A stretch of 64,000 nt of DNA from Candidatus Tectomicrobia bacterium (lineage in GTDB: Bacteria; UBA8248). The stretch covers positions 81,311 to 145,310 of the forward strand of contig JACPUR010000004.1 in assembly GCA_016192135.1 (NCBI GenBank), given 5' to 3'. The notes under the pieces are model-generated. The model was not told the DNA's origin. It saw only the letters and a program-made list of their open reading frames with translations, and made no database searches. Made by a program: the position numbers and the translations under genes. Below are positions 1-64,000 of this stretch, one piece after another. Numbering within the stretch: position 1 is the stretch's first letter; every line of letters begins with the position of its first letter.

Positions 1-707
1 CAAAAGAGCGCAATCCGCACCGCGCGGTAGAAGAGCTTCTGGTCGAGCCGGTCCCGCAGGCGGATGCCCGCCCACAGCCCGGCGAAGATGGGGACGAGCA
101 GGAGACCGGCCCATTGGAGGAGCGGCCAGGTGAAGGCGCCCTGCTGCGCGAGCGAGGAGAGGAGCACCCCCGAGACGACGGTGTTGAACGCGTTCATCAG
201 GAAGATGAACACCTCCTTCGGCCAGGTGAACATCGAGAAGTACACGATGCTCACCGGCCCCGGCACGCTCGCCACCCCGGTCATGAAGCCGGCCAGCGCC
301 CCCAGCGCGCCCCCCACGCCCCAGCGCGAGGCGCGCGAGAGACCCTCGGCGGGCGGGAAGAAGCGCCGCGAGGCCAGATAGAAGTACACCGCCAGCCCCA
401 TCAGCAGGCGGATGAGCTCGGGGTCCGCCCAGCGGAGCACGTAGACGCCGACCGGCACCGCCGCGATGCCCGCCGCGATGAAGGGGACGATCTCCCTCAG
501 GTGGCGCCACTGGCGCCAGTCGTACTGGGCGTTGGCCCAGTTCGTGAGGAACACGGGGATGGACATGATGATGACGGCTTCGCGCGGGCTGAGGAAGATG
601 GAGAGGAAGGGCACCCCGATCAGCGGGAGCGCGAAGCCGATGATGCCCTTGATCATCCCGGCGGCGAAGAGGACCAGCGCCGCCAGGGCCGCCTGCCACT
701 CGGTCAC
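1..707 (-). CDS. TauE/SafE-family membrane permease (C-terminus cut by window edge)
   Basis: Multi-spanning inner-membrane protein of the sulfite-exporter TauE/SafE family, which moves small anions such as sulfonates and sulfite. About 235 residues are visible, beginning with GTG at 707, which directly abuts the stop codon (708-710) of the DehI gene, so the two are almost certainly co-translated. The N-terminal segment has the family's GMIKGIIGFALP stretch, and a second repeat-like half (GALAGFMTGVASVPGP) starts near residue 135; this internal duplication is typical of the family. The substrate is not visible. Its position behind a haloacid dehalogenase homologue suggests a role with haloacids or their products, which is inference. 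The C-terminus lies outside the window. Confidence 0.85.
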   Translation of the reverse strand, partial: MTEWQAALAALVLFAAGMIKGIIGFALPLIGVPFLSIFLSPREAVIIMSIPVFLTNWANAQYDWRQWRHLREIVPFIAAGIAAVPVGVYVLRWADPELIRLLMGLAVYFYLASRRFFPPAEGLSRASRWGVGGALGALAGFMTGVASVPGPVSIVYFSMFTWPKEVFIFLMNAFNTVVSGVLLSSLAQQGAFTWPLLQWAGLLLVPIFAGLWAGIRLRDRLDQKLFYRAVRIALF

Positions 708-1595
708 TCACTCCCCCTCGAAGGGCTTGCGCCGCGCCTTGCCCTCCCCGGCGAGGGCGGCCTTCAGGAGCACGAGGGCGCCGTGCGTGCGGGGGACGAG
801 GTGGATGAGCGCGTCCAGCCCGCGGTCGATGGCGTCCGCTTCCGAATCGCCCAGCCCCAGCGCGCGCACCCGCCCGCGGTCCAGCGCGACCGGGTGGGGG
901 AACTCCTGGGCCGCCGCGGCCGCGGCCCCCTGGGCGAGGCTGACGGTGATCTCGAAGCCCTTCTTCCGGCTCTCCTCCCGGACGAAGGCCCAGGCCATCT
1001 CCAGGTACTCCGGATGGCTCCCCAGCGCGCGCCAGGCGGCGTCGACCGCCCCGCCCGGGGAGAGGCGGCGGATCTCGTCGAAGACCGCCCGCGCCCGGCC
1101 CTCGGCCCGCCCGGGGTCCGCGAGCCGGAGCGGCCGCATCGAGCGCGGCGGGCCCTGGGGGAGGGGGTCGAGGTCCCCCGCGTGGCCCGGCTTCACCCCG
1201 CCCATCCGGACCCCGTTGAGCGCCCCCTTGAGCGCCGCGGCGAGGATGAGGATTTTCGGGCTGGCGTAGTTGCAGGCGTCGAGGACGCCGTCGATCTCCG
1301 CGATGCGCTCCCCGGAATAGCCCAGTTCCTCGAGCGCCTCGGCGTGCTCGGGCACGTCGGGGGGCATGGGGGGGGCCATCCGCATCCGCAGGCTGTCGGC
1401 GCAGCGCTCGAAGTAGGCGATGGAGGCGTTCGGCCTCAGGGCCTCCCAGGCGGCCGCGAGGTAGCCCTCGTGGGCGGCCAGGGCCGGGAAGAGCAGGCCC
1501 GCGTCGGTCACCCGCAGGATTCGGCGGGCGTCCTCCAGGATTTCGGAGGCGCGCCCGGTGGCGCCGGAAACCTGGGCGAGCGGGGCTTCGTCCAT
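708..1595 (-). CDS. DehI-family 2-haloacid dehalogenase homologue
   Basis: 295-residue cytoplasmic protein resembling group I haloacid dehalogenases (DehI, 'halocarboxylic acid dehydrogenase DehI'), which hydrolyse both enantiomers of 2-haloacids without a covalent ester intermediate. The two pseudo-repeats of the fold are visible: residues about 30-130 and 165-290. The segment ACNYASPKILILAAAL aligns with the FNYGNPK region of DehI, keeping the active-site Asn (N109 here). GGAVDAAWRALGSHP aligns with the segment holding the catalytic Asp (D185 here). ATG at 1595 follows GAGGAAGG. The stop directly abuts the GTG of the TauE/SafE permease. Family assignment comes from remembered alignment, so substrate specificity is open. 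Confidence 0.8.
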   Translation of the reverse strand: MDEAPLAQVSGATGRASEILEDARRILRVTDAGLLFPALAAHEGYLAAAWEALRPNASIAYFERCADSLRMRMAPPMPPDVPEHAEALEELGYSGERIAEIDGVLDACNYASPKILILAAALKGALNGVRMGGVKPGHAGDLDPLPQGPPRSMRPLRLADPGRAEGRARAVFDEIRRLSPGGAVDAAWRALGSHPEYLEMAWAFVREESRKKGFEITVSLAQGAAAAAAQEFPHPVALDRGRVRALGLGDSEADAIDRGLDALIHLVPRTHGALVLLKAALAGEGKARRKPFEGE

Positions 1596-1716
1596 GGATA
1601 CCTTCCTCGGCCTCGGCGACGGGAAAAAGCGCGCGCGCGTTCAGTTTTCCGAGTATAGGCCCCCCTCCCCGGCGCCACAACCCCGCAGGGGCAATGTCCT
1701 AATTTGTAGCGCGCCC

Positions 1717-1837
1717 TGTCATTCCGAGGGAGCCCGCCCAGGCGGCTCGCCGCCTGGGGACCCGAAGAGAGGGCGACCGAGGAATCTGCTTTTTCTTTGA
1801 AAGTAAAAGCAGATTCCTCGCTGCGCTCGGAATGACA
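1717..1837. repeat. MITE-like intergenic inverted-repeat element
   Basis: A 121-bp element bounded by TGTCATTCCGAG (1717-1728) and its exact complement CTCGGAATGACA (1826-1837). Inside it are a stem built on CCAGGCGG/CCGCCTGG (1738-1757) and a second 16-bp perfect inverted pair, CGAGGAATCTGCTTTT at 1778-1793 with its complement at 1805-1820. The whole sequence folds into nested hairpins and codes for nothing. The inner CCAGGCGG stem recurs in inverted orientation at 60624-60643. Repeats with these TGTCATTCCGAG ends are scattered in many bacterial genomes; no transposase is present here. Confidence 0.75.
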
Positions 1838-1878
1838 TCAGAACCGTCAAACTACCGCCCGCAGCCGCCCCGCGGGGG

Positions 1879-1907
1879 TTGACGGGAGGGGTGGGCCCCC
1901 TTATACT
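1879..1907 (+). promoter_or_regulatory. Sigma-70 promoter of the MarR/permease operon
   Basis: TTGACG at 1879-1884 and TATACT at 1902-1907 are separated by exactly 17 bp. Transcription would start near 1914, about 40 bases before the ATG at 1954. Confidence 0.65.
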
Positions 1908-1918
1908 TGAACTGGTCA

Positions 1919-1940
1919 AATATTTCCGGCCCGAAATATT
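1919..1940. promoter_or_regulatory. Candidate operator for the MarR-type regulator
   Basis: Perfect inverted repeat AATATTTC (1919-1926) and GAAATATT (1933-1940) with a 6-bp spacer. It lies just downstream of the predicted transcription start and upstream of the ribosome binding site, where a bound MarR dimer would block transcription. Autoregulation is inferred. Confidence 0.55.
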
Positions 1941-1953
1941 CGGAGGTTCAAGC

Positions 1954-2499
1954 ATGGCGGGGAGCAAAGGCAACGGGAAAGGAAAGGCCGCCCTGGCGGA
2001 GCGGGACGCCCTGGGCATGCGCCTGAAGAGCGCCCTGGATCTCCTCGCCGACCGGCGCCGGCCCGCCGACCGCGACGCCATCTGCTGCCGCGAGCTGACC
2101 TACAACCAGTGGGCGCTCCTGCGCCTCATCTGCGAGGAGGGCGGGGGCGGGGGGCTCCCCATGGGGATCATCGCCCAGCGCCTGGGGGTCACCCCCGGCG
2201 GGGCCACCCGCTGCGCCGAGCCCCTCGTCGAGCGCGGCCTCCTCGAGCGCCGGATGCGCCCCGGCGACCGGCGGGTGTGCTGCCTCATGCCCACCCCCCG
2301 GGGCATCGCCCTCCGCCACGAGATCACGGCCGAGTGCGCCGAGCGGGAGCGCGCCCTGCTCTCGCGCCTCCCGGCGGAGGACCGGGAGCCCATCGTCTGG
2401 GCGATCGAGCGGCTGGCCCAGGAGGCGGACACCCTCTTCGCCCCCGCCGGCCCCTGCTGCCTGCCCGAATCCCCCGCCCCCGTGGAAGAAGCGGAGTAA
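1954..2499 (+). CDS. MarR-family regulator with three vicinal cysteine pairs
   Basis: 181-residue winged-helix regulator. ATG at 1954 is chosen because GGAGG at 1942-1946 sits 7 bases upstream. Residues about 68-120 give the MarR DNA-binding region (IIAQRLGVTPGGATRCAEPLVERGLLERR, then a charged wing and LMPTPRGIAL). It has three adjacent Cys-Cys pairs, C44-C45, C109-C110 and C168-C169, plus C60, C87 and C128, which is very unusual for MarR. Vicinal thiols bind trivalent arsenic and similar soft metalloids, and the next gene is an ArsP-like permease, so metalloid or organo-arsenical sensing is a reasonable inference. It is preceded by a sigma-70 promoter and an inverted repeat likely to be its operator. 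Confidence 0.85.
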   Translation: MAGSKGNGKGKAALAERDALGMRLKSALDLLADRRRPADRDAICCRELTYNQWALLRLICEEGGGGGLPMGIIAQRLGVTPGGATRCAEPLVERGLLERRMRPGDRRVCCLMPTPRGIALRHEITAECAERERALLSRLPAEDREPIVWAIERLAQEADTLFAPAGPCCLPESPAPVEEAE

Positions 2500-2508
2500 G
2501 GAGCGCCC

Positions 2509-3723
2509 ATGCCCGCCCGCGAGTCCCTGCCCCTGCTTCGCGCCGAAACCACAGAGGCACGCAAGGCTCCCCGGGAGGATGCTTGTGGCACGCCTGCGGG
2601 CAGGGGCGTATTGCAATACGCCCCTGCGGCCAGCCGCTGGACACGCATCGGGGCCGCCCCCGGCCGCCCGCGCGCCTGGCTGGCGCTCGCCCTCCTCGCG
2701 GGCGCCGGGCTCTTCGGCCTGGGGCTCGGGATGGGGCTGACGCCCGGAAGGATGGCGGGCGAGGCCCTGCGCAACCTCCTCTTCGCCGCCGACGCTTTTT
2801 GGAAAATCCTCCCCTACTTCGCCGCGAGCGTGCTCATCTCCGCCTGGGCGACGACCTCCGGTCTGGCGGAGCGCGTCCAGATCCTCTTCCGGCGCGGGGA
2901 GGTCCCCGCCATCCTGGGGGCGGCCGCCGTGGGCGCCGTGGTGCCCCTCTGCTCGTGCGGGGTCATCCCGGCCATCGCGGCCCTGCTCGCGGGGGGCGTC
3001 CCCCTGGGGCCCGTCATGGCCTTCTGGATCAGCGCCCCCGTCATGAGCCCCGAGAAGTTCACCCTGATGGCCGGGGTGCTCGGCCTCCCCTACGCCCTGA
3101 TGAACCTGGCCTCGGCCGTGGCCATCGGCGCGGGGGCGGGCCTCGCGGCCCGGTTCGCCGTCCGCCGGGGCCTCCTCGCCGGCCAGATCAAGCCCCTGGG
3201 CGGCGCGGGCGCCTGCTGCGGCGCCGCCTCCCCTTCTCCCCCTGATCAAGGTGCGGCCAGCGCAGGGGCGTATCGCAATACGCCCCTACAAGGCGGGCCG
3301 GGCGGCATGGCCCCCGCCCTCTCCCCCTTCGTCCGCCAAGCCGCCGCGTCCGCCCTCTTCCTCGGGAAGTGGCTGGCCCTGGCCTTCCTCCTCGAGGCCC
3401 TGACCACCCACTACGTGGACCCGGCCTGGATCCAGGCCCTCCTGGGCGGGTCGAGCCCCTGGAGCATCCCCCTGGCCACCGCCGTGGGCATCCCCCTCTA
3501 CGTCTCGGGCGTGGCCGCCATCCCCATCGTGGGCGGCCTCCTCGAGGGGGGCATGAGCCCGGGCGCCGCCATGGCCTTCCTCGTCGCCGGGCCCGTCACC
3601 ACCGTCTGCGCCGTGGGCGCCGTCCTGGCCCTGGTGCGCGGGCGCGCCTTCGCCCTCTACCTGGGCTCGGGCATCCTGGGCTCCCTCGCGGCGGGGTACG
3701 CCTTCCAGTGGATGATGGGGTAG
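2509..3723 (+). CDS. ArsP-like permease (PF03773/DUF318 type) with palindrome-derived insertions
   Basis: 404-residue inner-membrane permease. It keeps the family motif LCSCG (148-151) followed by a second helix ending SAPVMSP, and the mirrored motif PVTTVCAV in the second half. Close relatives include ArsP, an exporter of trivalent organo-arsenicals; the substrate here is inferred from this and from the Cys-rich regulator 9 bp upstream. ATG at 2509 follows AAGGAG. The central cytoplasmic loop contains a Cys pair (C236-C237). Two stretches look like inserted repeat DNA read as protein: residues about 31-40 (palindrome 2601-2626) and 252-261 (palindrome 3264-3287). The N-terminal ~55 residues may therefore be dispensable extension. 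Confidence 0.8.
   Translation: MPARESLPLLRAETTEARKAPREDACGTPAGRGVLQYAPAASRWTRIGAAPGRPRAWLALALLAGAGLFGLGLGMGLTPGRMAGEALRNLLFAADAFWKILPYFAASVLISAWATTSGLAERVQILFRRGEVPAILGAAAVGAVVPLCSCGVIPAIAALLAGGVPLGPVMAFWISAPVMSPEKFTLMAGVLGLPYALMNLASAVAIGAGAGLAARFAVRRGLLAGQIKPLGGAGACCGAASPSPPDQGAASAGAYRNTPLQGGPGGMAPALSPFVRQAAASALFLGKWLALAFLLEALTTHYVDPAWIQALLGGSSPWSIPLATAVGIPLYVSGVAAIPIVGGLLEGGMSPGAAMAFLVAGPVTTVCAVGAVLALVRGRAFALYLGSGILGSLAAGYAFQWMMG
2601..2626. repeat. Family-A palindrome inside permease gene (copy 1)
   Basis: Perfect 26-bp palindrome; the left half is CAGGGGCGTATTG and the right half its exact complement. It is read in frame within the N-terminal extension of the permease. Confidence 0.85.
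3264..3287. repeat. Family-A palindrome inside permease gene (copy 2)
   Basis: 24-bp near-perfect palindrome with arms AGGGGCGTAT and ATACGCCCCT and one mismatched core pair. It is almost identical to the copy at 2601 and lies in the cytoplasmic loop coding region, in frame. The flank GCGGCCAGC also recurs, on the opposite side, at the 2601 copy. Confidence 0.85.
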
Positions 3724-3846
3724 GGATTGTCCTTAGCTGAATGATATGATAGAGGCGAGATTTTATAGAGACATGCGCGGGGAAGAAATCCGAAAATCGT
3801 CGCAATGCGGTGAGATGCATTCCCTTTCCGACAGAGTGGAAGGACA

Positions 3847-4494
3847 ATGAAAACTTCTCAGTGTACCTATTACATGGTCCGTCCCATGGATCAAAGCCCG
3901 ACTGTGCTAGAACTATTCTTTTCAAAGAGCGTAGTTGCCGTGGGCTGGAGCCGCGTGAATTTCAGTCAATATGACGATCTTGAAAAGTTGATAGGTAAAG
4001 TTCAGGGCGAATATCGCCATGATGCGAGTTATGACCCTAGAGTTGTGGGAAGAAAAAAGGAAGAGGTGAAAAGATTCAAAAGCATCAAGAAGGGCGACAA
4101 AATTGTTGTTCCATGCCCTGAATACATTGCAATTGCCACCGCAGGCTCTGCCGAAATCTATGACGATAAAGCGGGTGAACAATTCGACCTGGCGAACCAA
4201 CGGCTTGTTAAGTACGTGCGACGAAAGAATGGCCAGATTAAAGAATATCCCCGTTCAGGATTAACCGAGAATTTTCTGAAGCGGTTGAATGTGCGCGGTT
4301 CCACATGCCGGGACCTCAACGATTTCCGAGATGAAATTCTTGGGTTGCTGAGTGGGAAGGATGCGCCGCCACCTTCGATTGAGGAAGAATTGGACGCTTT
4401 GGCTAGAGAAATTCCCCAGGAAGAATGGGATAAGCTTCCGAGGGACTTGAGCACCAATCTGGATCATTATCTGTATGGCACTGCCAAGAAATGA
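3847..4494 (+). CDS. PUA/EVE-like domain protein with antitoxin-like C-terminal tail
   Basis: 215 residues, clearly AT-richer in codon use than its neighbours, so probably transferred. Residues about 8-130 resemble the small beta-barrel domain found at the N-terminus of some Mrr-type restriction proteins and in the PUA/EVE superfamily: a start of the type YYMVRP, then VVAVGWS (29-35), then KGDKIVVPCPEYIAIATAG (82-100). Such domains bind modified bases or nucleotides. The C-terminal 45 residues are charged and end in DKLPRDLSTNLDHYLYG (195-211), a tail I recall from small proteins encoded just before PIN toxins. Its stop overlaps the ATG of the PIN gene (ATGA, 4491-4494). An antitoxin or sensor role is inference; catalytic motifs are not seen. 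Confidence 0.6.
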   Translation: MKTSQCTYYMVRPMDQSPTVLELFFSKSVVAVGWSRVNFSQYDDLEKLIGKVQGEYRHDASYDPRVVGRKKEEVKRFKSIKKGDKIVVPCPEYIAIATAGSAEIYDDKAGEQFDLANQRLVKYVRRKNGQIKEYPRSGLTENFLKRLNVRGSTCRDLNDFRDEILGLLSGKDAPPPSIEEELDALAREIPQEEWDKLPRDLSTNLDHYLYGTAKK

Positions 4495-4907
4495 AGATGG
4501 TTTTTGCGGACTCCTTCTACTGGATTGCCCGCGTCCACCCGAGGGATCAAGGGCATGAAGCTGCGAAAAAGGCGAGGGAGGATTTGGGCGAAGTTCAAAT
4601 TGTGACGACGGACGAAGTGCTTGTCGAATTTCTAAATGCCCTTTCTTCCAAAGGAGAATATCTTCGAAGGCAGGCGGTGAAAATGGTTCAAACTATTCTG
4701 AAAGACCCTGATGTAGTGGTCGTTCCCCAGTCGAGGGATTCATTCATGAACGGACTGGAGCTTTTCAAGAATCGGCCGGACAAGGAATATAGCCTGACCG
4801 ACTGCATTTCGATGAGTGTCATGTGGAAAGAAGGGCTGCTGGAAATCCTTACGGGCGACCATCACTTTGAGCAGGAAGGTTTTACGGTACTGATAAGAAA
4901 AGTCTGA
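4491..4907 (+). CDS. PIN-domain ribonuclease, probable toxin
   Basis: 138-residue PIN-domain protein with the full acidic quartet of active enzymes: D7 (MVFADSFYW), E42 (TTDEVLVEFLN), D104 (YSLTDCISM) and D123 (ILTGDHHFEQEGF). VapC-like proteins of this size cut specific RNAs using Mg2+ or Mn2+. The start overlaps the upstream stop by 4 bp, the usual coupling of antitoxin then toxin. Codon use is AT-rich like its partner. The upstream partner is far larger than a normal VapB antitoxin, so the pair is not a standard VapBC module. Confidence 0.8.
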   Translation: MKMVFADSFYWIARVHPRDQGHEAAKKAREDLGEVQIVTTDEVLVEFLNALSSKGEYLRRQAVKMVQTILKDPDVVVVPQSRDSFMNGLELFKNRPDKEYSLTDCISMSVMWKEGLLEILTGDHHFEQEGFTVLIRKV

Positions 4908-4969
4908 AACTTGGCTCTTCTCTGTCCCCTTTTCCCCTCACTCCCTCTGGAGAGGGGGAATTTGGTGCC

Positions 4970-5262
4970 CCCCAAGAAATTCCCCCCAGCCATGAACGTG
5001 CGCGAAAATGGACGAAATTGCGGTAGCGGCCCTCACCGCCCCGGGGCGTACATTGGCCCGGACGGAGCCGCGCCCCCGCCGGGCGCGCCCGGCGCGCGCC
5101 CCGGCTGCCCGGCTGGAGGGAGGCGCCCGGGGAGGAGGATAGGGGGGAGTAACGCTTAGTAACGCGAAGCAACGGGAAAAGAGGGTCAAAAGAGGGGGGG
5201 GGAGGATGGCCGGCCGCCGGAGCGGCCGTCGCGGATATTGAGGGAAATTGAGGGAAAAAAGC
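4970..5262 (-). repeat. Long dispersed non-coding repeat D, copy 1 (inverted relative to copy 2)
   Basis: This gene-free stretch shares ordered conserved blocks with 41874-42186 when read on the minus strand. Block i (5226-5261) has CCCTCAATTT then CCCTCAATATCCGCGACGG. Block ii (5146-5166) has CGTTACTAAGCGTTACTCC. Block iii (about 4975-5054) has GCCGCTACCGCAATTTCGTCC followed by TTTTCGCGC and GTTCATG. No credible protein is coded across the whole element. The remainder of the gap (4908-4969) holds a CCCTC/GAGGG hairpin (4941-4963) and nothing else I can name. Confidence 0.75.
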
Positions 5263-5298
5263 CGTCTAAAGAGGGGTCCGGCGGCCGGGGGCTTTGGG

Positions 5299-5433
5299 TC
5301 AGCCCTCCCGCTTCTCCCGAAGCTTGCTGGGGAGCTTCCCGGGCTTGAGGGGACCCCAGACGCGGCTGAAGTAGGTGTCGGCCAGCTGGAGGGCGCCGGG
5401 GCAGTAGGCGCAGCCGGGGTCCTCGCAGGCCAC
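5299..5433 (-). CDS. Possible 44-residue Cys-containing protein coupled to OsmC
   Basis: Small open frame starting with GTG at 5433, 7 bp after the OsmC stop, and ending at 5299. The product begins VACEDPGCAYCPGALQLADT and ends in a basic tail (KLPSKLREKREG). Codon use looks coding, with GC-rich third positions, and three Cys (C3, C8, C11) are clustered like a metal site. No good ribosome binding site is visible, so translation would rely on coupling to the upstream gene. I do not recognise a family. Confidence 0.4.
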   Translation of the reverse strand: MACEDPGCAYCPGALQLADTYFSRVWGPLKPGKLPSKLREKREG

Positions 5434-5440
5434 GGGAGGC

Positions 5441-5902
5441 TCAGGCGGCGGGGGCGGAGGCGCCCGGGGTGAGGAGGAGGATCATGGCCTCGACCCGCAC
5501 GCGGGAGACGATGGAGTGGGTGACGAGGCAGTCCTTCTCGGCGAAGGAGAGGATCTCCTGGGCGAGGGCGCGGTCGCCGTCCGGGGGCAGGGCGACGCGG
5601 GCCTTGATGAGGATCTCGGTGAAGAGGAACTCACCCTCGGGGCGGGCGAGGGTGCCCTCGGCCTCGGCCTCGAAGGCCTGGAACTTGAGGCCCCGGTGGT
5701 AGGCGGTGCCGAGGAAGGTCATCATGAAGCAGCTGGCCTGGGCGGCGACGAAGAGGTCCTCGGGGCTCCAGACGCCCTCGTGGCCCTTGAACTCGGGCGG
5801 GGTGGCGACCCGGATGGCGGGCTTGCCCCCGGCGCTGAGAAAGCCCTGGCGCTCGGACTCCCAGATGACCCCCACCTTGTAGCGGTATTCCTTCGGACGC
5901 AT
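5441..5902 (-). CDS. OsmC/Ohr-family thiol peroxidase-like protein
   Basis: 153-residue OsmC-fold protein. The two redox cysteines are in place: C58 in AAQASCFMMTFL at the start of the long central helix, and C125 in EKDCLVTHSI. In OsmC/Ohr these reduce organic hydroperoxides. ATG at 5902 (MRPKEYRYKVGV) is preferred over the in-frame upstream codon at 5941 because it begins at the conserved first strand and follows AAGGTG. The SPEDLFVAAQASC stretch is typical of general OsmC-like proteins, so the physiological substrate is uncertain. A tiny Cys-containing frame follows 7 bp downstream. Confidence 0.85.
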   Translation of the reverse strand: MRPKEYRYKVGVIWESERQGFLSAGGKPAIRVATPPEFKGHEGVWSPEDLFVAAQASCFMMTFLGTAYHRGLKFQAFEAEAEGTLARPEGEFLFTEILIKARVALPPDGDRALAQEILSFAEKDCLVTHSIVSRVRVEAMILLLTPGASAPAA

Positions 5903-6117
5903 TTGCACCTTCCCACCTCCCCGTCGCGGCAGGGCCCGCACCCGGCGCCGGGCCCTTCCAGACCATATCTTCCAAAATCCGTGCCCTTGGATAAGATGAT
6001 TGTTTTTAAATGACTTATGAATTCAGCGCCCCTTCGCGGCGGGCATTTGGGCCACGGGAGGGGCATTCCGCCCCACCGGGGGGTGCCCGGGAGGCCGGAA
6101 AGGGTGTATATTGGATT

Positions 6118-6133
6118 CGGATTTTTAAATCCG
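6118..6133. promoter_or_regulatory. Inverted repeat upstream of the tandem Cys4 genes
   Basis: CGGATTT (6118-6124) and AAATCCG (6127-6133) with a 2-bp spacer, immediately downstream of an AT-rich TATATT (6107-6112) and 31 bases before the start at 6165. It is a possible operator or hairpin; no matching -35 is clear. Confidence 0.35.
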
Positions 6134-6164
6134 GTTTATGGCGCGCGCCGCGGGAGGAATCCCT

Positions 6165-6443
6165 ATGGAATGGCTGGTGATGGGCCTCATTCTTTTCTTG
6201 GTGGCGTTCTCGATCTACTACCCGCAGCTTCCCTACGCGGCCTCGGTGTACGGCCGCTTCCGCCGCCCCCGCCGGCTCGTCTGCCCCGCGACGGGAGAGC
6301 GCGTCCCGGTGCAGATCGACGCGGCGCGCGCGGCGCGCAAGGTGATCTTCTCGGGCGCGCCCGAGCTCCGGGTGAAGGACTGCGCCCGGTGGTGGAACGG
6401 GGAGAAGGACTGCAGGCGGGAGTGCATCGGCCGCCTGCTCTGA
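6165..6443 (+). CDS. Small membrane-anchored Cys4 protein, paralogue 1
   Basis: 92 residues; ATG at 6165 follows GGGAGGA at 6152-6158. One N-terminal membrane helix (residues about 4-25) is followed by a cytoplasmic or periplasmic domain with four cysteines: C40 (VCPATGE), C73 (KDCARW), C83 and C87 (KDCRREC). The protein aligns over its whole length with the next gene: both share YGRFR, a CP-x-TGE turn, a DA-x-RAAR segment, PE-x-R-x-x-DC-x-RW and C-x-x-REC or CRREC endings. The four conserved cysteines suggest one bound metal ion, perhaps zinc or an iron-sulfur cluster. I recognise no named family. Confidence 0.7.
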   Translation: MEWLVMGLILFLVAFSIYYPQLPYAASVYGRFRRPRRLVCPATGERVPVQIDAARAARKVIFSGAPELRVKDCARWWNGEKDCRRECIGRLL

Positions 6444-6458
6444 CGAGGGAGGCCCGTC

Positions 6459-6734
6459 ATGTTCGCGAATCCGCTGTGGCTCGTCTTCTCCATCGTTGCG
6501 CTGGGCGGAATCTACGTCCTCGCCCCCGCCGCCGCGCACGTCTACGGCCGCTTCCGGTCCAGGCGCCAAGTGATCTGCCCGGAGACGGGGGAGAAGGCCT
6601 CCATCCAGCTCGACGCCGGGCGCGCGGCCCGCACCGCGCTGTTCGGGGAGCCCGAGATCCGGCTCCTGGACTGCCGCCGCTGGCCCGAGCGCCGCGGCTG
6701 CGGCCGGGAGTGCCTCAAGGAGGCGGCGGCCTAG
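6459..6734 (+). CDS. Small membrane-anchored Cys4 protein, paralogue 2
   Basis: 91 residues, starting 15 bp after paralogue 1 and clearly a tandem duplicate of it. N-terminal membrane helix at about 5-27, YGRFR at 29-33, then C40 (ICPETGE), C72 (LLDCRRW), C81 and C85 (GCGREC). Between the two copies the cysteines, the TGE turn and the RAAR segment are preserved while the rest has diverged, which indicates selection on the Cys4 site. Probably co-transcribed with paralogue 1, possibly forming a heterodimer; function unknown. Confidence 0.7.
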   Translation: MFANPLWLVFSIVALGGIYVLAPAAAHVYGRFRSRRQVICPETGEKASIQLDAGRAARTALFGEPEIRLLDCRRWPERRGCGRECLKEAAA

Positions 6735-6735
6735 C

Positions 6736-7404
6736 TCAGGGCGCCAAGGCGTCGGGCCGCGGGAACTCCTGCGGCCAGGCGGCGACGGCATCCTCCAGGT
6801 AGCGCTTGACGGTGCCCGGGTCGAGCCGGACGGAGCGCTTGATCTTGTTCACCTCGCCCTCGCTCTCGAGGGGGATCCGCAGCGAGTCCATGAAGCGGTT
6901 GAACATGTTGAAGAAGCCCGCCATGAGGGTGAGCTCGACGAGCTCGGCCTCGGAGAAATGCTCCCGCGCCGCCTCGTAGACGTCGTCCCGCTCCCGCGCC
7001 GTGTTCCGGGTGACGTGCTCGGCCCAGAGCACGGCCGCCTTCTCGCGGGGGGTGAGCAGGGGCGAATCCATGTAGCCGTCCGAGCCGATGGCCTGGACCT
7101 GATCCTCGGTGATGCCCGCCGCTTGACCAAGGGCGGTGTTGTGGGCCAGTCAGTAGGCGCAGCCGTTCACCTTGCTGGTCTTGATGACGGCCATCTCCTT
7201 GATGCGCGACGAGAGCAGGCTGCCCGCCCCCTCCCGCTGGAGCACCGCGTTGAACGGGAGCATCACCCGCGCCACGTGCGGCGTCCGGGCCAGCGCCCGG
7301 TAGGAGTGCGGCACCCGCCCGAGCATCTTCGTCACGGCCTCGTAGAGGCGGGCCACCTCGGGGCCGGCCGCCTCAGGCTGAACCAGGTTCACCCGTTCCT
7401 TCAT
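6736..7404 (-). CDS. AhpD-like (carboxymuconolactone decarboxylase family) selenoprotein, UGA decoded as Sec
   Basis: 222 residues if the UGA at 7152-7150 is read as selenocysteine. The frame stays open on both sides. Upstream gives a normal AhpD-type N-terminus and IKTSKVNGCAY. Downstream continues LAHNTALGQAAGITEDQV through a typical all-helical C-terminus. The UGA falls exactly where the family has the second Cys of its CxxC redox centre, giving C82-A-Y-U85-x-x-H88. A hairpin with a GGUC loop begins 13 nt after the UGA, as in bacterial SECIS elements. AhpD-type proteins reduce peroxides or disulfides, and Sec in place of the resolving Cys is known in this superfamily. ATG at 7404 overlaps the rdgB stop by 4 bp. 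Ordinary annotation would split this into two hypothetical pieces. A nonsense mutation is the main alternative. Confidence 0.8.
7116..7136 (-). promoter_or_regulatory. Candidate bacterial SECIS hairpin
   Basis: On the minus strand CCGCC (7136-7132) pairs with GGCGG (7120-7116), CTT (7131-7129) pairs with AAG (7124-7122), C7121 is bulged and the loop is GGTC (7128-7125). The loop starts 21 nt after the UGA, and the GGUC loop resembles that of the E. coli fdhF SECIS. It lies within the coding sequence, as bacterial SECIS elements do. Confidence 0.65.
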
Positions 7405-8036
7405 CCCGTCCTCCTCCGGCCGCGCATGGGCCTATATGGGTTTTCCGCCAGCTCCCGGGCCAGCCACCCGCGGAAGGCCGCGAGGGCCCTCCCCCGGTGG
7501 CTGATCCGGTTCTTGGTTTCGAGATCGAGCTCCGCCACCGTGCGCCCCAGGGAGGGCAGGTAGAGCAGCGGGTCGTAGCCGAACCCGCCCTCCCCCCTCG
7601 GCTCCGCGAGCACCCTGCCCGAGAGTTCGCCCTCGAAGAAGCCGAACCGCCCGCCCGGCCGGACGAAGGCCAGCACGCACACGAAGCGCGCCCCGCGCCG
7701 CGCCTCCTCGACGCCCGCGAGGCGCTCAAGCAAGAGGCGGTTGCGCCCGGCGTCGTCCAGGCCCTCGCCGCCGAAGCGGGCCGAGCGCACGCCCAGCTCG
7801 CCCGGCAGGGCGTCCACCTCGATGCCCGAGTCGTCCGCCAGGGCGGGAAGGCCGCCCGCGCGGCACGCCGCCTCCGCCTTGAGCAGGGCGTTCTCGGCGT
7901 AGGTGGAGCCGGTTTCCTCCACCTCGAGGGAGATGCCCGCCTCCTTCGGCGTGACCACACGCACCGGGAGGCCGGCCAGGGCGGCGCCCACCTCCCGGGC
8001 CTTCCCGGGGTTTCCGCTCGCGAGCAGGAGGATCAC
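7401..8036 (-). CDS. rdgB: XTP/dITP diphosphatase (RdgB/HAM1)
   Basis: 211 residues. It hydrolyses non-canonical purine triphosphates (dITP, XTP) to monophosphate and pyrophosphate, cleaning the nucleotide pool. Signature segments are all present: SGNPGK at the N-terminus, [17 protein letters not shown] in the middle, [12 protein letters not shown], and SHRGRAL near the C-terminus. GTG at 8036 is used, overlapping the rph stop as GTGA (8033-8036); the downstream stop overlaps the ahpD start as ATGA (7401-7404). The three genes are therefore translationally coupled. The rph-rdgB pair is a common bacterial arrangement. Confidence 0.93.
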
Positions 8037-8779
8037 GCGGAGGGGAGATGCTTCGCCTGAAGCTCGAGGAGCCGGGAGGCGCCCTCCCCGGCGAGCCGCA
8101 GGAGCCGGTTGAGGTCGGGCCGGCCGAAGGGCGTCCGCTCGGCCGTGCCCTGGAGCTCCACGAAGCGGCCCCTGTCGGTCATCACCACGTTCATGTCCAC
8201 GTCGGCGAGGGAGTCCTCGCCGTAGTCCAGGTCGAGGAAGGCCGCGCCCCCGATCACCCCCACGCTCACGGCCGCGACCGCCCCGGTGAGAGGACTCTTC
8301 GCCATCTCTCCCCCGCGGGCCAGCGCGGCCAGCGCGTGGGCGAGGGCGACGTAGCCGCCGGTGACGGCGGCGCAGCGCGTGCCGCCGTCCGCCTGGAGGA
8401 CGTCGCAGTCGATGTAGATCGTCCGGGGGCCGAGCCGGGAGAGGTCCACCACCGCGCGCATGGAGCGCCCGATGAGCCGCTGGATCTCCATGGAGCGCCC
8501 GCTCCGCGCGCGCTCGCGCGGCACGCGCACGTTGCCGCTCCCGGGGAGCATGGCGTACTCGGCCGTCACCCAGCCCTCCCCGCTCTCCTTCTTGTGGGGG
8601 GGCACCTTCTCCTCCACCGTGGCGGTGCAGAGGACCCGGGTGTGGCCCATCTCGATGAGGCAGCTCCCGGGGGCGGTCCGGATGCAGCCGGGCTCGAAGC
8701 GGACGGGGCGCAGCGCGCCGGGGGCGCGCCGGCCGGCGCGCGGCGGAGCGGCGGACTTGGGATGGGCCGGGCGCGGCAT
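8033..8779 (-). CDS. rph: Ribonuclease PH
   Basis: 248 residues, phosphate-dependent 3'-5' exoribonuclease that trims tRNA 3' ends. Conserved RNase PH segments are seen: [17 protein letters not shown], then [33 protein letters not shown], a [19 protein letters not shown] phosphate-site region, and [18 protein letters not shown] short Arg/Pro-rich N-terminal extension precedes the usual start. First gene of the operon rph-rdgB-ahpD. Confidence 0.95.
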
Positions 8780-8860
8780 CGGATCTCCCGTCCCGCCGGG
8801 CGGACCGGCGGCCGGGACGCATCTTACCGGGGGAGGCGGAAACGCACCACCGGGAACGCG

Positions 8861-11800
8861 CTATCCCCTGCGGGGCTCGGAGGGGGCGTCCGTCGTGGAG
8901 GGGGAGGCGGAGACCGGGGCCCCGCCGAGCCCCACCCAGTGCCGCAGGACGTCCACCCCGCCGTGCGCCGTGGTGTACAGGCAGGGCGTGAGGAACAGGG
9001 TGACGAAGGTGGAGACCGAGAGGCCGAACAGCATGACCACGCCCAGGGGCTTGAGCATCTCGGAGCCCTGGTCCCAGCCCAGGGCGAGCGGGATGAGACC
9101 GACGATGGTGGTGACGGAGGTCATCAGGATGGGCCGCAGGCGGATGGAGGCGCCCGAGACGATGGCGTCCCAGCGGCGCACGCCCTCCGACTCGATCTGC
9201 TCGATGTACTCGACCATGAGGATGGCGTTGTTCACCACGATGCCCACCAGCATGATGACCCCGATGAGCGCGGTCGCGCCGAAGGAAGTGCCGGTGAGGT
9301 AGAGGCCGAGGACGGCCCCCGAGAGCGCCGGCGGGACGGCGAACATGATGACGAAGGGGTTGACGAGCGAATCGTACTGTACGGCCATCACGACGTAGAC
9401 GAGGAAGACCGCCAGGACGGCCAGGACCATGAGCTCCCGGTTCGACCGCTCGAGCGCCTGCTCGTCCTCGCCCGGCAGCACGAAATAGCCCTGCGGGAGC
9501 TTGAGGCCGGCGAGGCGGGCCCGCACGTCCCGGCTCACGTCGCCGAGCGAGCGGCCGGCCAGGTCGGCGGTGATCTCGACCATGCGGCTCTGGTCGATGC
9601 GGGTGATCTCGGAGCTCCCCTGCCCAATCCGCACCTGGGCGATGTGCCCGAGGTGGATGGGCTCGCGTCCGGACGGGAAGAGCGGCAGGCGCTCAAGGTC
9701 CTGGGCGGTGCGGACCAGGGTCTCCTGGAACTTGACCCGGACGGGCACGCGGCGATCCTGCCGGTTGATGTAAGTGACGACCGTCCCGTCCACCGCCGTG
9801 TTCACGGTGTCGCCCACCTGCTGGACCGAAAGGCCGAAGGCCGAGGCCCGCTCGCGGTCCAGGCGCACCAGGAACTCCGGCCGCCGCTGCTCCTGGTCGA
9901 GTTCCAGGTTCACCAGGCCGGGGATGCCCTGAAGGCGATCCAGCACCTCGCGCGAGGCGCGCTGGAGGGCGTCCAGGTCCTCCCCCCGCACGGCGAGGGA
10001 GAAGGGCTTGTTGTGGGTCGAGTTCGAGGTGCGCAGGCCCCGCACCCTCGTCTTATAAGCGGTGATGCGGGCGTCGGCGATGTCGAGCCGCGCGAGCTGG
10101 GGGCGGAGCCTTCCCAGGTACTCGAACGAGTTCTGTCCCTTCTTGAGGATGAACTCCACCTCTCCCCGCGTGGAGTTCCGCGCCATGCCCCGGCCGAAGA
10201 GCCGCCCGCCCGAGGTGGCGAAGACGTGGGCGACCCGATCGTCCCGCTGGAGCATGTCATGAATACGGTGGATCGCCGCGTTCGTGGTCTCGAGCTTCGT
10301 CCCCGGGCTGAAGCGGACGGAGACGCTGAGACGACCGTCGTCGGTCTCGGGAAGAAGCTCGTTCCCCAGCCTGCCGAAGATGGTGAAGCTCAGCCCGAAG
10401 AGGACGAACAGGGCCGCCATGACGCCCCACCGCCAGCGGAGGACCAGCGGGAGGGAGAGCCGGTAGAGGGCGTTCATCCGCTCGATGAAGCGGGCGAAGG
10501 CGCGGAAGATCAGCCAGCGGTCGATCCCGCTCCGCTGGGGGAGCTGGAGGAGCCGGCCCGAGAGCATGGCCACCAGCGTGAGCGCCACGAACAGGCTGCA
10601 GATGAAGGAGACGGTGATGGTGAGGATCAGCTCCCGGAACAGGAGCGAGACGTAGCCGGAGATGAGCAGGAAGGGGACGACGGAGGCGACGTTGGTCAGG
10701 GTGGAGGCGAGCATGGCGCTCTCCACCTCGCGCCCCGCGCGCTCCGCCGCCTCGATGGGGTCCCCTCCCTGGGCCTGGTGGCGCGAAACGTTCTCCAGCA
10801 TGACGATGGCGTTGTCCACCAGCATGCCCACGCCCAGGGCCAGCCCGCCCAGGCTGAAGATGTTGAAGGTGAGGCCCAGGGCCCACATGACGAAGAAGGT
10901 GGCCACGGAGGCGATGGGCACGGACAGGGCGATGATGAAGGTCCGCCTGATGCTCGACAGGAACACCAGCACCACCAGGATGGCGAGGATGCCGCCGACC
11001 ACCGCGGACGAGAGCACGTTCTGGATGGCGGTGCGGATGAAGAAGCTCTGGTCCCCCACCGGGGTGAGGGACGTGCCCTCGGGGACGATCTTGTAGCGCG
11101 CGAGGAAATCGATGCGGTCCTTGATCCCGTCCACCACGGCCACGGTGTTGGCGTCGGGCTGCTTGAGGACGATGACCTTCACGCTCTCCTGCCCGTTGAA
11201 CCAGACGAAGAGGCGCTTCTCCTCCGCCCCGTCCGACACCTTGGCGAAGTCCCGCAGGTACACGCGGCCGCCGTCGGGCGTCGGGAAGATGAGGCGGGAG
11301 AGGTCCCCTGCGTTTCGCAGCTTGCCGGCCGTGCGGCTCGAGTACTCGCGGTCGGTCGTGTCCACCCGGCCGGAGGCCACGTCCACGTTCTCGTCGCGCA
11401 TCCGCTGGAGGACGGAGCTCAGGCTGAGCCCCATCCCCTGGAGGCGCGGGAAATCCACCAGCACCTGCACCTCCTCGTCCAGCCCGCCGAAGGCCTCCAC
11501 CGAGGCCACCCCCGGCACCACCAGGAGCTGGGGGACGAGCACCTGCTTCGCCCAGGTCTGGAGGGCCGGCCCCTTGAGCCTAGAGGAGGCCAGCGCGTAT
11601 TCCACGATGGGGATCTGCGCCGGGTCGCTCTTGAAGATGCGGGCATTCTGCATCTGGGCTTGAAGCTCGTCCGGCAGGTTGCGGCGGGCGACGTTGAATT
11701 TCGTGATGGCGTCCTGCAGGGCCAGGTTGATGTCCCGGTTGAAGTCGAAGAACAGGAAAATCCGCATCGTCCCCTCCTGGCTGGTGGAGTAGATGCGGAC

Positions 11801-12031
11801 GAGGCCCTCCGTCGTCGCCATCTCGCGCTCGATGATCTTGGTGAGCTGCTCCTCGACGACCTCGGCGTCGGCGCCGGGCCAGTCGGCGCCCACGAATATC
11901 CGGGGGTAGATGATGCGGGGCAGGAGGTCCACCGGCAGACGGTAGAGCGAGAAGAAACCCACCACGACCGCGCAGACCATCAGCATGATGGTCCCCACCG
12001 GCCGGCGGATGGAAAGCTGGCTCAGCGACAC
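8861..12031 (-). CDS. RND-family efflux pump, inner-membrane permease (HAE1 type)
   Basis: 1,056 residues, full length for the AcrB/SwrC-type RND transporters, with two repeats of one plus five membrane helices and two large periplasmic domains. The N-terminus (LSQLSIRRPVGTIMLMV) is typical. The TM4 proton-relay motif reads GVGMLVDNAIVMLENVSRHQ around residue 400, keeping the first Asp and having Asn at the second position, a frequent variant. GTG at 12031 follows GGAGT. It lies 13 bp downstream of the periplasmic adaptor, so the two form one operon. No outer-membrane TolC-type partner is in the window; cargo is unknown. Confidence 0.93.
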   Translation of the reverse strand: MSLSQLSIRRPVGTIMLMVCAVVVGFFSLYRLPVDLLPRIIYPRIFVGADWPGADAEVVEEQLTKIIEREMATTEGLVRIYSTSQEGTMRIFLFFDFNRDINLALQDAITKFNVARRNLPDELQAQMQNARIFKSDPAQIPIVEYALASSRLKGPALQTWAKQVLVPQLLVVPGVASVEAFGGLDEEVQVLVDFPRLQGMGLSLSSVLQRMRDENVDVASGRVDTTDREYSSRTAGKLRNAGDLSRLIFPTPDGGRVYLRDFAKVSDGAEEKRLFVWFNGQESVKVIVLKQPDANTVAVVDGIKDRIDFLARYKIVPEGTSLTPVGDQSFFIRTAIQNVLSSAVVGGILAILVVLVFLSSIRRTFIIALSVPIASVATFFVMWALGLTFNIFSLGGLALGVGMLVDNAIVMLENVSRHQAQGGDPIEAAERAGREVESAMLASTLTNVASVVPFLLISGYVSLLFRELILTITVSFICSLFVALTLVAMLSGRLLQLPQRSGIDRWLIFRAFARFIERMNALYRLSLPLVLRWRWGVMAALFVLFGLSFTIFGRLGNELLPETDDGRLSVSVRFSPGTKLETTNAAIHRIHDMLQRDDRVAHVFATSGGRLFGRGMARNSTRGEVEFILKKGQNSFEYLGRLRPQLARLDIADARITAYKTRVRGLRTSNSTHNKPFSLAVRGEDLDALQRASREVLDRLQGIPGLVNLELDQEQRRPEFLVRLDRERASAFGLSVQQVGDTVNTAVDGTVVTYINRQDRRVPVRVKFQETLVRTAQDLERLPLFPSGREPIHLGHIAQVRIGQGSSEITRIDQSRMVEITADLAGRSLGDVSRDVRARLAGLKLPQGYFVLPGEDEQALERSNRELMVLAVLAVFLVYVVMAVQYDSLVNPFVIMFAVPPALSGAVLGLYLTGTSFGATALIGVIMLVGIVVNNAILMVEYIEQIESEGVRRWDAIVSGASIRLRPILMTSVTTIVGLIPLALGWDQGSEMLKPLGVVMLFGLSVSTFVTLFLTPCLYTTAHGGVDVLRHWVGLGGAPVSASPSTTDAPSEPRRG

Positions 12032-12044
12032 GGGGGGACTCCGG

Positions 12045-13262
12045 TCATTCGGTCACTACCCGCACCGGCGCGCCCTCCTTGAGCTGGCCGATGCCGCTCA
12101 CAATGACCTTCTCGCCCGGCTTGAGCCCCTCGATGATCTCGACCCGCCCCTCGACGCTCTCCCCGAGCTTCACCTTCCGCTTCTGGGCCACGTGGCGCGG
12201 CCCCTGGGGCCGCTGGCCCTGGGCCGGGCGCTGGCCCTGCGCCTGCGCCTCGCCGGGGCCTCCGCGCGGGGGCCGGGGGGATTCGGCGCGCCGCTGGCCC
12301 GGGCCCGCGCCCCGGTCCGGCGGGGCCGGCGCCAGGAGGAACACGTGCCCCTCGCTCGGGCTGTTGTCGCTCCACTCGACCGCGTGGGTGGGGATGACGA
12401 CGGTTTCGCGGCCGAGCTGGGGCTCGAAGGAAACCCGCGCGTGGAGGCCCGGGCGAAGCGTGCCGTCCGGATTGGGCAGCTCGACTTCGGTCAGGGCCTG
12501 CCGGGTGCGGGGATCGACCTGGGGGAAGATGACGGTGAGCTGGCCCTGGAAGCGCCGGCCCGGGTAGGCATCCAGCTCGACGACCGCGGGCTGATTCGGG
12601 CGCAGGCGGGGCAGCTCCAGCTCGCTCACCGGGGCGCGCATCCGGAGCGTGCTCACGTGCGCCAGGGTGAACATGTGGAATCGGGGCATGGCGAGATCGC
12701 CCGGCTCCATCTTCCGCTCCGTGATTACCCCGTTGATGGGGGAGCGGATCTCGAAGTACTCGAGCTGCGCCCGGAGGAGGTTCACCTTCTGGCGCATCTT
12801 CTCCACCTCGGCCCGCGCGCGGTTCAGCTCCGCCGAAACCTTGATCCACTCGTTCTGGCTCACGACGCCCGAGCGGTAGAGGGGCTCGCGCGACTTGGCG
12901 TTGGCCTCGGCCTCGCCGAGCTTCGCCCGCTCGGCGTCCATCTCGGCCCGTGCGAGGGCCAGCTCGATCCGGCGGGTGGTGTCGTCGAGATGCGCGAGGA
13001 GCTGCCCCTGCTTCACCTGCATCCCTTCCCGGACCAGGACCTCCTTCACCTGGCCCTCGGCCTGGGACATGAGCTTCACTTCGCTGAGGGGATAGAGCGT
13101 GCCGGTGGCGGTCACCTTGCGGCCGAGACGGCCCGAAACCGCCTCGACCACCAGGACGGGCAGGGGGCGGTCGCCCTGCTGAGGCCGGCCCGCCTGGGCG
13201 CCGGAGGCATGAAAAAGGGCCAGCGCGGAGACGAAAGCAAGGCAAACCGCGAGGCTTTTCAC
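12045..13262 (-). CDS. RND efflux periplasmic adaptor (membrane fusion protein)
   Basis: 405 residues from GTG at 13262, chosen because GGAGA lies 9 bases upstream and the product then starts with a clean Sec signal peptide (VKSLAVCLAFVSALALF, cleavage after GAQA). An in-frame GTG at 13298 would only prepend basic residues. The adaptor has a lipoyl-like half (GTLYPLSEVKLMSQAEGQVKEVLV), a helical hairpin at about residues 95-160, the returning lipoyl half (FEIRSPINGVITERKMEPGD) and a beta-barrel domain. An unusual Pro/Gln/Arg-rich insert of about 60 residues interrupts the C-terminal domain (GGPGEAQAQGQRPAQGQRPQ). It links the pump to an outer-membrane channel. Confidence 0.9.
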   Translation of the reverse strand: MKSLAVCLAFVSALALFHASGAQAGRPQQGDRPLPVLVVEAVSGRLGRKVTATGTLYPLSEVKLMSQAEGQVKEVLVREGMQVKQGQLLAHLDDTTRRIELALARAEMDAERAKLGEAEANAKSREPLYRSGVVSQNEWIKVSAELNRARAEVEKMRQKVNLLRAQLEYFEIRSPINGVITERKMEPGDLAMPRFHMFTLAHVSTLRMRAPVSELELPRLRPNQPAVVELDAYPGRRFQGQLTVIFPQVDPRTRQALTEVELPNPDGTLRPGLHARVSFEPQLGRETVVIPTHAVEWSDNSPSEGHVFLLAPAPPDRGAGPGQRRAESPRPPRGGPGEAQAQGQRPAQGQRPQGPRHVAQKRKVKLGESVEGRVEIIEGLKPGEKVIVSGIGQLKEGAPVRVVTE

Positions 13263-13410
13263 GGAAAGATGGTCTCCAAGGCCGACCCGCCGGGCCACCC
13301 GCCTTTCCCGGCGGCGTCTTTACCAACTAACGTATGAACTCCACAAATATATCACAGCGGGTGAAAAAAAGGCCTGGGCGCGGGACTGGCGGCCGGCTGG
13401 GGAGGCCCGT

Positions 13411-14400
13411 TCATCCTCCGATGGCGCTCATGGTGCGGGCGGGCTGGACGAATTCCTTCTGGCCGATCAAGTGGCCGGGCGTCTTGGTCCGCACCACCCC
13501 GGCGAGCCAGACCTTGATCTCCTCGTCGGAAGCCCCGCCGCGGAGGAGGGTCTTCAGGTTGTGCTCCACGGTGGAGAACAGGCAGGTCCGGACCATCCCC
13601 TCCGCTGTCAGGCGGAGGCGGTTGCAGGCTTGGCAGAAGGGCCGGGTGACCGAGGCGATGACCCCCACCTCCCCCTTCCCGTCCTTGTAGCGGTAGCGGG
13701 TGGCCGGGTCGGAGGGGTGGCCGCCCGTGAGCTCGAGCTCCCCCTCGGCCGAGAGCCCCTCCAGGATCTCCTCGGCCGTGAGCACCCTGCCCCTCTCCCA
13801 GGAGCGGTCCGCGTCGAGGGGCATGTACTCGATGAAGCGCACGATGTAGCCCGTCTCCCGCGCCCAGCGGGCGAAGCGGGGGAGCTCGGCCTCGGTCAGG
13901 CCCTTCACCGCCACGGCGTTGATCTTGATCGGGCTGAAGCCCGCCCGGGCGGCCGCCTCGATGCCCTCCATCACCTGCCTGAAGACGTTGCGGCGGGTGA
14001 TGAGGAAGAACTTTTGCTCATCCAGGGTGTCCAGGCTGATGTTGATCCGCCTGAGCCCCGCCTCATAGAGCCTCCCGGCCACCTGGGGCAGCGAGACGCC
14101 GTTCGTGGTGAGGGCCAGGTCCATGTCCGGCTGGATCTCGAGCATCATGCGGATGAGCCGGTCGATGTCCTTGCGCAGAAGGGGCTCCCCGCCGGTCAGG
14201 TGGTAGCTCGCGAAGCCCAGCTCCGTGGTGATGCGCACCACCCGGGCGATCTCCTCGTAGGTGAGGACCTCCTCGTGCGGGAGCCATTCCATGCCCTCTT
14301 CCGGCATGCAGTAGAAGCACCGGAAGTTGCACCGGTCGGTCACCGAGATGCGCAGGTCGTCGTGGCCCCGGCCGTAGTTGTCGAACAGTTGGGGGGGCAC
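13411..14400 (-). CDS. moaA: GTP 3',8-cyclase MoaA (molybdenum cofactor step 1)
   Basis: 329-residue radical-SAM enzyme that converts GTP to 3',8-cyclo-GTP, the first step of molybdopterin synthesis. The N-terminal cluster motif is CNFRCFYC, followed by GGEPLLRKD. The second, C-terminal cluster site reads FCQACNRLRLTAEGMVRTC. The protein ends in the Gly-Gly needed for activity (SAIGG). GTG at 14400 is preferred: it lies one base after the stop of the upstream moeA-type gene and follows GGAGGGCTGAA. Last gene of the moeA / moeA-PBP / moaA operon, which a Moco riboswitch probably controls. Confidence 0.95.
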   Translation of the reverse strand: MPPQLFDNYGRGHDDLRISVTDRCNFRCFYCMPEEGMEWLPHEEVLTYEEIARVVRITTELGFASYHLTGGEPLLRKDIDRLIRMMLEIQPDMDLALTTNGVSLPQVAGRLYEAGLRRINISLDTLDEQKFFLITRRNVFRQVMEGIEAAARAGFSPIKINAVAVKGLTEAELPRFARWARETGYIVRFIEYMPLDADRSWERGRVLTAEEILEGLSAEGELELTGGHPSDPATRYRYKDGKGEVGVIASVTRPFCQACNRLRLTAEGMVRTCLFSTVEHNLKTLLRGGASDEEIKVWLAGVVRTKTPGHLIGQKEFVQPARTMSAIGG

Positions 14401-14401
14401 T

Positions 14402-16372
14402 TCAGCCCTCCTGTGGCTGGGCGGGAGGGTCGAGGACCCTCCCGGTGAGTTCCGTGTCATAGCCGCCCAGCGCCCGTACGGCGCGGGCGAAATCCTCGTC
14501 CCGCAGGATGTCCACCAGCCTGCGGATGGGCTCCGTCTCCCAATGCTCGGCCGGGACGACGAAGTCGAACCGCTCCCCGCCCAGGGGGACGAAGTCCAGG
14601 CCCAGCATCCGGGCCGCGGCCAGGATGCCCAGGCCCGCGTCGGCACGGCCCGCCGAAACCGCCATCGCGACCGCGACGTGGGTGGTTTCCACCCGGTCGT
14701 AGCCGCGCACCCGGGCGGGCTCGATGCCCGCCTTCGCCAGCAGGTGGTCGAGCAGCACCCGAGTGCCCGCGCCGAGCTGGCGGTTGGCGAGGGTGACGCC
14801 CGGCCGGGTGAGGTCGGCCACCGAGGCGATCCGCTTCGGGTTCCCCGGCGGGACCATGATGCCCTGCTCGCGCTGGACGAAGTTCACCACCACCACCTCG
14901 CGGCCTTTGAGGTAGCGGCGGATATAGCTCCAATTGTACTCCCCCGTCTTGGGGTCCAGAAGGTGGCTCCCCGCCAGGTGGGCCTCCCCGTTCCTCACGG
15001 CGATGAGCCCCGCCATCGAGCCCACCGCCGAGGCCGAGAGGCTCACCCCCCGGAAGCGCCGGCGCAGCTCCCCCGCCAGGAGGTCCAGGGCGTTGTCGTG
15101 GCTCCCCGCCATGAGGATGTTGCCCCGCACCTCGGCCCGGGGCCTAAGCAGCTCGACCCGCACCCGCTCGCCCGACTCCACTCCCTCGGCGTTCGGGGGG
15201 ATCCGGACCACGCCGTCCGACTCGATGAGGCTGCTGATGACGCTCGCTCCCCGCTTCGCCGGGAGGGCCATCAGCCGCCCCCCCACTTCCCCGAGCTTGA
15301 CCCGCAGGAACTCCTCCATCCCCAGGTGGGAGGCGCTCTTCCGGCTCAGCACGGCTTCCGCCGCCTCCTCTTCGACGGGAACGGTTCCCTCCAGGTGGGC
15401 CATGAGGGGCCGGACGAACTCCTGGGCCGCGATGGCGGCCGAAACCGGATAGCCCGGGACGCCGATGACGGGCTTCGCCGCGCCCGAGGCCGTCCGGCAG
15501 ACGCCCATCACGGTGGGCTTGCCGGGGAAGATGGCCACCCCGTGCACGAAGAGCTCCCCGAGCCGCTGGACGATGGCGGAGGTGTAGTCCTCCCGCCCGG
15601 CCGAGGAGCCCGCGTTGACGAGCACGATGTCGGCCCGCTCCAGCGCCTCCCTCACGGCGGCCTCGATGGCCTCGAGGCGGTCCGCCACGATGGGCCAGGC
15701 CAGGGGTTCGCCCCCCCACTGCTCGATGCAGCCCGAGAGCACCACCGAGTTGAACTCGATGAGCTGGCCCGGCTGGGGCGTCCTTCCGGCGGGCACCAGC
15801 TCGTCCCCGGTGGGAATGACGGCCACGTGCGGCTTCCTCCGGACGCTCACCCGGGCCACCCCGGCCGCGAGGAGCCCGCCCAGGTCGAAGGGCCGGAGGC
15901 GGTGTCCGGGCGGCAGGAGGAGCTGGCCCTCGACCATGTCCTCCCCCGCCACCCGCACGTGGGACCAGGGTGCCACGGCGGCCTCGATCTGGATCAGGCC
16001 GGGCTCGGGCTCGTGGACGTGCTCGGCCATCACCACGGCGTCGGTGCCCGGCGGGAGCGGATCCCCCGTGTCCACCGGGTAGGCGTCAGCGTTCAACCTC
16101 AGGTTGAGGGGCCGCACCGGCGAGGCGCCCGAGGTGGCCTCGGAGCGCAGCGCGTAGCCGTCCATCGCGGCCGCGTGGAAGTGCGGGCTCGAGAGCGCCG
16201 CATGGACCACCTCCGCCGTCACCCGCCCGAGCGCGCGCGCGACCTCCACCTCCTCGGCCGGGAGGGAGGCCGCGGGCCCCGCCTTCTCCAGCAGGCGCGC
16301 GAGGGCCTCCTCCCGGGGGATGTTCTCCAGGTAGAGCTTCCGCCCCGCCATGGGGAGGGAGGTCTCGTTCAT
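14402..16372 (-). CDS. MoeA-type molybdopterin molybdotransferase fused to periplasmic-binding-like domain
   Basis: 656 residues in two parts. Residues 1 to about 430 are MoeA: FHAAAMDGYAL, TGDPLPPGTDAVVMAEHV, VIPTGDELV, NAGSSAGREDYT and a VIGVPGYPVSA loop. Residues about 440-656 form a PBP-like domain (SHDNALDLLAGELRRR, then GVTLANRQLGAGTRVLLD), the kind that binds molybdate-like ligands in some archaeal and bacterial fusions. MoeA inserts molybdenum into adenylylated molybdopterin. ATG at 16372 follows GGAGCGG. It lies between a stand-alone moeA and moaA. The second MoeA with a ligand domain may serve a different cofactor form or act as a molybdate sensor. Confidence 0.9.
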   Translation of the reverse strand: MNETSLPMAGRKLYLENIPREEALARLLEKAGPAASLPAEEVEVARALGRVTAEVVHAALSSPHFHAAAMDGYALRSEATSGASPVRPLNLRLNADAYPVDTGDPLPPGTDAVVMAEHVHEPEPGLIQIEAAVAPWSHVRVAGEDMVEGQLLLPPGHRLRPFDLGGLLAAGVARVSVRRKPHVAVIPTGDELVPAGRTPQPGQLIEFNSVVLSGCIEQWGGEPLAWPIVADRLEAIEAAVREALERADIVLVNAGSSAGREDYTSAIVQRLGELFVHGVAIFPGKPTVMGVCRTASGAAKPVIGVPGYPVSAAIAAQEFVRPLMAHLEGTVPVEEEAAEAVLSRKSASHLGMEEFLRVKLGEVGGRLMALPAKRGASVISSLIESDGVVRIPPNAEGVESGERVRVELLRPRAEVRGNILMAGSHDNALDLLAGELRRRFRGVSLSASAVGSMAGLIAVRNGEAHLAGSHLLDPKTGEYNWSYIRRYLKGREVVVVNFVQREQGIMVPPGNPKRIASVADLTRPGVTLANRQLGAGTRVLLDHLLAKAGIEPARVRGYDRVETTHVAVAMAVSAGRADAGLGILAAARMLGLDFVPLGGERFDFVVPAEHWETEPIRRLVDILRDEDFARAVRALGGYDTELTGRVLDPPAQPQEG

Positions 16373-16388
16373 GGCCGCTCCGTCCGCA

Positions 16389-17630
16389 TCAGTAGAGGGT
16401 CACCTGCACATCCGTCCCGGCCGGGAGCCCCTCGCGCTCCAGCGGGAGGGTGAGGAAGCCGTCCGCCCGGGTCAGGGTCGAGATCATGGCCGAGCTCCCC
16501 ATGAGGGGATGGGCCACGAGGAGGCCGTCCTTCCGCTCCAGGGTGACGCGCACCAGATCCTCCCGCCCGGGGGCGGAGGGGAGGTTCCGCGCCAGCCGCG
16601 CCGTCACCCGGCCCGCCTCGGCGGCGAAGGAGTCGGCCTCCCCCATCAACTGCCGGAGGATGGGCCGGACGAAGGCATGGAAGATCATCAGCGCCGACAC
16701 CGGATGGCCGGGAATCCCCACCACCGCCTTGTCCACGCTTCCGCGCCGGATGCGCCCGATGATGGTGGGCTTCCCCGGCTTGATCGAGATGCCGTGAACC
16801 AGCACCCCCGGCTCCCCCAGGGAGTCGATGGCCTCGACGGTGTGGTCGCGCGCCCCCATCGAGCTCCCGCCCGAGATGAGCACCACATCCGCCCGCTCGG
16901 CGGCCCCGCGGAGCCGCGCCTGGATGGCGGGGAGATCGTCCGGGAGGATGTCCTCCGTCTCGGGGATCCCCCCCGCCTCGACCACGGCGGCGGCGAGGGA
17001 GAAGCGGTTGATGTCCCGCACCTGCCCGGGCCGGGGCTCGGCGCGCGGGTCCACCAGCTCGTCCCCCGTCGGGAGAATGGCCACCCGGGGGCGGCGCCGC
17101 ACCTTGAGCAATACGACCCCCACCCCGGCGAAGGCGCCGATGTCCTGGCTGCGCAGGCGGCGGCCCGCCGGGAGGATGACCTCCCCCTTCCGCAGGTCGT
17201 CGCCCGGGGCGAGCACGTTCTCCCCCGCCGAGACGGGACGCCGAACCTCGAGCGTCCCCTCGTCGGGCCGGGAGGTGTGCTCGTCCATGATCACGGCGTC
17301 CGCGCCCTCCGGGATCATCCCCCCGGTACTCACCCGCGCCGCCCGGCCCCGGCCCACCTTGAACCCGGGCGCCTCCCCCATCCGGACCTCGCCCGCGATC
17401 TCCAGGTAGGCGGGGACGGACTCCCCCGCCCCGAAGGAGTCGGCCGCCTGGATGGCGTAGCCGTCCATGGTGGCGCGGGGGAAGTCCGGCAGGTCGGCCG
17501 GGCTCCGCACCTCCCCCGCCAGGATGCGCCCCACGGCCTCGAAGGCGGGCACCTCCTCCGCCGGCAGGGGGGCGAACCCCTGGACGGCCCGCATCGCCTC
17601 GGCCGGGGACACGACCTTGAAGAACTCCAC
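16389..17630 (-). CDS. moeA: Molybdopterin molybdenumtransferase MoeA
   Basis: 413 residues from GTG at 17630, which has GGAGG 7 bases upstream and gives the normal family length; the frame stays open further upstream, but that DNA looks like structured leader RNA. MoeA motifs: FPRATMDGYAI, GGMIPEGADAVIMDEH, ILPTGDELVDP, LISGGSSMGARDHT and VVGIPGHPVSALM. It joins molybdate to adenylylated molybdopterin. First gene of the Mo-cofactor operon, 16 bp upstream of the MoeA-PBP fusion, and directly downstream of a candidate Moco riboswitch. Confidence 0.93.
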   Translation of the reverse strand: MEFFKVVSPAEAMRAVQGFAPLPAEEVPAFEAVGRILAGEVRSPADLPDFPRATMDGYAIQAADSFGAGESVPAYLEIAGEVRMGEAPGFKVGRGRAARVSTGGMIPEGADAVIMDEHTSRPDEGTLEVRRPVSAGENVLAPGDDLRKGEVILPAGRRLRSQDIGAFAGVGVVLLKVRRRPRVAILPTGDELVDPRAEPRPGQVRDINRFSLAAAVVEAGGIPETEDILPDDLPAIQARLRGAAERADVVLISGGSSMGARDHTVEAIDSLGEPGVLVHGISIKPGKPTIIGRIRRGSVDKAVVGIPGHPVSALMIFHAFVRPILRQLMGEADSFAAEAGRVTARLARNLPSAPGREDLVRVTLERKDGLLVAHPLMGSSAMISTLTRADGFLTLPLEREGLPAGTDVQVTLY

Positions 17631-17766
17631 TCGGCTGCCTCCATCCGTCCGGCGGGCCAACAGAAAAGCCAGCCGCCGCTCGCGCGGGGCTGGCTCGACC
17701 TTCGCGGGCGCCCGCTCCCCCCTCGGGGAGGCGGCGCCCGTTGCCCGCCCAGCGCTCCTTTCCATG

Positions 17767-17832
17767 ACCGGGAGGCCCCGCCGTTTCCAGCGGAACCCTG
17801 TCGGCGGAACGCCCGGTACCCTCCGGGAGGGC
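17767..17832 (-). ncRNA. Candidate molybdenum-cofactor (Moco) riboswitch
   Basis: On the minus strand an outer stem ACCGGG (17817-17812) pairs with CCCGGT (17772-17767). Between them lie CGTTCCGCCGACAGGG and a GAAA-containing hairpin of the type CCGC-TGGAAAC-GGCGG, then GGCCTCCC. This order matches my memory of the Moco RNA core. An adjoining hairpin (CCCTCCGGGAGGG, 17819-17831) and a GC stem at 17838-17860 may be further helices or the tatA terminator. It sits between tatA and moeA, where such a switch would control the moe/moa operon. Identification is from memory, without a covariance-model search. Confidence 0.55.
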
Positions 17833-17869
17833 TTAGGGCGGGCCGCTCGGAGCGCGGTCCCGGGATTCC

Positions 17870-18085
17870 TTAGCTGTGGCCCGCGCCCGGGGAGCCCCCG
17901 CCCTCCTGCTTGCCGGAGACCTGGGTCTTCTCGGGCTTCTCGGGCTCGTCGCTCATGCCCTGCTTGAAGCTCTTGATGCCCTTGGCGAGCCCTGAGCCGA
18001 TCTCCGGAAGGCGCTTGGCCCCGAAGACCAGGACGGCGATCGCCAGGATGATCAGAAGCTCGGGAAAACCGATTGCCGGGAACAT
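17870..18085 (-). CDS. tatA: Twin-arginine translocase subunit TatA/TatE
   Basis: 71 residues: a short N-terminus with the conserved FPELLIILAIAVLVFGAKRLPEIG membrane helix and hinge, then the amphipathic helix (LAKGIKSFKQGM) and a charged tail. TatA oligomers form the pore that exports folded, often molybdenum-containing, proteins. It is placed next to the Moco biosynthesis operon, and the TRAP binding protein at 24798 carries a twin-arginine signal, so a working Tat system fits. TatB and TatC are not in the window. Confidence 0.92.
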   Translation of the reverse strand: MFPAIGFPELLIILAIAVLVFGAKRLPEIGSGLAKGIKSFKQGMSDEPEKPEKTQVSGKQEGGGSPGAGHS

Positions 18086-18107
18086 AGCTGCTCGCTCCTC
18101 GATCTTC

Positions 18108-19292
18108 TCAGGCCGCGGCCTCCGCGTACACCTGGGTGGCGGCGGCCACGGCGCGGCCCACGGAGTCAGTATACCCCATCTGGCGGCAGATTACCTCCAG
18201 GGCCGAGAGGAGGTAGACCACGTTGGCCTGGGTGGCTCCGTGGCCCATCATGCCGATACGCCAGATCTTCCCCGCCACGGCGCCCAAACCGCCCCCGATC
18301 TCGATGTCGAACTCGTTCAGGAGGCGCTTGCGGATGGCCCCGTCGTCCATGCCCGGCCTGAGGCTCACGGTGTTGAGGGTGGGGGTGCGGAAGCCCTCCT
18401 GGGCGAACATGGAGAGCCCCAGGGCCTCGGCCCCCGCCTGGAGGGCCCGGCTGGCCCGGGCGTGGCGGGCGAAGCGCTTCTCCAGGCCCTCGTCGAAGAC
18501 GATCCGCAGGGCCTCCCGGATGGCGTAGTTCATGGTGATGGGGCCGGTGTGGTGGTAGACCCGCTCCTGGCCCCAGTACTTCTCCACCATGGTCACGTCG
18601 AAATACCAGCTCTTGACCTTGCTCTTGCGCTCGCGGGCCTTGCCCAGGGCGCGTTCGCTGAAGGTGATGGGCGCCAGGCCCGGCGGACAGGAGAGGCACT
18701 TCTGGGTGCCGCTGTAGGCGAGTTCGATCCCCCACTTGTCCAGCTCGACGGGCACCCCCCCCAGGGAAGTGACGCAGTCCAGCAGGAGGAGCGCCCCGTG
18801 CTTGCGGCACATAGCGCCGATCTCCTCCATGGGCTGGAGGACCCCGGTGCTCGTCTCGGCGTGGACGATGCCCACCAGCACCGCGTCGGGGTGGGCGCCC
18901 AGGGCTTTCTTCACGTCCTGCGGGTCGATGGGCCTGCCCCAGGGCGCCTCGACGCGGATGACCCGGGCGCCGTAGCGGCCGGCCACGTCGGCCATGCGCT
19001 CGCCGAACACCCCGTTGACACAGATGATCGCCTTCTCGCCCTCCTCGACCATGTTGCAGACCGAGGCCTCCATGGCGGCGCTGCCCGTGCCCGAGACCGG
19101 GAAGGTGACCCGGTTCTTGGTGTTGAAGAGCCCGCGCAGCATCTGCTGGCAGTCGTCCATCACGGCCAGGAAGTCGGGGTCCAGGTGGCCCACGACGTGG
19201 GTGCTCATCGCCTTGAGGACCCGGGGGTGCACGGGGCTGGGGCCGGGGCCCAGGAGCAGGCGCAGATGGGGGTTCAACTCGCCGATCGTCAT
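18108..19292 (-). CDS. PLP-dependent alanine/serine-glyoxylate-type aminotransferase
   Basis: 394 residues; ATG at 19292 follows GAGGA with 6-base spacing, and gives the family start MTIGELNPHLRLLLGPGPSPVHPRV. Class V (fold type I) aminotransferase: FPVSGTGSAAMEAS binds the phosphate, LLLDCVTSLGGVPVELDKWGI includes the Asp that contacts the pyridine, and SGTQKCLSCPPGLAPI holds the Schiff-base Lys. Relatives transfer amino groups from alanine or serine to glyoxylate. It ends 22 bp upstream of tatA. The substrate pair cannot be read from sequence. Confidence 0.88.
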   Translation of the reverse strand: MTIGELNPHLRLLLGPGPSPVHPRVLKAMSTHVVGHLDPDFLAVMDDCQQMLRGLFNTKNRVTFPVSGTGSAAMEASVCNMVEEGEKAIICVNGVFGERMADVAGRYGARVIRVEAPWGRPIDPQDVKKALGAHPDAVLVGIVHAETSTGVLQPMEEIGAMCRKHGALLLLDCVTSLGGVPVELDKWGIELAYSGTQKCLSCPPGLAPITFSERALGKARERKSKVKSWYFDVTMVEKYWGQERVYHHTGPITMNYAIREALRIVFDEGLEKRFARHARASRALQAGAEALGLSMFAQEGFRTPTLNTVSLRPGMDDGAIRKRLLNEFDIEIGGGLGAVAGKIWRIGMMGHGATQANVVYLLSALEVICRQMGYTDSVGRAVAAATQVYAEAAA

Positions 19293-19469
19293 TGAGTCCT
19301 CGCATGGCTGGGGAAAAAAGCCCCGGCGCCCTCGGGAGCCGGGCAGGCGGGAAAACGGGCGGCATCCTAGCACACGGAAGGAGGCGCGGAAATGCCCGGA
19401 GGCCCACTCCGCCGGGCGGACGGAGGGGCCTCCGGGGAGGATCCGGGGACTGTTCCAGGAAGGCGGAGC

Positions 19470-20927
19470 TTAGGACCCCAGGTTGACCACCACCGATTTG
19501 ACCTCCAGGTACATCTCGAGGCCCTCGCGGCCGCCCTCGCGGCCGAGGCCGCTCTGCTTGAAGCCGCCGAAGGGGATCTCGTGGGTGTAGCCAGCGGCGT
19601 CGTTCACCCCGATGAGCCCGTAGTCGAGCTGCTCGGTCACGCGGACCACCCGCGACATGTCCTTGGTGTAGAGGTAGCAGGCGAGGCCGAAGATGGTGTC
19701 GTTGGCCCGGCGGATGAGCTCCTCCTCGGTCTTGAAGGTGAGGATGGGGGCCACGGGGCCGAAGATCTCCTCCTGGCAGACCGGCCAGTCGTCCTTCACG
19801 TCCACCATGACGGTGGGGGCGTAGAAGTAGCCCTTCGCGTAGGCGCCCTCGCGCATGTAGTCGCCGCCCGCCAGCACCTTCGCGCCCCGCTTCTTCGCGT
19901 CCTCCACCAGGGCGTGGATCCCCTTGCGGGTCTCCTCGTTGATGAGGGGGCCCACCTGCATCCCCGGCTCGAAGCCCGGCCCCACCTTGAGGGCCTTCAC
20001 CTTCGCGACGAAGGCCTCGGTGAACTTCTGGGCGATGCTCTCCTGGACGTAGATGCGGTTCGCGCAGATGCACGACTGGCCGCCGACCCGGAGGTATTTG
20101 ATGGCCACCGCGCCGTCCACGGCGGCGTCGAAGTCGGCGTCATCGAAGACGATGAAGGGCGCGTTCCCGCCCAGCTCGAAGGTGATGCGCTTGATCTGCC
20201 TCGCCGCCTGCTCCATGAGGGCCTTGCCCACCTCGGTGGAGCCGGTGAAGCCGATCTTCTTCACCTTGGGATTCTCCATCATCTCGGCCGCCATGGGCCG
20301 CGACTTGGAGCCGGTCACCACGTTCAGCACCCCGGGCGGGATGCCCGCCTCGTGGCAGGCACGGGCGATGGCCAGGGCGGTGAGCGGGGTGGCCGAGGCG
20401 GGCCGCAGCACCACCGTGCAGCCCGCCGCCATGGCGGGGGCGATCTTACGGGTGATCATGTTCGCCGGGAAGTTCCAGGGGGTGATGGCCCCCACCACCC
20501 CGACCGGGCTGGCCTGCACCCACAGGCGCTTGTTCTTGAAGGGGGAGGGGACCGTCTCCCCGTAGGCGCGGCGCGCCTCCTCGGCGTACCAGTTGAAGTA
20601 GCCTATGGAGAAGCCGACTTCCCCCTTCGACTCGGCGAAGGGCTTGCCGTTCTCGAGCGTCATGAGGCGGGCGATCTCCTCGAGGCGCTCGCTCATCTGG
20701 GCCTCGGCCTTCCGGAGGAGCGCCCCCCGCTCCTTGCCCGGGGTGGAGGCCCAGCCGGGGAAGGCCGCGTGGGCCGCGTCGATGGCCCTCCGCACCTCGG
20801 GGACGCCCCCGTCGGCCACCGTGGCCACCAGGTTGCCGTTGGCCGGGTCGCGGACCTCGAACCGCCCCCTCCCCTCCGCCTCGACCCATTGGCCGTTGAT
20901 GTACATGGAGTAATGCTCGGCGCACAT
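19470..20927 (-). CDS. NAD(P)-dependent aldehyde dehydrogenase, succinate-semialdehyde type
   Basis: 485 residues, standard length. The catalytic Cys lies in VGGQSCICANRIYV and the general base Glu in TFELGGNAPFIVFDDAD. The Rossmann dinucleotide segment reads GFTGSTEVGKAL, and the tail NDAAGYTHEIPFGGFKQSGLGREGG is typical of succinate-semialdehyde dehydrogenase (GabD-like) and relatives. It oxidises an aldehyde to a carboxylate in the cytoplasm. ATG at 20927 follows AAGGAGG. Convergence with the aminotransferase downstream on the same strand suggests a shared amino-acid or amine catabolic role, which is inference. Confidence 0.9.
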   Translation of the reverse strand: MCAEHYSMYINGQWVEAEGRGRFEVRDPANGNLVATVADGGVPEVRRAIDAAHAAFPGWASTPGKERGALLRKAEAQMSERLEEIARLMTLENGKPFAESKGEVGFSIGYFNWYAEEARRAYGETVPSPFKNKRLWVQASPVGVVGAITPWNFPANMITRKIAPAMAAGCTVVLRPASATPLTALAIARACHEAGIPPGVLNVVTGSKSRPMAAEMMENPKVKKIGFTGSTEVGKALMEQAARQIKRITFELGGNAPFIVFDDADFDAAVDGAVAIKYLRVGGQSCICANRIYVQESIAQKFTEAFVAKVKALKVGPGFEPGMQVGPLINEETRKGIHALVEDAKKRGAKVLAGGDYMREGAYAKGYFYAPTVMVDVKDDWPVCQEEIFGPVAPILTFKTEEELIRRANDTIFGLACYLYTKDMSRVVRVTEQLDYGLIGVNDAAGYTHEIPFGGFKQSGLGREGGREGLEMYLEVKSVVVNLGS

Positions 20928-21059
20928 GGCGGCCTCCTTGGGCCCGCCGCGCGCCCCTCCGAAAGGGCGCCGATGGGCCGGCTTGAGGTTCCCGCCCGCG
21001 GGCCGGGACGGAACATCCGCGGGATGGCCGCGGCCTTGCCGCGCGCGAGCGGATGGGAA

Positions 21060-21251
21060 CTACCGGTGGTTGCCGTTCTCCTTCATCACCGCCTGGACGA
21101 AATCGAATCCCAGCAGGGCGAGGACGAAAACCACGATGATCGCCAGGGGGACGGACTTCAGGCTGACCGCATAGATACCCAAGAACAGGGCGACCAGGAC
21201 GATGCCAATCAGGCTGTTGACGATGTTTCCCACAGTATCCGGAGCCTCCAT
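21060..21251 (-). CDS. Small two-helix membrane protein
   Basis: 63 residues from ATG at 21251 (MEAPDTVGNIVNSLIGIVL), with two hydrophobic segments (about 12-30 and 35-52) and a short charged tail (KENGNHR). The ribosome binding site is weak. It lies between the amidase and the aldehyde dehydrogenase on the same strand. No family recognised. Confidence 0.6.
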   Translation of the reverse strand: MEAPDTVGNIVNSLIGIVLVALFLGIYAVSLKSVPLAIIVVFVLALLGFDFVQAVMKENGNHR

Positions 21252-21330
21252 GGTGCCCCGCGGCTCTCGCGCTCCGCCCGGGGGCGGCACCTGCCCCGGC
21301 GGCTCTCCATCCGCCTTCCCCGTCCCGCCC

Positions 21331-22659
21331 TCATCCCCCCTCGACCGAGCGCGCCAGCCAGCCGGCCGTCCGGAGGAGTTGGGCGTCCCCGCCCTTGGAG
21401 GCCACGAGCTGCGCCCCGATGGGCAGCCCGCCGGACCCCTCGAGGATGGGAAGGCTCACCGCCGGCAGCCCGCAAAGGGTCCAGAGCGTGCAAAACACCG
21501 GGCTCCCCGTGGACTCCAGGCCCCGGGGCGCCTCGCCGGTGGCCGCGGGCGTGAGAATGGCATCATACCACTTCAATATCTCGTCCAGGATGCGGACCAG
21601 GAGGAGCCGCCCCTCAAGGGCGCGGTTGTAGTCCACGGCCGGCACCTTCTGCCCGCGCTCGATCATCTCCCGGAGGATGGGGCTCAGCTTTTCCTTGCCG
21701 TGGGCGTATTCCCGCTCGAAGTTCCGGGCGAGGTCCGGCTCCAGGATCATCCGGTGCCATTCCACCGCGTTGCCGAAGACCTCGGGGAGCTGCACCTCCT
21801 CCGCGTCCTCCCCCAAGTGCTCCATCAATTCGGCGAAGGCGGCGCGGGTGTCCTCGTCGGCCTTCTCCCACACCGGGGTCTTGATAAAGGCCAGGCGGGG
21901 CGGCAGGGGGGGCTCCGAGGCCACCGCCTGGACCAGGGAGGGCCGTGCCCGGGGCAGCGTGTCGGGGTCGTGCTCGTCGTACGCCATCATCGGCTCCGCG
22001 GCGAGCGCCACGTCCTCGAGGGTGCGCCCGAACACGCCGACGTGGTCCAGCGGCCGCGACTGCTGGAGCATGTGGTGGCGGGAGATCAGCCCGTGGGAGG
22101 GCTTGTAGCCGTAAATCCCGCAGTAAGAAGCAGGGCGGAGGGTCGAGCCGTTAGTCTGGGTCCCGATGGCCACGGGCACCATGCCCGCCGCGACGGCCGC
22201 GGCCGAGCCGCTCGAGGAGCCCCCCGGGGTCCGCTCGGGGTCGCGCGGATTCCGCGTCTTTCCCGGGGAGTAGACGGCCAGCTCGGTCGTGACGGTCTTG
22301 CCCATGATGACGGCCCCGGCCTGGCGGAGCAGGGCCACCGCCGTGGCGTCGGCCAGGGGCTGCCGGCCGGCGTGGAGGACGGTACCGTCCTCGGTGGGCA
22401 TGTCGTGGGTGTCGAAGATGTCCTTGACGCCGACCGGCACCCCGTGGAGCGGACCGAGGGCCCGGCCTTCCTTCCGGGCCAAGTCCGCCGCGCGCGCCTG
22501 GGCGAGGGCCAAGCCGCGGTCCAGGAAGGCCCAGGCGCCCACCCGCTCCTCCAGCGCCGCGGTATGGTCCAGGCAGGCCTGCACCAGCTCCTCGGAGGCG
22601 ATCTGGCCGGAGCGGATGGCCTCCGCCGCCTGGCCGGCCGTCATCTGGATAAGTTCCAT
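21331..22659 (-). CDS. Amidase-signature family hydrolase
   Basis: 442 residues from ATG at 22659, which follows AGGAAGAG. Amidase-signature enzymes use a Ser-Ser-Lys triad: the Lys is in GVPVGVKDIFD, and the Ser residues in PGGSSSGSAAAVAAGM and TQTNGSTLRPASYCG. It hydrolyses a carboxamide to acid and ammonia; relatives include GatA and indoleacetamide hydrolase, but no GatB or GatC is nearby, so it is not part of the tRNA amidotransferase. It lies 45 bp behind the TRAP large permease and is probably in that operon, acting on the imported compound. Confidence 0.9.
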   Translation of the reverse strand: MELIQMTAGQAAEAIRSGQIASEELVQACLDHTAALEERVGAWAFLDRGLALAQARAADLARKEGRALGPLHGVPVGVKDIFDTHDMPTEDGTVLHAGRQPLADATAVALLRQAGAVIMGKTVTTELAVYSPGKTRNPRDPERTPGGSSSGSAAAVAAGMVPVAIGTQTNGSTLRPASYCGIYGYKPSHGLISRHHMLQQSRPLDHVGVFGRTLEDVALAAEPMMAYDEHDPDTLPRARPSLVQAVASEPPLPPRLAFIKTPVWEKADEDTRAAFAELMEHLGEDAEEVQLPEVFGNAVEWHRMILEPDLARNFEREYAHGKEKLSPILREMIERGQKVPAVDYNRALEGRLLLVRILDEILKWYDAILTPAATGEAPRGLESTGSPVFCTLWTLCGLPAVSLPILEGSGGLPIGAQLVASKGGDAQLLRTAGWLARSVEGG

Positions 22660-22704
22660 GCTCTTCCTAGGTGGGAATGGCCCCCAAGAAGCGCGGGGCA
22701 AGCG

Positions 22705-24063
22705 CTATTTTGCAACTCCGTAGACTTGATCGGGCAGCCACATGGCGATTCCCGGGAAGATGTAGAGCAGCACCATGGAAATAATCACCATGACCATGAA
22801 CGGCATGGCCCCCCGGAAGATATCCGCCAACGAAACATGCGGAGGGGCGATTCCCTTGAGGTAGAAGCACGCCATGGCCATCGGAGGACTCAGAAATGCG
22901 GTCTGGAGATTGAGGGCCACCAGGATGCCGAAAAAAAGGGGATCGATCTTGAAGTGATCCACCAGCGGCAAAAAGATGGGCACGAAGATGATGATGATTT
23001 CCGTCCACTCAAGCGGCCAGCCCAGCAGGAAGATGATGACCTGCGCCACAAGGAGGAACTGGAAGGGCGACAAATTCAACCCCTCGACGAACTGCTTGAT
23101 GAAGGCTTCCCCCCCCAAATACGCGAACACGGAGGCGAAGGTCGCCGAGCCGACGAAGAGCCAGCACACCATGGCCGAGGTACGCACGGTGAGGAAGACC
23201 GACTCTTTCAGGCGCTCCCAGGTGAGCTCCCGGTAGCCCGCGGCGAGCAGCAAGGCGCCGCCCGACCCCACCGCCGCGGCCTCCGAGGGCGTTCCAAAAC
23301 CAAAAAGGACGGCCCCCAGAACCCCGATGATGAGAACCGAAAGCGGGACGAACGACGTGATGAGCAACCAGGCAACCTGAAGAAAAGGGATATCCGACTC
23401 TTCCTTGGGGGGCTTCGGGGCGAGGGAAGGGTTCAGGATGGCCCTGCCCACCACGTAGAGAATATAGAGGCTGGTCAGCAAAAGCCCCGGGAACATGGCG
23501 CCCGCGTAAAGCCTGACCACGGAGATGCCGCTCGTGGCGCCATAGACGATGAGCAGGATGCTCGGGGGGATCAGGATGCCCAGGCAGCCGCCCGCGCAGA
23601 TGACGCCGGCGGACAGCTTGTGGTCGTAGCCCGCCCGCAGCATGGCGGGGTACGCGAGCAGCCCCATCAACGTCACCACGGCGCCGACGATGCCGGTGGC
23701 CGTGGCGAACAGGGCGCACGTCGCAAGCGAGGCCACCGCCAAGGAGCCGGGCACCCTGTTCGCCGCGATGCTCATGCTGTAGAAGAGCCGGTCAATGATG
23801 TTGGCGCGCTCGACGATGTAGCCCATGAAGAGAAACAGCGGGATCGCCACCAGGACATCGTTCGTCATCACGGAGTAGGTTTGGTTCACGAGGAGATCGA
23901 AGATCCGGTTCGCGAAGATGTTCTGCATCTGGTCGGGCAAGGCGTAGGCGTAGTAGCCGAAAGCCACCCCCAGGGCCATCAGGGTGAAGCAGATGGGGAA
24001 GCCCAGCATGATGAGGAAGATGAAGATTCCCAGTTGAACGAGGGCGACTTCGGGATTGCTCAT
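22705..24063 (-). CDS. dctM: TRAP transporter large permease (DctM)
   Basis: 452-residue integral membrane subunit with about 12 hydrophobic segments (from QLGIFIFLIMLGFPICFTLM to MVMVIISMVLLYIFPGIAMWLP). The central GGCLGILIPPSILLIVYG and the later QTAFLSPPMAMACFYLKG are typical DctM re-entrant regions. It couples solute uptake to a sodium or proton gradient. ATG at 24063 overlaps the DctQ stop as ATGA. Codon use is a little less GC-rich than in flanking genes. Confidence 0.93.
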   Translation of the reverse strand: MSNPEVALVQLGIFIFLIMLGFPICFTLMALGVAFGYYAYALPDQMQNIFANRIFDLLVNQTYSVMTNDVLVAIPLFLFMGYIVERANIIDRLFYSMSIAANRVPGSLAVASLATCALFATATGIVGAVVTLMGLLAYPAMLRAGYDHKLSAGVICAGGCLGILIPPSILLIVYGATSGISVVRLYAGAMFPGLLLTSLYILYVVGRAILNPSLAPKPPKEESDIPFLQVAWLLITSFVPLSVLIIGVLGAVLFGFGTPSEAAAVGSGGALLLAAGYRELTWERLKESVFLTVRTSAMVCWLFVGSATFASVFAYLGGEAFIKQFVEGLNLSPFQFLLVAQVIIFLLGWPLEWTEIIIIFVPIFLPLVDHFKIDPLFFGILVALNLQTAFLSPPMAMACFYLKGIAPPHVSLADIFRGAMPFMVMVIISMVLLYIFPGIAMWLPDQVYGVAK

Positions 24064-24692
24064 CCGCCGGCCCCCTTCGCTTTTTCGGCCTCCCGCCGCT
24101 TCCTGGCTTCGATCGCGGCCCTGAGCGCGACGTCCGTCTCCTCCACGTCGTGCAGCCGGGGCGGCCACTCTCCCGTCCTCAGGCAAATGGCGCAGCGGAT
24201 GATCTGGGCGATCCCCTGGAGCAGAAGGAAAAAAGCCGCGACCGGGATCACCGTCTTGAGGGGAGAAACCGGCACCCCCACCGGGCTATTGATGCTGATC
24301 TCGCCGACCGGGCCGGCCGGGCCATAAGGCCTGTAACTCCAGGACTCCCGGGCAAAGTCGTACCCGGAATACACCAAGGCCAGAACGCCGGGGAAGAAAA
24401 ATATGATGTACAGCACGAACTCGACTCCCGCCTGGACGCGCGGGGGCCAAAGACGGAAGAGAAAATCCGCGCGCACATGACTATCCCGCGAGAGGGCGTA
24501 TGCCCCTCCCATCATGAACAGCGTGCCGTACATGATGTAGCTGACGTCGAAGGCCCAAGCTGTGGGATTGCGAAATATCTTGCGGAGGATGACTTCGTAG
24601 CAAACGGCGAGCGTCAGCAACAGGATGCACCAGGCGAAGGCGTGACCGACCTTCAGGCTGAGGCTGTCGATGTACAGGAGAACCCTCTGCAT
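24060..24692 (-). CDS. dctQ: TRAP transporter small permease (DctQ)
   Basis: 210 residues with four membrane helices (starting at about 13, 48, 90 and 145) and the family segments FDVSYIMYGTLFMMGGAYALSRDSHVRADFL. The C-terminal 45 residues form a charged cytoplasmic helix (ALRAAIEARKRREAEKAKG). It pairs with DctM to form the membrane part of the carrier. It begins 105 bp downstream of the binding-protein gene. Confidence 0.9.
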   Translation of the reverse strand: MQRVLLYIDSLSLKVGHAFAWCILLLTLAVCYEVILRKIFRNPTAWAFDVSYIMYGTLFMMGGAYALSRDSHVRADFLFRLWPPRVQAGVEFVLYIIFFFPGVLALVYSGYDFARESWSYRPYGPAGPVGEISINSPVGVPVSPLKTVIPVAAFFLLLQGIAQIIRCAICLRTGEWPPRLHDVEETDVALRAAIEARKRREAEKAKGAGG

Positions 24693-24797
24693 GCGGACGC
24701 TCTCTCAAGGGGGGGCGGGTCCTCACGCGGGCGGGGCGGCGCATGGGCGCCGCCCCGCTGCGCGCTGGCAAGGTTCTTTCCGGTTCCGGGCCGCGGC

Positions 24798-26000
24798 CTA
24801 GACGAAGCCGAGCTTCCCGAAGTGGTGCTCGTACGCCAGCTTGTAGTCGGCCGAGTTGAACAGCTCGTAGTAGGCCACTCGCTTCGAGAAGGCCTTCTGC
24901 GACGCCGTCACCTTTTTGAAGAACTCGTCCTTCTCCAGCTCCGGCATGATCTTGTCCCAGGCCTTGAGCTGGTCCTGCATGACCGCGGTCGGCGTGCGGA
25001 TGATCTTGACCCCCGCCTTATCCCGCAGCCACTCGAGGTCGGCCGAGTAGCGGTCGAGCCCCTTCCAGTAGTTGTTCGAGGAGGCCGCCTCGGCCGCGTA
25101 CTTGAGGATGGCCTGGTGCTCCTTGGGGAGGGAGTTGTACTTGGCCTTGTTGAAGATGATCTCGAAGAACTCCGCCGCCTGGTGGTAGCTGCCCATCATG
25201 TAGACCTTGCTCACGTCCTGGGCGCCGAAGGAGCGGTCGGAGGTGGGGTTGTTGAACTCGAACGCCTCGATGACGCCGCGCTCGAGCGCGGGGACGATCT
25301 CGCCGCCGGGGAGCTGGGTCACCTTGACGCCCATCGCCTGGAACAGGTCGGCCGCGAGTCCCACCGTCCGGTACTTGAGGCCCTCCATCTGCTTGGCGTC
25401 CGTGATGGGGGTCTTGAACCATCCGAGCGGCTGGGTCGGCATCGGCATGCAGAAGAACCCGACGGTGTTGAGGCCCAGCTTCTCGATGAGCTCTTCGTAG
25501 AGCTTCTGGCCGCCGCCGTAGGCGATCCAGGCGAGGATGTGGTGGGCGTTCTGCCCGAAGACGGGCCCCGTCCCGAACAGCGAGGCCGCCTTGCTCTTGC
25601 CGTACCAGTAGACCGTCACCTGGTGGCCCGCGTCGAGCACCCCCCGGTGCACGGCGTCCTGGACGCGGAAGGCCTTCACCACGGCCCCCTCGACCAGATA
25701 GTCGATCTTGAGCCGCCCTCCGGCCATCTCGTTGACGCGCTTCACGTAGTCTTCGGCGAATTCGTTGAAGATGTCCTTCGCGCCCCAGGCTCCCTGCATC
25801 TTCAGCGTGACCGTCTGTGCCCGGGAAACCATCGGCGCTTCCACCGCCTTGGGAGCGGAGGCGGGAGGAGTGGCCGGCGCGGATTTCCTGCCGGCCGCGT
25901 AGCCGACGACCCCCCCGGCGATGAGGCCTCCTACGCCCGCGATGACCGATCGGCGGGAAATCCCGGCATTGCCTTTCGCTTTCTGCCCCTCGGGTGCCAT
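24798..26000 (-). CDS. dctP: TRAP transporter substrate-binding protein with Tat signal (DctP)
   Basis: 400 residues. The N-terminus has a twin-arginine signal (S15-R16-R17-S18-V19) and a glycine-rich helix, so export is by the Tat route. The mature part is DctP-like: TLKMQGAWGAKDIFNEFAED, then GLKYRTVGLAADLFQAMGVK and LPGGEIVPALERGVIEAFEF, which line the ligand cleft. This subtype, with Trp and Phe residues around FNNPTSD, resembles binders of 2-oxo or hydroxy acids, though the ligand is not certain. First gene of the dctP-dctQ-dctM-amidase unit. Confidence 0.92.
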   Translation of the reverse strand: MAPEGQKAKGNAGISRRSVIAGVGGLIAGGVVGYAAGRKSAPATPPASAPKAVEAPMVSRAQTVTLKMQGAWGAKDIFNEFAEDYVKRVNEMAGGRLKIDYLVEGAVVKAFRVQDAVHRGVLDAGHQVTVYWYGKSKAASLFGTGPVFGQNAHHILAWIAYGGGQKLYEELIEKLGLNTVGFFCMPMPTQPLGWFKTPITDAKQMEGLKYRTVGLAADLFQAMGVKVTQLPGGEIVPALERGVIEAFEFNNPTSDRSFGAQDVSKVYMMGSYHQAAEFFEIIFNKAKYNSLPKEHQAILKYAAEAASSNNYWKGLDRYSADLEWLRDKAGVKIIRTPTAVMQDQLKAWDKIMPELEKDEFFKKVTASQKAFSKRVAYYELFNSADYKLAYEHHFGKLGFV

Positions 26001-26167
26001 CTCGAAACCCTCCTTAGAAACAGAAACGCCCCCTCACCGCGCCATCGAAACACGCAGCAAAAAGATGCGGGCCCCCATGCCCCTGCCTTCCCCTCTCCCT
26101 GCAGGGAGGGGGGAGAGAAAAGAGTTCGCCTAAGAGGCCGCTGCAATTCACATAAAAGAGATGATCG

Positions 26168-26197
26168 CTTATACTTTAAGCACATCAAGGGTGTCAA
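26168..26197 (-). promoter_or_regulatory. Sigma-70 promoter of the TRAP operon
   Basis: On the minus strand TTGACA (26197-26192) and TATAAG (26173-26168) are separated by 18 bp, in an AT-rich patch. Transcription would run leftwards into dctP, with a leader of about 160 nt that includes a GC-rich hairpin (CTCTCCCT/AGGGAGGGGGGAG, about 26093-26118). The rest of the 26001-26338 gap has no gene. Confidence 0.65.
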
Positions 26198-26338
26198 GAA
26201 ATAAACCCTTGAGGGCCGGGTTCTGTTCCCGGCCCTGGGCCATTCCCTCCCGAGCCGTCTTCGGCCGGTGAGGCTCCGGGCGGCGTTCTGGTGGAATTCA
26301 TCCGCTTCGGTCCTTTTCCCGGAACAGGAGGGACGCCC

Positions 26339-26578
26339 GTGCGCGCCGCATTCGCCCTGATAGAAGTGGAGCCCGGCCGGGCCGAGGCCGTGGCGGATTC
26401 TCTCATCGAGATCGAGCCCGTCCACGAGGTCTATTCCATCAGCGGGGAGTACGACATCCTGGCCAAGCTGGTGGTGGAGTCCATGGACGACGTGCCGGGC
26501 ATCATCACCGGGCGCATCCAGCGGATCCCGGGCCTGCGGCGGAGCCACACCCTCCTCGCCTTCAGCGCCTTCAAGTAG
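26339..26578 (+). CDS. Stand-alone Lrp/AsnC ligand-binding (RAM) domain protein
   Basis: 79 residues from GTG at 26339, six bases after AGGAGG (26327-26332). It is the effector-binding half of Lrp/AsnC regulators with no DNA-binding domain: AAFALIEVEPGRAEAVADSL, then VHEVYSISGEYDILAKLVVES and the closing helix-strand IPGLRRSHTLLAFSAF. Such single domains form oligomers that bind amino acids or other small ligands. It is divergent from the TRAP operon and 130 bp ahead of a thiamine-diphosphate enzyme, and may modulate either. Confidence 0.88.
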   Translation: MRAAFALIEVEPGRAEAVADSLIEIEPVHEVYSISGEYDILAKLVVESMDDVPGIITGRIQRIPGLRRSHTLLAFSAFK

Positions 26579-26708
26579 CCTCCTGCGCCTCTCCGGCGGG
26601 CCGCCGGTCCGGGGGGCCTGCGCGCCTGGAGGCGGGCGGCGTCCTGTGAGAGAATCCCGCCGGGTCCACCCCAGCCATCATCCCGACTTATCGACCGGAG
26701 GAAATAGA

Positions 26709-28385
26709 ATGCCGAAGATGACCGGCGCCCAATACCTCGCCGAGGCGCTCAAGGGCTACGGCGTCACCCATCTGTTCCACGTCCCGGCCATCCTGCGCCG
26801 CACCATGGTGGAGATGGAGGAGCGCACCCAGATCAACCGCGTGGTCACCCACGGGGAGAAGGCCGCCGCCTACATGGCCGACGGCTACGCCCGCGCCTCG
26901 GGCCGTCCCGGGGTGTGCGGCGCCCAGGTCATCGGGGCCCTCAACCTGGCCGCCGGCCTGCGGGACGCTTGGCTCGCCCGCTCCCCCGTCATCGCCTTCA
27001 CCGGGGGCCGCTCCGCCGCCACCAAGTTCCGGGGCGTGTACCAGGAGGTGGACGACGTGCCCTCCTTCGAGCCCGTGACCAAGTTCAACGCCACGGTGGA
27101 CAACGTGGCCCGCATCCCGGACATGCTCTGCCAGGCCTTCCGCGCCGCTACCACGGGCTCGCCCGGGCCGGTGCACCTCCAGTTCGCCGGGAACGAGGGC
27201 CAGCTCGACGCCGAGGAGGCGGACATGGAGGTGCGCGTCGAGCCCGAGTTCTCCCGCGTGTCGCCCTTCCGGCCCGAGCCCGACCCGGCCAAGGTGCGCG
27301 AGGCGGCGAGGCTCCTCGGCGCGGCCCGGAAGCCCGTCATCGTCGCGGGCGGCGGGGTGCGCGCCTCGGGCGCCTCGAAGGAGCTCCTCGAGCTCGCCGA
27401 GAAGCTCCAGATCCCCGTCGCCACCTCCCTGAACGGGAAGGACTCCATCCCGGCCAGGCACCCCCTCTCGGTGGGGGTGGTGGGCACCTACTCCCGCAAG
27501 AGCGCCAACCGGGTGGTGAAGGAGGCGGACCTCGTCTTTTTCGTGGGCTCTTCGGCGGGAGGCATGGCCACCCACTTCTGGGCCGTCCCCCCCATCGGCA
27601 CCCCGGCCATCCAGCTCGACATCGACCCCATGACCCTGGGGCGCAACTACCCCCTGAAGGCCGCCGTCAACGGGGACGCCAAGGTCTCCCTCAAGAAGCT
27701 GGCCGAGGCCGCCGACCCCTCGACCGCCGCCTCGCGCAAGCCCTGGGTCGAGCGCGCCCAGGCCATCGTCAAGGAGTTCTATGAGGAGTACGCCCCGCTC
27801 CTCAACTCCGAGCAGGTGCCCATGCGGCCCGAGCGCATCTGCAGGGAGCTCTCGGAGCACCTTCCCTCGGACGCCATCGCGGCGGTGGACACCGGCCACT
27901 CCGGCATGTGGATGGGGGGCATGTGGGACCTGAAGCAGGGCCAGGGCTACATGCGCAGCGCCGGCCACCTGGGCTGGGCCTTCCCGGCGGCCTTGGGCGC
28001 CAAGTGCGGCGCGCCGGAGCGGCCCGTCCTCTGCTTCACCGGGGACGCCGGCTTCTACTACCACATCGGCGAGGTCGAGACGGCCGCCCGCTGGAACATC
28101 AACGCCGTCATCCTGGTGAACGACAACCGCTCCGGCAACCAGTCCAAGCGCGGCTTCGACCGCGCCTACGGCGGCCAGCAGACCAAGAAGGGCTTCGAGC
28201 TCTGGGGCTTCAACGAGGTGAACCTGGCCAAGGTGGCCGAGAGCCTGGGGGCGACCGGCATCCGGGTCGAGAAGCCGGGCGACCTCAAGGGCGCCCTCGA
28301 CAAGGCCTTCTCCATCAAGAAGGGCCCCGTCGTCCTCGACGTCATCAGCGACATCGACGCCGCCGCGCCGCTGGCGTTCAGCTAA
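26709..28385 (+). CDS. Thiamine-diphosphate-dependent enzyme, acetolactate synthase/decarboxylase superfamily
   Basis: 558 residues from ATG at 26709 (GGAGGA upstream). Three domains: Pyr domain with the cofactor-activating Glu in VVTHGEKAAAYMADGYARASG, central domain around residues 190-330, and PP domain with the diphosphate/Mg motif GDAGFYYHIGEVETAARWNINAVILVNDN. Family members carry out 2-oxo acid decarboxylation or carboligation. No small regulatory subunit is adjacent, so biosynthetic acetolactate synthase is unlikely. Its place beside a TRAP carrier for organic acids and an AsnC domain suggests processing of an imported oxo-acid. A strong hairpin terminator follows. Confidence 0.9.
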   Translation: MPKMTGAQYLAEALKGYGVTHLFHVPAILRRTMVEMEERTQINRVVTHGEKAAAYMADGYARASGRPGVCGAQVIGALNLAAGLRDAWLARSPVIAFTGGRSAATKFRGVYQEVDDVPSFEPVTKFNATVDNVARIPDMLCQAFRAATTGSPGPVHLQFAGNEGQLDAEEADMEVRVEPEFSRVSPFRPEPDPAKVREAARLLGAARKPVIVAGGGVRASGASKELLELAEKLQIPVATSLNGKDSIPARHPLSVGVVGTYSRKSANRVVKEADLVFFVGSSAGGMATHFWAVPPIGTPAIQLDIDPMTLGRNYPLKAAVNGDAKVSLKKLAEAADPSTAASRKPWVERAQAIVKEFYEEYAPLLNSEQVPMRPERICRELSEHLPSDAIAAVDTGHSGMWMGGMWDLKQGQGYMRSAGHLGWAFPAALGAKCGAPERPVLCFTGDAGFYYHIGEVETAARWNINAVILVNDNRSGNQSKRGFDRAYGGQQTKKGFELWGFNEVNLAKVAESLGATGIRVEKPGDLKGALDKAFSIKKGPVVLDVISDIDAAAPLAFS

Positions 28386-28401
28386 TCCTCAAAGGCAAGA
28401 A

Positions 28402-28437
28402 AACGGAGGGGGGAGCTAATGCTCCCCCCTTTCCGTT
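28402..28437. terminator. Hairpin terminator between convergent genes
   Basis: AACGGAGG-GGGGAGC (28402-28416) pairs with GCTCCCCC-TCCGTT (28421-28437) around a TAAT loop. It lies between the convergent ends of the thiamine-diphosphate enzyme and the HhH-GPD gene and could serve both. There is no long T-run. Confidence 0.7.
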
Positions 28438-28449
28438 GACGAGTTGTTG

Positions 28450-29184
28450 TTAGACTTCTTGCGAGCATAGACCCACCATAACGCATTCGGAACATTTTGG
28501 ATGTTGCGGTCGACACCATTTTCTCCCTATTTCCCACAATGGCGCATCCAGTTTGCCAGGATAAGTAGGGTAGAGTCTTCTTGCCGCCTGAATGGCCTCG
28601 TGGTCTGTGTCGCCATGTGTAAATCCGAGTCTTCGCAATACCCGTCTGGTATGAACATCGGGTTTAATGTCAAGAAAAGCTAATTCGCTCGCGTCGAATA
28701 CAATTTCATTAAGCCTCTCAAGAAGCAATATGATCATTGTGGCAATCCCTGGACCGACTTCTTTAATTTCCTGCAATCGACGATGCGTATCCCACGCCTT
28801 TCTCCCAATCCAGATATTTCGAGTATCGCCCTGATAATTGTTACAGACTAAGAGGGCCGCTGAAATAAAAGCACGCGCGGCTTTGCGAGGGTATCTGGGC
28901 TTGCCTTTAATCTGTTGAATAACTGCCAACAACTCATCTTCCGACATCTTGGCCATTTTGCATGGATCCAAATGGCCCAACAAACCTCTAATCTTTGCAG
29001 GAATCTGCCAGATACTTTCTGCGGGACGACCGCGGTCTATAGAGGAGGCGAGCAAGAATCCAAACGGATCATCTCTAAGCAGATTCCCCACAAATTTATC
29101 AGAAGCAAAAACAAGCTCATTGGCCCCAACAGTCTCACCAAACGTAAGCAGTTTGCTTACTACATCGGCTTCATTTACCTCCAT
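28450..29184 (-). CDS. HhH-GPD DNA glycosylase with 4Fe-4S cluster (EndoIII-like, monofunctional type)
   Basis: 244 residues, strikingly AT-rich for this genome, so probably transferred. The C-terminus has the exact endonuclease III cluster spacing C-x6-C-x2-C-x5-C (C224, C231, C234, C240). The helix-hairpin-helix reads LQEIKEVGPGIATMI (137-151), and the catalytic Asp sits in KPDVHTRRVLRRLG (D176). The Lys that EndoIII uses for lyase chemistry is absent; its position is within VGPGI. The enzyme would therefore be a monofunctional base glycosylase, like MIG or MutY relatives. It starts 4 bases after the maoC stop, using that gene's GGGGAG as ribosome binding site. The target base is unknown. 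Confidence 0.75.
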   Translation of the reverse strand: MEVNEADVVSKLLTFGETVGANELVFASDKFVGNLLRDDPFGFLLASSIDRGRPAESIWQIPAKIRGLLGHLDPCKMAKMSEDELLAVIQQIKGKPRYPRKAARAFISAALLVCNNYQGDTRNIWIGRKAWDTHRRLQEIKEVGPGIATMIILLLERLNEIVFDASELAFLDIKPDVHTRRVLRRLGFTHGDTDHEAIQAARRLYPTYPGKLDAPLWEIGRKWCRPQHPKCSECVMVGLCSQEV

Positions 29185-29188
29185 TATC

Positions 29189-29692
29189 CTACTCCCCGTC
29201 CAGCGGGATGTTCTCGTAGTCGGGGATGGCGCCCGAGCCCTTTTTCGCGGCGAGGGACTTGCGGCGGAACTCCATCACGAGCTCGCCCCGCTGGTTGTGG
29301 GCGCGGGTCTCGATGGTGACGACGCCCCGGTCGGGCTTGCTCCGGGACTCGCGCTTTTCCACCACCACGCTCTCGGCGTAGAGGGTGTCGCCGGCGAAGA
29401 CGGGGGCGGGCATCCGGATGTGCTCCCACTCCAGGTTGGCGATGGAGCGGTAGGACATGTCCGTCACCGTCATGCCGGTCACGATGGCGAGGGTGAGGGC
29501 CGAGTTGACGATGGGCCGGCCGAAGGGTGTCTTCGAGGCGTAGTGGCGGTCGAAGTGGATGGGGTGGGTGTTGTTCGTGAGGAGGGTGAACCAGGTATTG
29601 TCGGACTCCAATATGGTGCGGCCCGGGCGGTGCTTGACGACCTCGCCCACCACGAAGTCCTCGTACCAGCGGCCCATCTGGAACTCGGGCAT
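29189..29692 (-). CDS. MaoC-family (R)-enoyl-CoA hydratase-like protein
   Basis: 167-residue hot-dog fold protein. The hydratase motif is visible: LTNNTHPIHFDRHYASKTPFGRPIVNSAL, with the Asp-His pair typical of MaoC hydratases (the usual form is D-x4-H; here N-x-x-H with a following FD). It hydrates 2-enoyl-CoA or a related thioester. ATG at 29692 follows AGGAGGG. It lies downstream of an acyl-CoA dehydrogenase on the same strand, which fits a short acyl-CoA degradation route, but 109 bp containing a palindrome separates them. Confidence 0.88.
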   Translation of the reverse strand: MPEFQMGRWYEDFVVGEVVKHRPGRTILESDNTWFTLLTNNTHPIHFDRHYASKTPFGRPIVNSALTLAIVTGMTVTDMSYRSIANLEWEHIRMPAPVFAGDTLYAESVVVEKRESRSKPDRGVVTIETRAHNQRGELVMEFRRKSLAAKKGSGAIPDYENIPLDGE

Positions 29693-29746
29693 GGGGGTTC
29701 CCTCCTGCGAAGATGAAGGAGACGCCGCGCCACAGGATTTTCATCT

Positions 29747-29774
29747 GTAGGGGCGTTCCATGGAACGCCCCTAC
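29747..29774. repeat. Family-A palindrome (copy 3)
   Basis: Perfect 28-bp palindrome with half GTAGGGGCGTTCCA, in the gap between maoC and the acyl-CoA dehydrogenase. The arms match the other family-A copies; the core differs. Confidence 0.85.
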
Positions 29775-29801
29775 GCAGAACGGCCTTACGGCGTGTTTCT
29801 C

Positions 29802-30953
29802 CTACGCCGGGTACTTCTCCAGGAGACGCCGCGCGATGATGAGGCGCTGGATCTCGTTCGAGCCCTCGCCCACGGTCAGGAGCTTGCAGTCGCGGAAGTA
29901 GCGCTCGACCGGGAGCTCCTGGATGAAGCCCATCCCACCGTGCACCTGGATGGCCTCGCTCGCGCAGAATTCCGCCGTCTCGGAGGCGAAGAACTTGGCC
30001 ATCCCGGCCTCGAGGTCGCTGCGCTTGCCCGCCGCCTTGAGGCTCGCGGCCTGGTAGGTGAGGAGCTTCGAGGCCTCGATGCGGGTGGCCATCTCGGCCA
30101 GCTTGGCGGCGATGAGCTGGTGCTGGGCCAGGGGCTTCCCGAAGGTCTCGCGCTGCTGGGCGTAGCGGACGGAGTCCTCGAAAGCGGCCCGCGCGAGGCC
30201 CACGCTCCGCGCGGCGACGTTGATGCGCCCGCCCTCCAGGGCGCTCATGATCATGGGGAAGCCCTCGTTCTCCTTCCCGAGCAGGTTCTCCAGGGGCACG
30301 CGGGCGTCCTGGAAGATGAGCTCGCTCGTCCGGATCCCCCGGTAGCCCAGCTTCTTCAGGTGGCGGCCCACCTTGAAGCCGGGCGCCCCCTTGTGGACGA
30401 GGAGGCAGGAGATGCCCTTGGCCTTGGGGAGGCTCGGGTCGGTGCGCACGAAGGTGCTGAACATGGTGCCGTGCCCGGCGTTCGAGATGAACATCTTGGT
30501 GCCGTTCACCACCCAGCAGTCGGCCTCTTTTCGGGCCGAGGTCTTGAGGGCGGCGGCGTCCGAGCCCGAGCCGGGCTCGGTCAGGGCCATGCCCGAGTGC
30601 CACTCCCCCGTCGCCATCCTGGGCAGGTAGGTGCTCTTCTGCTCCTCGGTGCCGTAATTCAGGATCATCCAGGCGGTCATCATGTGGGTGCCGAGGATGC
30701 CGCCCAGGCTCATCCACCCGACCGAGAGCTCCTCCATCAGGATGGCGTAGCACACCTCGTCCATCCCGCCCCCGCCGTAGCGCTCGGGGATGGTGAAGCC
30801 GAAGAAGCCCAGCTCGCGCATCTTCCGGGCGAGGGGCTCGGGATACTCGTCCGCCAGCTCGTACTCCATCGCGACGGGCCGGACCTCGCGGTCCACGAAG
30901 TCCTTCACCATCTGGCGCACGCTGCGCTGGAGGTCGGTCTCCTCGAAGTTCAC
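29802..30953 (-). CDS. Acyl-CoA dehydrogenase
   Basis: 383-residue FAD flavoenzyme introducing a 2,3-double bond into acyl-CoA. Typical segments: LGFFGFTIPERYGGGGMD, the FAD/substrate signature MALTEPGSGSDAAALKTSA, FGKPLAQHQLIAAKLAEM, and IQVHGGMGFIQELPVERYFRD. The end reads TVGEGSNEIQRLIIARRLL, where the catalytic Glu normally lies (YEGTSE in the classical enzyme). GTG at 30953 has AAGGAGAGG upstream. The electron acceptor ETF is not in the window. Confidence 0.93.
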   Translation of the reverse strand: MNFEETDLQRSVRQMVKDFVDREVRPVAMEYELADEYPEPLARKMRELGFFGFTIPERYGGGGMDEVCYAILMEELSVGWMSLGGILGTHMMTAWMILNYGTEEQKSTYLPRMATGEWHSGMALTEPGSGSDAAALKTSARKEADCWVVNGTKMFISNAGHGTMFSTFVRTDPSLPKAKGISCLLVHKGAPGFKVGRHLKKLGYRGIRTSELIFQDARVPLENLLGKENEGFPMIMSALEGGRINVAARSVGLARAAFEDSVRYAQQRETFGKPLAQHQLIAAKLAEMATRIEASKLLTYQAASLKAAGKRSDLEAGMAKFFASETAEFCASEAIQVHGGMGFIQELPVERYFRDCKLLTVGEGSNEIQRLIIARRLLEKYPA

Positions 30954-31124
30954 GTCCTCTCCTTCGCGCGAATGACTCGGAAATCCCGGGAAGGCCCGAC
31001 CTTACACCACCGCTTTCCGGCCCGGCAAGGCGCGGCGGCCCTCGGGCCCGCCCGGGCGGGGGCCCCGCTATTTCAGAGGCGGGACGAGGGCCACGCTATC
31101 CGGCTGGGTGCGTCGCGAACCGCG

Positions 31125-31694
31125 CTATTTTGCGGGGCGCGGCGCCGGCTGCGCCACGAGCCGCACCCTCACCCGCACCGCGTCGCTCCCGGGCATGAGG
31201 AGGAGGGTCGCGGGACGCGCCATGTCGAACTCGGAGAGCCGGACCTCCCCCTCCCCCCGCAGGTAAAGCTCGGCCCCCGTGTCGGCGATCTGGAACCGGA
31301 GGGAGACCCGCCGCTCCACGCCGTGGAGCGAGAGGACCCCCTGGCCCTCGGCCTCCCAGTCCCGCTCCCGGCCCCGGCGCCCGGGCGGCCCCGAGGCGCG
31401 CGCGGCGGGGACCCGCAGCTCCGCCCTGGGGTGGCGCTCCGCCTCCAGCACCTGGTCCCGGAGCATCCGCTCCTGGATGGGGTCGCCCGCCCGGACCGAG
31501 GCCGTCTCCACCTCGATGCGGCCGGAGGCCCCTTCGAGGCCGTCGCCGACCGGGAGGAGGATCTCCCCCCGGACGATCCCGAAATAGGCGTCGCTGGGAA
31601 GGATGATCCCCCGGAAGGAGAAGGAGACGCGGCTGCGCTCCGGGATCACCTCGTAGCGGTAGACGACCGGGGCGGCGGCCGCGGACTGGCACAT
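31125..31694 (-). CDS. YceI-family periplasmic lipid-binding-like protein (start probably further upstream)
   Basis: YceI beta-barrel protein: VYRYEVIPERSRVSFSFRG opening strand, SGRIEVETASVRAGD, and LSLHGVERRVSLRF near the C-terminus. YceI proteins bind isoprenoid-like lipids in the periplasm. From the first ATG (31694) the product is 189 residues and begins MCQSAAAAPVV, which lacks a signal peptide. Reading on upstream in frame adds LIRPPSLLRLAALALLL, giving a complete Sec signal with no ATG, GTG or TTG. The frame can reach CTG at 31745, which overlaps the upstream stop (CTGA). A CTG start at 31745 is therefore likely. Confidence 0.75.
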   Translation of the reverse strand: MCQSAAAAPVVYRYEVIPERSRVSFSFRGIILPSDAYFGIVRGEILLPVGDGLEGASGRIEVETASVRAGDPIQERMLRDQVLEAERHPRAELRVPAARASGPPGRRGRERDWEAEGQGVLSLHGVERRVSLRFQIADTGAELYLRGEGEVRLSEFDMARPATLLLMPGSDAVRVRVRLVAQPAPRPAK

Positions 31695-31741
31695 CAGGAG
31701 CAGGGCGAGGGCGGCCAGCCGGAGCAGGGAGGGCGGGCGGA

Positions 31742-32089
31742 TCAGCGGCCCTCCCCCGCCTCGTCCAGGTAGGCCTGGAAATCCCCCAGGGTGCGGGAGA
31801 TGAAGCCGGCCGCGCGGTCCAGGGCGATGAACTCCATGTCCGAGGCGTCCCCGGCGGCCTCGTCCCGGAGCCTCTTGAGCGCCTCGAGGTACTCCCGGGC
31901 GCGCTCGCCGGGCGGGGTGTTTTTCTTGGCGGCGGGGGGCTTTTCCTTCTCGACGAACTCGGCGAAGGGCCCCGCCTGGTAGGAGACGTAGCAGAAGGCG
32001 TGGTGGAGGGCCGCCTCCTCGACGCTCTCCTCCCCCTGGGCGTCCTTGCGGAGGTCGTTCAGCTTGGCCAGGACGGGTTCGGCTTTCAC
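31742..32089 (-). CDS. Hypothetical helical protein, 115 residues
   Basis: Acidic and mostly helical, with two related halves: AALHHAFCYVSYQAGPFAEFVEKE and FIALDRAAGFISRTLGDFQAYLDEA. Each has a pattern of a helix, aromatic residues and then an acidic helix, so it may be a duplicated helical pair. The stop overlaps a possible CTG start of the YceI gene, implying co-translation. I recognise no family. Confidence 0.65.
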   Translation of the reverse strand: MKAEPVLAKLNDLRKDAQGEESVEEAALHHAFCYVSYQAGPFAEFVEKEKPPAAKKNTPPGERAREYLEALKRLRDEAAGDASDMEFIALDRAAGFISRTLGDFQAYLDEAGEGR

Positions 32090-32156
32090 CCTTCTCTCCT
32101 CGGGCGGGCGCGGGGCCGCATGCCGATGCCAGTATAGGGAGCCGCCCCCCTCCTGC

Positions 32157-33059
32157 TCAAGAAGACTTGCGCGCCCGCGCCTCCACCCCCGCCATGCGCT
32201 CGATCTGCTTCACGACGGCGATGTGGTCGAGGTCCCCTTCCCCGTTCGCCACCAGGGCGTTGAACAGCTGCGAGACGAGGGCCGCCCCCGGCAGCGCCAC
32301 CTGGCGCTCGCGGGCTTGATCGAGCGCGTAGCGCAGGTCCTTGACGTGCATCGTGACGCGCGCGCCGGGACGGAAGTCCCCCGAGAGGATCTTGGGCGCC
32401 TTGACCTCGAGGGCGCCGCAGCGGGCGAGCCCGGCGCCCAGCACCTCGACCAGCGCCGCCGGGTCGAGCCCCGCCTTGGCGCCCAGGACCAGCGCCTCCC
32501 CCACCCCGAGGAAGGTGACGGCCACCAGCACCTGGTTCGCCAGCTTGGCGATGCAGCCCGAGCCGTTGGCCTCCCCCACGAGCACCACCTTGCGCCCCAG
32601 GGCGTCGAGGAGGGGCTTGCAGCGCTCGAAGGCCTTGCGCGGCCCCCCCACCATGATGGAGAGGGTGCCCGCGGCCGCGCCCTCGGGGGCGCCCGAGACC
32701 GGGGCGTCGAGCATCTCCACCCCCCGCTCCGCCAGCGCCTTGGCCACCTTCGCCGCGCTGGCGGGCTGGTTGCTCGTGCAGTCGACGAGGACGCTGCCGG
32801 GGCGCATGGCCCCCGCCAGCCCGTTCGGCCCCAGGACCACCTCCTCCACGTGGGGGGCGTCGGGCAGGCAGGTGAAGACCACCTCGGCCTGCTTCGCCAC
32901 CTCGGCGGGGTTCCCGCAGGGGACGGCGCCCTCGCCCGCGAGCTCGTCCACGGCCGGGCGGCTGCGGTTCGCGACCGCCACCTTGTGGCCCGCCCCCAGC
33001 AGCCGCCGCGTCATCGGCTTGCCCATCAGGCCCAGTCCAATGAATCCCACGGAAGCCAT
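32157..33059 (-). CDS. 3-hydroxyisobutyrate dehydrogenase-family NAD(P)-dependent reductase
   Basis: 300 residues from ATG at 33059 (AGGAGGTGAGGCC upstream). Beta-hydroxyacid dehydrogenase family: Rossmann start VGFIGLGLMGKPMTRRLL, substrate segment VDCTSNQPASAAKVAKAL and DAPVSGAPEGAAAGTLSIMVGG, and the catalytic Lys in GSGCIAKLANQVLVAV. It interconverts a beta-hydroxyacid and its semialdehyde (3-hydroxyisobutyrate, or glycerate/tartronate semialdehyde). The substrate cannot be fixed from sequence. Divergent from the lipoprotein at 33192. Confidence 0.9.
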   Translation of the reverse strand: MASVGFIGLGLMGKPMTRRLLGAGHKVAVANRSRPAVDELAGEGAVPCGNPAEVAKQAEVVFTCLPDAPHVEEVVLGPNGLAGAMRPGSVLVDCTSNQPASAAKVAKALAERGVEMLDAPVSGAPEGAAAGTLSIMVGGPRKAFERCKPLLDALGRKVVLVGEANGSGCIAKLANQVLVAVTFLGVGEALVLGAKAGLDPAALVEVLGAGLARCGALEVKAPKILSGDFRPGARVTMHVKDLRYALDQARERQVALPGAALVSQLFNALVANGEGDLDHIAVVKQIERMAGVEARARKSS

Positions 33060-33191
33060 GGCCTCACCTCCTGTCTGTGGAGAGCGGTCTTTGGAGAGGG
33101 AACCCGCCCAGGTTCGCACAAATCGCCCGGTCCGCGAAAGGAGCGTCCGGGCGGGTTGACGGGCGTCCCATGCGAGGAGTCAGATGCCTCC

Positions 33192-33770
33192 ATGATGGCC
33201 CGATCGCTCGCTCGGCTCCTCGCGCCCCTGGCCGCGCTGGCTCTCCTGGCCGGCTGCGCCGCGACCCAGGAGGCGAGGAGCCAGCCCGTGGAGATCCGCG
33301 TGCCCGCGCCCCGGGGCCGGACGGCCCCGGTGCGCGCCCGCTACGTCCTCCTGGCGGCGGACGCCCTCCCGGAGCCCGACCTCGCCCGCACCAAGGACTA
33401 CGTGCTGCGGGCCAAGGCCTCCCTCGCCTCCACCCTGCTGGAGGCCGCCGCGCCCCGGATGCGGGCCTTCGGCCTCGATCCGCTCGAGGCCCGGGAGGCG
33501 GGGATGGCGTCGGGGCGCCTCATCGTGGTCCTGACCCGGCTCGAGGCGGCGCTCGAGAAGAACCGCTGGGAGGCGGCCGCCGTCCTCACGGTCGAGGCGG
33601 CCGGCAGCGACGGCAAGCTCCGGGGCCGCTGGACGTCCTCCGGGCGGGGCGCCCACGACGACTCGCGCATCCTGGGCGGGGGCGCGGGCCTCGCGATGGG
33701 CCAGGCCATCGGGGAGGCGCTGGACCGCGTCCCCTGGGAGCAGATCGGGGGCGCCCGGCCCTCCCCCTGA
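33192..33770 (+). CDS. Lipoprotein of unknown function
   Basis: 192 residues with a signal peptide and lipobox (LALLAGC, Cys about residue 22), so anchored to a membrane by acylation. The mature part has a beta-alpha organisation: RARYVLLAADALPEPD, ASGRLIVVLTRLEAALEKNRW and a C-terminal GGGAGLAMGQAIGEALDRV helix. The shape recalls small outer-membrane lipoproteins of the DUF4410 kind, but I would not assign it. Start is ATG at 33192, the first of two adjacent ATGs, 11 bases after AGGAG. Confidence 0.7.
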   Translation: MMARSLARLLAPLAALALLAGCAATQEARSQPVEIRVPAPRGRTAPVRARYVLLAADALPEPDLARTKDYVLRAKASLASTLLEAAAPRMRAFGLDPLEAREAGMASGRLIVVLTRLEAALEKNRWEAAAVLTVEAAGSDGKLRGRWTSSGRGAHDDSRILGGGAGLAMGQAIGEALDRVPWEQIGGARPSP

Positions 33771-33852
33771 CGCTATACAGCGCCACCCCGCTCGTTTATC
33801 CTGGGCCCGCTTCTCCCCCGCTTTTACCCATATTTTCCGCATGAGGGACGCG

Positions 33853-35523
33853 ATGGCATCCATCTCCGCCGACGTGAACGCCGATCTTCTCTGGAAGCAC
33901 ATGGAGGCGCTCTGCCAGTGGGAGCGCTACACGGGCACCGCGGGCGAGAACGCCGCCGTGGACTACATCGCGCGCGAGATGGACGCCCTCGGCATTCCGG
34001 TGACCGTCCACGAATTCGACGCCTACATCAGCATCCCCGGCCCCGCCTCGCTCGACATCCTCGGCAAGGACGAGGAGCGCATCCCCGCTATCACCGCCGT
34101 CTTCGCGGCCTCGACCGGGGAAGCCGGAGTGACGGGCGACGCCGCCTACGTGGGCGAGGCCGAGGGCCCGGGCGAGGGCTCGGTCGCGGGGCGCATTGTG
34201 GTGGCCGAGCGGATGATGAGCCCCGCCCGCTTCTTCGCCTTCGAGCGGGCCGGCGCCATCGCCCAGGTGTACGTGAACTTGGGCTACGCCCACGAGGGGC
34301 CCATCTCGACCATCTGGGGCTCCCCCACCCCCGAGACGGCGGGGCGGCTCCCCTGCACCCCCCTCGTCACCCTCTCCCGGGAGCAGGGCCAGGACCTCAT
34401 CGACCGCCTCAAGACGAGGCGGCATGTGCGGCTCCGGGTGCGGTCCAAGGCCGACACCCGCTGGCGGCGCACCCGCATGCCCGTGGCCGACATCTCGCCC
34501 TCCAAGAAGTCCGAGGAGTTCGCCTTGCTGGGCGGCCACCTCGACTCCTGGCAGATCGGGGCGAACGACAACGCGGCCGGGGACACCACCCTCATGGAGC
34601 TGGCCCGGCTCATCCACGCCCGCCGCAGGGAGCTCCGGCGAGGGCTCCGGGTCATCTGGTTCAACGGCCACTCCCACGGGCGCTTCTCGGGCTCGACCTG
34701 GTACGCCGACCACAAGTTCGAGGAGCTGCGCGCGCGCTGCGTGGGCTACCTGAACATCGACCAGCCGGGCGCCCGCCAAGCCACTCTCTACCGGCCCTTC
34801 TCGACGGCGGACATCTCGGCCTGGGTGCAGGACGTGGTGAAGCGCCTGGGCGGCCAGAAGACCGTCCCCACCCATCCGCTGCGGATGGCGGACCAGTCCT
34901 TCTGGGGGGTGGGGGTGCCCTCGTTCTCGTTCCTGCCCGTCCTGCCCGAGGGGGCGCCGGACCTCCAGAAGGACCACCCCCACGCGGGCTTCCCGGAGTA
35001 CTGGCACAACCCGGCCGACACCCTGGACAAGATGGACAAGAAGCTCCTGGCCGAGCACTGCCGCCTCTACGCGGGGGCGCTGCACGAGCTCTGCTCGATG
35101 GAGGTGGCGCCCCTCGACCCGAGGACGGTCGCGGGGGTGGCCGAGGCCGAGCTCGCCGCCCTGCGGAAGAAGGCGGCGGGGGCGTTCGATCTCGCGGAGG
35201 CCGAGGAGGCGGCGCGGGAGTTCCGGGGGGCGGCCCAGGGGCTGATGAAGCGCATCGGGAAGCTGAAGGCCCCCGAGGCGAACCGCGCTCTCCTCAAGAT
35301 CAGCCACACCCTCAACCCCGTGCTCTACACCCAGGCGGGGCCCTACGACCAGGACCCGGCCTCGCCCGCCGTGCGCTTCCCGGGCCTCCACCGCCTGAAC
35401 GGCTATCTCGCCGCGGGGGCGGCCTCGCACGAGGGGCGGCTCCTCTACACCCGCCTGGTGCGGGAGCGCAACCGCGCCGCCGCAGCGCTGCGCCAGGCGG
35501 CGGAGATAGCGGAGGGGAGATAG
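33853..35523 (+). CDS. M28-family peptidase homologue lacking the canonical catalytic Glu
   Basis: 556 residues. ATG at 33853 is preferred to 33841 because AGGGA lies just ahead of it. The zinc-binding part reads GGHLDSWQIGANDNAAGD (His, Asp and Asp ligands in place), preceded by a PA-like inserted domain (residues about 80-200). Where M28 enzymes have G-A-E-E with the base/ligand Glu, this protein has WFNGHSHGRFSGSTWYAD, so the Glu is replaced by a His-rich loop. A C-terminal helical domain (residues about 430-550) resembles the transferrin-receptor-like arrangement. It may be an altered aminopeptidase or a non-peptidase hydrolase. No signal peptide is seen. Confidence 0.8.
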   Translation: MASISADVNADLLWKHMEALCQWERYTGTAGENAAVDYIAREMDALGIPVTVHEFDAYISIPGPASLDILGKDEERIPAITAVFAASTGEAGVTGDAAYVGEAEGPGEGSVAGRIVVAERMMSPARFFAFERAGAIAQVYVNLGYAHEGPISTIWGSPTPETAGRLPCTPLVTLSREQGQDLIDRLKTRRHVRLRVRSKADTRWRRTRMPVADISPSKKSEEFALLGGHLDSWQIGANDNAAGDTTLMELARLIHARRRELRRGLRVIWFNGHSHGRFSGSTWYADHKFEELRARCVGYLNIDQPGARQATLYRPFSTADISAWVQDVVKRLGGQKTVPTHPLRMADQSFWGVGVPSFSFLPVLPEGAPDLQKDHPHAGFPEYWHNPADTLDKMDKKLLAEHCRLYAGALHELCSMEVAPLDPRTVAGVAEAELAALRKKAAGAFDLAEAEEAAREFRGAAQGLMKRIGKLKAPEANRALLKISHTLNPVLYTQAGPYDQDPASPAVRFPGLHRLNGYLAAGAASHEGRLLYTRLVRERNRAAAALRQAAEIAEGR

Positions 35524-35571
35524 GGGCGCTTCACGCCAAGGCGCGGGGCGGCGCATCTCACCTGGAGGAGT

Positions 35572-35672
35572 TCCCTCCCCCTGCCCCCTCCCGGAGGGAG
35601 GGGGAGAAGCAGAAGGTCAAGGTGGAGTTGGAATTACCCTCCCCCTCCGGAGGAGGGTAAGGGTGGGGGAGA
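35572..35672. repeat. GC-rich hairpin repeats of the CCCTCCCCC/GGGAGGGGG type
   Basis: Two hairpins in tandem: arms CCCCTCCC and GGGAGGGG around 35585-35612, and CCCTCCCCCTCC with GGAGGAGGG at 35637-35660. They fill the gap after the peptidase gene and before the convergent ABC permease gene, so may act as a bidirectional terminator. Related sequences occur near 4941, 26093, 45455, 47316-47440 and 60770. Confidence 0.55.
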
Positions 35673-35707
35673 GGTTCCGGGCACCGAGGCGATTCTCTCT
35701 GCCTCCC

Positions 35708-36637
35708 CTACGCCGTGTCCTCCTCGGCGCCCTTGCCCGGCGCGGAGCCCCTGAGGCGGGGGTCCAGCACGTCCCGCAGGGCGTCGCCCGCCAGGTTGAA
35801 GCCCATCACCAGCACCATGATGGCCGCGCCCGGGATGACCGAAACCCAGGGCGCGATCTCCAGCACCTGCTGCCCCTCGGCGATCATGAGCCCCCAGGCG
35901 GGCGTCGGGGGCGGGGGGCCCAGCCCCAGGAAGCTCAGGCTCGACTCCACGACGATGGCCGTCGCCACCCGGAAGGTCGCCAGCACGACGAGCGGCCCCA
36001 TGATCTGGGGGATGATGTGGCGCGTCCCCAGGCGCAGGTAGTCCGCCCCCAGGCCGCGCGCCGCCTCGACGAACTCCCGCTCCTTCACCGCGAGGGTCTC
36101 GCCGCGCACCAGCCGCGCGATGTGGGGGAAGGTGGCGATCCCGACCGCGATCATGGCGTTGGTGAGCGAGGGCCCCAGGATGGCCATCACCAGGATGGCC
36201 AGGAGGTAGAGGGGGAACGAGAGGAGGATGTCCACCAGGCGCATGAGGAGCATGTCGGCCCACCCCCCGATGAAACCCGAGAGGAAGCCCACCACCAGCC
36301 CCAGCGCCAGCCCGATGGCCACCGCCAGGATGCCCATGCGCAGCGAGATGCGCGCCCCCCACACGATGCGGCTGAAGATGTCGCGCCCGAGCTGGTCGGT
36401 GCCGAGCAGGTACTTGGCGCCGGGGGGCTGGAGCTGATCCGCGAGTATCTGGGCGGAGGGCTCGTGGGTGGCGACCCAGGGGGCGAAGACGGCCGCCAGC
36501 ACCACGCCCAGCACCAGAATCACCCCGGCCAGGGCCGAGGGGGAGCCGAGCAGCAGCCGGAGCGCCCCCCGGCGCGCGGTGAGGGCGCCCTTTTCTTCCG
36601 CCGTCGCACCAGGGGTCACCGTTCCCGCCGCCACCAT
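35708..36637 (-). CDS. Dipeptide/oligopeptide-type ABC transporter permease (DppC/OppC)
   Basis: 309 residues with an N-terminal cytoplasmic leader, six membrane helices and the family signatures HEPSAQ-type linker, LGTDQLGRDIFSRIVWGARISL after helix 1, and the EAA loop EAARGLGADYLRLGTRHIIPQIM that docks the ATPase. It begins 4 bases after the DppB stop. No ATP-binding subunit genes are in the window, so the ATPases must be encoded elsewhere. Confidence 0.92.
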   Translation of the reverse strand: MVAAGTVTPGATAEEKGALTARRGALRLLLGSPSALAGVILVLGVVLAAVFAPWVATHEPSAQILADQLQPPGAKYLLGTDQLGRDIFSRIVWGARISLRMGILAVAIGLALGLVVGFLSGFIGGWADMLLMRLVDILLSFPLYLLAILVMAILGPSLTNAMIAVGIATFPHIARLVRGETLAVKEREFVEAARGLGADYLRLGTRHIIPQIMGPLVVLATFRVATAIVVESSLSFLGLGPPPPTPAWGLMIAEGQQVLEIAPWVSVIPGAAIMVLVMGFNLAGDALRDVLDPRLRGSAPGKGAEEDTA

Positions 36638-36641
36638 CGCC

Positions 36642-37583
36642 TCACCCGTACCGGATGCGCGGGTCGACGTATCCGTAGATCAGGTCGACCGCGAGGTTCA
36701 CCAAGATGATCACCAGCAGGTAGACCAGCATCGTCCCCTGCACCATCGGGTAGTCGCGCGCCAGCACCGACTCGATCAGCAGCGTCCCCATGCCGGGGCG
36801 GCTGAAGACGACCTCCGTCACGGTGGTGCCGCCCAGGAGCTGCCCGAGGTCCAGCCCGATCACGGTGACGATGGGCAGGAGCGCGTTTCGGAAGGCGTGC
36901 TTGCCCTTCACGGCGGCCTCGGAGAGGCCCTTCATCCGGCCCGTTCGGATGTAGTCCTGCCCCAGGATCTCGAGGAAGCTCGAGCGCGTGACCCGGGCGA
37001 TGAGGGCCGCCCCCCGCAACCCCAGCGAGAGGGCGGGGAGGAAGAGGTGCCAGACCACGTCGGTCGGGCTCGAGGGCTCGCCCACCCCGATGGTGGGAAA
37101 GAGCCTGAGCTGGAACGAGAGGAAGATGATGAGGAGGATGCCGAGCCAGAACACCGGCATCGAGATGCCCGACAGCGCTCCCACCATGCACAGCCGGTCG
37201 ATCCAGCTGTTCCGGTAGGCCGCCGAGAGGAAGCCCGCCGGGATGCCGATGAGGACGGCGATGAGGACCCCGCCGAAGGCCAGGTAGAGGGTGTGGTGGT
37301 AGATGGCCGCGATCTCGGCCATCACCGGCCGCTGGCTCCGGTAGGACTGCCCCAGGTCGCCTTGCACCGCGCGGCCCAGGTAGCGGAGGAACTGCACGTG
37401 GAGGGGCCGGTCCAGCCCCAGGTCGCGGCGCAGGTCCGCGACGGCCTGCTTGTCCCCGCCGAGGTCGGAGAGCATGAGGGCGGCCGGGTCGCCGGGCACG
37501 AGATGGACGATGAAGAAGACGATGACGAAGGCGGCCGCCAGCGTCAGCAGAGTGGCCCAGAAGCGTTGAATCGCGTAGCGCAT
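36642..37583 (-). CDS. Dipeptide/oligopeptide-type ABC transporter permease (DppB/OppB)
   Basis: 313 residues, six helices. Typical N-terminus (MRYAIQRFWATLLTLAAAFVIVFFIVHLVPGDPA), the LGLDRPLHVQFLRYLGRAVQGDLGQSY segment, and the EAA loop IRTGRMKGLSEAAVKGKHAFRNALLPI. It forms the channel with the DppC-type subunit encoded immediately downstream. Its stop and the next start are 4 bases apart. Confidence 0.93.
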   Translation of the reverse strand: MRYAIQRFWATLLTLAAAFVIVFFIVHLVPGDPAALMLSDLGGDKQAVADLRRDLGLDRPLHVQFLRYLGRAVQGDLGQSYRSQRPVMAEIAAIYHHTLYLAFGGVLIAVLIGIPAGFLSAAYRNSWIDRLCMVGALSGISMPVFWLGILLIIFLSFQLRLFPTIGVGEPSSPTDVVWHLFLPALSLGLRGAALIARVTRSSFLEILGQDYIRTGRMKGLSEAAVKGKHAFRNALLPIVTVIGLDLGQLLGGTTVTEVVFSRPGMGTLLIESVLARDYPMVQGTMLVYLLVIILVNLAVDLIYGYVDPRIRYG

Positions 37584-37637
37584 GGCGGCGGGAATCCCGG
37601 CCTCCCCCCGCCCGGGGGCGGGGGGAGGCGGCGAGGG

Positions 37638-39170
37638 CTACTTCTCGATCCGGACCTGGCGCCAGGGGAAGGAGTCCTGGAACGTGGGCACGTTGTTCTT
37701 CACGTAGGGCTGCATGGCGACGACGTAGTTCACGTTCACGATCGCGAAGCCCGCGACGTCCTCGGCGAGGATCTTCCGCTCCGCCTGCTCGATGTAGGCC
37801 TTGCGCTGCTCGTCGTCCACGGTGTGGCGGGCCTTGAGCAGGAGGTCGTCGGCCCGGATGTAGCCCGAGGCGTTGGGGTAGGGCTGGCTCTTGCTGAAGA
37901 AGTACTCGTAGAGGTACTGGTCGGCGTCGCTCCGGGTGATCCGGATGAAGACGACGTCGAACTGCCCGGCCCGCGACCGCTTGTCGTAGATGGCCCGCTC
38001 CGGGACGTTCATCTTGGCTCGGATGCCCGCCTTCTTCCACTGCTCCTGGAGCACGGCGGCCATCTGGGGCCATTGGGAAGAGGGCATGACGTTCACGTCC
38101 ACGTCGATGCCGTTGGGGTGGCCCGCCTCGGCGAGGAGCTTCTTCGCCTTCTCCAGATCGTAGTCCGAGGGGTTGTAGAGCTCCTTGTAGCCGAAGACGT
38201 GGGGGTTCAGCAGGTTGTGCCGGGGCGTGGCGTTGCCGAAGAAGACGTGCTTGGCGATGGACTCCCGGTCGGTGGCGTGCAGGAAGGCGCGGCGCACGCG
38301 GACGTCGTCGAAGGGCTTGCGCTTGAGGTTGAACTGCATGAAATGGGTGGCGTAGCCCGGCGTGGCGAGGACGTTCAGCTTCTGGTTCTTCTTGATCTCC
38401 TGGATCGAGGCACCCTCGAGCAGGGTGGCCACGTCCAGGTCGCCGCGCTCGATGGCGAGCTTGGCCACCGTGTCGTTGCGGATCACCTTGTGGACCACTT
38501 TCGAGAGGTGCGCCTTCTCCCAGCTGTCCGGGTTGCGGGCGAGGACGATCTCGCTCCCGCGCACCCACTTCTCGAACATGAAGGGCCCCGAGCCGATCGG
38601 GTCCTGCCCGAACTTGGAGCCCTTCTCCTTGACCGCCTTCTCGCTCACGATCCAGCCCGGCCGGAAGGCCAGCACCGCCACCATGAAGGCGGGATGGGGC
38701 TGCCTGATGGTGAGGCGGACGGTGTGGTCGTCCACCACCTCGACCTTCTCGAGCGACTGGAGGGAGCCCCGGAAGCGCGACTTCGTCTTCGGGTCCTTGA
38801 TGCGGTCGAAGGAGAACTTGACGTCGCGCGCGGTGACGGGGCCGTAGCCCTTGTGGAACTTGGCGTCCCGCCGCAGGTGGAAGGTGTAGGTCCGCCCGTC
38901 AGGGGAGAGCTCCCAACGGGTGGCCAGATCGGGCTCGACCTGGAGGGTGCCCGCCTTGAGGCGCACCAGCCCGCTGAACACGTTCATGGCCAGCATGTGG
39001 TCGGAGGGCTTGCCGATGTAGGCCGGGTCCATGGTGATGAGATCGTCGTCCGCCCGGACGCGGATCGCCTGCTCCCCGCCGGGGGCGGCGGAGGCCCCGG
39101 GCGGAACGAGGACGGCGGCTCCCGCCGCGAGCCAAAGCGCCAGCGCGAATCCTCTTATCATCGTGCGCAT
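37638..39170 (-). CDS. ABC transporter substrate-binding protein, peptide/nickel family (SBP_bac_5)
   Basis: 510 residues from ATG at 39170, giving a Sec signal peptide (MRTMIRGFALALWLAAGAA, cleavage after ASA). Family 5 binding protein: IRVRADDDLITMDPAYIGKPSD opening, DLATRWELSPDGRTYTFHLRRDAKFHKG, YATHFMQFNLKRKPFDDVRVRRAF and VMPSSQWPQMAAVLQEQWKKAGI. Ligands in this group include peptides, glutathione and opines; the ligand here is unknown. First gene of the SBP-DppB-DppC operon, with a promoter at 39343-39371. Confidence 0.92.
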   Translation of the reverse strand: MRTMIRGFALALWLAAGAAVLVPPGASAAPGGEQAIRVRADDDLITMDPAYIGKPSDHMLAMNVFSGLVRLKAGTLQVEPDLATRWELSPDGRTYTFHLRRDAKFHKGYGPVTARDVKFSFDRIKDPKTKSRFRGSLQSLEKVEVVDDHTVRLTIRQPHPAFMVAVLAFRPGWIVSEKAVKEKGSKFGQDPIGSGPFMFEKWVRGSEIVLARNPDSWEKAHLSKVVHKVIRNDTVAKLAIERGDLDVATLLEGASIQEIKKNQKLNVLATPGYATHFMQFNLKRKPFDDVRVRRAFLHATDRESIAKHVFFGNATPRHNLLNPHVFGYKELYNPSDYDLEKAKKLLAEAGHPNGIDVDVNVMPSSQWPQMAAVLQEQWKKAGIRAKMNVPERAIYDKRSRAGQFDVVFIRITRSDADQYLYEYFFSKSQPYPNASGYIRADDLLLKARHTVDDEQRKAYIEQAERKILAEDVAGFAIVNVNYVVAMQPYVKNNVPTFQDSFPWRQVRIEK

Positions 39171-39342
39171 CAAGGTTTCCCCTCCAAAGAAGCCCCCCGG
39201 GGCGGCGGTCCGCCCTTCGGCGCGGGGCGTGTGCCTGCATGGAAGCCGCGCGGCGCCCGGCATCCGCCGGGGGGCGTGCTCCGGGATGGGAGTCCCGCGG
39301 CCGTCACGGAAACGCAAGGAGACGCTCGCAGAGCGATGCCGC

Positions 39343-39371
39343 ATCCTAGTTAAACCCCACTTTCATTTCAA
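39343..39371 (-). promoter_or_regulatory. Sigma-70-like promoter of the peptide ABC operon
   Basis: On the minus strand TTGAAA (39371-39366) and TAGGAT (39348-39343) are separated by 17 bp. The predicted leader to the ATG at 39170 is about 165 nt. The remainder of the 39171-39656 gap holds GC-rich hairpins (CGGCC/GGCCG around 39485-39520) and the promoter of the divergent gene; no additional gene is evident. Confidence 0.5.
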
Positions 39372-39610
39372 GCCCGTTTCCGGCGCATGAAATCGCCGGG
39401 ATTGGGGAATCGTGGGCCGGTTTGGCGATTCTGCCGCCATCCCGAACGCGGCTTTCCTCACCCCCATCCCCTCCTTCGGCCTACGCCGGCCGAAAGCCGG
39501 CTCTGGCCGGCTGAAGGTCGGAGGCCAAAGCCCCCCGCGGAGGGCAAAGGCCCAACCCATCCATCGCCCGTCATGCAAACCGGCCACGGGCGCCCCGCTC
39601 CCTCCGAAAA

Positions 39611-39619
39611 TGGTATTAT
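39611..39619 (+). promoter_or_regulatory. Extended -10 promoter ahead of the DUF169 gene
   Basis: TGG followed by TATTAT (39614-39619), with no good -35. It lies 38 bases before the ATG at 39657. Confidence 0.4.
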
Positions 39620-39656
39620 GGCCCCGCGCCACCCCTTCCACGCGAGAGGAACCTGC

Positions 39657-40460
39657 ATGGACGCGGCCCGGATGGCCGAATGCGAGGAGCGCCTGAACCG
39701 CCACTTGAGGCTCAACACCTTCCCGGTGGCGGTGCGGTTCCTGAAGAGCTGGGACGAGCTGCCCCCCCGCGCCAAGCGGCCCCTCAAGGACCTGGGGAAC
39801 CGCTTCACCACCTGCCAGGCGATCTCCATGGCCCGGCGCTACGGCTGGGTTGTGGCCCTGGGGCGGGAGGACAGCAGCTGCGTCCTGGGGGCCATGGCGC
39901 TCGGCATCGAGCGGCGCCTCCCTCACTACGAGGAGGGGAACCTCTGCATCCAGCTCTACACCGAGAGCCTCGCGGCCGGCCGCCTGAGCGAGGAGAGCGT
40001 CCCCCGCCTCCCGGAGGGCGAGCACGTCGGCGTGGTGGCCGCCCCCCTCGGCCGGGCCGCCTTCGAGCCCCACTCCATCATCGTCTACGGTAACAGCGCC
40101 CAAATCATGCGGCTGGGCCAGGCCTGGCTCTGGAAGCGCGGCGGCACCCTCACGAGCGAGTTCCGGGGGCGCATCGACTGCGCCGACCTGGCCATCGCCC
40201 CCCACACGACCGGCCAGCCCCAGATGATCGTCCCCTGCACCGGCGACCGCATCTTCGGCCAGGTGCAGGATCACGAGGTGGCCTTCAGCTTTCCGTTCGA
40301 TGCGATGGACGAGATCCTCGATGGCCTCGAGGCCACCCACAAGGCGGGCGCCACCCGCTACCCCGTCACCAACTGGCTGAACTACACCGGGGGCTTCCCG
40401 CCCTCCTACGAGGCCTACCGCAAGATGCTCGACGAGGACCGCCCGCCCGAACGCCCCTGA
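39657..40460 (+). CDS. DUF169-family protein
   Basis: 267 residues; ATG at 39657 follows AGAGGA. DUF169 members are common in archaea and anaerobes and have no agreed function. The protein has conserved-looking segments LNTFPVAVRFLKSWDELP, RFTTCQAISMARRYGWVV, DSSCVLGAMALG, and DLAIAPHTTGQPQMIVPCTGDR. Five cysteines (in TTCQ, SSCV, NLCI, DCAD, VPCT) are spread through the sequence and could bind metal or act in redox chemistry. It is followed at 100 bp by a chromate-transporter homologue with its own promoter. Confidence 0.85.
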   Translation: MDAARMAECEERLNRHLRLNTFPVAVRFLKSWDELPPRAKRPLKDLGNRFTTCQAISMARRYGWVVALGREDSSCVLGAMALGIERRLPHYEEGNLCIQLYTESLAAGRLSEESVPRLPEGEHVGVVAAPLGRAAFEPHSIIVYGNSAQIMRLGQAWLWKRGGTLTSEFRGRIDCADLAIAPHTTGQPQMIVPCTGDRIFGQVQDHEVAFSFPFDAMDEILDGLEATHKAGATRYPVTNWLNYTGGFPPSYEAYRKMLDEDRPPERP

Positions 40461-40492
40461 CCCCCTTTCGATTCCGCCGCCCAAAGACTTTC

Positions 40493-40501
40493 TGCTATAG
40501 T
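40493..40501 (+). promoter_or_regulatory. Extended -10 promoter ahead of chrA
   Basis: TGC followed by TATAGT (40496-40501), 59 bases before the chrA ATG; no clear -35. Confidence 0.4.
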
Positions 40502-40559
40502 AGCCCCGCCCTCTCGTGCGAAGCGTCCGCGGTTCCTCCAGGATAGCCGGGGGAGTCTC

Positions 40560-41780
40560 ATGGCCGAAGCCACGGAACGGAAAGCCGCCGTCACTCACCC
40601 CAACACCTTCTGGGAATACCTCCTCGTCTCCTTGAAGTTCGGCCTCACCTCCTTCGGGGGTCCCATCGCCCACATCGGCTACTACCGCGAGGAGTTCGTG
40701 GTGCGCCGCAAGTGGCTCGACGAACGCGCCTTCGCCGACCTCGTCGCGCTCTGCCAGTTCCTCCCCGGCCCCGCCAGCAGCCAGGTGCTGATGGGGGTGG
40801 GCGTCATGCGGGCCGGGCTGCCGGGCTGCCTCGCGGGGTTCCTCGGCTTCACCCTGCCCTCGGCCCTCGCCCTCGTCCTCTTCGCCTTCGGGGTGAGCGC
40901 GCTCGAGGGGGCGGCCGGGAGCGGCTGGCTCTCGGGCCTCAAGATCGTGGCCGTGGCCGTGGTGGCCCAGGCCGTGTGGGGGATGGCCCGCTCCCTCGCC
41001 CCCGATCCTCCCCGCGCCACCGTGGCCATCCTCGCCGCCATCTTCATCCTCGCCGTGCCCGCCGCCTGGTCCCAGGTGGCGGTGATTTTCATCGGGGGGA
41101 TCATCGGCTGGGCCTTCCTCAAGGGCGAGGCCTCCGCCTCGGACGGCTTCGGCCGCACGGTGGGGCGCGGCGTGGCGGCCGCCTCCTTGATTCTCTTCTT
41201 CGGCCTGCTCGTCCTGCTGCCCCTCCTCGCCCGGGCCGTCCCCTCCAATGCCCTGGCCCAGGTCGACAGCTTCTACCGGGCGGGCTCCCTGGTGTTCGGG
41301 GGAGGCCACGTGGTGCTGCCCCTGCTCCAGGCCGAGGCCGTGCGGCCCGATTGGGTGACGAACGAGCAGTTCCTCGCCGGCTACGGCGCCGCCCAGGCCA
41401 TCCCGGGGCCGCTCTTCGCCTTCGCGGCCTACCTGGGGGCCGTGATGGCCACCCCGCCCACCGCCTGGATCGGGGCCGCGATCTGCCTCATCGCGGTTTT
41501 CCTTCCCGCCATTCTCCTGATCGTGGGGGCGCTCCCCTTCTGGGACGCCCTGCGCGCCCGGCCCGCCGTCCAGAGCGCCCTGCGCGGGGTGAACGCCGCC
41601 GTGGTGGGATTGCTCCTGGCGGCGCTCTACCACCCGGTCTGGACCAGCGCCATCCACAAGCCCCTCGACTTCGCCCTGGGCCTCGCCGCCTTCGGCCTCC
41701 TCATGCTGTGGAAGCTCCCCCCCTGGATCGTGGTCATCCTGACCGCCCTGGCGGCCGGCGTCCTCAAGCCGGGCGGATGA
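40560..41780 (+). CDS. chrA: Chromate transporter, two-domain ChrA type
   Basis: 406-residue membrane protein built from two homologous halves. Each half has the CHR signature: FGLTSFGGPIAHIGYYREEFV with LCQFLPGPASSQVLMGVG in the first, and GSLVFGGGHVVLPLLQAE with GYGAAQAIPGPLFAFAAYLG in the second. Long-chain ChrA proteins export chromate. ATG at 40560 follows GGGAG. No chrB-type regulator is adjacent. Confidence 0.93.
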   Translation: MAEATERKAAVTHPNTFWEYLLVSLKFGLTSFGGPIAHIGYYREEFVVRRKWLDERAFADLVALCQFLPGPASSQVLMGVGVMRAGLPGCLAGFLGFTLPSALALVLFAFGVSALEGAAGSGWLSGLKIVAVAVVAQAVWGMARSLAPDPPRATVAILAAIFILAVPAAWSQVAVIFIGGIIGWAFLKGEASASDGFGRTVGRGVAAASLILFFGLLVLLPLLARAVPSNALAQVDSFYRAGSLVFGGGHVVLPLLQAEAVRPDWVTNEQFLAGYGAAQAIPGPLFAFAAYLGAVMATPPTAWIGAAICLIAVFLPAILLIVGALPFWDALRARPAVQSALRGVNAAVVGLLLAALYHPVWTSAIHKPLDFALGLAAFGLLMLWKLPPWIVVILTALAAGVLKPGG

Positions 41781-41873
41781 AAATGCCGGAATCCCCCGGA
41801 ATTTCCCGGAAACCGCCGGAAGCCCCCGGCCTCACCGCGCACAGTCGACTGAGGAAAGGGGTCTTTTGACGCG

Positions 41874-42186
41874 CTTTTTCCCTCAATATCCCTCAATATC
41901 CGTGACGGGCGGTTGGACGGCCACCCGATGGCCTCCCGGTTCTGTGGGGCGGGTCTCAGATGCGCACCCCGGGGTGGTCATACCGCGCCACAGCGTTTTT
42001 TCATGGGCTTTATCCGTCACTAAGCGTCATTTGCCGTCACTCCCGGTCTCCACGGGCGCACGGCCGTGCGCCTCTACGGAAGGGCGGGCGCGCCGCGGCC
42101 CTCGGGCAAGATACGCCCCGGGCGCGGAGGAGCCGCTACCGCAATTTCGTCCAATTTCGCGCTGGTTCATGCTTGGGGGGAAAAAA
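41874..42186 (+). repeat. Long dispersed non-coding repeat D, copy 2
   Basis: Second copy of the repeat at 4970-5262, in opposite orientation. Block i (41874-41908) has two CCTCAATATCC units then GTGACGG. Block ii (42012-42043) has three CGTCA units, CCGTCACTAAGCGTCATTT and GCCGTCACTCC. Block iii (42105-42182) has ATACGCCCCGGGCG and GCCGCTACCGCAATTTCGTCC, then AATTTCGCGC and GGTTCATG. A family-A palindrome (42055-42072) sits between blocks ii and iii. The region from the chrA stop to 41873 holds only imperfect direct repeats of CCGGAA. Confidence 0.75.
42055..42072. repeat. Family-A-like palindrome (copy 4)
   Basis: Perfect 18-bp palindrome with half GGCGCACGG, followed by TCTACGG as in other family-A copies. 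It lies inside long repeat D. Confidence 0.6.
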
Positions 42187-42238
42187 CAAAACCGGGCGCC
42201 CTGCGGCGCCCGGTCCGGAGAAGCTTGGATGCAACGCG

Positions 42239-42260
42239 GGGGCGGTTCGCGAACCTCCCC
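42239..42260. repeat. Family-A palindrome overlapping the rpmB stop (copy 5)
   Basis: 22-bp near-perfect palindrome with half GGGGCGGTTCG. Read on the minus strand its GTAGGGG edge supplies the TAG stop codon of rpmB. Confidence 0.75.
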
Positions 42261-42517
42261 TACTTCCCGCCCTTGCGGCGCATGTCGGCCAGGACGACCG
42301 AGATGCCGCGCTTGGCGATGGTCTTCAAGGCCCGGGCCGAGACGCGCAGCGTGATCCAGCGCTTCTCCTCGGGCACCCAGAACCGCTTGTCGTGCAGGTT
42401 GGGCTCGAAGCGCCGCCGCGTCTTGCGGTTCGAGTGGCTCACGCTGTTGCCGAACTTGACGGTGCGGCCCGTCACCGCGCAGCGGCGGCTGGCGAGGGGC
42501 TTCTTCGAGGCCGCCAT
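42260..42517 (-). CDS. rpmB: 50S ribosomal protein bL28
   Basis: 85-residue ribosomal protein. Family features: a Cys-containing start ([31 protein letters not shown]), [22 protein letters not shown], and a basic tail ending RKGGK. ATG at 42517 overlaps the rpmG stop (TGATG). The stop codon TAG (42262-42260) lies at the edge of a family-A palindrome, so the C-terminus may have been reset by that insertion. Confidence 0.96.
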
Positions 42518-42666
42518 CACTTGGTCTCCTTGAACGGCACGTGCTTCCGGCAGAACTTGCAGTACTTCTTGCGCTCCAGCCGGTCGGTCGTCTTCCGCTT
42601 GTTCTTGGTGGTGGAGTAGCGGTACTTCTTGCAGGCGGTGCATTCCAACTGGATGATCTCGCGCAT
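42517..42666 (-). CDS. rpmG: 50S ribosomal protein bL33 (zinc-binding form)
   Basis: 49 residues: [19 protein letters not shown] at the start and [17 protein letters not shown] at the end. Two CxxC pairs (C9/C12 and C36/C39) make it the zinc-binding C+ form rather than the zinc-free paralogue. The stop overlaps the rpmB start as TGATG, so the two are translated as a pair. Confidence 0.95.
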
Positions 42667-42808
42667 GGCCCCAGCCTTTCAGCCGACGAAAGCCTTCAAC
42701 CCAAGAAAAATCCGCCGGTTAGGAGAGCCCACCGCCCCCCGCCCCGCCGGTGGAAGGCCAAACCATAGCCGAGCCGGGGGGAAATATCAAGCCGGGGGGG
42801 GATCGTCC

Positions 42809-42822
42809 GGGGCGTGCGCCCC
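42809..42822. repeat. Family-A-like palindrome (copy 6)
   Basis: GGGGCG-TG-CGCCCC followed by TACGG, in the gene-free stretch upstream of rpmG. Confidence 0.5.
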
Positions 42823-42852
42823 TACGGACGCAACGGTCGGGCGCCTTTTGCA

Positions 42853-42874
42853 GGGGCGGTTCGCGAACCGCCCC
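42853..42874. repeat. Family-A palindrome (copy 7)
   Basis: Perfect 22-bp palindrome with half GGGGCGGTTCG, same core as the copy at 42239, beyond the 3' end of the methyltransferase gene. Confidence 0.85.
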
Positions 42875-42912
42875 CACGGAAGGAGAGAAGCCACCGGAAC
42901 GCGAGGATTCCC

Positions 42913-43698
42913 CTACCCCTTCCTCCCCGTCACCAGGGCGTCCCAGCGGAGGACGGTGAGGCCCGCGCCCTCCCCCTCAGGGGCCATCCAGCTCCCGCCC
43001 TCCTCCCGGAGCCGCTCCACCCCGGCCCGGACGAAGGGGACGCTCCCGGCCGCCGTCTCCGCCCCGCGGAGCCAGTTGTCGAAGGTGTCCCGCCGGCTCA
43101 TCGTCTCGGCGGATTCGACCTCCAGGCCGCACCGCGCGAAGAGGGCGCGCATGTCCTTCATCGAGAGGATGCGCACCATGGCCGGCTCGCGCACATGGTC
43201 GATCTCCTCGATGCGGGCGCGCTCCCGGCCGTCGTCCGGGTAGAGGTGGTCCATCAGGAGGACGACCCCGCCCGGCCGCACCGCGCGCGCCATCTCGCGC
43301 AGCACCTCCTCGGGCCGGGCCAGGTGGTGGAAGGTGTTGCGGCAGACGGCGCAGTCCGCCGCCCCGTCCGGCAGCGGGGCCCGCTCACAGAGGGCGAGGA
43401 CGAAGTGGGCGTTCCTCGCCAGGCTCTCCTCCGCGAGGCGCTTGCGCCCCGAGCGCGCCATGGCCGGGGTGATGTCGATGCCCAGGACGCGCCCGCCCGC
43501 CTGGAGGAAGGGGAGGGCCGAGTTGCCCGTGCCCACCCCGAAGTCCGCCGCCCACCGGCCCGGGCCGAAGCCGATCCGCTCCACCGCGCGGCGCAGGGCG
43601 GGGATGGGGTCCCCCTTCGTGCGCTCGGTGAAGCAGTCCGCCCGGCGGGTGAAGCTCTCGACGTTCAGGCGGGCGGCCTCATTTTTATAAAAGCCCAT
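42913..43698 (-). CDS. Class I SAM-dependent methyltransferase
   Basis: 261 residues. Rossmann-type methyltransferase with motif I ADFGVGTGNSALPFLQAGG, the acidic loop ending GIDITPAMA, motif at ADCAVCRNTFHHLARPEEVLREMARAV, and VRPGGVVLLMDHLYPDD. This architecture is shared by UbiE/ArsM-like small-molecule methyltransferases. The DHLYPDDGRERARIEEIDHVREPAMVRILS region is like DNA-repair-independent lipid or metabolite enzymes, but the substrate is unclear. Confidence 0.85.
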   Translation of the reverse strand: MGFYKNEAARLNVESFTRRADCFTERTKGDPIPALRRAVERIGFGPGRWAADFGVGTGNSALPFLQAGGRVLGIDITPAMARSGRKRLAEESLARNAHFVLALCERAPLPDGAADCAVCRNTFHHLARPEEVLREMARAVRPGGVVLLMDHLYPDDGRERARIEEIDHVREPAMVRILSMKDMRALFARCGLEVESAETMSRRDTFDNWLRGAETAAGSVPFVRAGVERLREEGGSWMAPEGEGAGLTVLRWDALVTGRKG

Positions 43699-43733
43699 GG
43701 CTACAGCCTCATTCGACTTTATTGGACAGAAAT

Positions 43734-43742
43734 TGGTATAAT
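43734..43742 (+). promoter_or_regulatory. Extended -10 promoter of the AT-rich membrane/proline-rich pair
   Basis: TGG followed by a consensus TATAAT (43737-43742), 30 bases before the TTG start at 43772. The -35 is weak. Confidence 0.6.
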
Positions 43743-43771
43743 TTCACATATATTGCGGTGGAGGAAAACTC

Positions 43772-44266
43772 TTGAACGACAATCGAAAATTTAAGGATTT
43801 TCCTGATGATTACAAATCAAAGATACATCAGGAGCATACAAGTTATTACATACGTGGCGAAGATCAAATTAATCAAGCTGCCTTTCTGTACATCAAACAT
43901 CTTTTCTTACTGAACGGTGGGGGCGCGGTCGCTGTCCTAAGCTATAAGGGAGCAACCTTTACTAAACTGCCCGACTTAAGCCTCGGATACCCTCTCCTTT
44001 TTCTCACTCTCGGGCTTATATTTTCCGCAATCTTAGTCGGCGTGGAATATTTACGTCTGAATTATTACTATGGAAAAGTGACAAAGGTATATAGTAATTT
44101 TATCTCAAATCGAATAACTTTTGCTCAATTTGACGAAGAGGCCCAGAACATTCAGCCAAAAGTTTGGTATAGCATTTTATTAGGTGGCACTGCCCTCATC
44201 CTCTTCATCCTAGGCATTGCCTACGGAGTCGTTGAAGGCTTTATTTACCTCGGGAGGAATAGATGA
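43772..44266 (+). CDS. AT-rich three-helix membrane protein, unknown function
   Basis: 164 residues from TTG at 43772, preceded by GGAGGAAA. The N-terminal 35 residues are soluble and charged. Then come three hydrophobic segments: HLFLLNGGGAVAVLSY (about 43-58), GYPLLFLTLGLIFSAILVGV (72-91) and VWYSILLGGTALILFILGIAYG (132-152). The LLNGGGA start of the first helix recurs in many uncharacterised small membrane proteins. Codon use is far more AT-rich than its surroundings, indicating transfer. The stop overlaps the start of the next gene (ATGA, 44263-44266). It could be a membrane effector of the kind seen in defence or stress systems; that is speculation. Confidence 0.75.
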   Translation: MNDNRKFKDFPDDYKSKIHQEHTSYYIRGEDQINQAAFLYIKHLFLLNGGGAVAVLSYKGATFTKLPDLSLGYPLLFLTLGLIFSAILVGVEYLRLNYYYGKVTKVYSNFISNRITFAQFDEEAQNIQPKVWYSILLGGTALILFILGIAYGVVEGFIYLGRNR

Positions 44267-44409
44267 TGGGCAAGGGACCTAACGCGCCGATTCCTCCACC
44301 AAAGCCTACTCCTAATATCCCGTTAAGGGAGGATCGCCAACTTCCACGCGGCGAACCCCCTATCAGACCGAGACCTGCGCCTCCGCCCTCGCCACCATCA
44401 AAAAAATGA
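44263..44409 (+). CDS. Proline-rich 48-residue protein coupled to the membrane protein
   Basis: 48 residues, starting with two ATGs (44263 and 44266) behind GGGAGGAATAG, and overlapping the upstream stop by 4 bp. Composition is dominated by Pro with Lys and Arg: PIPPPKPTPNIP, then PRGEPPIRPRPAPPPSPP, ending SKK. It would be disordered and positively charged, likely binding a partner rather than catalysing. Too short for usual gene-calling cutoffs. No family recognised. Confidence 0.65.
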   Translation: MMGKGPNAPIPPPKPTPNIPLREDRQLPRGEPPIRPRPAPPPSPPSKK

Positions 44410-44421
44410 TTATTCTGGTGG

Positions 44422-45411
44422 TCACGTCGCCTTCTTGAAGACGCCCTCGACCGGGAGCTTCGTCCCCACGCCCCGCTCCTTGGCGCGCTTGTAGAGGAGC
44501 GCGCCCAGCGCCACGTCCTCGATGGCGATCCCCTGGCTCAGGAAGAGGTTGATCTCGTCCCGGGAGGCCCGGCCGGGCATCCGCCCCGAGGCGATGAGGC
44601 CGATCTCGACCACCTGGCCCCACTGGACGGCGTTCGCCCCCACCGCCGCGATCAGGTCCCCGCTCTCGAAGCGGGAGCCCTCGATGTTGTCCGTGGCGAT
44701 GCGCCCCTTGGCCGCCCGGCGGAAGGTCTCCTCGTCCACCTCGCGGTTGGCGGCCCGGTTCGATCCCGCCGCGATGACGGTGGTGCCGGGTTCGAGGTCC
44801 TTGCCGTCGAAGACGGGGTCCTTGGCGTTCGTCATGGTGCAGACGATCTGGGAGCCCCGCACCGCCTCGGCGGGGGAACTTACGGCAACGAGCCGGGCCT
44901 TGACCCTGGGCTGCATGGTGGCGATGAACTTTTCGCGCTTCTCGGGCGAGCGGCTGTAGATCTTCACCTTCTTGAGGGGCCGGGCGCAGCAGAGGGCCTC
45001 GAGCTGGGTGCGGGCCTGCCAGCCCGTGCCGAAGAGGCCCGCCTCCGAGGCGTCCTCCCGGGCCATGTACTTGGCCGCGACCCCGCTCGCCGCCCCGGTG
45101 CGGAGCTGGCCCTGGATGTTCGCCTCCATGAAGGAGAGGAGCTCGGCCGAGTTCGCGTCCCACAGGATGAAAATGAAGCGAGTCCCCAGCCCCGGGAAGG
45201 TGGTGTAGGCCTTCACCCCGAGGTAGGACTCGCCGCCGTCCACGAGGCCCCCCGACATGGCGTGGAGGGTGCCCTTCGGCATGAAGATGCGCCGCCTCGG
45301 CTGGTTCGGGGCCAGGCCCTCCCCCTGGAGCCTGAAGCACTTGTCCACCGCCTCCATCACGTCCGGCATGGTGACGAGGCTCTCGATCTCTTTCTCGTTC
45401 AGGTAGAGCAC
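44422..45411 (-). CDS. Ornithine cyclodeaminase / mu-crystallin family protein
   Basis: 329 residues from GTG at 45411, which follows AGGAGATTCACC. Family segments: start VLYLNEKEIESLVTMPDVMEAV, LGVKAYTTFPG, the NAD-binding AGLFGTGWQARTQLEALC, and AAGSNRAANREVDEETF. Members cyclise ornithine to proline, reduce imino acids, or make ketimine/opine-like compounds. The actual activity cannot be told from sequence. It is convergent with the proline-rich gene, ending 13 bp from it. Confidence 0.88.
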   Translation of the reverse strand: MLYLNEKEIESLVTMPDVMEAVDKCFRLQGEGLAPNQPRRRIFMPKGTLHAMSGGLVDGGESYLGVKAYTTFPGLGTRFIFILWDANSAELLSFMEANIQGQLRTGAASGVAAKYMAREDASEAGLFGTGWQARTQLEALCCARPLKKVKIYSRSPEKREKFIATMQPRVKARLVAVSSPAEAVRGSQIVCTMTNAKDPVFDGKDLEPGTTVIAAGSNRAANREVDEETFRRAAKGRIATDNIEGSRFESGDLIAAVGANAVQWGQVVEIGLIASGRMPGRASRDEINLFLSQGIAIEDVALGALLYKRAKERGVGTKLPVEGVFKKAT

Positions 45412-45510
45412 GGTGAATCTCCTTTGCCTCGATAGATGATGTTCAACCGGCCTGGCCTCTCCCCCACCCTCCGGGAGGGGGAGGGAAATGCCAACCGCAT
45501 ATCGCGTCTT

Positions 45511-45544
45511 TCCGTAGGGGCGAGGCATGCCTCGCCCCTACGGA
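45511..45544. repeat. Family-A palindrome, longest copy (copy 8)
   Basis: Perfect 34-bp palindrome with half TCCGTAGGGGCGAGGCA. It lies between the ornithine cyclodeaminase and MEMO genes. Its sequence nearly matches the copy inside addB at 58121. Confidence 0.9.
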
Positions 45545-45567
45545 CAAACCCTGGTGGCAGGTTTGGA

Positions 45568-46800
45568 TCATTCAATCGCAACGCTGCAGAAGGTGACGGT
45601 GCCGTTCGGGTCGGGCCACTGGCTGTAGCGCAGCACCTCCCCCCGGCAACCGTCCAGGGTGCGGAGCAGGGTGTAGATGGGGGCGAGGCCGCACACCTTG
45701 CGGGCGTCCCCGTCCTCCGCGACGCTCCACCAGAACGCCTCCGCGTCCCCCCGGCAGGCCGCCTCGAGCGAGGCCCGGTCCGCCCGATCGAGGGCGGCCA
45801 GGCGCTCCCCGTCCACCGGGTCCTCGTCCCCGAACTGGGGCCCCACGTGGGCCAGGTCCACGCTGGCGAGGAGGCAGGGGCGCCGCCCCGCCGCCTCGGC
45901 CTCCCGGAGCGTCTCCCGGAGCGCCCCGACGAAGCCCTCCACCCGCGCGTCCCCCCGGGGGGAGCGGCCCTCGGCGACGAACTCCCCGAAGGAGCCCACG
46001 AGCAGGGGCACGAAGCTCACCTCGCGCTCCCCGCCGTAGAGGTAGCGGAGGAAGACGGCCTGGAACTCGATGGAGTGCTCGGCCCGCTGAGCGAACTCGT
46101 CCCGGAAGAGGTCGCCAGGGGCGCGGCGGGTGAGGGCGCGGATGAACCCGCGGTCGGCCTCCAGGGTGCCGAGCGGGGTTTCGAAGCCCTTCTCCGTCAG
46201 GGTGTAGAAGCCGCGCGTCGGGGCGTGCACCGTGCCCAGCACGACGAAGAGGTCCGCGTCCGAGCGCTCGGCGAGCGCCCGGTAGCTCCAGGCGAAGGTC
46301 GTGCCGCCCCGGTGGAAGTCGATGTGGGGGGCCACGAGCCCCCGCAGGGGCCTCGCGGGCCGGCCGTTCCGCTCGGGGAGGCCCGGGCCCTCCGGATGGG
46401 TGAAGAAGCCATCGAGCCTCGCACGCAGGGCGGCCGGGTCGGCGTCGTAGCTCTTCCCGGCCAGGAAGCTCGGCCGCTCCGGGGACTCGACGAACGCGCG
46501 CTCGACCGAGCGCCTCCAGGCGTCGAAGCCCTCCCCCCCGAGGAAGTGCGCCTCCTCGAGCTGAGCCGCGATCTGTCGCAGGTTCGCCTCGGGCACGTCC
46601 ACGCGGTGCGCGGCCATGATCTCCTCGCGGATCATGGCGGGGGTGTGGCGGCCGTCCATCCGCTGGAGGACGGGCACGAGGGGGAGCGGCACCACCAGCA
46701 CCGCCTCGCTCAGGTGCAAGGGGTCGCGCAGGATGAGGGCGCGCCGGCCCTCCTGCTCGGTCGGGATCACCTCGAGGGGCCGGAGGCGGGGCAGGTCCAC
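45568..46800 (-). CDS. AmmeMemoRadiSam system protein B (MEMO1 family)
   Basis: 410 residues from GTG at 46800, which follows GGAG and lies just after the peroxiredoxin stop; a TTG at 46809-46807 is the alternative. The C-terminal 270 residues are MEMO1-like: LVAPHIDFHRGG, VVLGTVHAPTRGFYTLT, AEHSIEFQAVFLRYL, and LLASVDLAHVGPQFGDE. MEMO1 relatives hold a metal at a 4,5-dioxygenase-like site. The N-terminal 110 residues (LRPLEVIPTEQEGRRALILRD, VPVLQRMDGRHTPAMI) form a winged-helix-like extension often seen in bacterial members. The AMMECR1 and radical-SAM partners are not in the window. Confidence 0.88.
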   Translation of the reverse strand: MDLPRLRPLEVIPTEQEGRRALILRDPLHLSEAVLVVPLPLVPVLQRMDGRHTPAMIREEIMAAHRVDVPEANLRQIAAQLEEAHFLGGEGFDAWRRSVERAFVESPERPSFLAGKSYDADPAALRARLDGFFTHPEGPGLPERNGRPARPLRGLVAPHIDFHRGGTTFAWSYRALAERSDADLFVVLGTVHAPTRGFYTLTEKGFETPLGTLEADRGFIRALTRRAPGDLFRDEFAQRAEHSIEFQAVFLRYLYGGEREVSFVPLLVGSFGEFVAEGRSPRGDARVEGFVGALRETLREAEAAGRRPCLLASVDLAHVGPQFGDEDPVDGERLAALDRADRASLEAACRGDAEAFWWSVAEDGDARKVCGLAPIYTLLRTLDGCRGEVLRYSQWPDPNGTVTFCSVAIE

Positions 46801-46805
46801 GGCGC

Positions 46806-47276
46806 TCAAAACTCCAGCCCCAGGGCCTCGAACACCGCCGTCATGGCGGGCACGCTGCCCGGCTGGAAATGGGTGTCGGCGTGGAGGACGCCGCCGTCCT
46901 CCCCGATGACGAAGACGGCGCGGCGGTGGCGCCGGGAGTCCGGGTCGTCCACCCCGTAGGCGCGGCCCACGGCGAGGTCGGCGTCGCTCGCCAGCGGGAA
47001 GGGGAAGCCCCCGGCCCGCCCGGCGAAGGCGCGGTGGCTCGCGAGATCGTCCCGGCTGATGCCGATCACCGAGGCCCCCAGCTCCCGGATGAGGCCGTAC
47101 TCGGCCTTGAAGCCTTCGAGCTGTGAGGCGCACGCGGGCGTGCCGTCCTCGGCGTAGAAGGCGAGGACCACCTTCCCCTTTCCCGTCCACTCCCCCAGGC
47201 GCACCTCCCCCTCCGTGCTCGGGAGGCGGAAGTCCGGGGCCTGGGCGCCGGGGCGGGGGGAGGCGTCTTGAGTCAT
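46806..47276 (-). CDS. Peroxiredoxin, AhpC/TSA (Bcp-like) family
   Basis: 156 residues, close to the size of Bcp-type peroxiredoxins. APDFRLPSTEGEVRLGEW opens the thioredoxin fold, and the peroxidatic Cys is in YAEDGTPACASQLEGF, with Thr-Pro preceding it by two residues as expected. A second resolving Cys close by (as in C-x4-C forms) is absent, so it would be a 1-Cys type. ATG at 47276 follows AAAGGAA. Its stop is 5 bp from the start of the MEMO-type gene. Confidence 0.9.
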   Translation of the reverse strand: MTQDASPRPGAQAPDFRLPSTEGEVRLGEWTGKGKVVLAFYAEDGTPACASQLEGFKAEYGLIRELGASVIGISRDDLASHRAFAGRAGGFPFPLASDADLAVGRAYGVDDPDSRRHRRAVFVIGEDGGVLHADTHFQPGSVPAMTAVFEALGLEF

Positions 47277-47511
47277 GCAATTTCCTTTCGCAGGAAAACC
47301 GAACGGCTTAGGCTCTGCGGCTCGCCCTCCGGGGGAGGGGGAAAGATATGAGGTGGCGACCGCCCTTCCCTCCCCCTGCCCCCTCCCGCCTTCCCAAAGC
47401 TCGCTTCGGCGGGCGAAGGCCCGGAGGAAGGGGGGAACGGCAATTCAACAGCAACCGGAGCGGCAATTCTAGCGGGAAGCCCTCCGCCGGGCCAGCGCGG
47501 GCGCTCTTCCC

Positions 47512-48732
47512 TCACTCCTTCGGGCCCGCCTCGAAGGCGGGCGCGGTCAGGATCCCCAGGAGAGAGAGGGCCGCCAGCGCGTAGACGGCGGGGCCGAAGC
47601 CCCCGGCCAGGTCGCGCAGCGCCCCCGCCGCCCAGGGGCCGATGAAGCCTCCCAGGTAGCCCACCCCGATGATGAGGCCCCCCGCCGTCCCTGCATGGGC
47701 GCGCTCCACCCGGCGGGCCGGGAAGGCCAGGCAGAGCAGGAACCAGAAGTTCGTCGAGAAGCCGAGGAGGGCCGGGCCCGCCGCCGCGAGCCAGGGCCCG
47801 CCGGGGGGCATCGCCGCGAGGCCCGCCGCCGTCAGGAGGGCGCAGGCCGCGATCATCCTCCGGTCGCCGCCGATGGCGCGGGCCGCCGGCACCGTCGCCA
47901 GCACCGCCGCCACCCCGAGCCAGGGCATGAGGGAGACGAGCCCGGCCGCCCCGGCCGGGCTCCAGCCCTTCCCGGCGAGGAGGGAGGAGAGCCAGCCGAG
48001 GCCGGTGTAGAAGACGAGGTTGTTGATGAAGAGGGAGGCCGCCACCCCCCACACCGCCGGGTTGCGCAGCACCGCCTGGGAGAGGCTCGCGGAGGAAGGA
48101 GGCGCCTCCGCCTCCTCCTCCCCGCCCGATCCCACCGCCCCCCAGAGCAGGAGGGCCGCCCCCAGCAGGAGCGCCCAGGCGAGGTAGCCCCCGCGCCAGA
48201 CGGCGCCCGAAGCCCCGGGAGAGAGCCAGGGGCCGAGCGCTCCGCCCATCAGGTGGGAGAGGGCCACCCCGCACCCCGCCCCGCTGACGAGCGAGACGGT
48301 GTAGAGCGTCGCCCCCAGGCTCCGCCGCCCGGGGGGGACACCGCCGCTCACGATCTTGGGCAGGACGGGGAAGATGAGCCCCATCCCCGCCCCGACCAGG
48401 GCCGTCCCCAGCGCCACGCCCCCGAAGCCCCCCGCCCAGGCGCGGCCGCCCCCGCCGATCAGCACCAGGAGCCCCCCCGCCATGAGCACGCGCCGCGCCC
48501 CGAGGAGGTCCACCACGCGGCCCCCGGCCACGGCGAAGAAGGCGATCAGCGGGAAGGGGATGGAGAGGAGGAAGCCGCCCTGCGCGTAGGTGAGGCCCAG
48601 GTCCGCGCGGATGCGCTCGATGAGGCCGCTCGTGGCGACGAGGGAGCCGAAGGCCGCGAGCGCGGCGGCGCAGGCCGACCCCAGGGGCCAGCCCCAGTGG
48701 AGGGGACGGCGGGATGTCGGGCCTTCTCTCAC
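47512..48732 (-). CDS. Major facilitator superfamily transporter
   Basis: 406 residues, twelve membrane helices. MFS features: GRVVDLLGARRVLMAGG after helix 2 (the motif A loop), ALVGAGMGLIFPVLPKIV, and a second half beginning NPAVWGVAASLFINNLVFYTG. Substrate unknown; the form resembles the cyanate/nitrate-type MFS group. GTG at 48732 overlaps the stop of the upstream membrane-protein gene (GTGA, 48729-48732), so the three genes 51655 to 47512 form one translationally coupled unit. Confidence 0.85.
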   Translation of the reverse strand: MREGPTSRRPLHWGWPLGSACAAALAAFGSLVATSGLIERIRADLGLTYAQGGFLLSIPFPLIAFFAVAGGRVVDLLGARRVLMAGGLLVLIGGGGRAWAGGFGGVALGTALVGAGMGLIFPVLPKIVSGGVPPGRRSLGATLYTVSLVSGAGCGVALSHLMGGALGPWLSPGASGAVWRGGYLAWALLLGAALLLWGAVGSGGEEEAEAPPSSASLSQAVLRNPAVWGVAASLFINNLVFYTGLGWLSSLLAGKGWSPAGAAGLVSLMPWLGVAAVLATVPAARAIGGDRRMIAACALLTAAGLAAMPPGGPWLAAAGPALLGFSTNFWFLLCLAFPARRVERAHAGTAGGLIIGVGYLGGFIGPWAAGALRDLAGGFGPAVYALAALSLLGILTAPAFEAGPKE

Positions 48733-49736
48733 CTCGCGGCCCGCCCCCCGGTCTCGGCCCGCACCGTCTTGGGCGGGCCCGGGCGGGAGGCGCCCTCCAC
48801 CCCGGCGCGCACCCAGCCCGCCGTCAGCGCGACCGCCGCCAGCAGGGCGGCCGCGGCCAGGCCCGCCCGGGGGGCGCTCCCCTTGCGCCGCAGCGCGCTC
48901 ACCGCCACCTCCAGCAGGAAGATGGCCGACGCCACGAGCAGGGCGACGCCGATGAGCAGCGGCCGGCCCCCGCCGTAGAAGGTGGCCCGCACCCAGGCCG
49001 GTCCCTTCGAGCCCACCCAGGCGGCCCCGAGCAGTATCTGCAGCGCCGAGGACGCCAGCACGCACGCCGCGCCCCAGCGGATGAGGCGGGCGCCCGCGCT
49101 CAGGGGGACGGAGCTCTCCCAGCGGAACGCCCCGCGGCCCGCCAGCATCAGGGCCACCCCTCCGGCGGCCCCCGCGCCCAGGGCGTGGTGCAGGGTGAAC
49201 AGCGCCGCCCCCGGCTGCCGGAAGATCACCCACGGGTTCTCCGCCACGAGCGGCCAGAGCGCGGGCGCCGACGCCGCCGCTTCGGCGCTCTCGCGCACCG
49301 CCGCCAGCAGGAGGGCCAGGAGCCCCGCGGCCGCGCCGCAGGCGGTGCGCGCGGCGGGCGGCCTTCCTCTCCATCCCCAGTCCGAGGCGTAGAGAAGGAC
49401 CAGCGCCGCGTAAGCCGTCCCCGCCAGCCAGGCCCAGGGCAGGACCGGAGCCAGCCAGATCAGCAGGGGCAGCAGCCGGTCCGGCTTCCGGACCAGGGCC
49501 AGGAGCATCGTTCCCGCGGCCGCGGCAGCCAGGACGCCCAGGTTGGCCACCGCCGCCTCGCCCAGGCGGGCCGCCGCCTCGCGGTCCTCGGGCCTCCCCC
49601 GCCTCCCGCTCCAGAATTCCAGGTGGGCCGCGGCCAGCGGCAGCGAGATGCCGGCCCACAGCGACGCGGCCAGGGCCACCTCCAGCAGCGTCCCGAGGAT
49701 GCGCCCGCCGTCGAGCCCCGCGATGAGCGCCGTCAT
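48729..49736 (-). CDS. Polytopic membrane protein, partner of the haem-containing protein
   Basis: 335 residues with about eight hydrophobic segments. It shares a layout with the first 300 residues of the upstream protein (small first helix pair, a charged loop, then long Ala/Leu-rich helices), suggesting divergent paralogues. Histidines in AAAHLEFWSGRRG and FTLHHALGAGAAGG could ligate haem. ATG at 49736 overlaps the upstream stop (ATGA) and its own stop overlaps the MFS start. I see no CydA or known quinol-oxidase signature. Confidence 0.65.
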   Translation of the reverse strand: MTALIAGLDGGRILGTLLEVALAASLWAGISLPLAAAHLEFWSGRRGRPEDREAAARLGEAAVANLGVLAAAAAGTMLLALVRKPDRLLPLLIWLAPVLPWAWLAGTAYAALVLLYASDWGWRGRPPAARTACGAAAGLLALLLAAVRESAEAAASAPALWPLVAENPWVIFRQPGAALFTLHHALGAGAAGGVALMLAGRGAFRWESSVPLSAGARLIRWGAACVLASSALQILLGAAWVGSKGPAWVRATFYGGGRPLLIGVALLVASAIFLLEVAVSALRRKGSAPRAGLAAAALLAAVALTAGWVRAGVEGASRPGPPKTVRAETGGRAAR

Positions 49737-51655
49737 GGTCCGGGCACCCCCGGGCTGCCGCTCCCGCCGCCCGGAGGGGGCGCAGGCGCGGGCGGGGCCG
49801 GAGGCGGCGGGACGGGCCGCGGCTCCTCCCGCCGCTGGGATGGCGCGGGCTCCGGCGCGACGGGCGGAACCGGCTGGATGGGCGCGACCGGCGGCACCGG
49901 AGCGGGGGCGGGAAGCCTGGGCGGGGGGATCTCGGGCGGGCGGGGCGGGGTAGTGGAAGGCCCGGGCTGGCCCTCGGGGATGGGCGGGCCGGCGGGCGCG
50001 GAGGAGGGCTTCGGGGCGGGTGGGATTTGTGGCGGCTGCGGGGCGGGCGGGCCCGAGGGCGAGGGCGGCGCGGGAGCAGCCTGAGGCGCGGGAGGAGCGG
50101 CCGGGGCCTGGACCGGGGGGGTCTCCGGCGCGGGGGCGGCGGGCTCGCCCTTGGGGGCGGGCTGGCCGAGAGGGGCGGGCTGGCCCTTGGAGGCCGGGTC
50201 CCCCAGGCGCGCCGGATCGCCCTGCTTGGCGGGCTGGCCGGGGGAGGCGGGCTGGCCCAGGGGGGCCGGCTGCCCCGTGAGGGGCCCCTGCCGGGGCGCG
50301 GCCGCAGCCGGGGCGGGCGGCTTTTTCTCTTCTTCCTTCTTCTTCGGGGGCGCGGGAGGGGCGGGCTTGGGGGGCGGGGCGGGGACGGCGAGGGCCACCC
50401 CGGCCCCCTTCAGCATCCCCTCGATGTGGGAGGCCACCGCCTTCATCTCCTCGTCCGATCCGGCGAAGGCCGGGAAGGCCGGATGCCGCTTCTCCATCTC
50501 CCCGAGGAAGCGCAGCGGCGCGCCCTGCTCCCGGAAGGGGGGGAGCCCGCCCGCGCCCTCTTTCCAGGCGGGATGGCAGGGGCCGCACTCGGCCCGGAAG
50601 ACGAGGGCGCCCAGCTCCGGCGGGGCGGGCCGCTCCTCCCCCGGCCGCCAGGGGGCCGGGCGCCAGAAGCCCTCCCGGCGGAGCTCCGGAATCTCCGAGA
50701 CGAGGACCCCGTTCCGGTACATGCCGCCCCGGATGAGGAAGGGCCCCCGCGCCTCCGCCCCCGCGAGCTGGACGAGCGCGGGCGACAGCGCCGCGGCGAG
50801 CAGGGCGAGGAGCGCCCCGGATCGGCTCAGCCTGCGGGGGTCGCGGACGGCGCACCGGTAGAGATACATCCCGAGCCCCGCTTGGAGGGCGAGGGCCGCC
50901 CCGGCCAGCGCGAGGAAGGTCCGGGCCTCCTCCGGCGAGATCGAATAGGCCCACCACGCCGCGCCCGCCGCCCCGGCCCACGCCGCGGGGGCCCCCCAGG
51001 AGCCCAGCGCCCGCGCCAGCGCCAGCCGCCAGGGGGCGTCGCGCTGGCCCGCGGCGGCTGCGAGGCCCGCCGCGGCCGCGAGGGCGATCGCCTCCGCCGC
51101 CCAGAGCAGGGCCGCGGGCGGCGCGGAAGGGTGCAGGAGGGCATGCCGCAGGGCGCGCGACTCCAGCCAGACTCCCGGGCTCGCGGGGAACGATCCGAGC
51201 GAGGCGAGCACCAGGGCGCCCGCCCAGATTCCCGCGGCGGCGGCGGCGCCCGACGCGAGATGCAGGCGCCCTCCCCCGCGCCCGTTCCTCCAGCCGAAGG
51301 CGTAGAGGGCGAGGCAGAGCGTTCCCGCGAGGGCGAGGAGGGCGCCCGCCCCCAGGGCGGGCCCGAAGGCCGCCGCCAGGCGCTCCGCCGCCCGGGGCCA
51401 GAGCACCATCTCCCCCAGCCAGGCGCCCCCTCCCGCGAGGAAGGCCCCGAGGAGGAGCACCAGCGTCCAGCGGGCGTCCCGCTCCGCGAGCCGGCCCCAC
51501 CGGGGGTCCAGGCTGCGGCCCGCCTCGAGGGCGGGCAGGAGCATGAGGACGGCCCCCCCGGCCGCCAGCGCGGCGCCCAATCCAAAAAGGTAGCGGAGCG
51601 CGGGGAGGAGGACGCTCGGGACGAGGGCCGGGACATCGGCTTCGGGAAACGGCAC
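49733..51655 (-). CDS. Membrane cytochrome c-like protein with long proline-rich tail
   Basis: 640 residues in three parts. Residues 1 to about 300 contain eight or so Ala/Leu-rich membrane helices. Residues about 345-420 form a small c-type cytochrome domain with one haem site, AECGPCHPAW (C357-G-P-C360-H361), and possible Met ligands near EMEKRHPAF or DEEMKAV. Residues about 424-640 are a Pro/Ala/Gln tail with repeated GQPAPLGQPASPGQPAKQGD units, similar to collagen-like or cell-wall-spanning linkers. It probably sits in the inner membrane with the haem and tail in the periplasm. GTG at 51655 follows AGGGG. First gene of the unit with the paralogous membrane protein and MFS. No matching family recalled. 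Confidence 0.7.
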   Translation of the reverse strand: MPFPEADVPALVPSVLLPALRYLFGLGAALAAGGAVLMLLPALEAGRSLDPRWGRLAERDARWTLVLLLGAFLAGGGAWLGEMVLWPRAAERLAAAFGPALGAGALLALAGTLCLALYAFGWRNGRGGGRLHLASGAAAAAGIWAGALVLASLGSFPASPGVWLESRALRHALLHPSAPPAALLWAAEAIALAAAAGLAAAAGQRDAPWRLALARALGSWGAPAAWAGAAGAAWWAYSISPEEARTFLALAGAALALQAGLGMYLYRCAVRDPRRLSRSGALLALLAAALSPALVQLAGAEARGPFLIRGGMYRNGVLVSEIPELRREGFWRPAPWRPGEERPAPPELGALVFRAECGPCHPAWKEGAGGLPPFREQGAPLRFLGEMEKRHPAFPAFAGSDEEMKAVASHIEGMLKGAGVALAVPAPPPKPAPPAPPKKKEEEKKPPAPAAAAPRQGPLTGQPAPLGQPASPGQPAKQGDPARLGDPASKGQPAPLGQPAPKGEPAAPAPETPPVQAPAAPPAPQAAPAPPSPSGPPAPQPPQIPPAPKPSSAPAGPPIPEGQPGPSTTPPRPPEIPPPRLPAPAPVPPVAPIQPVPPVAPEPAPSQRREEPRPVPPPPAPPAPAPPPGGGSGSPGVPGP

Positions 51656-51706
51656 GAAACGATCCCCTGACAGGACGGCGGAAAAAAGGGATGCCCGGAT
51701 GGAATG

Positions 51707-52825
51707 CTACACCAAGGCGGCTCCCTTCGCCCGGTAGAGATCGAGCTTCTCCTCGTCGAGACGCACCCCCAGGCCGGGCTCCCGGGGCACGGCGAGGCGT
51801 CCGGCGCCGATGTCGAGGGGCCGGTCCACCACGTCGTCCCGCATCTTGTCGGGGCCCACGGACTCGATCGCCCTGAGGAAGGCCGCGGAGGTCGCGGCGA
51901 GGTGGATCTCGGCCAGGGTGTAGGCCGTGAGACCGAAGCCGTGCCCGATGACGAGCTTCAGGCCCGCCGCCTCGGCCGTGGCCGCCATCTCGCGCGCAGG
52001 GAGGAGGCCTCCCTGCTTGAGGATCTTGAGCTTCACGATGTCCGCCGCCCCGGCCCGGATGATCCGCAGCAGGCTCTCGTGGCCGTACACGCACTCGTCC
52101 GCCATGACCGGGAAGCCGATGGCGCGGCGAATGCGCGCCATGCCCTCGAGGTCCGCGCGCGGGACGGGCTGCTCGAAGAGGGAGGGCGCGGCCCCGCGCA
52201 CCTCGCGGGCGAAGGCCACCGCGTCCTCCACCCGGGCGTAGGACTCGTTCGCGTCGATGCGGATCTCGAAGTCCCGGCCCGCCGCCTCGCGCACCGCGAG
52301 CACCCGGGCGGCGTCCGCCTCCACGTCCCCCCCAGCCTTCACCTTGGCCGAGATCCAGCCCCGCTTCTTGTAGGCGCTCGCCTCGCGGGCGGCCTCCTCC
52401 GGGCCCAGGATGCCGATCCAGCCGTTGAAGAAGACCTCCTCCACCACCGCCCCGCCCAGGAGCTCGTGGAGGGGGACGCCCAGCGCCCGGGCGTGGAGGT
52501 CGGCCAGGGCCATGGCGAGGGCGGCCTTGGCCTCGTAGAGGCCCTCCGCCGCCTCGTCCATCAACCGCGCGGCGGCGCGGGCGCGCCTGGGGTCGGCCCC
52601 CAGCAGCGCGGGGCCCAGGCGGCGCTCGATCGCCTCCGCCGTCTCGTCCCGCCCCCCCGAGGAGTAGCCCTTGAAGGGCTCGGCGTCCCCCACCCCCTCG
52701 AAGCCGTCGTCGGTGCGCAGGCGCACGAGGCAGCAGGGCTGGACGTCGTGGTTGTGGAAGGCGTTCCTGAAGAAGCCCCGCATGGGCATGTCCACGCGGA
52801 AGACCTCGACCGAGGCCACCTTCAT
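51707..52825 (-). CDS. Enolase-superfamily enzyme (mandelate racemase / muconate lactonizing type)
   Basis: 372 residues from ATG at 52825 with GGAGAGGG upstream. The barrel carries the superfamily residues: KxK motif in GWISAKVKAGG, metal-binding Asp in EIRIDANESY, Glu in SLFEQPVPRADL, Glu in VMADECVYGHES, and Lys in DIVKLKILKQGG. This KxK plus K pattern is that of the muconate lactonizing enzyme subgroup, which includes cycloisomerases, racemases, dipeptide epimerases and o-succinylbenzoate synthase. Actual substrate not evident; 39 bp downstream of the addA stop on the same strand. Confidence 0.88.
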   Translation of the reverse strand: MKVASVEVFRVDMPMRGFFRNAFHNHDVQPCCLVRLRTDDGFEGVGDAEPFKGYSSGGRDETAEAIERRLGPALLGADPRRARAAARLMDEAAEGLYEAKAALAMALADLHARALGVPLHELLGGAVVEEVFFNGWIGILGPEEAAREASAYKKRGWISAKVKAGGDVEADAARVLAVREAAGRDFEIRIDANESYARVEDAVAFAREVRGAAPSLFEQPVPRADLEGMARIRRAIGFPVMADECVYGHESLLRIIRAGAADIVKLKILKQGGLLPAREMAATAEAAGLKLVIGHGFGLTAYTLAEIHLAATSAAFLRAIESVGPDKMRDDVVDRPLDIGAGRLAVPREPGLGVRLDEEKLDLYRAKGAALV

Positions 52826-52864
52826 GTCCCTCTCCCCGATACGCGGCACAATGAAAAAAGAATC

Positions 52865-55800
52865 TTAGCAGATATCGGCTGGCGTCCCCTGCCCGTCCTC
52901 CCGGACGGCCCGGCGCCCCCGCTCCCGGAACGCCTCGTCCACCGGGAAGGCGTGCTCCGCCCCGGGCCGCAGGAAGGAGAAGACCACCTCCTTCACCTTC
53001 TTCCCCGAGGCCGCCTCCAGGCACAGCGCGTAGGCCGCGCCCTGGGGGGCGTAGCGGGCGGCGCGCGCGGGAACATCCCCGGCCTTCGCGTCGTCCGTCT
53101 TGAAGTCCCCGATCACGAGCCCCTCCCCCTCCTCGAACACGAGGTCGGCGAAGCCCCGGACCAGCCGGCCCTCCACCCGGGCGAAAAACGAGAACTCCCG
53201 CCACGCGCGCGGGGCGGCCGCCGCCCGCTGGAGCAGCCTTCCCGCCGCCCCCTTGCGGATCAGCTCCAGGGCCTCCCGCGCCGCCGCCTCGTCCAGTCCC
53301 TTCTCGCGGGCCAGGGCGCGGGCCTGTGCCTCCCACTCACCGGGCGGGATGGAGCCAACCCCGGCCAGGAGGGCATGCGCGAGGGCGCCGAAGGCGAGGC
53401 TCCGCTCGCGGCCGGTCCCGTCCGCCCCGGCGTAGCGCTCGCTCTCCCGGGAGCCCTCCTCGTGCTCCGCCAGGCGGCTGGGGGCGAGCGGGGGCCGCCA
53501 GGCGGGAGGCGCCTTCAGCTCCGCCAGGCGCCCCTCCAGCTCCGCCTGCATGCGGCGCCCCTCGTCAATCTTCCGCTCGTCCGGCTCGAAGGCGGAGGGC
53601 GGCAGGCGGAAGTAGCTCTCCGGCTCTTCCGCCCGGGGAGTCTCCATCTCCAGCAGGCGCACCGGCCCGAAGCCTCCCTTCCGCAGCGCCTCGATCGTCA
53701 CCCCGCCCTTCGCCATGAGCGCCCAGGCGTCGTTCCTGTCCGAAAAGAGGGGAAGCATCAGGTAATCCCGCGCCCGCGTGGCGGCAACGTAGAGCAGGCG
53801 GACCTGCTCGGCCTCCCAGAAGCGCCGCTCCCGCTCCTCCGCCCGGGCGAACCCCAGGCTCTCCACGGACCAGATATTCTCCTTCCCGTTCTTCTCGTAG
53901 AACCCGATCTCGACCCGGTTCTCGCTCCGGTCGGCGAGCCAGACCCGCTTCCGGAACCCCTCCCGCCCCCCCAGGTCCGCCAGGGCCACGACGGGGAACT
54001 CCAGGCCCTTGGCCGAGTGCATGCTCATGAAGCGGACGGCCTCCGCCCCGGCGCCCCCGGCCTCCGCCTCGGGCTCCCGGGCCTTCTTCCCGAGCGCCAC
54101 CTGGGCGTCCAGGAAGGCGCTGAACTCCTCCGCCGCGCGCGCCCCTCCCCCCTCATACTCGAAGGCCAGGTCCAGGAGCTTGAGGAGGTTGGCCGCCCGC
54201 TGCTCCCCCTGGAAGGTGGAGAGGAAGAGCTCGAAGGCCCGGGTGCGCCGGAAGATCTCGCCCAGGAGGGCGCGGGCGCTCATCCCGCCGCGCAGGGCGT
54301 GGAGCTCCCCGATCTCCTTCGCCGCCGCCGCCCACCCGGGCGAGGGCGAGAGGCCCGGCATGAAAGCGCGCGCCAGGTCGGTGTCCGCGAAGCCGTAAAG
54401 AGGCGAGCGCAGCGCCGCCGCGAGAGCGAGCTTGTCGGCGGGGCGCAGGACGGCCCGCAGCACGGCCGCCGCCGCGGCCACCTCGGCCCGGTCGTAGAAG
54501 CCCCGCCCGCCCTCCGAGACGACCGGCACCCCCGCCGCCCGGAAGGCCTCCTCGTACTCGGCGTAGCCCGTCCGCGCCCGGAAGAGGAGAGCCACGTCCC
54601 CGTAGCCCAGAGGCCGCCGCCCCCCGCCCGGCGCGGGGATCTCGGGCCGCTCGTCCTCGACGAGCCGCCTCACGGCGGAGGCGAGGAGAGCGGCCTCTTT
54701 CTTGCGGCGCGCCTCGGCGCCGTCCGGCTTCCCGGCCTCCGGCGCCTCGCCCTCTTCGCCGGAAGAACGCTCCGCCTCGTCCTCCTCTCCCTGCGCTTCC
54801 TTCGCGTCCGCATCCTTGGGCGCCAGGAGCAGGACGCGCGGGCCCTCCTCCTCCCGGTCCGCCTCGAGCGGGATGTACGCCGCCTGGAAGTCCCCGTCCT
54901 TGGCGATGAGCCGCCCGAAGATCCCGTTCACCACTTGGATGACGCCCGGCGCGCTGCGGAAGTTCTGGGTGATGGCGAGGACCTTCCCCCCGCTGCGCTC
55001 GACGATCCTCTTCGCCTCCTCGTAGACGGCGATGTCGGCCCGGCGGAAGCGGTAGATGGCCTGCTTGGGGTCCCCGACGAGGAAGAGGCCGCCCCCCGCG
55101 AGCCTCGCCCCGCGCCAGTCCTCCGGGCAGGGCTCGCCCGAGGCCAGCAGGAAGACCAGCTCCACCTGGAGGGGGTCGGTGTCCTGGAACTCGTCCACCA
55201 GGAAGTGCGCCCAGCGACGCCGGAATTCCCCGCGCGCCCCGGCGCTCCCGCGCACGAGCCGGACGGCGCGGTGGAGGATGTCCTGGTAGGTGAGCAGCCC
55301 CTCCTCCGCCGCCGCGCGCCCGAGGCGCCCGGCGAAGTCGCGCAGGGAGGCGATCGCCCCGGCCAGGATCTCCTGCCCCGCCTCGGCGCAGGCCTCCCGC
55401 AGGAAGGCGTCGTAGCCGTCGCGGAAGGGCTTGATGCCTCCGCTCCACCGCTTGGGGCTGCCGACTTTCTTGTTGAGCCTGAGCGAGGGCCGCCAGAGCG
55501 AGCGGAGGAGATCGGGCGCGGAGGCGCGCGGCAGGGCGCCCATCCACTCCGCGACCCGCGCCACCTCGGCGTAGGCCTTGTCGGAGCGGTCGAGGCACTC
55601 CGCGTCCGCGAGGGCCGCCCAGCGGGCGTGGCAGGCGCGCACCCTCTCCATGAGCTCTCCGGACGAGAGGTCCCGCGCCCGGGGGAAGCCCTCCCGGAGC
55701 TCGGGGAGCTCCAGGAGGCTGTCGCGCAGCGCGGTGAGGTGGCCGAGGGAGAGGCCGAGCGAGAGGAAGGCCTCGATCCCCTCGTCCCCCCGGGTGAAGC

Positions 55801-56254
55801 GCTCCGCGAGCCACTCCTGCCAGAGGCGGTCCCGCAGCGCCTCGTGGGCGACGATATCCACCTCCCCCGCGCCGGGGGCGAGGCCGGCCTCCAGTGCCCT
55901 CTCGCGCAGCAGGCGCAGGGCGAAGCCGTGGATGGTGGAGATCTGGGCCTGATCGATCCCCTCGAGCGCCGCCCGCAGGCGCTCCCGCGCGCCCGGGTCC
56001 CGCGCCCCGCCCAGCCGATCCCGCAGCCCCTTGCGGACCCGCTCCCTCAGCTCGGCCGCGGCCTTGAGGGTGAAGGTGATGGCGGCGATGGCGTCGAGCC
56101 GCGCACCCCCGCTCTCGACGAGGTGGACCACCCGGTCCACCAGGAGGCGCGTCTTGCCCGTGCCCGCCCCCGCCTCGACGAGGACGGGGCCCTCCGTCCA
56201 GGTGACGGCGAGATCGCGCGCCTCCTGATCGGCGAGGGGCTTGCGCCGGCTCAT
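52865..56254 (-). CDS. addA: AddA-like helicase-nuclease (UvrD/RecB family)
   Basis: 1,129 residues from ATG at 56254, overlapping the addB stop (ATGA). SF1 helicase motifs: Walker A VEAGAGTGKT (26-35), ISTIHGFALRLLRERA, DEFQDTD (354-360), GDPKQAIYRFRRAD, QNFRSAPGVI, and MSMHSAKGLEFPVV with YVAATRARDYLML. The C-terminal RecB-type nuclease domain has GFADLVFEEGEGLVIGDFKT (about 1035-1055). With AddB it resects double-strand DNA ends for RecA-dependent repair. An acidic Glu/Asp/Ala-rich insert (EGEEDEAERSSGEEGEAPEAG) interrupts domain 2A. Length is a little under that of Bacillus AddA. Confidence 0.92.
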   Translation of the reverse strand: MSRRKPLADQEARDLAVTWTEGPVLVEAGAGTGKTRLLVDRVVHLVESGGARLDAIAAITFTLKAAAELRERVRKGLRDRLGGARDPGARERLRAALEGIDQAQISTIHGFALRLLRERALEAGLAPGAGEVDIVAHEALRDRLWQEWLAERFTRGDEGIEAFLSLGLSLGHLTALRDSLLELPELREGFPRARDLSSGELMERVRACHARWAALADAECLDRSDKAYAEVARVAEWMGALPRASAPDLLRSLWRPSLRLNKKVGSPKRWSGGIKPFRDGYDAFLREACAEAGQEILAGAIASLRDFAGRLGRAAAEEGLLTYQDILHRAVRLVRGSAGARGEFRRRWAHFLVDEFQDTDPLQVELVFLLASGEPCPEDWRGARLAGGGLFLVGDPKQAIYRFRRADIAVYEEAKRIVERSGGKVLAITQNFRSAPGVIQVVNGIFGRLIAKDGDFQAAYIPLEADREEEGPRVLLLAPKDADAKEAQGEEDEAERSSGEEGEAPEAGKPDGAEARRKKEAALLASAVRRLVEDERPEIPAPGGGRRPLGYGDVALLFRARTGYAEYEEAFRAAGVPVVSEGGRGFYDRAEVAAAAAVLRAVLRPADKLALAAALRSPLYGFADTDLARAFMPGLSPSPGWAAAAKEIGELHALRGGMSARALLGEIFRRTRAFELFLSTFQGEQRAANLLKLLDLAFEYEGGGARAAEEFSAFLDAQVALGKKAREPEAEAGGAGAEAVRFMSMHSAKGLEFPVVALADLGGREGFRKRVWLADRSENRVEIGFYEKNGKENIWSVESLGFARAEERERRFWEAEQVRLLYVAATRARDYLMLPLFSDRNDAWALMAKGGVTIEALRKGGFGPVRLLEMETPRAEEPESYFRLPPSAFEPDERKIDEGRRMQAELEGRLAELKAPPAWRPPLAPSRLAEHEEGSRESERYAGADGTGRERSLAFGALAHALLAGVGSIPPGEWEAQARALAREKGLDEAAAREALELIRKGAAGRLLQRAAAAPRAWREFSFFARVEGRLVRGFADLVFEEGEGLVIGDFKTDDAKAGDVPARAARYAPQGAAYALCLEAASGKKVKEVVFSFLRPGAEHAFPVDEAFRERGRRAVREDGQGTPADIC

Positions 56255-59200
56255 GCCTCCTCCTCCTCCGGTCCGTCCGGCTCGCCGGCCGCCTGGGCCA
56301 TGCGCAGGGCCTGCCGCCCGGCCGCTTCCGCCTTGCGCCGGGCGCGGGGCCCGCGCTCGGGGCCGCAGACCTCGATGAAGCCGCAATGGCCGCAGGCGGA
56401 GGAGGGCAGCGGAAAGAAAACCCCCGCCTCCGCCGAGCGGAGGAAAAGCGCGAGGAGGCGGTCCACCTGGGGCCTCAGCCGGGCCATCTCCTCCGGGGAA
56501 AGCCCGCTCAGCCGGTATCCCGCCCCCTCGGCCACGAAGGCGTAGGCCGCGCCGATGCGGGCGCCGGGCTCCAGCATCCCCTCGCCGCGCCGGACGTAGA
56601 GGTGGGGCTGGAGCCACAGGCCCCCGCCCAGCGGATCTTTCTTCTTCGGGGCGGTGCGCCCGCTCTTGAAGTCCACGAAGCGGTACTCCCCCTCCGCGCT
56701 CCGCTCCAGGAGATCGTAGCGGCCGCTCACGAGGAGGCGGCCGTCCCCCGCCTCGGGCGGGAGCGCAAGCGCCAAGTCCTTGAACTTTCCCTCGACCTCG
56801 ACGGGCCGCCAGGCGGGCGGGCCGCTCCGGTAGGCGCTCCGCAGGAAGCCCTCGAGCTGGCGCTCCACGGAGGCGCGGAGGAGCCGCCAGGGCAGGGGCA
56901 GGAGGGCGGAACCGGCCTCTTCCGCCTCCTCGAACGCGCCCGCGGCGGCGGCGGAAACCGCCCCGTGAAATTCCTCCTCCGCCATCTCGCCCGGGCCCGC
57001 CCCCCGGTCCTTCAGCGAGCGGAAGAAGCGCTCCAGGGCCGCGTGGAAGAGGCTCCCGCGCAGCAGGCCGTCCGCGTCGAGCGGGGGGCCGGGCGCCTCC
57101 GCCGCGTCGAGCTCCGGGAGGCTTCCGAGCAGGAACTGATAGGGGCACTGGAAGAAGCGCTCGAGGCGGGTCACGGCGACGGCGGCCCGGGAGGGATGGA
57201 GCGGCCCGCGCAGCCGCTCCAGGAGATCGGGATCCTCCAGCATCCCATCGTGAACGGTGAGGACGTTCGGCCGCCAGCGGTCGTCGAGGGCCTGCCTGCG
57301 CCGCGCGAAGCCCGGGGCCGCGCCCAGGTGCGCGAGGGCCCCCCTCTCCGCCCGGGCCGGAGGCAGGAGCGCCGCGAGGGCCGCGAGGTCACCCTCCAGC
57401 GCGCTGACGGGCCGGCGCCGGAGGGTTTCCTTCTCCAGCCCCGGCGCGGCGATGCGGAGGATATCCGCGCCGAAGCGGGGCAGGCCCTCGTCCTCTCCCG
57501 CGATCCCCAGCGCCGAGGCGAGGTGATGCAAGAAGAGGCTCGAGGCGCGCTCCGAACGCTCCCCGTCACCCCCCGCGCGCGGGACGCCCAGCACCACGCG
57601 GCGTCCGGCCGACTGGAGCGCCAGCCAGAAGAGGTAGCGCGCCTCCGCCATCCGCTCCCCCTTCAGGGCGAGGCGGGGAGGCAGCCCTTTCTCCTCCGGG
57701 GCGAGGCGCCCGTTGAGCCGCCGCCGGAGGTCGTCGGCGAGGAGCGGGTCCTCCCGGCCGTGGGCGGGGAAGAGGCCCTCCGCCAGGCCGGGAATGGCCA
57801 CCGTCCCGAAGGAGAGGCCCCGCGCCCCCTGGAGGGAGAGGATGCGCACCCGCGCCGCCTTCGGGGGCTCGCCCCCGCCCGGGCGCTCGAGGGCGAGCGC
57901 GGCCCACCGGCGGAACTCCGCGCCCTCAACCTCGCCGAGGAAAGGGTCGAGCCGCCCCGCGCCCTCCAGCGCCGCGAGGACGCCCTCTTTCCCCTCAATC
58001 TCTCCGGTCAGCGCCTCGAAGGCTCTCTTCGCCGCCTCCGCGTGGACGGAGGGGAGGGCCCTCGCGGGCAGGGCGCGCAGATGCGTGAAGAGGATGTTCA
58101 GCGCGGCCTCGAAGGTGCGCAGGGGCGAGGCGCGCCTCGCCCCTACGGACGCGGACGCTTCTTCTTCCTTCGCCCGGTCAATCGCCCGGCGCCAGCCGTC
58201 CTCTCCGTTCGCGTAAGGCAGCCGGCGGGAGAGGACCTCCCAGCGCGAGGCGAGGCAAGAATCCTCCTCCCCGCTGCCCTTGGCCGTCCGCCATTCGAGG
58301 AAGGAGGCACTGGCGGCGAAGCTCCCCTCGTCCAGGAAACGCAACACCTCGGCGCGGGGGTAGCCCCGCTCGCGCAGGAGGGGCATCCCGAGCAGCGCCC
58401 GCCCCGCCGGAGTGCGGTCAAGGGAAACTCCGCGCTCGGCGCGCGCCTCGACGCCCAGGGAGCGGCAGGTCTCCTCGAAGAGGGACGCGTAGCCCTCTCC
58501 GCCGGGGACGAGGACGGCGGCCTCGCGGCTCCCGCCGGGGGAATACAGAAGCTCCCTCACCAGCTCGAAGGCCTCGCGGCCCGGGGCGGGGGCAGAAACG
58601 ATGCGGAGGGCATCCCCCGCGAGGGAGGCCCCGCCCTCCGCCGAGAAGAGGGCCCGGCCCGCTTCCGCGAAGGGTCGCTCTCCGTCCTTCTCCACCTTCC
58701 GGTCCGTGAACCCCAGGGCGCGCAGCCAGGCGAGCATGGGCCGGACGAAGGCGCAGGCGGGGGCACCCTCCTCCGCCGGGACGAGGGCGGCGGCGGGGGC
58801 GCTCCGGCAGCAGGCCTCCACGAGCCGCCGCTGGAGGGCGTTCAGGTCGGCGAAGCCGTAGAGGAGGGTGGGGATGTCCTGGGGCGACGCCTCCGCCTCC
58901 CCGCAGGCGGCGCGGAGCAGCCCCGGCTCGTCGTAAAAACCGAACGACGCGAGCCGGGCCTCGTAGGCGTCGAGCAGAAGGGCGAGGTCGCGGAGAGAAT
59001 CGTCTCCCGCGCGCTGGAGATCGGCGGGAGAAACCCCCGCCTCGCGCAGGTCGGCCAGGGTGGCGGCGAGGGCCTCGTCGTAGCCGGGGATCCCCTCGGG
59101 GGGCCGGAGGCGGCGCAGCCGGCCGGCGTTCTCCCGGAGGAGGCGCGAGGCCAGGGCCGCGTCCCCGCCGGGCGGAAGGGGCCGGAGCCCCGCGCGGCGG

Positions 59201-59439
59201 ACGCGCGGGCCCGCGATCTCTCTCGCCAGGTCGAGCGGGGTGAGGAAGTCCACCCCCGCCCAGGCGCCCTCCCGCGCGAGGCGCTCCTGCAGGCGGTCCC
59301 GCACCAGGTTCGAGATGACGAGGACGCGGCGGGCGCGGAAGGGATCGCCCCCCTCCATCCGCCGGAGGAGGCCGCCCACGAGGGCCTCCAGCCGGTGGAA
59401 GGACGCGACGTAGAGCTCCTTGGGAGGGGCCACCGCCAT
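56251..59439 (-). CDS. addB: AddB-like PD-(D/E)XK nuclease with iron-sulfur cysteines
   Basis: 1,062 residues. The C-terminal nuclease reads SGRYDLLERSAEGEYRFVDFKSG, around residue 905. Four cysteines of the AddB 4Fe-4S staple are present: one in RFFQCPYQF (about 765) and three in ACGHCGFIEVCG (about 1016, 1019, 1025). AddB lacks a working helicase Walker motif but contributes to DNA translocation and Chi recognition. ATG at 59439 follows GGGAG. Around residues 430-440 there is a peptide ASVGARRASPLRTF encoded by a family-A palindrome (58121-58144), apparently inserted in frame between two helical segments. Confidence 0.9.
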   Translation of the reverse strand: MAVAPPKELYVASFHRLEALVGGLLRRMEGGDPFRARRVLVISNLVRDRLQERLAREGAWAGVDFLTPLDLAREIAGPRVRRAGLRPLPPGGDAALASRLLRENAGRLRRLRPPEGIPGYDEALAATLADLREAGVSPADLQRAGDDSLRDLALLLDAYEARLASFGFYDEPGLLRAACGEAEASPQDIPTLLYGFADLNALQRRLVEACCRSAPAAALVPAEEGAPACAFVRPMLAWLRALGFTDRKVEKDGERPFAEAGRALFSAEGGASLAGDALRIVSAPAPGREAFELVRELLYSPGGSREAAVLVPGGEGYASLFEETCRSLGVEARAERGVSLDRTPAGRALLGMPLLRERGYPRAEVLRFLDEGSFAASASFLEWRTAKGSGEEDSCLASRWEVLSRRLPYANGEDGWRRAIDRAKEEEASASVGARRASPLRTFEAALNILFTHLRALPARALPSVHAEAAKRAFEALTGEIEGKEGVLAALEGAGRLDPFLGEVEGAEFRRWAALALERPGGGEPPKAARVRILSLQGARGLSFGTVAIPGLAEGLFPAHGREDPLLADDLRRRLNGRLAPEEKGLPPRLALKGERMAEARYLFWLALQSAGRRVVLGVPRAGGDGERSERASSLFLHHLASALGIAGEDEGLPRFGADILRIAAPGLEKETLRRRPVSALEGDLAALAALLPPARAERGALAHLGAAPGFARRRQALDDRWRPNVLTVHDGMLEDPDLLERLRGPLHPSRAAVAVTRLERFFQCPYQFLLGSLPELDAAEAPGPPLDADGLLRGSLFHAALERFFRSLKDRGAGPGEMAEEEFHGAVSAAAAGAFEEAEEAGSALLPLPWRLLRASVERQLEGFLRSAYRSGPPAWRPVEVEGKFKDLALALPPEAGDGRLLVSGRYDLLERSAEGEYRFVDFKSGRTAPKKKDPLGGGLWLQPHLYVRRGEGMLEPGARIGAAYAFVAEGAGYRLSGLSPEEMARLRPQVDRLLALFLRSAEAGVFFPLPSSACGHCGFIEVCGPERGPRARRKAEAAGRQALRMAQAAGEPDGPEEEEA
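58121..58144. repeat. Family-A palindrome inside addB (copy 9)
   Basis: Perfect 24-bp palindrome with half AGGGGCGAGGCG, followed by ACGGACG. Arms and flanks nearly match the intergenic copy at 45511-45544. It is read as protein without breaking the addB frame. Confidence 0.9.
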
Positions 59440-59478
59440 GCGAACTCCCGTGCCGGGTGAGCGCCCCGCTCGGCGGAG

Positions 59479-60444
59479 CTACCCCTCCCGGACGCTCTCC
59501 CCGAAGAGTTCCTCCACCTCGAGGAGGCGCGGGGTGAGCCCCTGCTGGTGGGCGTAGAGGACGAGCTTCTCGAGGGTTTTGCGGTTGGCCTCGAGGCCGT
59601 AGGGCCAGTAGTTCTCGCCGAAGAGGGCGCGGGTCTCCTCCACCGCCGAGGGGAGGAAGGGCACCATGGCGGAGTAGGCGCCACTGTCGGAGAGCGCCTC
59701 CATGGCGCGCCTGCGGGCCTCGCACATGGCCTTGTAGAGGCTCCTCACCACCCAGGGCTCGCGCTTCGCGATTTCCTTGCGCACCACCACGCAGTGCATG
59801 GGCGGGTGGATGCCCGAGCGGCGGTAGTACTCGACCTCGGCCGCCTTGTAGTCGGGGAAGAGCCGCTTCACCCGGGACGAGCCCTTGGCGAAGCAGGCAG
59901 GCACCTGGTGGTAGAGGGCGCCGTCCACTTCGCCCGAGTCGAGCATGTCCGAGAGGTTCTGGCCCGGCTTCATGTAGGTGAGCTTCATCCCCTTGGGCAT
60001 CTGGATGGGCACCCGGGGCTTGAGGGCCGCCACCCACTCCACCGACTTCATGTCGAGGCCGTACTCCTCCGAGAGGATGCCCACGATCCAGACGACGGCG
60101 GTCATCCCCCACTCGCGGATGGCGACGCGCTTTCCGTTCAGGTCGGGAACCTTCTCCACCTTGGCGCCGGTGTTCGCGTAAGCCATCGAGTGCCGGAAGG
60201 CCCGGCTCGGGAAGGCGGGCATCCCGACGAAGGGGCTCTCGCCCGCCCCCAGGAGGAAGCAGTGCGCCCCCATGGACATCTCCGAGCAGTCGAACTCGAG
60301 GTAGTTGCACATCCGGTGGAAGATCTCGGTCGGGGGCATCTCCACCACCCGCAGGGCGATTCCCTCGGGCTTCACCAGGCCCTTGGTGAGGTAGTGGGTG
60401 CGGTCGTAGTCGCCGAACGCGCCTGTCAGCTCGAGGTCGGCCAT
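59479..60444 (-). CDS. 4,5-dihydroxyphthalate decarboxylase-like / SsuA-fold protein
   Basis: 321 residues with no signal peptide. It resembles 4,5-dihydroxyphthalate decarboxylase and related proteins of the type II periplasmic-binding fold: LTGAFGDYDRTHYLTKG, IFHRMCNYLEFDCSEMSMGAHCFLLGAG, FPSRAFRHSMAYANTGA, VAIREWGMTAVVWIVGIL, and the C-terminal LFGENYWPYGLEANRKTLEKLV. The last stretch is characteristic of this group. It may be a decarboxylase or a solute-binding protein; the lack of an export signal favours a cytoplasmic enzyme. Confidence 0.7.
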   Translation of the reverse strand: MADLELTGAFGDYDRTHYLTKGLVKPEGIALRVVEMPPTEIFHRMCNYLEFDCSEMSMGAHCFLLGAGESPFVGMPAFPSRAFRHSMAYANTGAKVEKVPDLNGKRVAIREWGMTAVVWIVGILSEEYGLDMKSVEWVAALKPRVPIQMPKGMKLTYMKPGQNLSDMLDSGEVDGALYHQVPACFAKGSSRVKRLFPDYKAAEVEYYRRSGIHPPMHCVVVRKEIAKREPWVVRSLYKAMCEARRRAMEALSDSGAYSAMVPFLPSAVEETRALFGENYWPYGLEANRKTLEKLVLYAHQQGLTPRLLEVEELFGESVREG

Positions 60445-60623
60445 CGCGGCTCATCCTCCTGAGGGTGTGGGAGTTCCCCGCGCCGGGGGCAGACCATCTC
60501 TCCCACACATCCCCCGCCCGCGCAAGGACGGCCGTGGCCGAGGGGGAGCTCTCAGGGGGGTGGTGTCCGGCAGGTACTCTTTCAAGCCAAACCTCCCCCC
60601 ATCGCGCCCCTCTTTCCGGGTCC

Positions 60624-60643
60624 CCAGGCGGCGAGCCGCCTGG
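60624..60643. repeat. Inverted copy of the CCAGGCGG stem from the element at 1717
   Basis: Stem CCAGGCGG-CGAG-CCGCCTGG, the exact complement of 1738-1757, with flanking GGGTCCC and GGGCG also shared. It lies in the 470-bp gene-free stretch 60445-60914, which otherwise holds CCCCCCTC/GAGGGGGG-type hairpins (about 60768-60792) and no credible gene. Confidence 0.6.
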
Positions 60644-60914
60644 GCGGGGCGCTCCCTCCCCCCTTCAAGCCTGCCCGCAAGCGGACGTCGGGTCCGCATG
60701 GACCCGACCGCATGCGGCCCAAAAGGGGGGGCGGGTTCTTTCAGCCCTCGAATGAGGCGAGTTCTTTCCTTCCCCCCTCAGGGGGGGAGGTTCTGGGGGG
60801 GTGGTTCTAGGTGGACACCCCGCCCCTCCTTGACCCCCTCCCCCGTGCGTGGCATGAGGAGGGGCCGGGGGGGATTTCCCCCGTTTTCTTTTCCCATCGG
60901 CGCGAGGAAATCCC

Positions 60915-61949
60915 GTGGCCCGAGATGTCCGGTTCCTGCTCTGCGGCTTCGGGCGGGTGGGGCGCGCCTTCGCGCGGCTCCTGGCCGCGAAGCGGGAGCC
61001 GCTGAGGGCCGCCTACGGCCTCGACCTCCGGCTGGCCGGGATCGGGGAGCTTGTGGGGAGCCTCCACCAGCCGGAGGGCATTGACCCGTCCGAGGCGGCG
61101 GATTTCTTCGAGGCCCGCAAGGGCTTCGGGGGCCATCCCGCCCTCCAGGCGGCCTGGAAGGGCCTGGACCTCGTCCGGGAGGCCCGGGCGGAGCTCCTGG
61201 TCGAGTGCACCCCGACCGACATCCGCACCGGGGAGCCGGCGCTGGGGCACATCCGGGCCGCCCTCGGCAAGGGGATGCACGTCGTGAGCGCGAACAAGGG
61301 GCCCTTCATCCGCAACTTCGGCGAATTGCGCGCCCTCGCGGCGGAGCGGGGGGCCGCCCTCAAGCTATCGGCCGCGGCCGCGGCGGCGCTTCCCACCCTG
61401 GACGTGGCCCAGACCTGCCTCGCCGGGGCCGAGATCCTGGCCATCGAGGGGGTGCTGAACGGCACTTCGAACTTCATCCTCACCCGGATGCGCGGCGGGA
61501 TGGGCTACGCCGCCGCCCTGGCCGAGGCCCAGCGGATGGGCATCGCCGAGACCGACCCCACCCTGGACGTGGAGGGTTACGACACGGCGAACAAGCTCGC
61601 CCTCATCGCGAACGTGTGCATGGGGGCGGACCTGCGCCCCGAGGATGTGGCCCGCGCGGGCATCACCGGGGTGGGGGAAGAGGACGTCCGCCGGGCGGCC
61701 GCCGAGGGCCGGGTGATGCGGCTGGTGGGCCGGGCCGAGCGGGGGCAGAATGGGCGGGTCACCGCTCGCGTCGCGCCGGAGGCCCTGCCCGCGGGACATC
61801 CCCTGGCCGCCGTGGACGGCGCCGAGAAGGGCATCACGTACGTCACCGACTCCATGGACCGGGTCACCGTCCTGGGCGGGAAGAGCGACCCGAGGGGGGC
61901 GGCGGCCGCCCTGCTGAAGGACCTCATCAATATTTACCGTGCGCCATAA
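60915..61949 (+). CDS. Homoserine dehydrogenase, short form without ACT domain
   Basis: 344 residues from GTG at 60915. NAD-binding start FLLCGFGRVGRAFARLL, then VSANKGPFIRNFGEL, the catalytic region EGVLNGTSNFILTRMRGGMGYAAALAEAQ, and GIAETDPTLDVEGYDTANKLALIANV with the conserved Glu and Asp. It reduces aspartate semialdehyde to homoserine on the way to threonine and methionine. The usual C-terminal regulatory ACT domain (about 80 residues) is missing, so feedback control by threonine is not expected. Lys in SANKGPF replaces the more common Lys-Ala context, and such short forms are sometimes catabolic or specialised. Confidence 0.88.
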   Translation: MARDVRFLLCGFGRVGRAFARLLAAKREPLRAAYGLDLRLAGIGELVGSLHQPEGIDPSEAADFFEARKGFGGHPALQAAWKGLDLVREARAELLVECTPTDIRTGEPALGHIRAALGKGMHVVSANKGPFIRNFGELRALAAERGAALKLSAAAAAALPTLDVAQTCLAGAEILAIEGVLNGTSNFILTRMRGGMGYAAALAEAQRMGIAETDPTLDVEGYDTANKLALIANVCMGADLRPEDVARAGITGVGEEDVRRAAAEGRVMRLVGRAERGQNGRVTARVAPEALPAGHPLAAVDGAEKGITYVTDSMDRVTVLGGKSDPRGAAAALLKDLINIYRAP

Positions 61950-62031
61950 GATCAGGCGCACGGGTAACCGCGCTCCCTGAACGGACGCGGACATCCACCG
62001 CGCCGCCCCGGCGGCGCCGGCGAGGAAGGAC

Positions 62032-63648
62032 ATGCCCCAGACGAACGGAGACCTCATCGTCCAGATGCTCAAGGCCGCCGGGGTCCGGTACGCCTTCGGC
62101 ATCCCCAGCGGAAACGTGCTGCCCCTCATCGAGTCCATGCGGAAGGGGGGCATCGAGTTCGTCCTCGTGGCCCACGAGGGCTCGGCCGGCTTCGCGGCCG
62201 ACGTGATGGGCCGCCTCACCGGGGCGCCCGGCCTGTGCATCGCCACCCTGGGCCCCGGGGCCACGAATCTGACCACCGGCGTGGGGGACGCCTACCTCGA
62301 CCGCTCCCCCCTCATCGCCATCACCTGCAACATCCCGACGGACCAAATCGGCCGGCGCATCCAGATGTACATCGATCACCACGCCCTCTTCCGGCCGATC
62401 ACGAAGGGGAGCCATCCGCTGCGCAGGGGCCGCGTCGCCCCGGCGGTGGAGGAGGCCCTGCGCGCCGCCCTGAGCGAGCCCCAGGGCCCGGTGCACCTCG
62501 ACCTGCCGGAGGACGTCTGCCTGGCCCCGGCCACGGAGGAGGCGCCGCCCGCCCCCGCGGGGCGGAGCTTCCACCCGGCGCCCGAGACGCAGTTCCGCAA
62601 GCTGGAGGAGGTCCTCGGCGGGGCCCGGCGCCCCGTGGCCGTCATCGGCGCCTCCGCCATGCGGATGAAGGACCCGGGCCTCCTGCGCGCCTTCATCGAG
62701 AAGCACCAGCTCCCCTTCGCCTCGACCACCATGGCCAAGGGGATGATCGACGAGGACCACCCCCTCTCCATCGGGTGCATCGAGCGGGCGCGGCGCCAGG
62801 TGCAGCGGGAGTTCCTGCGCGGGGCGGACCTCATCCTCGGGCTGGGCTACGACGTGGTGGAGGTGGAGTACGAGGCCTGGATCAAGGAGGTGCCCCTGGC
62901 GAGCGTGGACATCGAGCCGGCCGACACGGGCGGCAAGGTGAACGTGGTCCACGAGGTGGTGGGGGACCTCGACGCCTCGCTCAAGCGGATGATCGATCTG
63001 AGGCCCGGCCGCTACGAGTGGCCCTCGGACGCGGCGCTGCGCCAGAAGGAGAAGTTCCAGCGCGCGCTCCGGCCCCAGACCCCCCGCTTCTCGCCCCACC
63101 AGGCCATCGACGTGGTGCGCGCCGCCCTGCCCCGGGAGGGGCTGCTCTCCTTCGACGTGGGGGCCCACACCCACCAGATCGCCAGCCAGTGGACGGCCCA
63201 CGCGCCGCGCACCTTCCTCATCACGAACGGCTGGTCCTCCATGGGCTTCGGCATCCCGGCGGGCATCGCGGCCAAGCTGGCGCGGCCGGAGCTCCCGGCC
63301 GTCACCGTCATCGGGGACGGCTGCTTCCAGATGACCTGCGGCGAGGTGGCCACGGCGAAGCGGCTGGGCATCTCCCTCCCCATCGTCGTCCTGAACGACC
63401 AGTGGCTCTCCCTCATCCAGGTGAAGCAGGAGCGCCGGAGCTTCGAGGTCTACGGCACCTCCCTCGAAAAGGGGAAGGGGGCGATGCCCGCCGATCCCCC
63501 CGCGCACTACTTCGGCGTCCCGGCGGTCGCGGCGCGCGGGCCGGAGGAGCTGGAGCGGGCGCTCCGGAAGGCCCTGGGAGCGGCGGGCCCCACCGTCATC
63601 GAGGCCCAGGTGGATTCCGGCCACTACATGGAGACGGTGTACGACTGA
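62032..63648 (+). CDS. Thiamine-diphosphate-dependent enzyme, acetolactate synthase superfamily
   Basis: 538 residues. Pyr-domain Glu in VLVAHEGSAGFAADVMGRLTG, followed by IATLGPGATNLTTGVGDAYLDRSPLIAITCN as in acetolactate synthases. The PP domain has GDGCFQMTCGEVATAKRLGISLPIVVLNDQW, the Mg/diphosphate motif. It lacks the FAD-type long central insert of biosynthetic acetolactate synthase and has no regulatory subunit neighbour. The gene follows homoserine dehydrogenase by 82 bp, suggesting a shared transcript; a terminator hairpin closes it. It is clearly separate from the similar enzyme at 26709. Confidence 0.9.
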   Translation: MPQTNGDLIVQMLKAAGVRYAFGIPSGNVLPLIESMRKGGIEFVLVAHEGSAGFAADVMGRLTGAPGLCIATLGPGATNLTTGVGDAYLDRSPLIAITCNIPTDQIGRRIQMYIDHHALFRPITKGSHPLRRGRVAPAVEEALRAALSEPQGPVHLDLPEDVCLAPATEEAPPAPAGRSFHPAPETQFRKLEEVLGGARRPVAVIGASAMRMKDPGLLRAFIEKHQLPFASTTMAKGMIDEDHPLSIGCIERARRQVQREFLRGADLILGLGYDVVEVEYEAWIKEVPLASVDIEPADTGGKVNVVHEVVGDLDASLKRMIDLRPGRYEWPSDAALRQKEKFQRALRPQTPRFSPHQAIDVVRAALPREGLLSFDVGAHTHQIASQWTAHAPRTFLITNGWSSMGFGIPAGIAAKLARPELPAVTVIGDGCFQMTCGEVATAKRLGISLPIVVLNDQWLSLIQVKQERRSFEVYGTSLEKGKGAMPADPPAHYFGVPAVAARGPEELERALRKALGAAGPTVIEAQVDSGHYMETVYD

Positions 63649-63667
63649 GACGGGGGAGAAAAGAGAA

Positions 63668-63698
63668 GGGGGGCGGCCCGCGCCGCCCCCCTCTTTTT
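63668..63698 (+). terminator. Rho-independent terminator after the thiamine-diphosphate gene
   Basis: GGGGGGCGGC (63668-63677) pairs with GCCGCCCCCC (63682-63691) around a 4-base loop, followed by TCTTTTT. Classical intrinsic terminator. Confidence 0.85.
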
Positions 63699-63715
63699 CG
63701 TTTCTGGAACGGCGC

Positions 63716-64000
63716 TCAGGCCGAGAGCGTCGTAGTGCTGTGCATGTCGTGCACCCCGTGGCCGTCCTTGCGGGGAGCGAGCTGGACCGCCGTCAGCAGG
63801 TCATCGGTGATGGCGTAGCGCTCGTCGCAGAGGGTCCAGAGGTCCTCGTTGGCGCCGGCCTTCCGCCCGTGGAAGAGAGACACCAGCACCCCGCACTCCT
63901 TGGCCGCCGAGACGGCGGGCACGAGGTTGCTGTCGCTCGCCACGAGGATGGCGTCGGTGATCTGGCCGCTCGTGGCCAGGCGCACGAGGTCCACGCCGAG
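63716..64000 (-). CDS. NYN/LabA-type PIN-like domain protein (N-terminus beyond window)
   Basis: Only the C-terminal 94 residues are visible; the frame runs off the right edge. GVDLVRLATSGQITDAILVASDSNLVPAVSAAKECGVLVSLFHGRK matches the second half of NYN (LabA/DUF88) nuclease-like domains, including the conserved SDSN acidic loop and the PAVSAAKE helix. These proteins bind or cut RNA. It converges on the thiamine-diphosphate gene, separated by the terminator. Start and full length unknown. Confidence 0.8.
   Translation of the reverse strand, partial: LGVDLVRLATSGQITDAILVASDSNLVPAVSAAKECGVLVSLFHGRKAGANEDLWTLCDERYAITDDLLTAVQLAPRKDGHGVHDMHSTTTLSA

Follow-up and report, generated by a model that had tools for sequence, protein, structure and literature searches.

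A stop codon inside a peroxidase-like gene of this Candidatus Tectomicrobia genome almost certainly encodes an active-site selenocysteine (Sec). The gene (6736-7404, minus strand) lies within the window – the whole 64 kb stretch of DNA that was analysed – and its frame runs from an ATG at 7404-7402 to a TGA at 6738-6736, giving 222 codons, of which only codon 85 (7150-7152, minus strand) is an internal TGA. The internal TGA occupies the second cysteine position of a CxxC motif in the context NGC-AY-U-LAHN, at 7152-7150 as the initial annotation had described it, and reading of the frame bears out the further claim that AhpD-like sequence continues for 137 codons beyond it. The terminal stop is TGA too, like the internal codon. 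Standard annotation would truncate the frame at codon 84 and overlook the active site. When every TGA in the 64 kb window was scanned for long flanking frames with coding-like GC3, as a search for other UGA-interrupted genes, only the codon-85 site was convincing. The selenoprotein reading already proposed for the gene is supported by conservation of the TGA, by the Sec machinery of the genome, and by conservation of a downstream hairpin among relatives; judged from these sequence comparisons, the gene is a genuine bacterial selenoprotein gene and falls within the AhpD-like CxxU kind already known.

The TGA and the frame beyond it are conserved. An orthologue (60-81% identity) occurs in 15 same-family genomes, and in each of them it has one TGA and no more, at codon 85, with the frame open after it; the frame-breaking changes that were sought downstream of the TGA in close relatives were not seen. 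A scan of species genomes for homologues gave 80 loci, which stem from Ca. Tectomicrobia, similar 'Nitrospinota' MAGs, Rhodospirillales, SAR324, and Betaproteobacteria MAGs. The initial annotation had proposed comparing relatives for Cys and TGA at this codon, and both are found: among 136 aligned copies, in which some loci are counted twice because they were taken from two collections, 114 have TGA at codon 85, 14 have Cys (TGC/TGT), and eight have something else, these last being distant copies without the CxxC motif or, for one copy (L024), a one-codon misalignment. Substitution patterns indicate that purifying selection acts downstream of the TGA, with dN 0.122, dS 0.44 and dN/dS about 0.28 relative to the congener, and the same regime is seen upstream.

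The Cys copies bear on how the site has evolved. When 84 close copies (75 Sec and 9 Cys) are placed on a tree, rooted at the midpoint only, those with Cys fall into just two clusters, each nested among Sec copies, and this nesting suggests Sec-to-Cys replacements within the subfamily. One cluster comprises L085, L096, L102, L104 and L111 and the other L139, L146, L147 and L150; the SECIS loop has decayed in both.

A predicted bacterial SECIS hairpin lies directly downstream of the UGA (7116-7136, minus strand), with 8 bp, a one-base bulge, and a GGUC apical loop at 7125-7128. Counting from the U of the UGA, the hairpin spans nucleotides 17-37 and the loop nucleotides 25-28, such that the spacing from UGA to loop is 21 nt; the GGUC-loop hairpin of the initial annotation, 21 nt after the UGA, is thus present at 7136-7116. 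The published limits for bacterial SECIS elements are a loop of 3-9 nt with G in the first two positions, a stem of 4-16 bp, a distance of 16-37 nt from the UGA, and a minimum free energy of at most -7.5 (PMC13188914), and the hairpin falls within them with its 4-nt GGUC loop, 8 bp with a bulge, 21-nt spacing, and -11.2 kcal/mol. That energy belongs to the 31-nt hairpin core (z -1.7). The energy of the 61-nt stretch around the hairpin is no better than that of shuffled sequences (z +0.65) and alone gives no support, and an Rfam search with the hairpin gave no match. Because the hairpin on its own is unremarkable for DNA of 70% GC, the case for it rests on comparison.

The comparative evidence covers synonymous constraint, covariation, and the contrast between genes with and without the TGA. 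A set of 76 distinct close TGA genes gave 88 testable codon columns; those with the lowest synonymous variation are the four at 94, 93, 95 and 92, and codons 92-95 are exactly those that form the loop and upper stem of the hairpin. The preferred codons at columns 94, 93, 95 and 92 are CAA (97%), GGT (96%), GCG (93%) and CTT (88%) respectively; outside these columns, the genes encode Gly with GGT in 11% of cases, Leu with CTT in 11%, and Gln with CAA in 30%. Pairing at the first five stem positions holds in 94% of cells over 84 distinct TGA sequences, with 32 changes on both sides of the stem – mostly at the closing pair, where U-A becomes C-G – although these counts come from related sequences and are not independent events; slid versions give 25-55% pairing. 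The GGUC loop is present in 79 of the 84 TGA genes and in 17 of 19 distant paralogues, as against none of the nine close Cys genes, in which the closing pair is never formed and the loop is GGCG, GGCA or GGCC. The contrast of the TGA genes with the Cys genes, together with the distant paralogues, is strong, and it is such comparative evidence that raises the hairpin above chance.

The initial annotation had also supposed that Sec machinery is encoded elsewhere in the genome, and this stands for tRNA-Sec, SelA and SelB, with SelD not found in the assembly. The assembly that contains the window (at C4:81311-145310) is 3.92 Mb in 41 contigs and 96.8% complete. It contains one tRNA-Sec over the cut-off (74.8 bits, anticodon UCA) and one SelB over the cut-off (389 bits), and reading of the sequence places a SelA frame upstream of SelB, with an alpha/beta-hydrolase-like frame in between. 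No SelD over the cut-off was found in this draft assembly, the best match being one of 83.5 bits on contig C13; it was rejected as SelD since its sequence reads as a ThiL-like kinase. Most same-family genomes have a SelD over the cut-off, each with one in-frame TGA. Both tested neighbours of selD in the congener (G002) were sought in the present genome, with nothing or only short scattered matches found, and because these neighbours are missing too, the selD block is either unassembled or absent. The joint absence of SelD and its neighbours fits an assembly gap or a loss.

The protein belongs to the AhpD/CMD family, CMD standing for carboxymuconolactone decarboxylase. It scores above the cut-offs of the Pfam CMD model (PF02627; 39.9 against 23 bits) and of the AhpD core domain (TIGR00778; 31.1 against 27.8 bits), and just below that of the TIGR01926 peroxidase-related enzymes (76.3 against 81.8 bits). 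An AlphaFold model built with 30 homologues is a single helical AhpD-like domain that spans the UGA position (mean pLDDT 95.2), in which the CxxU motif starts a helix at residues 83-95, and Foldseek matches it with probability 1.00 to the AhpD-like structures 2prr, 6k40 and 2gmy, and also to the debrominase Bmp8. The redox motif is C82-A-Y-U85 (7150-7161, minus strand), with CxxC in the Cys homologues, and E70, C82 and C/U85 are invariant among the 30 homologues. Both elements of the M. tuberculosis-type AhpD site that lie at or before the motif are present, namely the CxxC/U pair and a Glu 12 residues ahead of the first Cys, here Glu70 (codon at 7195-7197, minus strand), which we take to be the catalytic glutamate of AhpD, its role being presumed from what is known of that enzyme. 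At +4 from the second Cys, where AhpD usually has His, stands N89, with a conserved H88 at +3, and on this evidence the proton relay and other mechanistic details may therefore differ from those of the usual AhpD.

The product is very probably an AhpD-like oxidoreductase of the thiol/selenol peroxidase type, in which Sec takes the place of the second active-site Cys by way of SelB and the GGUC hairpin. At the UGA of codon 85, SelB would deliver Sec-tRNA(Sec) for decoding and would itself bind the GGUC-loop hairpin that begins 14 nt downstream of the UGA, within the coding sequence. The protein so made would carry a CxxU redox pair at a helix N-terminus together with the invariant Glu70. The established AhpD scheme assigns the peroxidatic role to the second Cys and the resolving role to the first. 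By analogy the selenol of U85 would make the attack, most likely on a hydroperoxide or other electrophilic substrate; C82 would resolve it as a selenenylsulfide, which we infer is then reduced by a dithiol partner.

One rival account is that of a pseudogene or a sequencing error, in which an ordinary AhpD gene with CxxC would have acquired the TGA by nonsense mutation or through a misread base, as the interrupted frame and the missing SelD might lead one to think. It deserves next to no credence, and is refuted by conservation of the same TGA with an intact frame in independently assembled genomes, 15 of them from the same family and others from different phyla; the purifying selection downstream and the maintenance of the hairpin at the synonymous level also stand against it. 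It is very improbable, too, that the TGA is a true stop that ends an 84-residue peptide, with a second protein made from a later start. Such a start codon exists, for example M112, from which 111 aa would be translated (7071-6736); however, the predicted fold is one domain whose CxxU helix spans the UGA, the Cys homologues are continuous, and codons 86-111, ahead of any such start, are strongly conserved in both protein and RNA. The frame would equally be open if UGA were read as Trp or Cys, by suppression or in a recoded genetic code, and this explanation has a similarly slight chance of being correct: UGA is the terminal stop of both the selenoprotein gene itself and rdgB, the genome encodes tRNA-Sec, SelA and SelB, the hairpin goes with the TGA and is lost in Cys genes, and the aligned homologues have Cys rather than Trp at this position. 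The reading as Sec is further favoured because five other paralogues in the same genome carry TGA at the same site.

The reaction catalysed is a separate matter, and a selenoprotein with some other thiol-redox activity, such as disulfide reduction or reductive dehalogenation, would differ from the peroxidase-type enzyme in this respect only. This alternative is possible, if the less probable of the two: the fold matches the Bmp8 debrominase as well as AhpD, the His is at +3 and not +4, and the many paralogues suggest diverse substrates, but in its CxxU pair and Glu70 the protein agrees with AhpD, and any particular alternative reaction would here be conjecture.

AhpD-like selenoproteins with a CxxU motif were described in 2005 from 27 Sargasso Sea sequences (PMC1088965), followed in 2008 by 299 'AhpD-like 1' sequences from GOS (PMC2398784), and a 2026 review (PMC13188914) lists them. 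The present gene is a well-supported addition to this kind, known since 2005, and shares with the Sargasso/GOS family the AhpD/CMD fold, a Sec that replaces the second Cys, a SECIS directly downstream, and the existence of Cys homologues. Unlike those members, which come from environmental reads, it is located in a near-complete genome of the Ca. Tectomicrobia kind, follows rph-rdgB, and has several paralogues; its best NCBIfam subfamily score is just under the cut-off. It resembles the AhpD or peroxidase-related structures 2prr, 6k40, 2gmy and 2o4d/2ijc in fold, in the CxxC site, and in the Glu 12 residues before the first Cys, although these have Cys where it has Sec, and 2ijc has the His at +4 where it has Asn, with His at +3. 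Two further AhpD-related families with a CxxU/CxxC site are NF041238 (AhpD_rel_CFYUT) and NF053654 (GroundWater_YciW), and the gene is outside both because its scores of 44 and 69 bits are far below the respective cut-offs of 175 and 310. It offers a clean, genome-anchored example with a SECIS backed by comparative evidence.

What stands out more than the gene is its lineage, in which AhpD-like CxxU genes are unusually numerous. In the present genome the CxxU site has a TGA in six AhpD-like frames (L017, L018, L019, L020, L022 and L024) and Cys in one more (L021), and others are without. In one same-family relative (G008) there are 17 TGA/CxxU copies (L050, L162-L167, L170-L175 and L177-L180), although the exact number is uncertain because of an estimated 5% contamination. 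Tentatively, and with the odds against it, the Ca. Tectomicrobia/UBA8248-type lineage may have expanded the AhpD/CMD fold into a large set of Sec enzymes with divergent substrates, in which non-redox tandem copies might be partner subunits; if so, the set would amount to a selenoenzyme toolkit without a described precedent in this fold. A search of the open-access literature found no paper that treats Tectomicrobia and selenoproteins together, which is weak evidence of absence, and a lineage-level expansion of CxxU AhpD-like genes may be previously unreported. A lineage with many Sec residues on one fold could help in asking what AhpD-like selenoproteins do and why Sec is retained or lost.

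Tandem pairs of a TGA copy and an AhpD-like copy without an in-frame TGA occur at L134, L138, L140, L143, L148 and L149, and in the relative with 17 copies at C49:16559-17974 and C104:2332-4423. In the betaproteobacterial loci the copy without TGA lacks both Cys and Sec at the motif and is perhaps a partner subunit. The loci in two MAG records, titled Chitinophaga pinensis and Bordetella parapertussis (L143 and L149), group with uncultured Betaproteobacteria, and the names of the records are probably wrong.

The selenoprotein gene lies downstream of two genes that read in the same direction. Its start overlaps (ATGA) the end of an rdgB-like XTP/dITP pyrophosphatase gene (7401-8036, minus strand; start codon approximate), and rph, encoding ribonuclease PH, is located upstream (8033-8779, minus strand). 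The placement with rph and rdgB given in the initial annotation extends across the family, in which the rph-rdgB-selenoprotein linkage is conserved: the TGA-bearing copy adjoins rdgB in 15 of 15 genomes with an orthologue seen, the G007 copy being that on C157 (L063/L087) and the G003 contig ending within rdgB. The ATGA overlap and this conserved adjacency suggest co-transcription. Two adjacent in-frame small paralogous ORFs (6138-6730, plus strand), each with a hydrophobic N-terminus and a Cys-containing C-terminus, are convergent to the selenoprotein gene and are found near it in relatives. An OsmC-like gene of the Cys form (5441-5941, minus strand) also lies near the AhpD-like gene, and its place is kept in the closest relatives.
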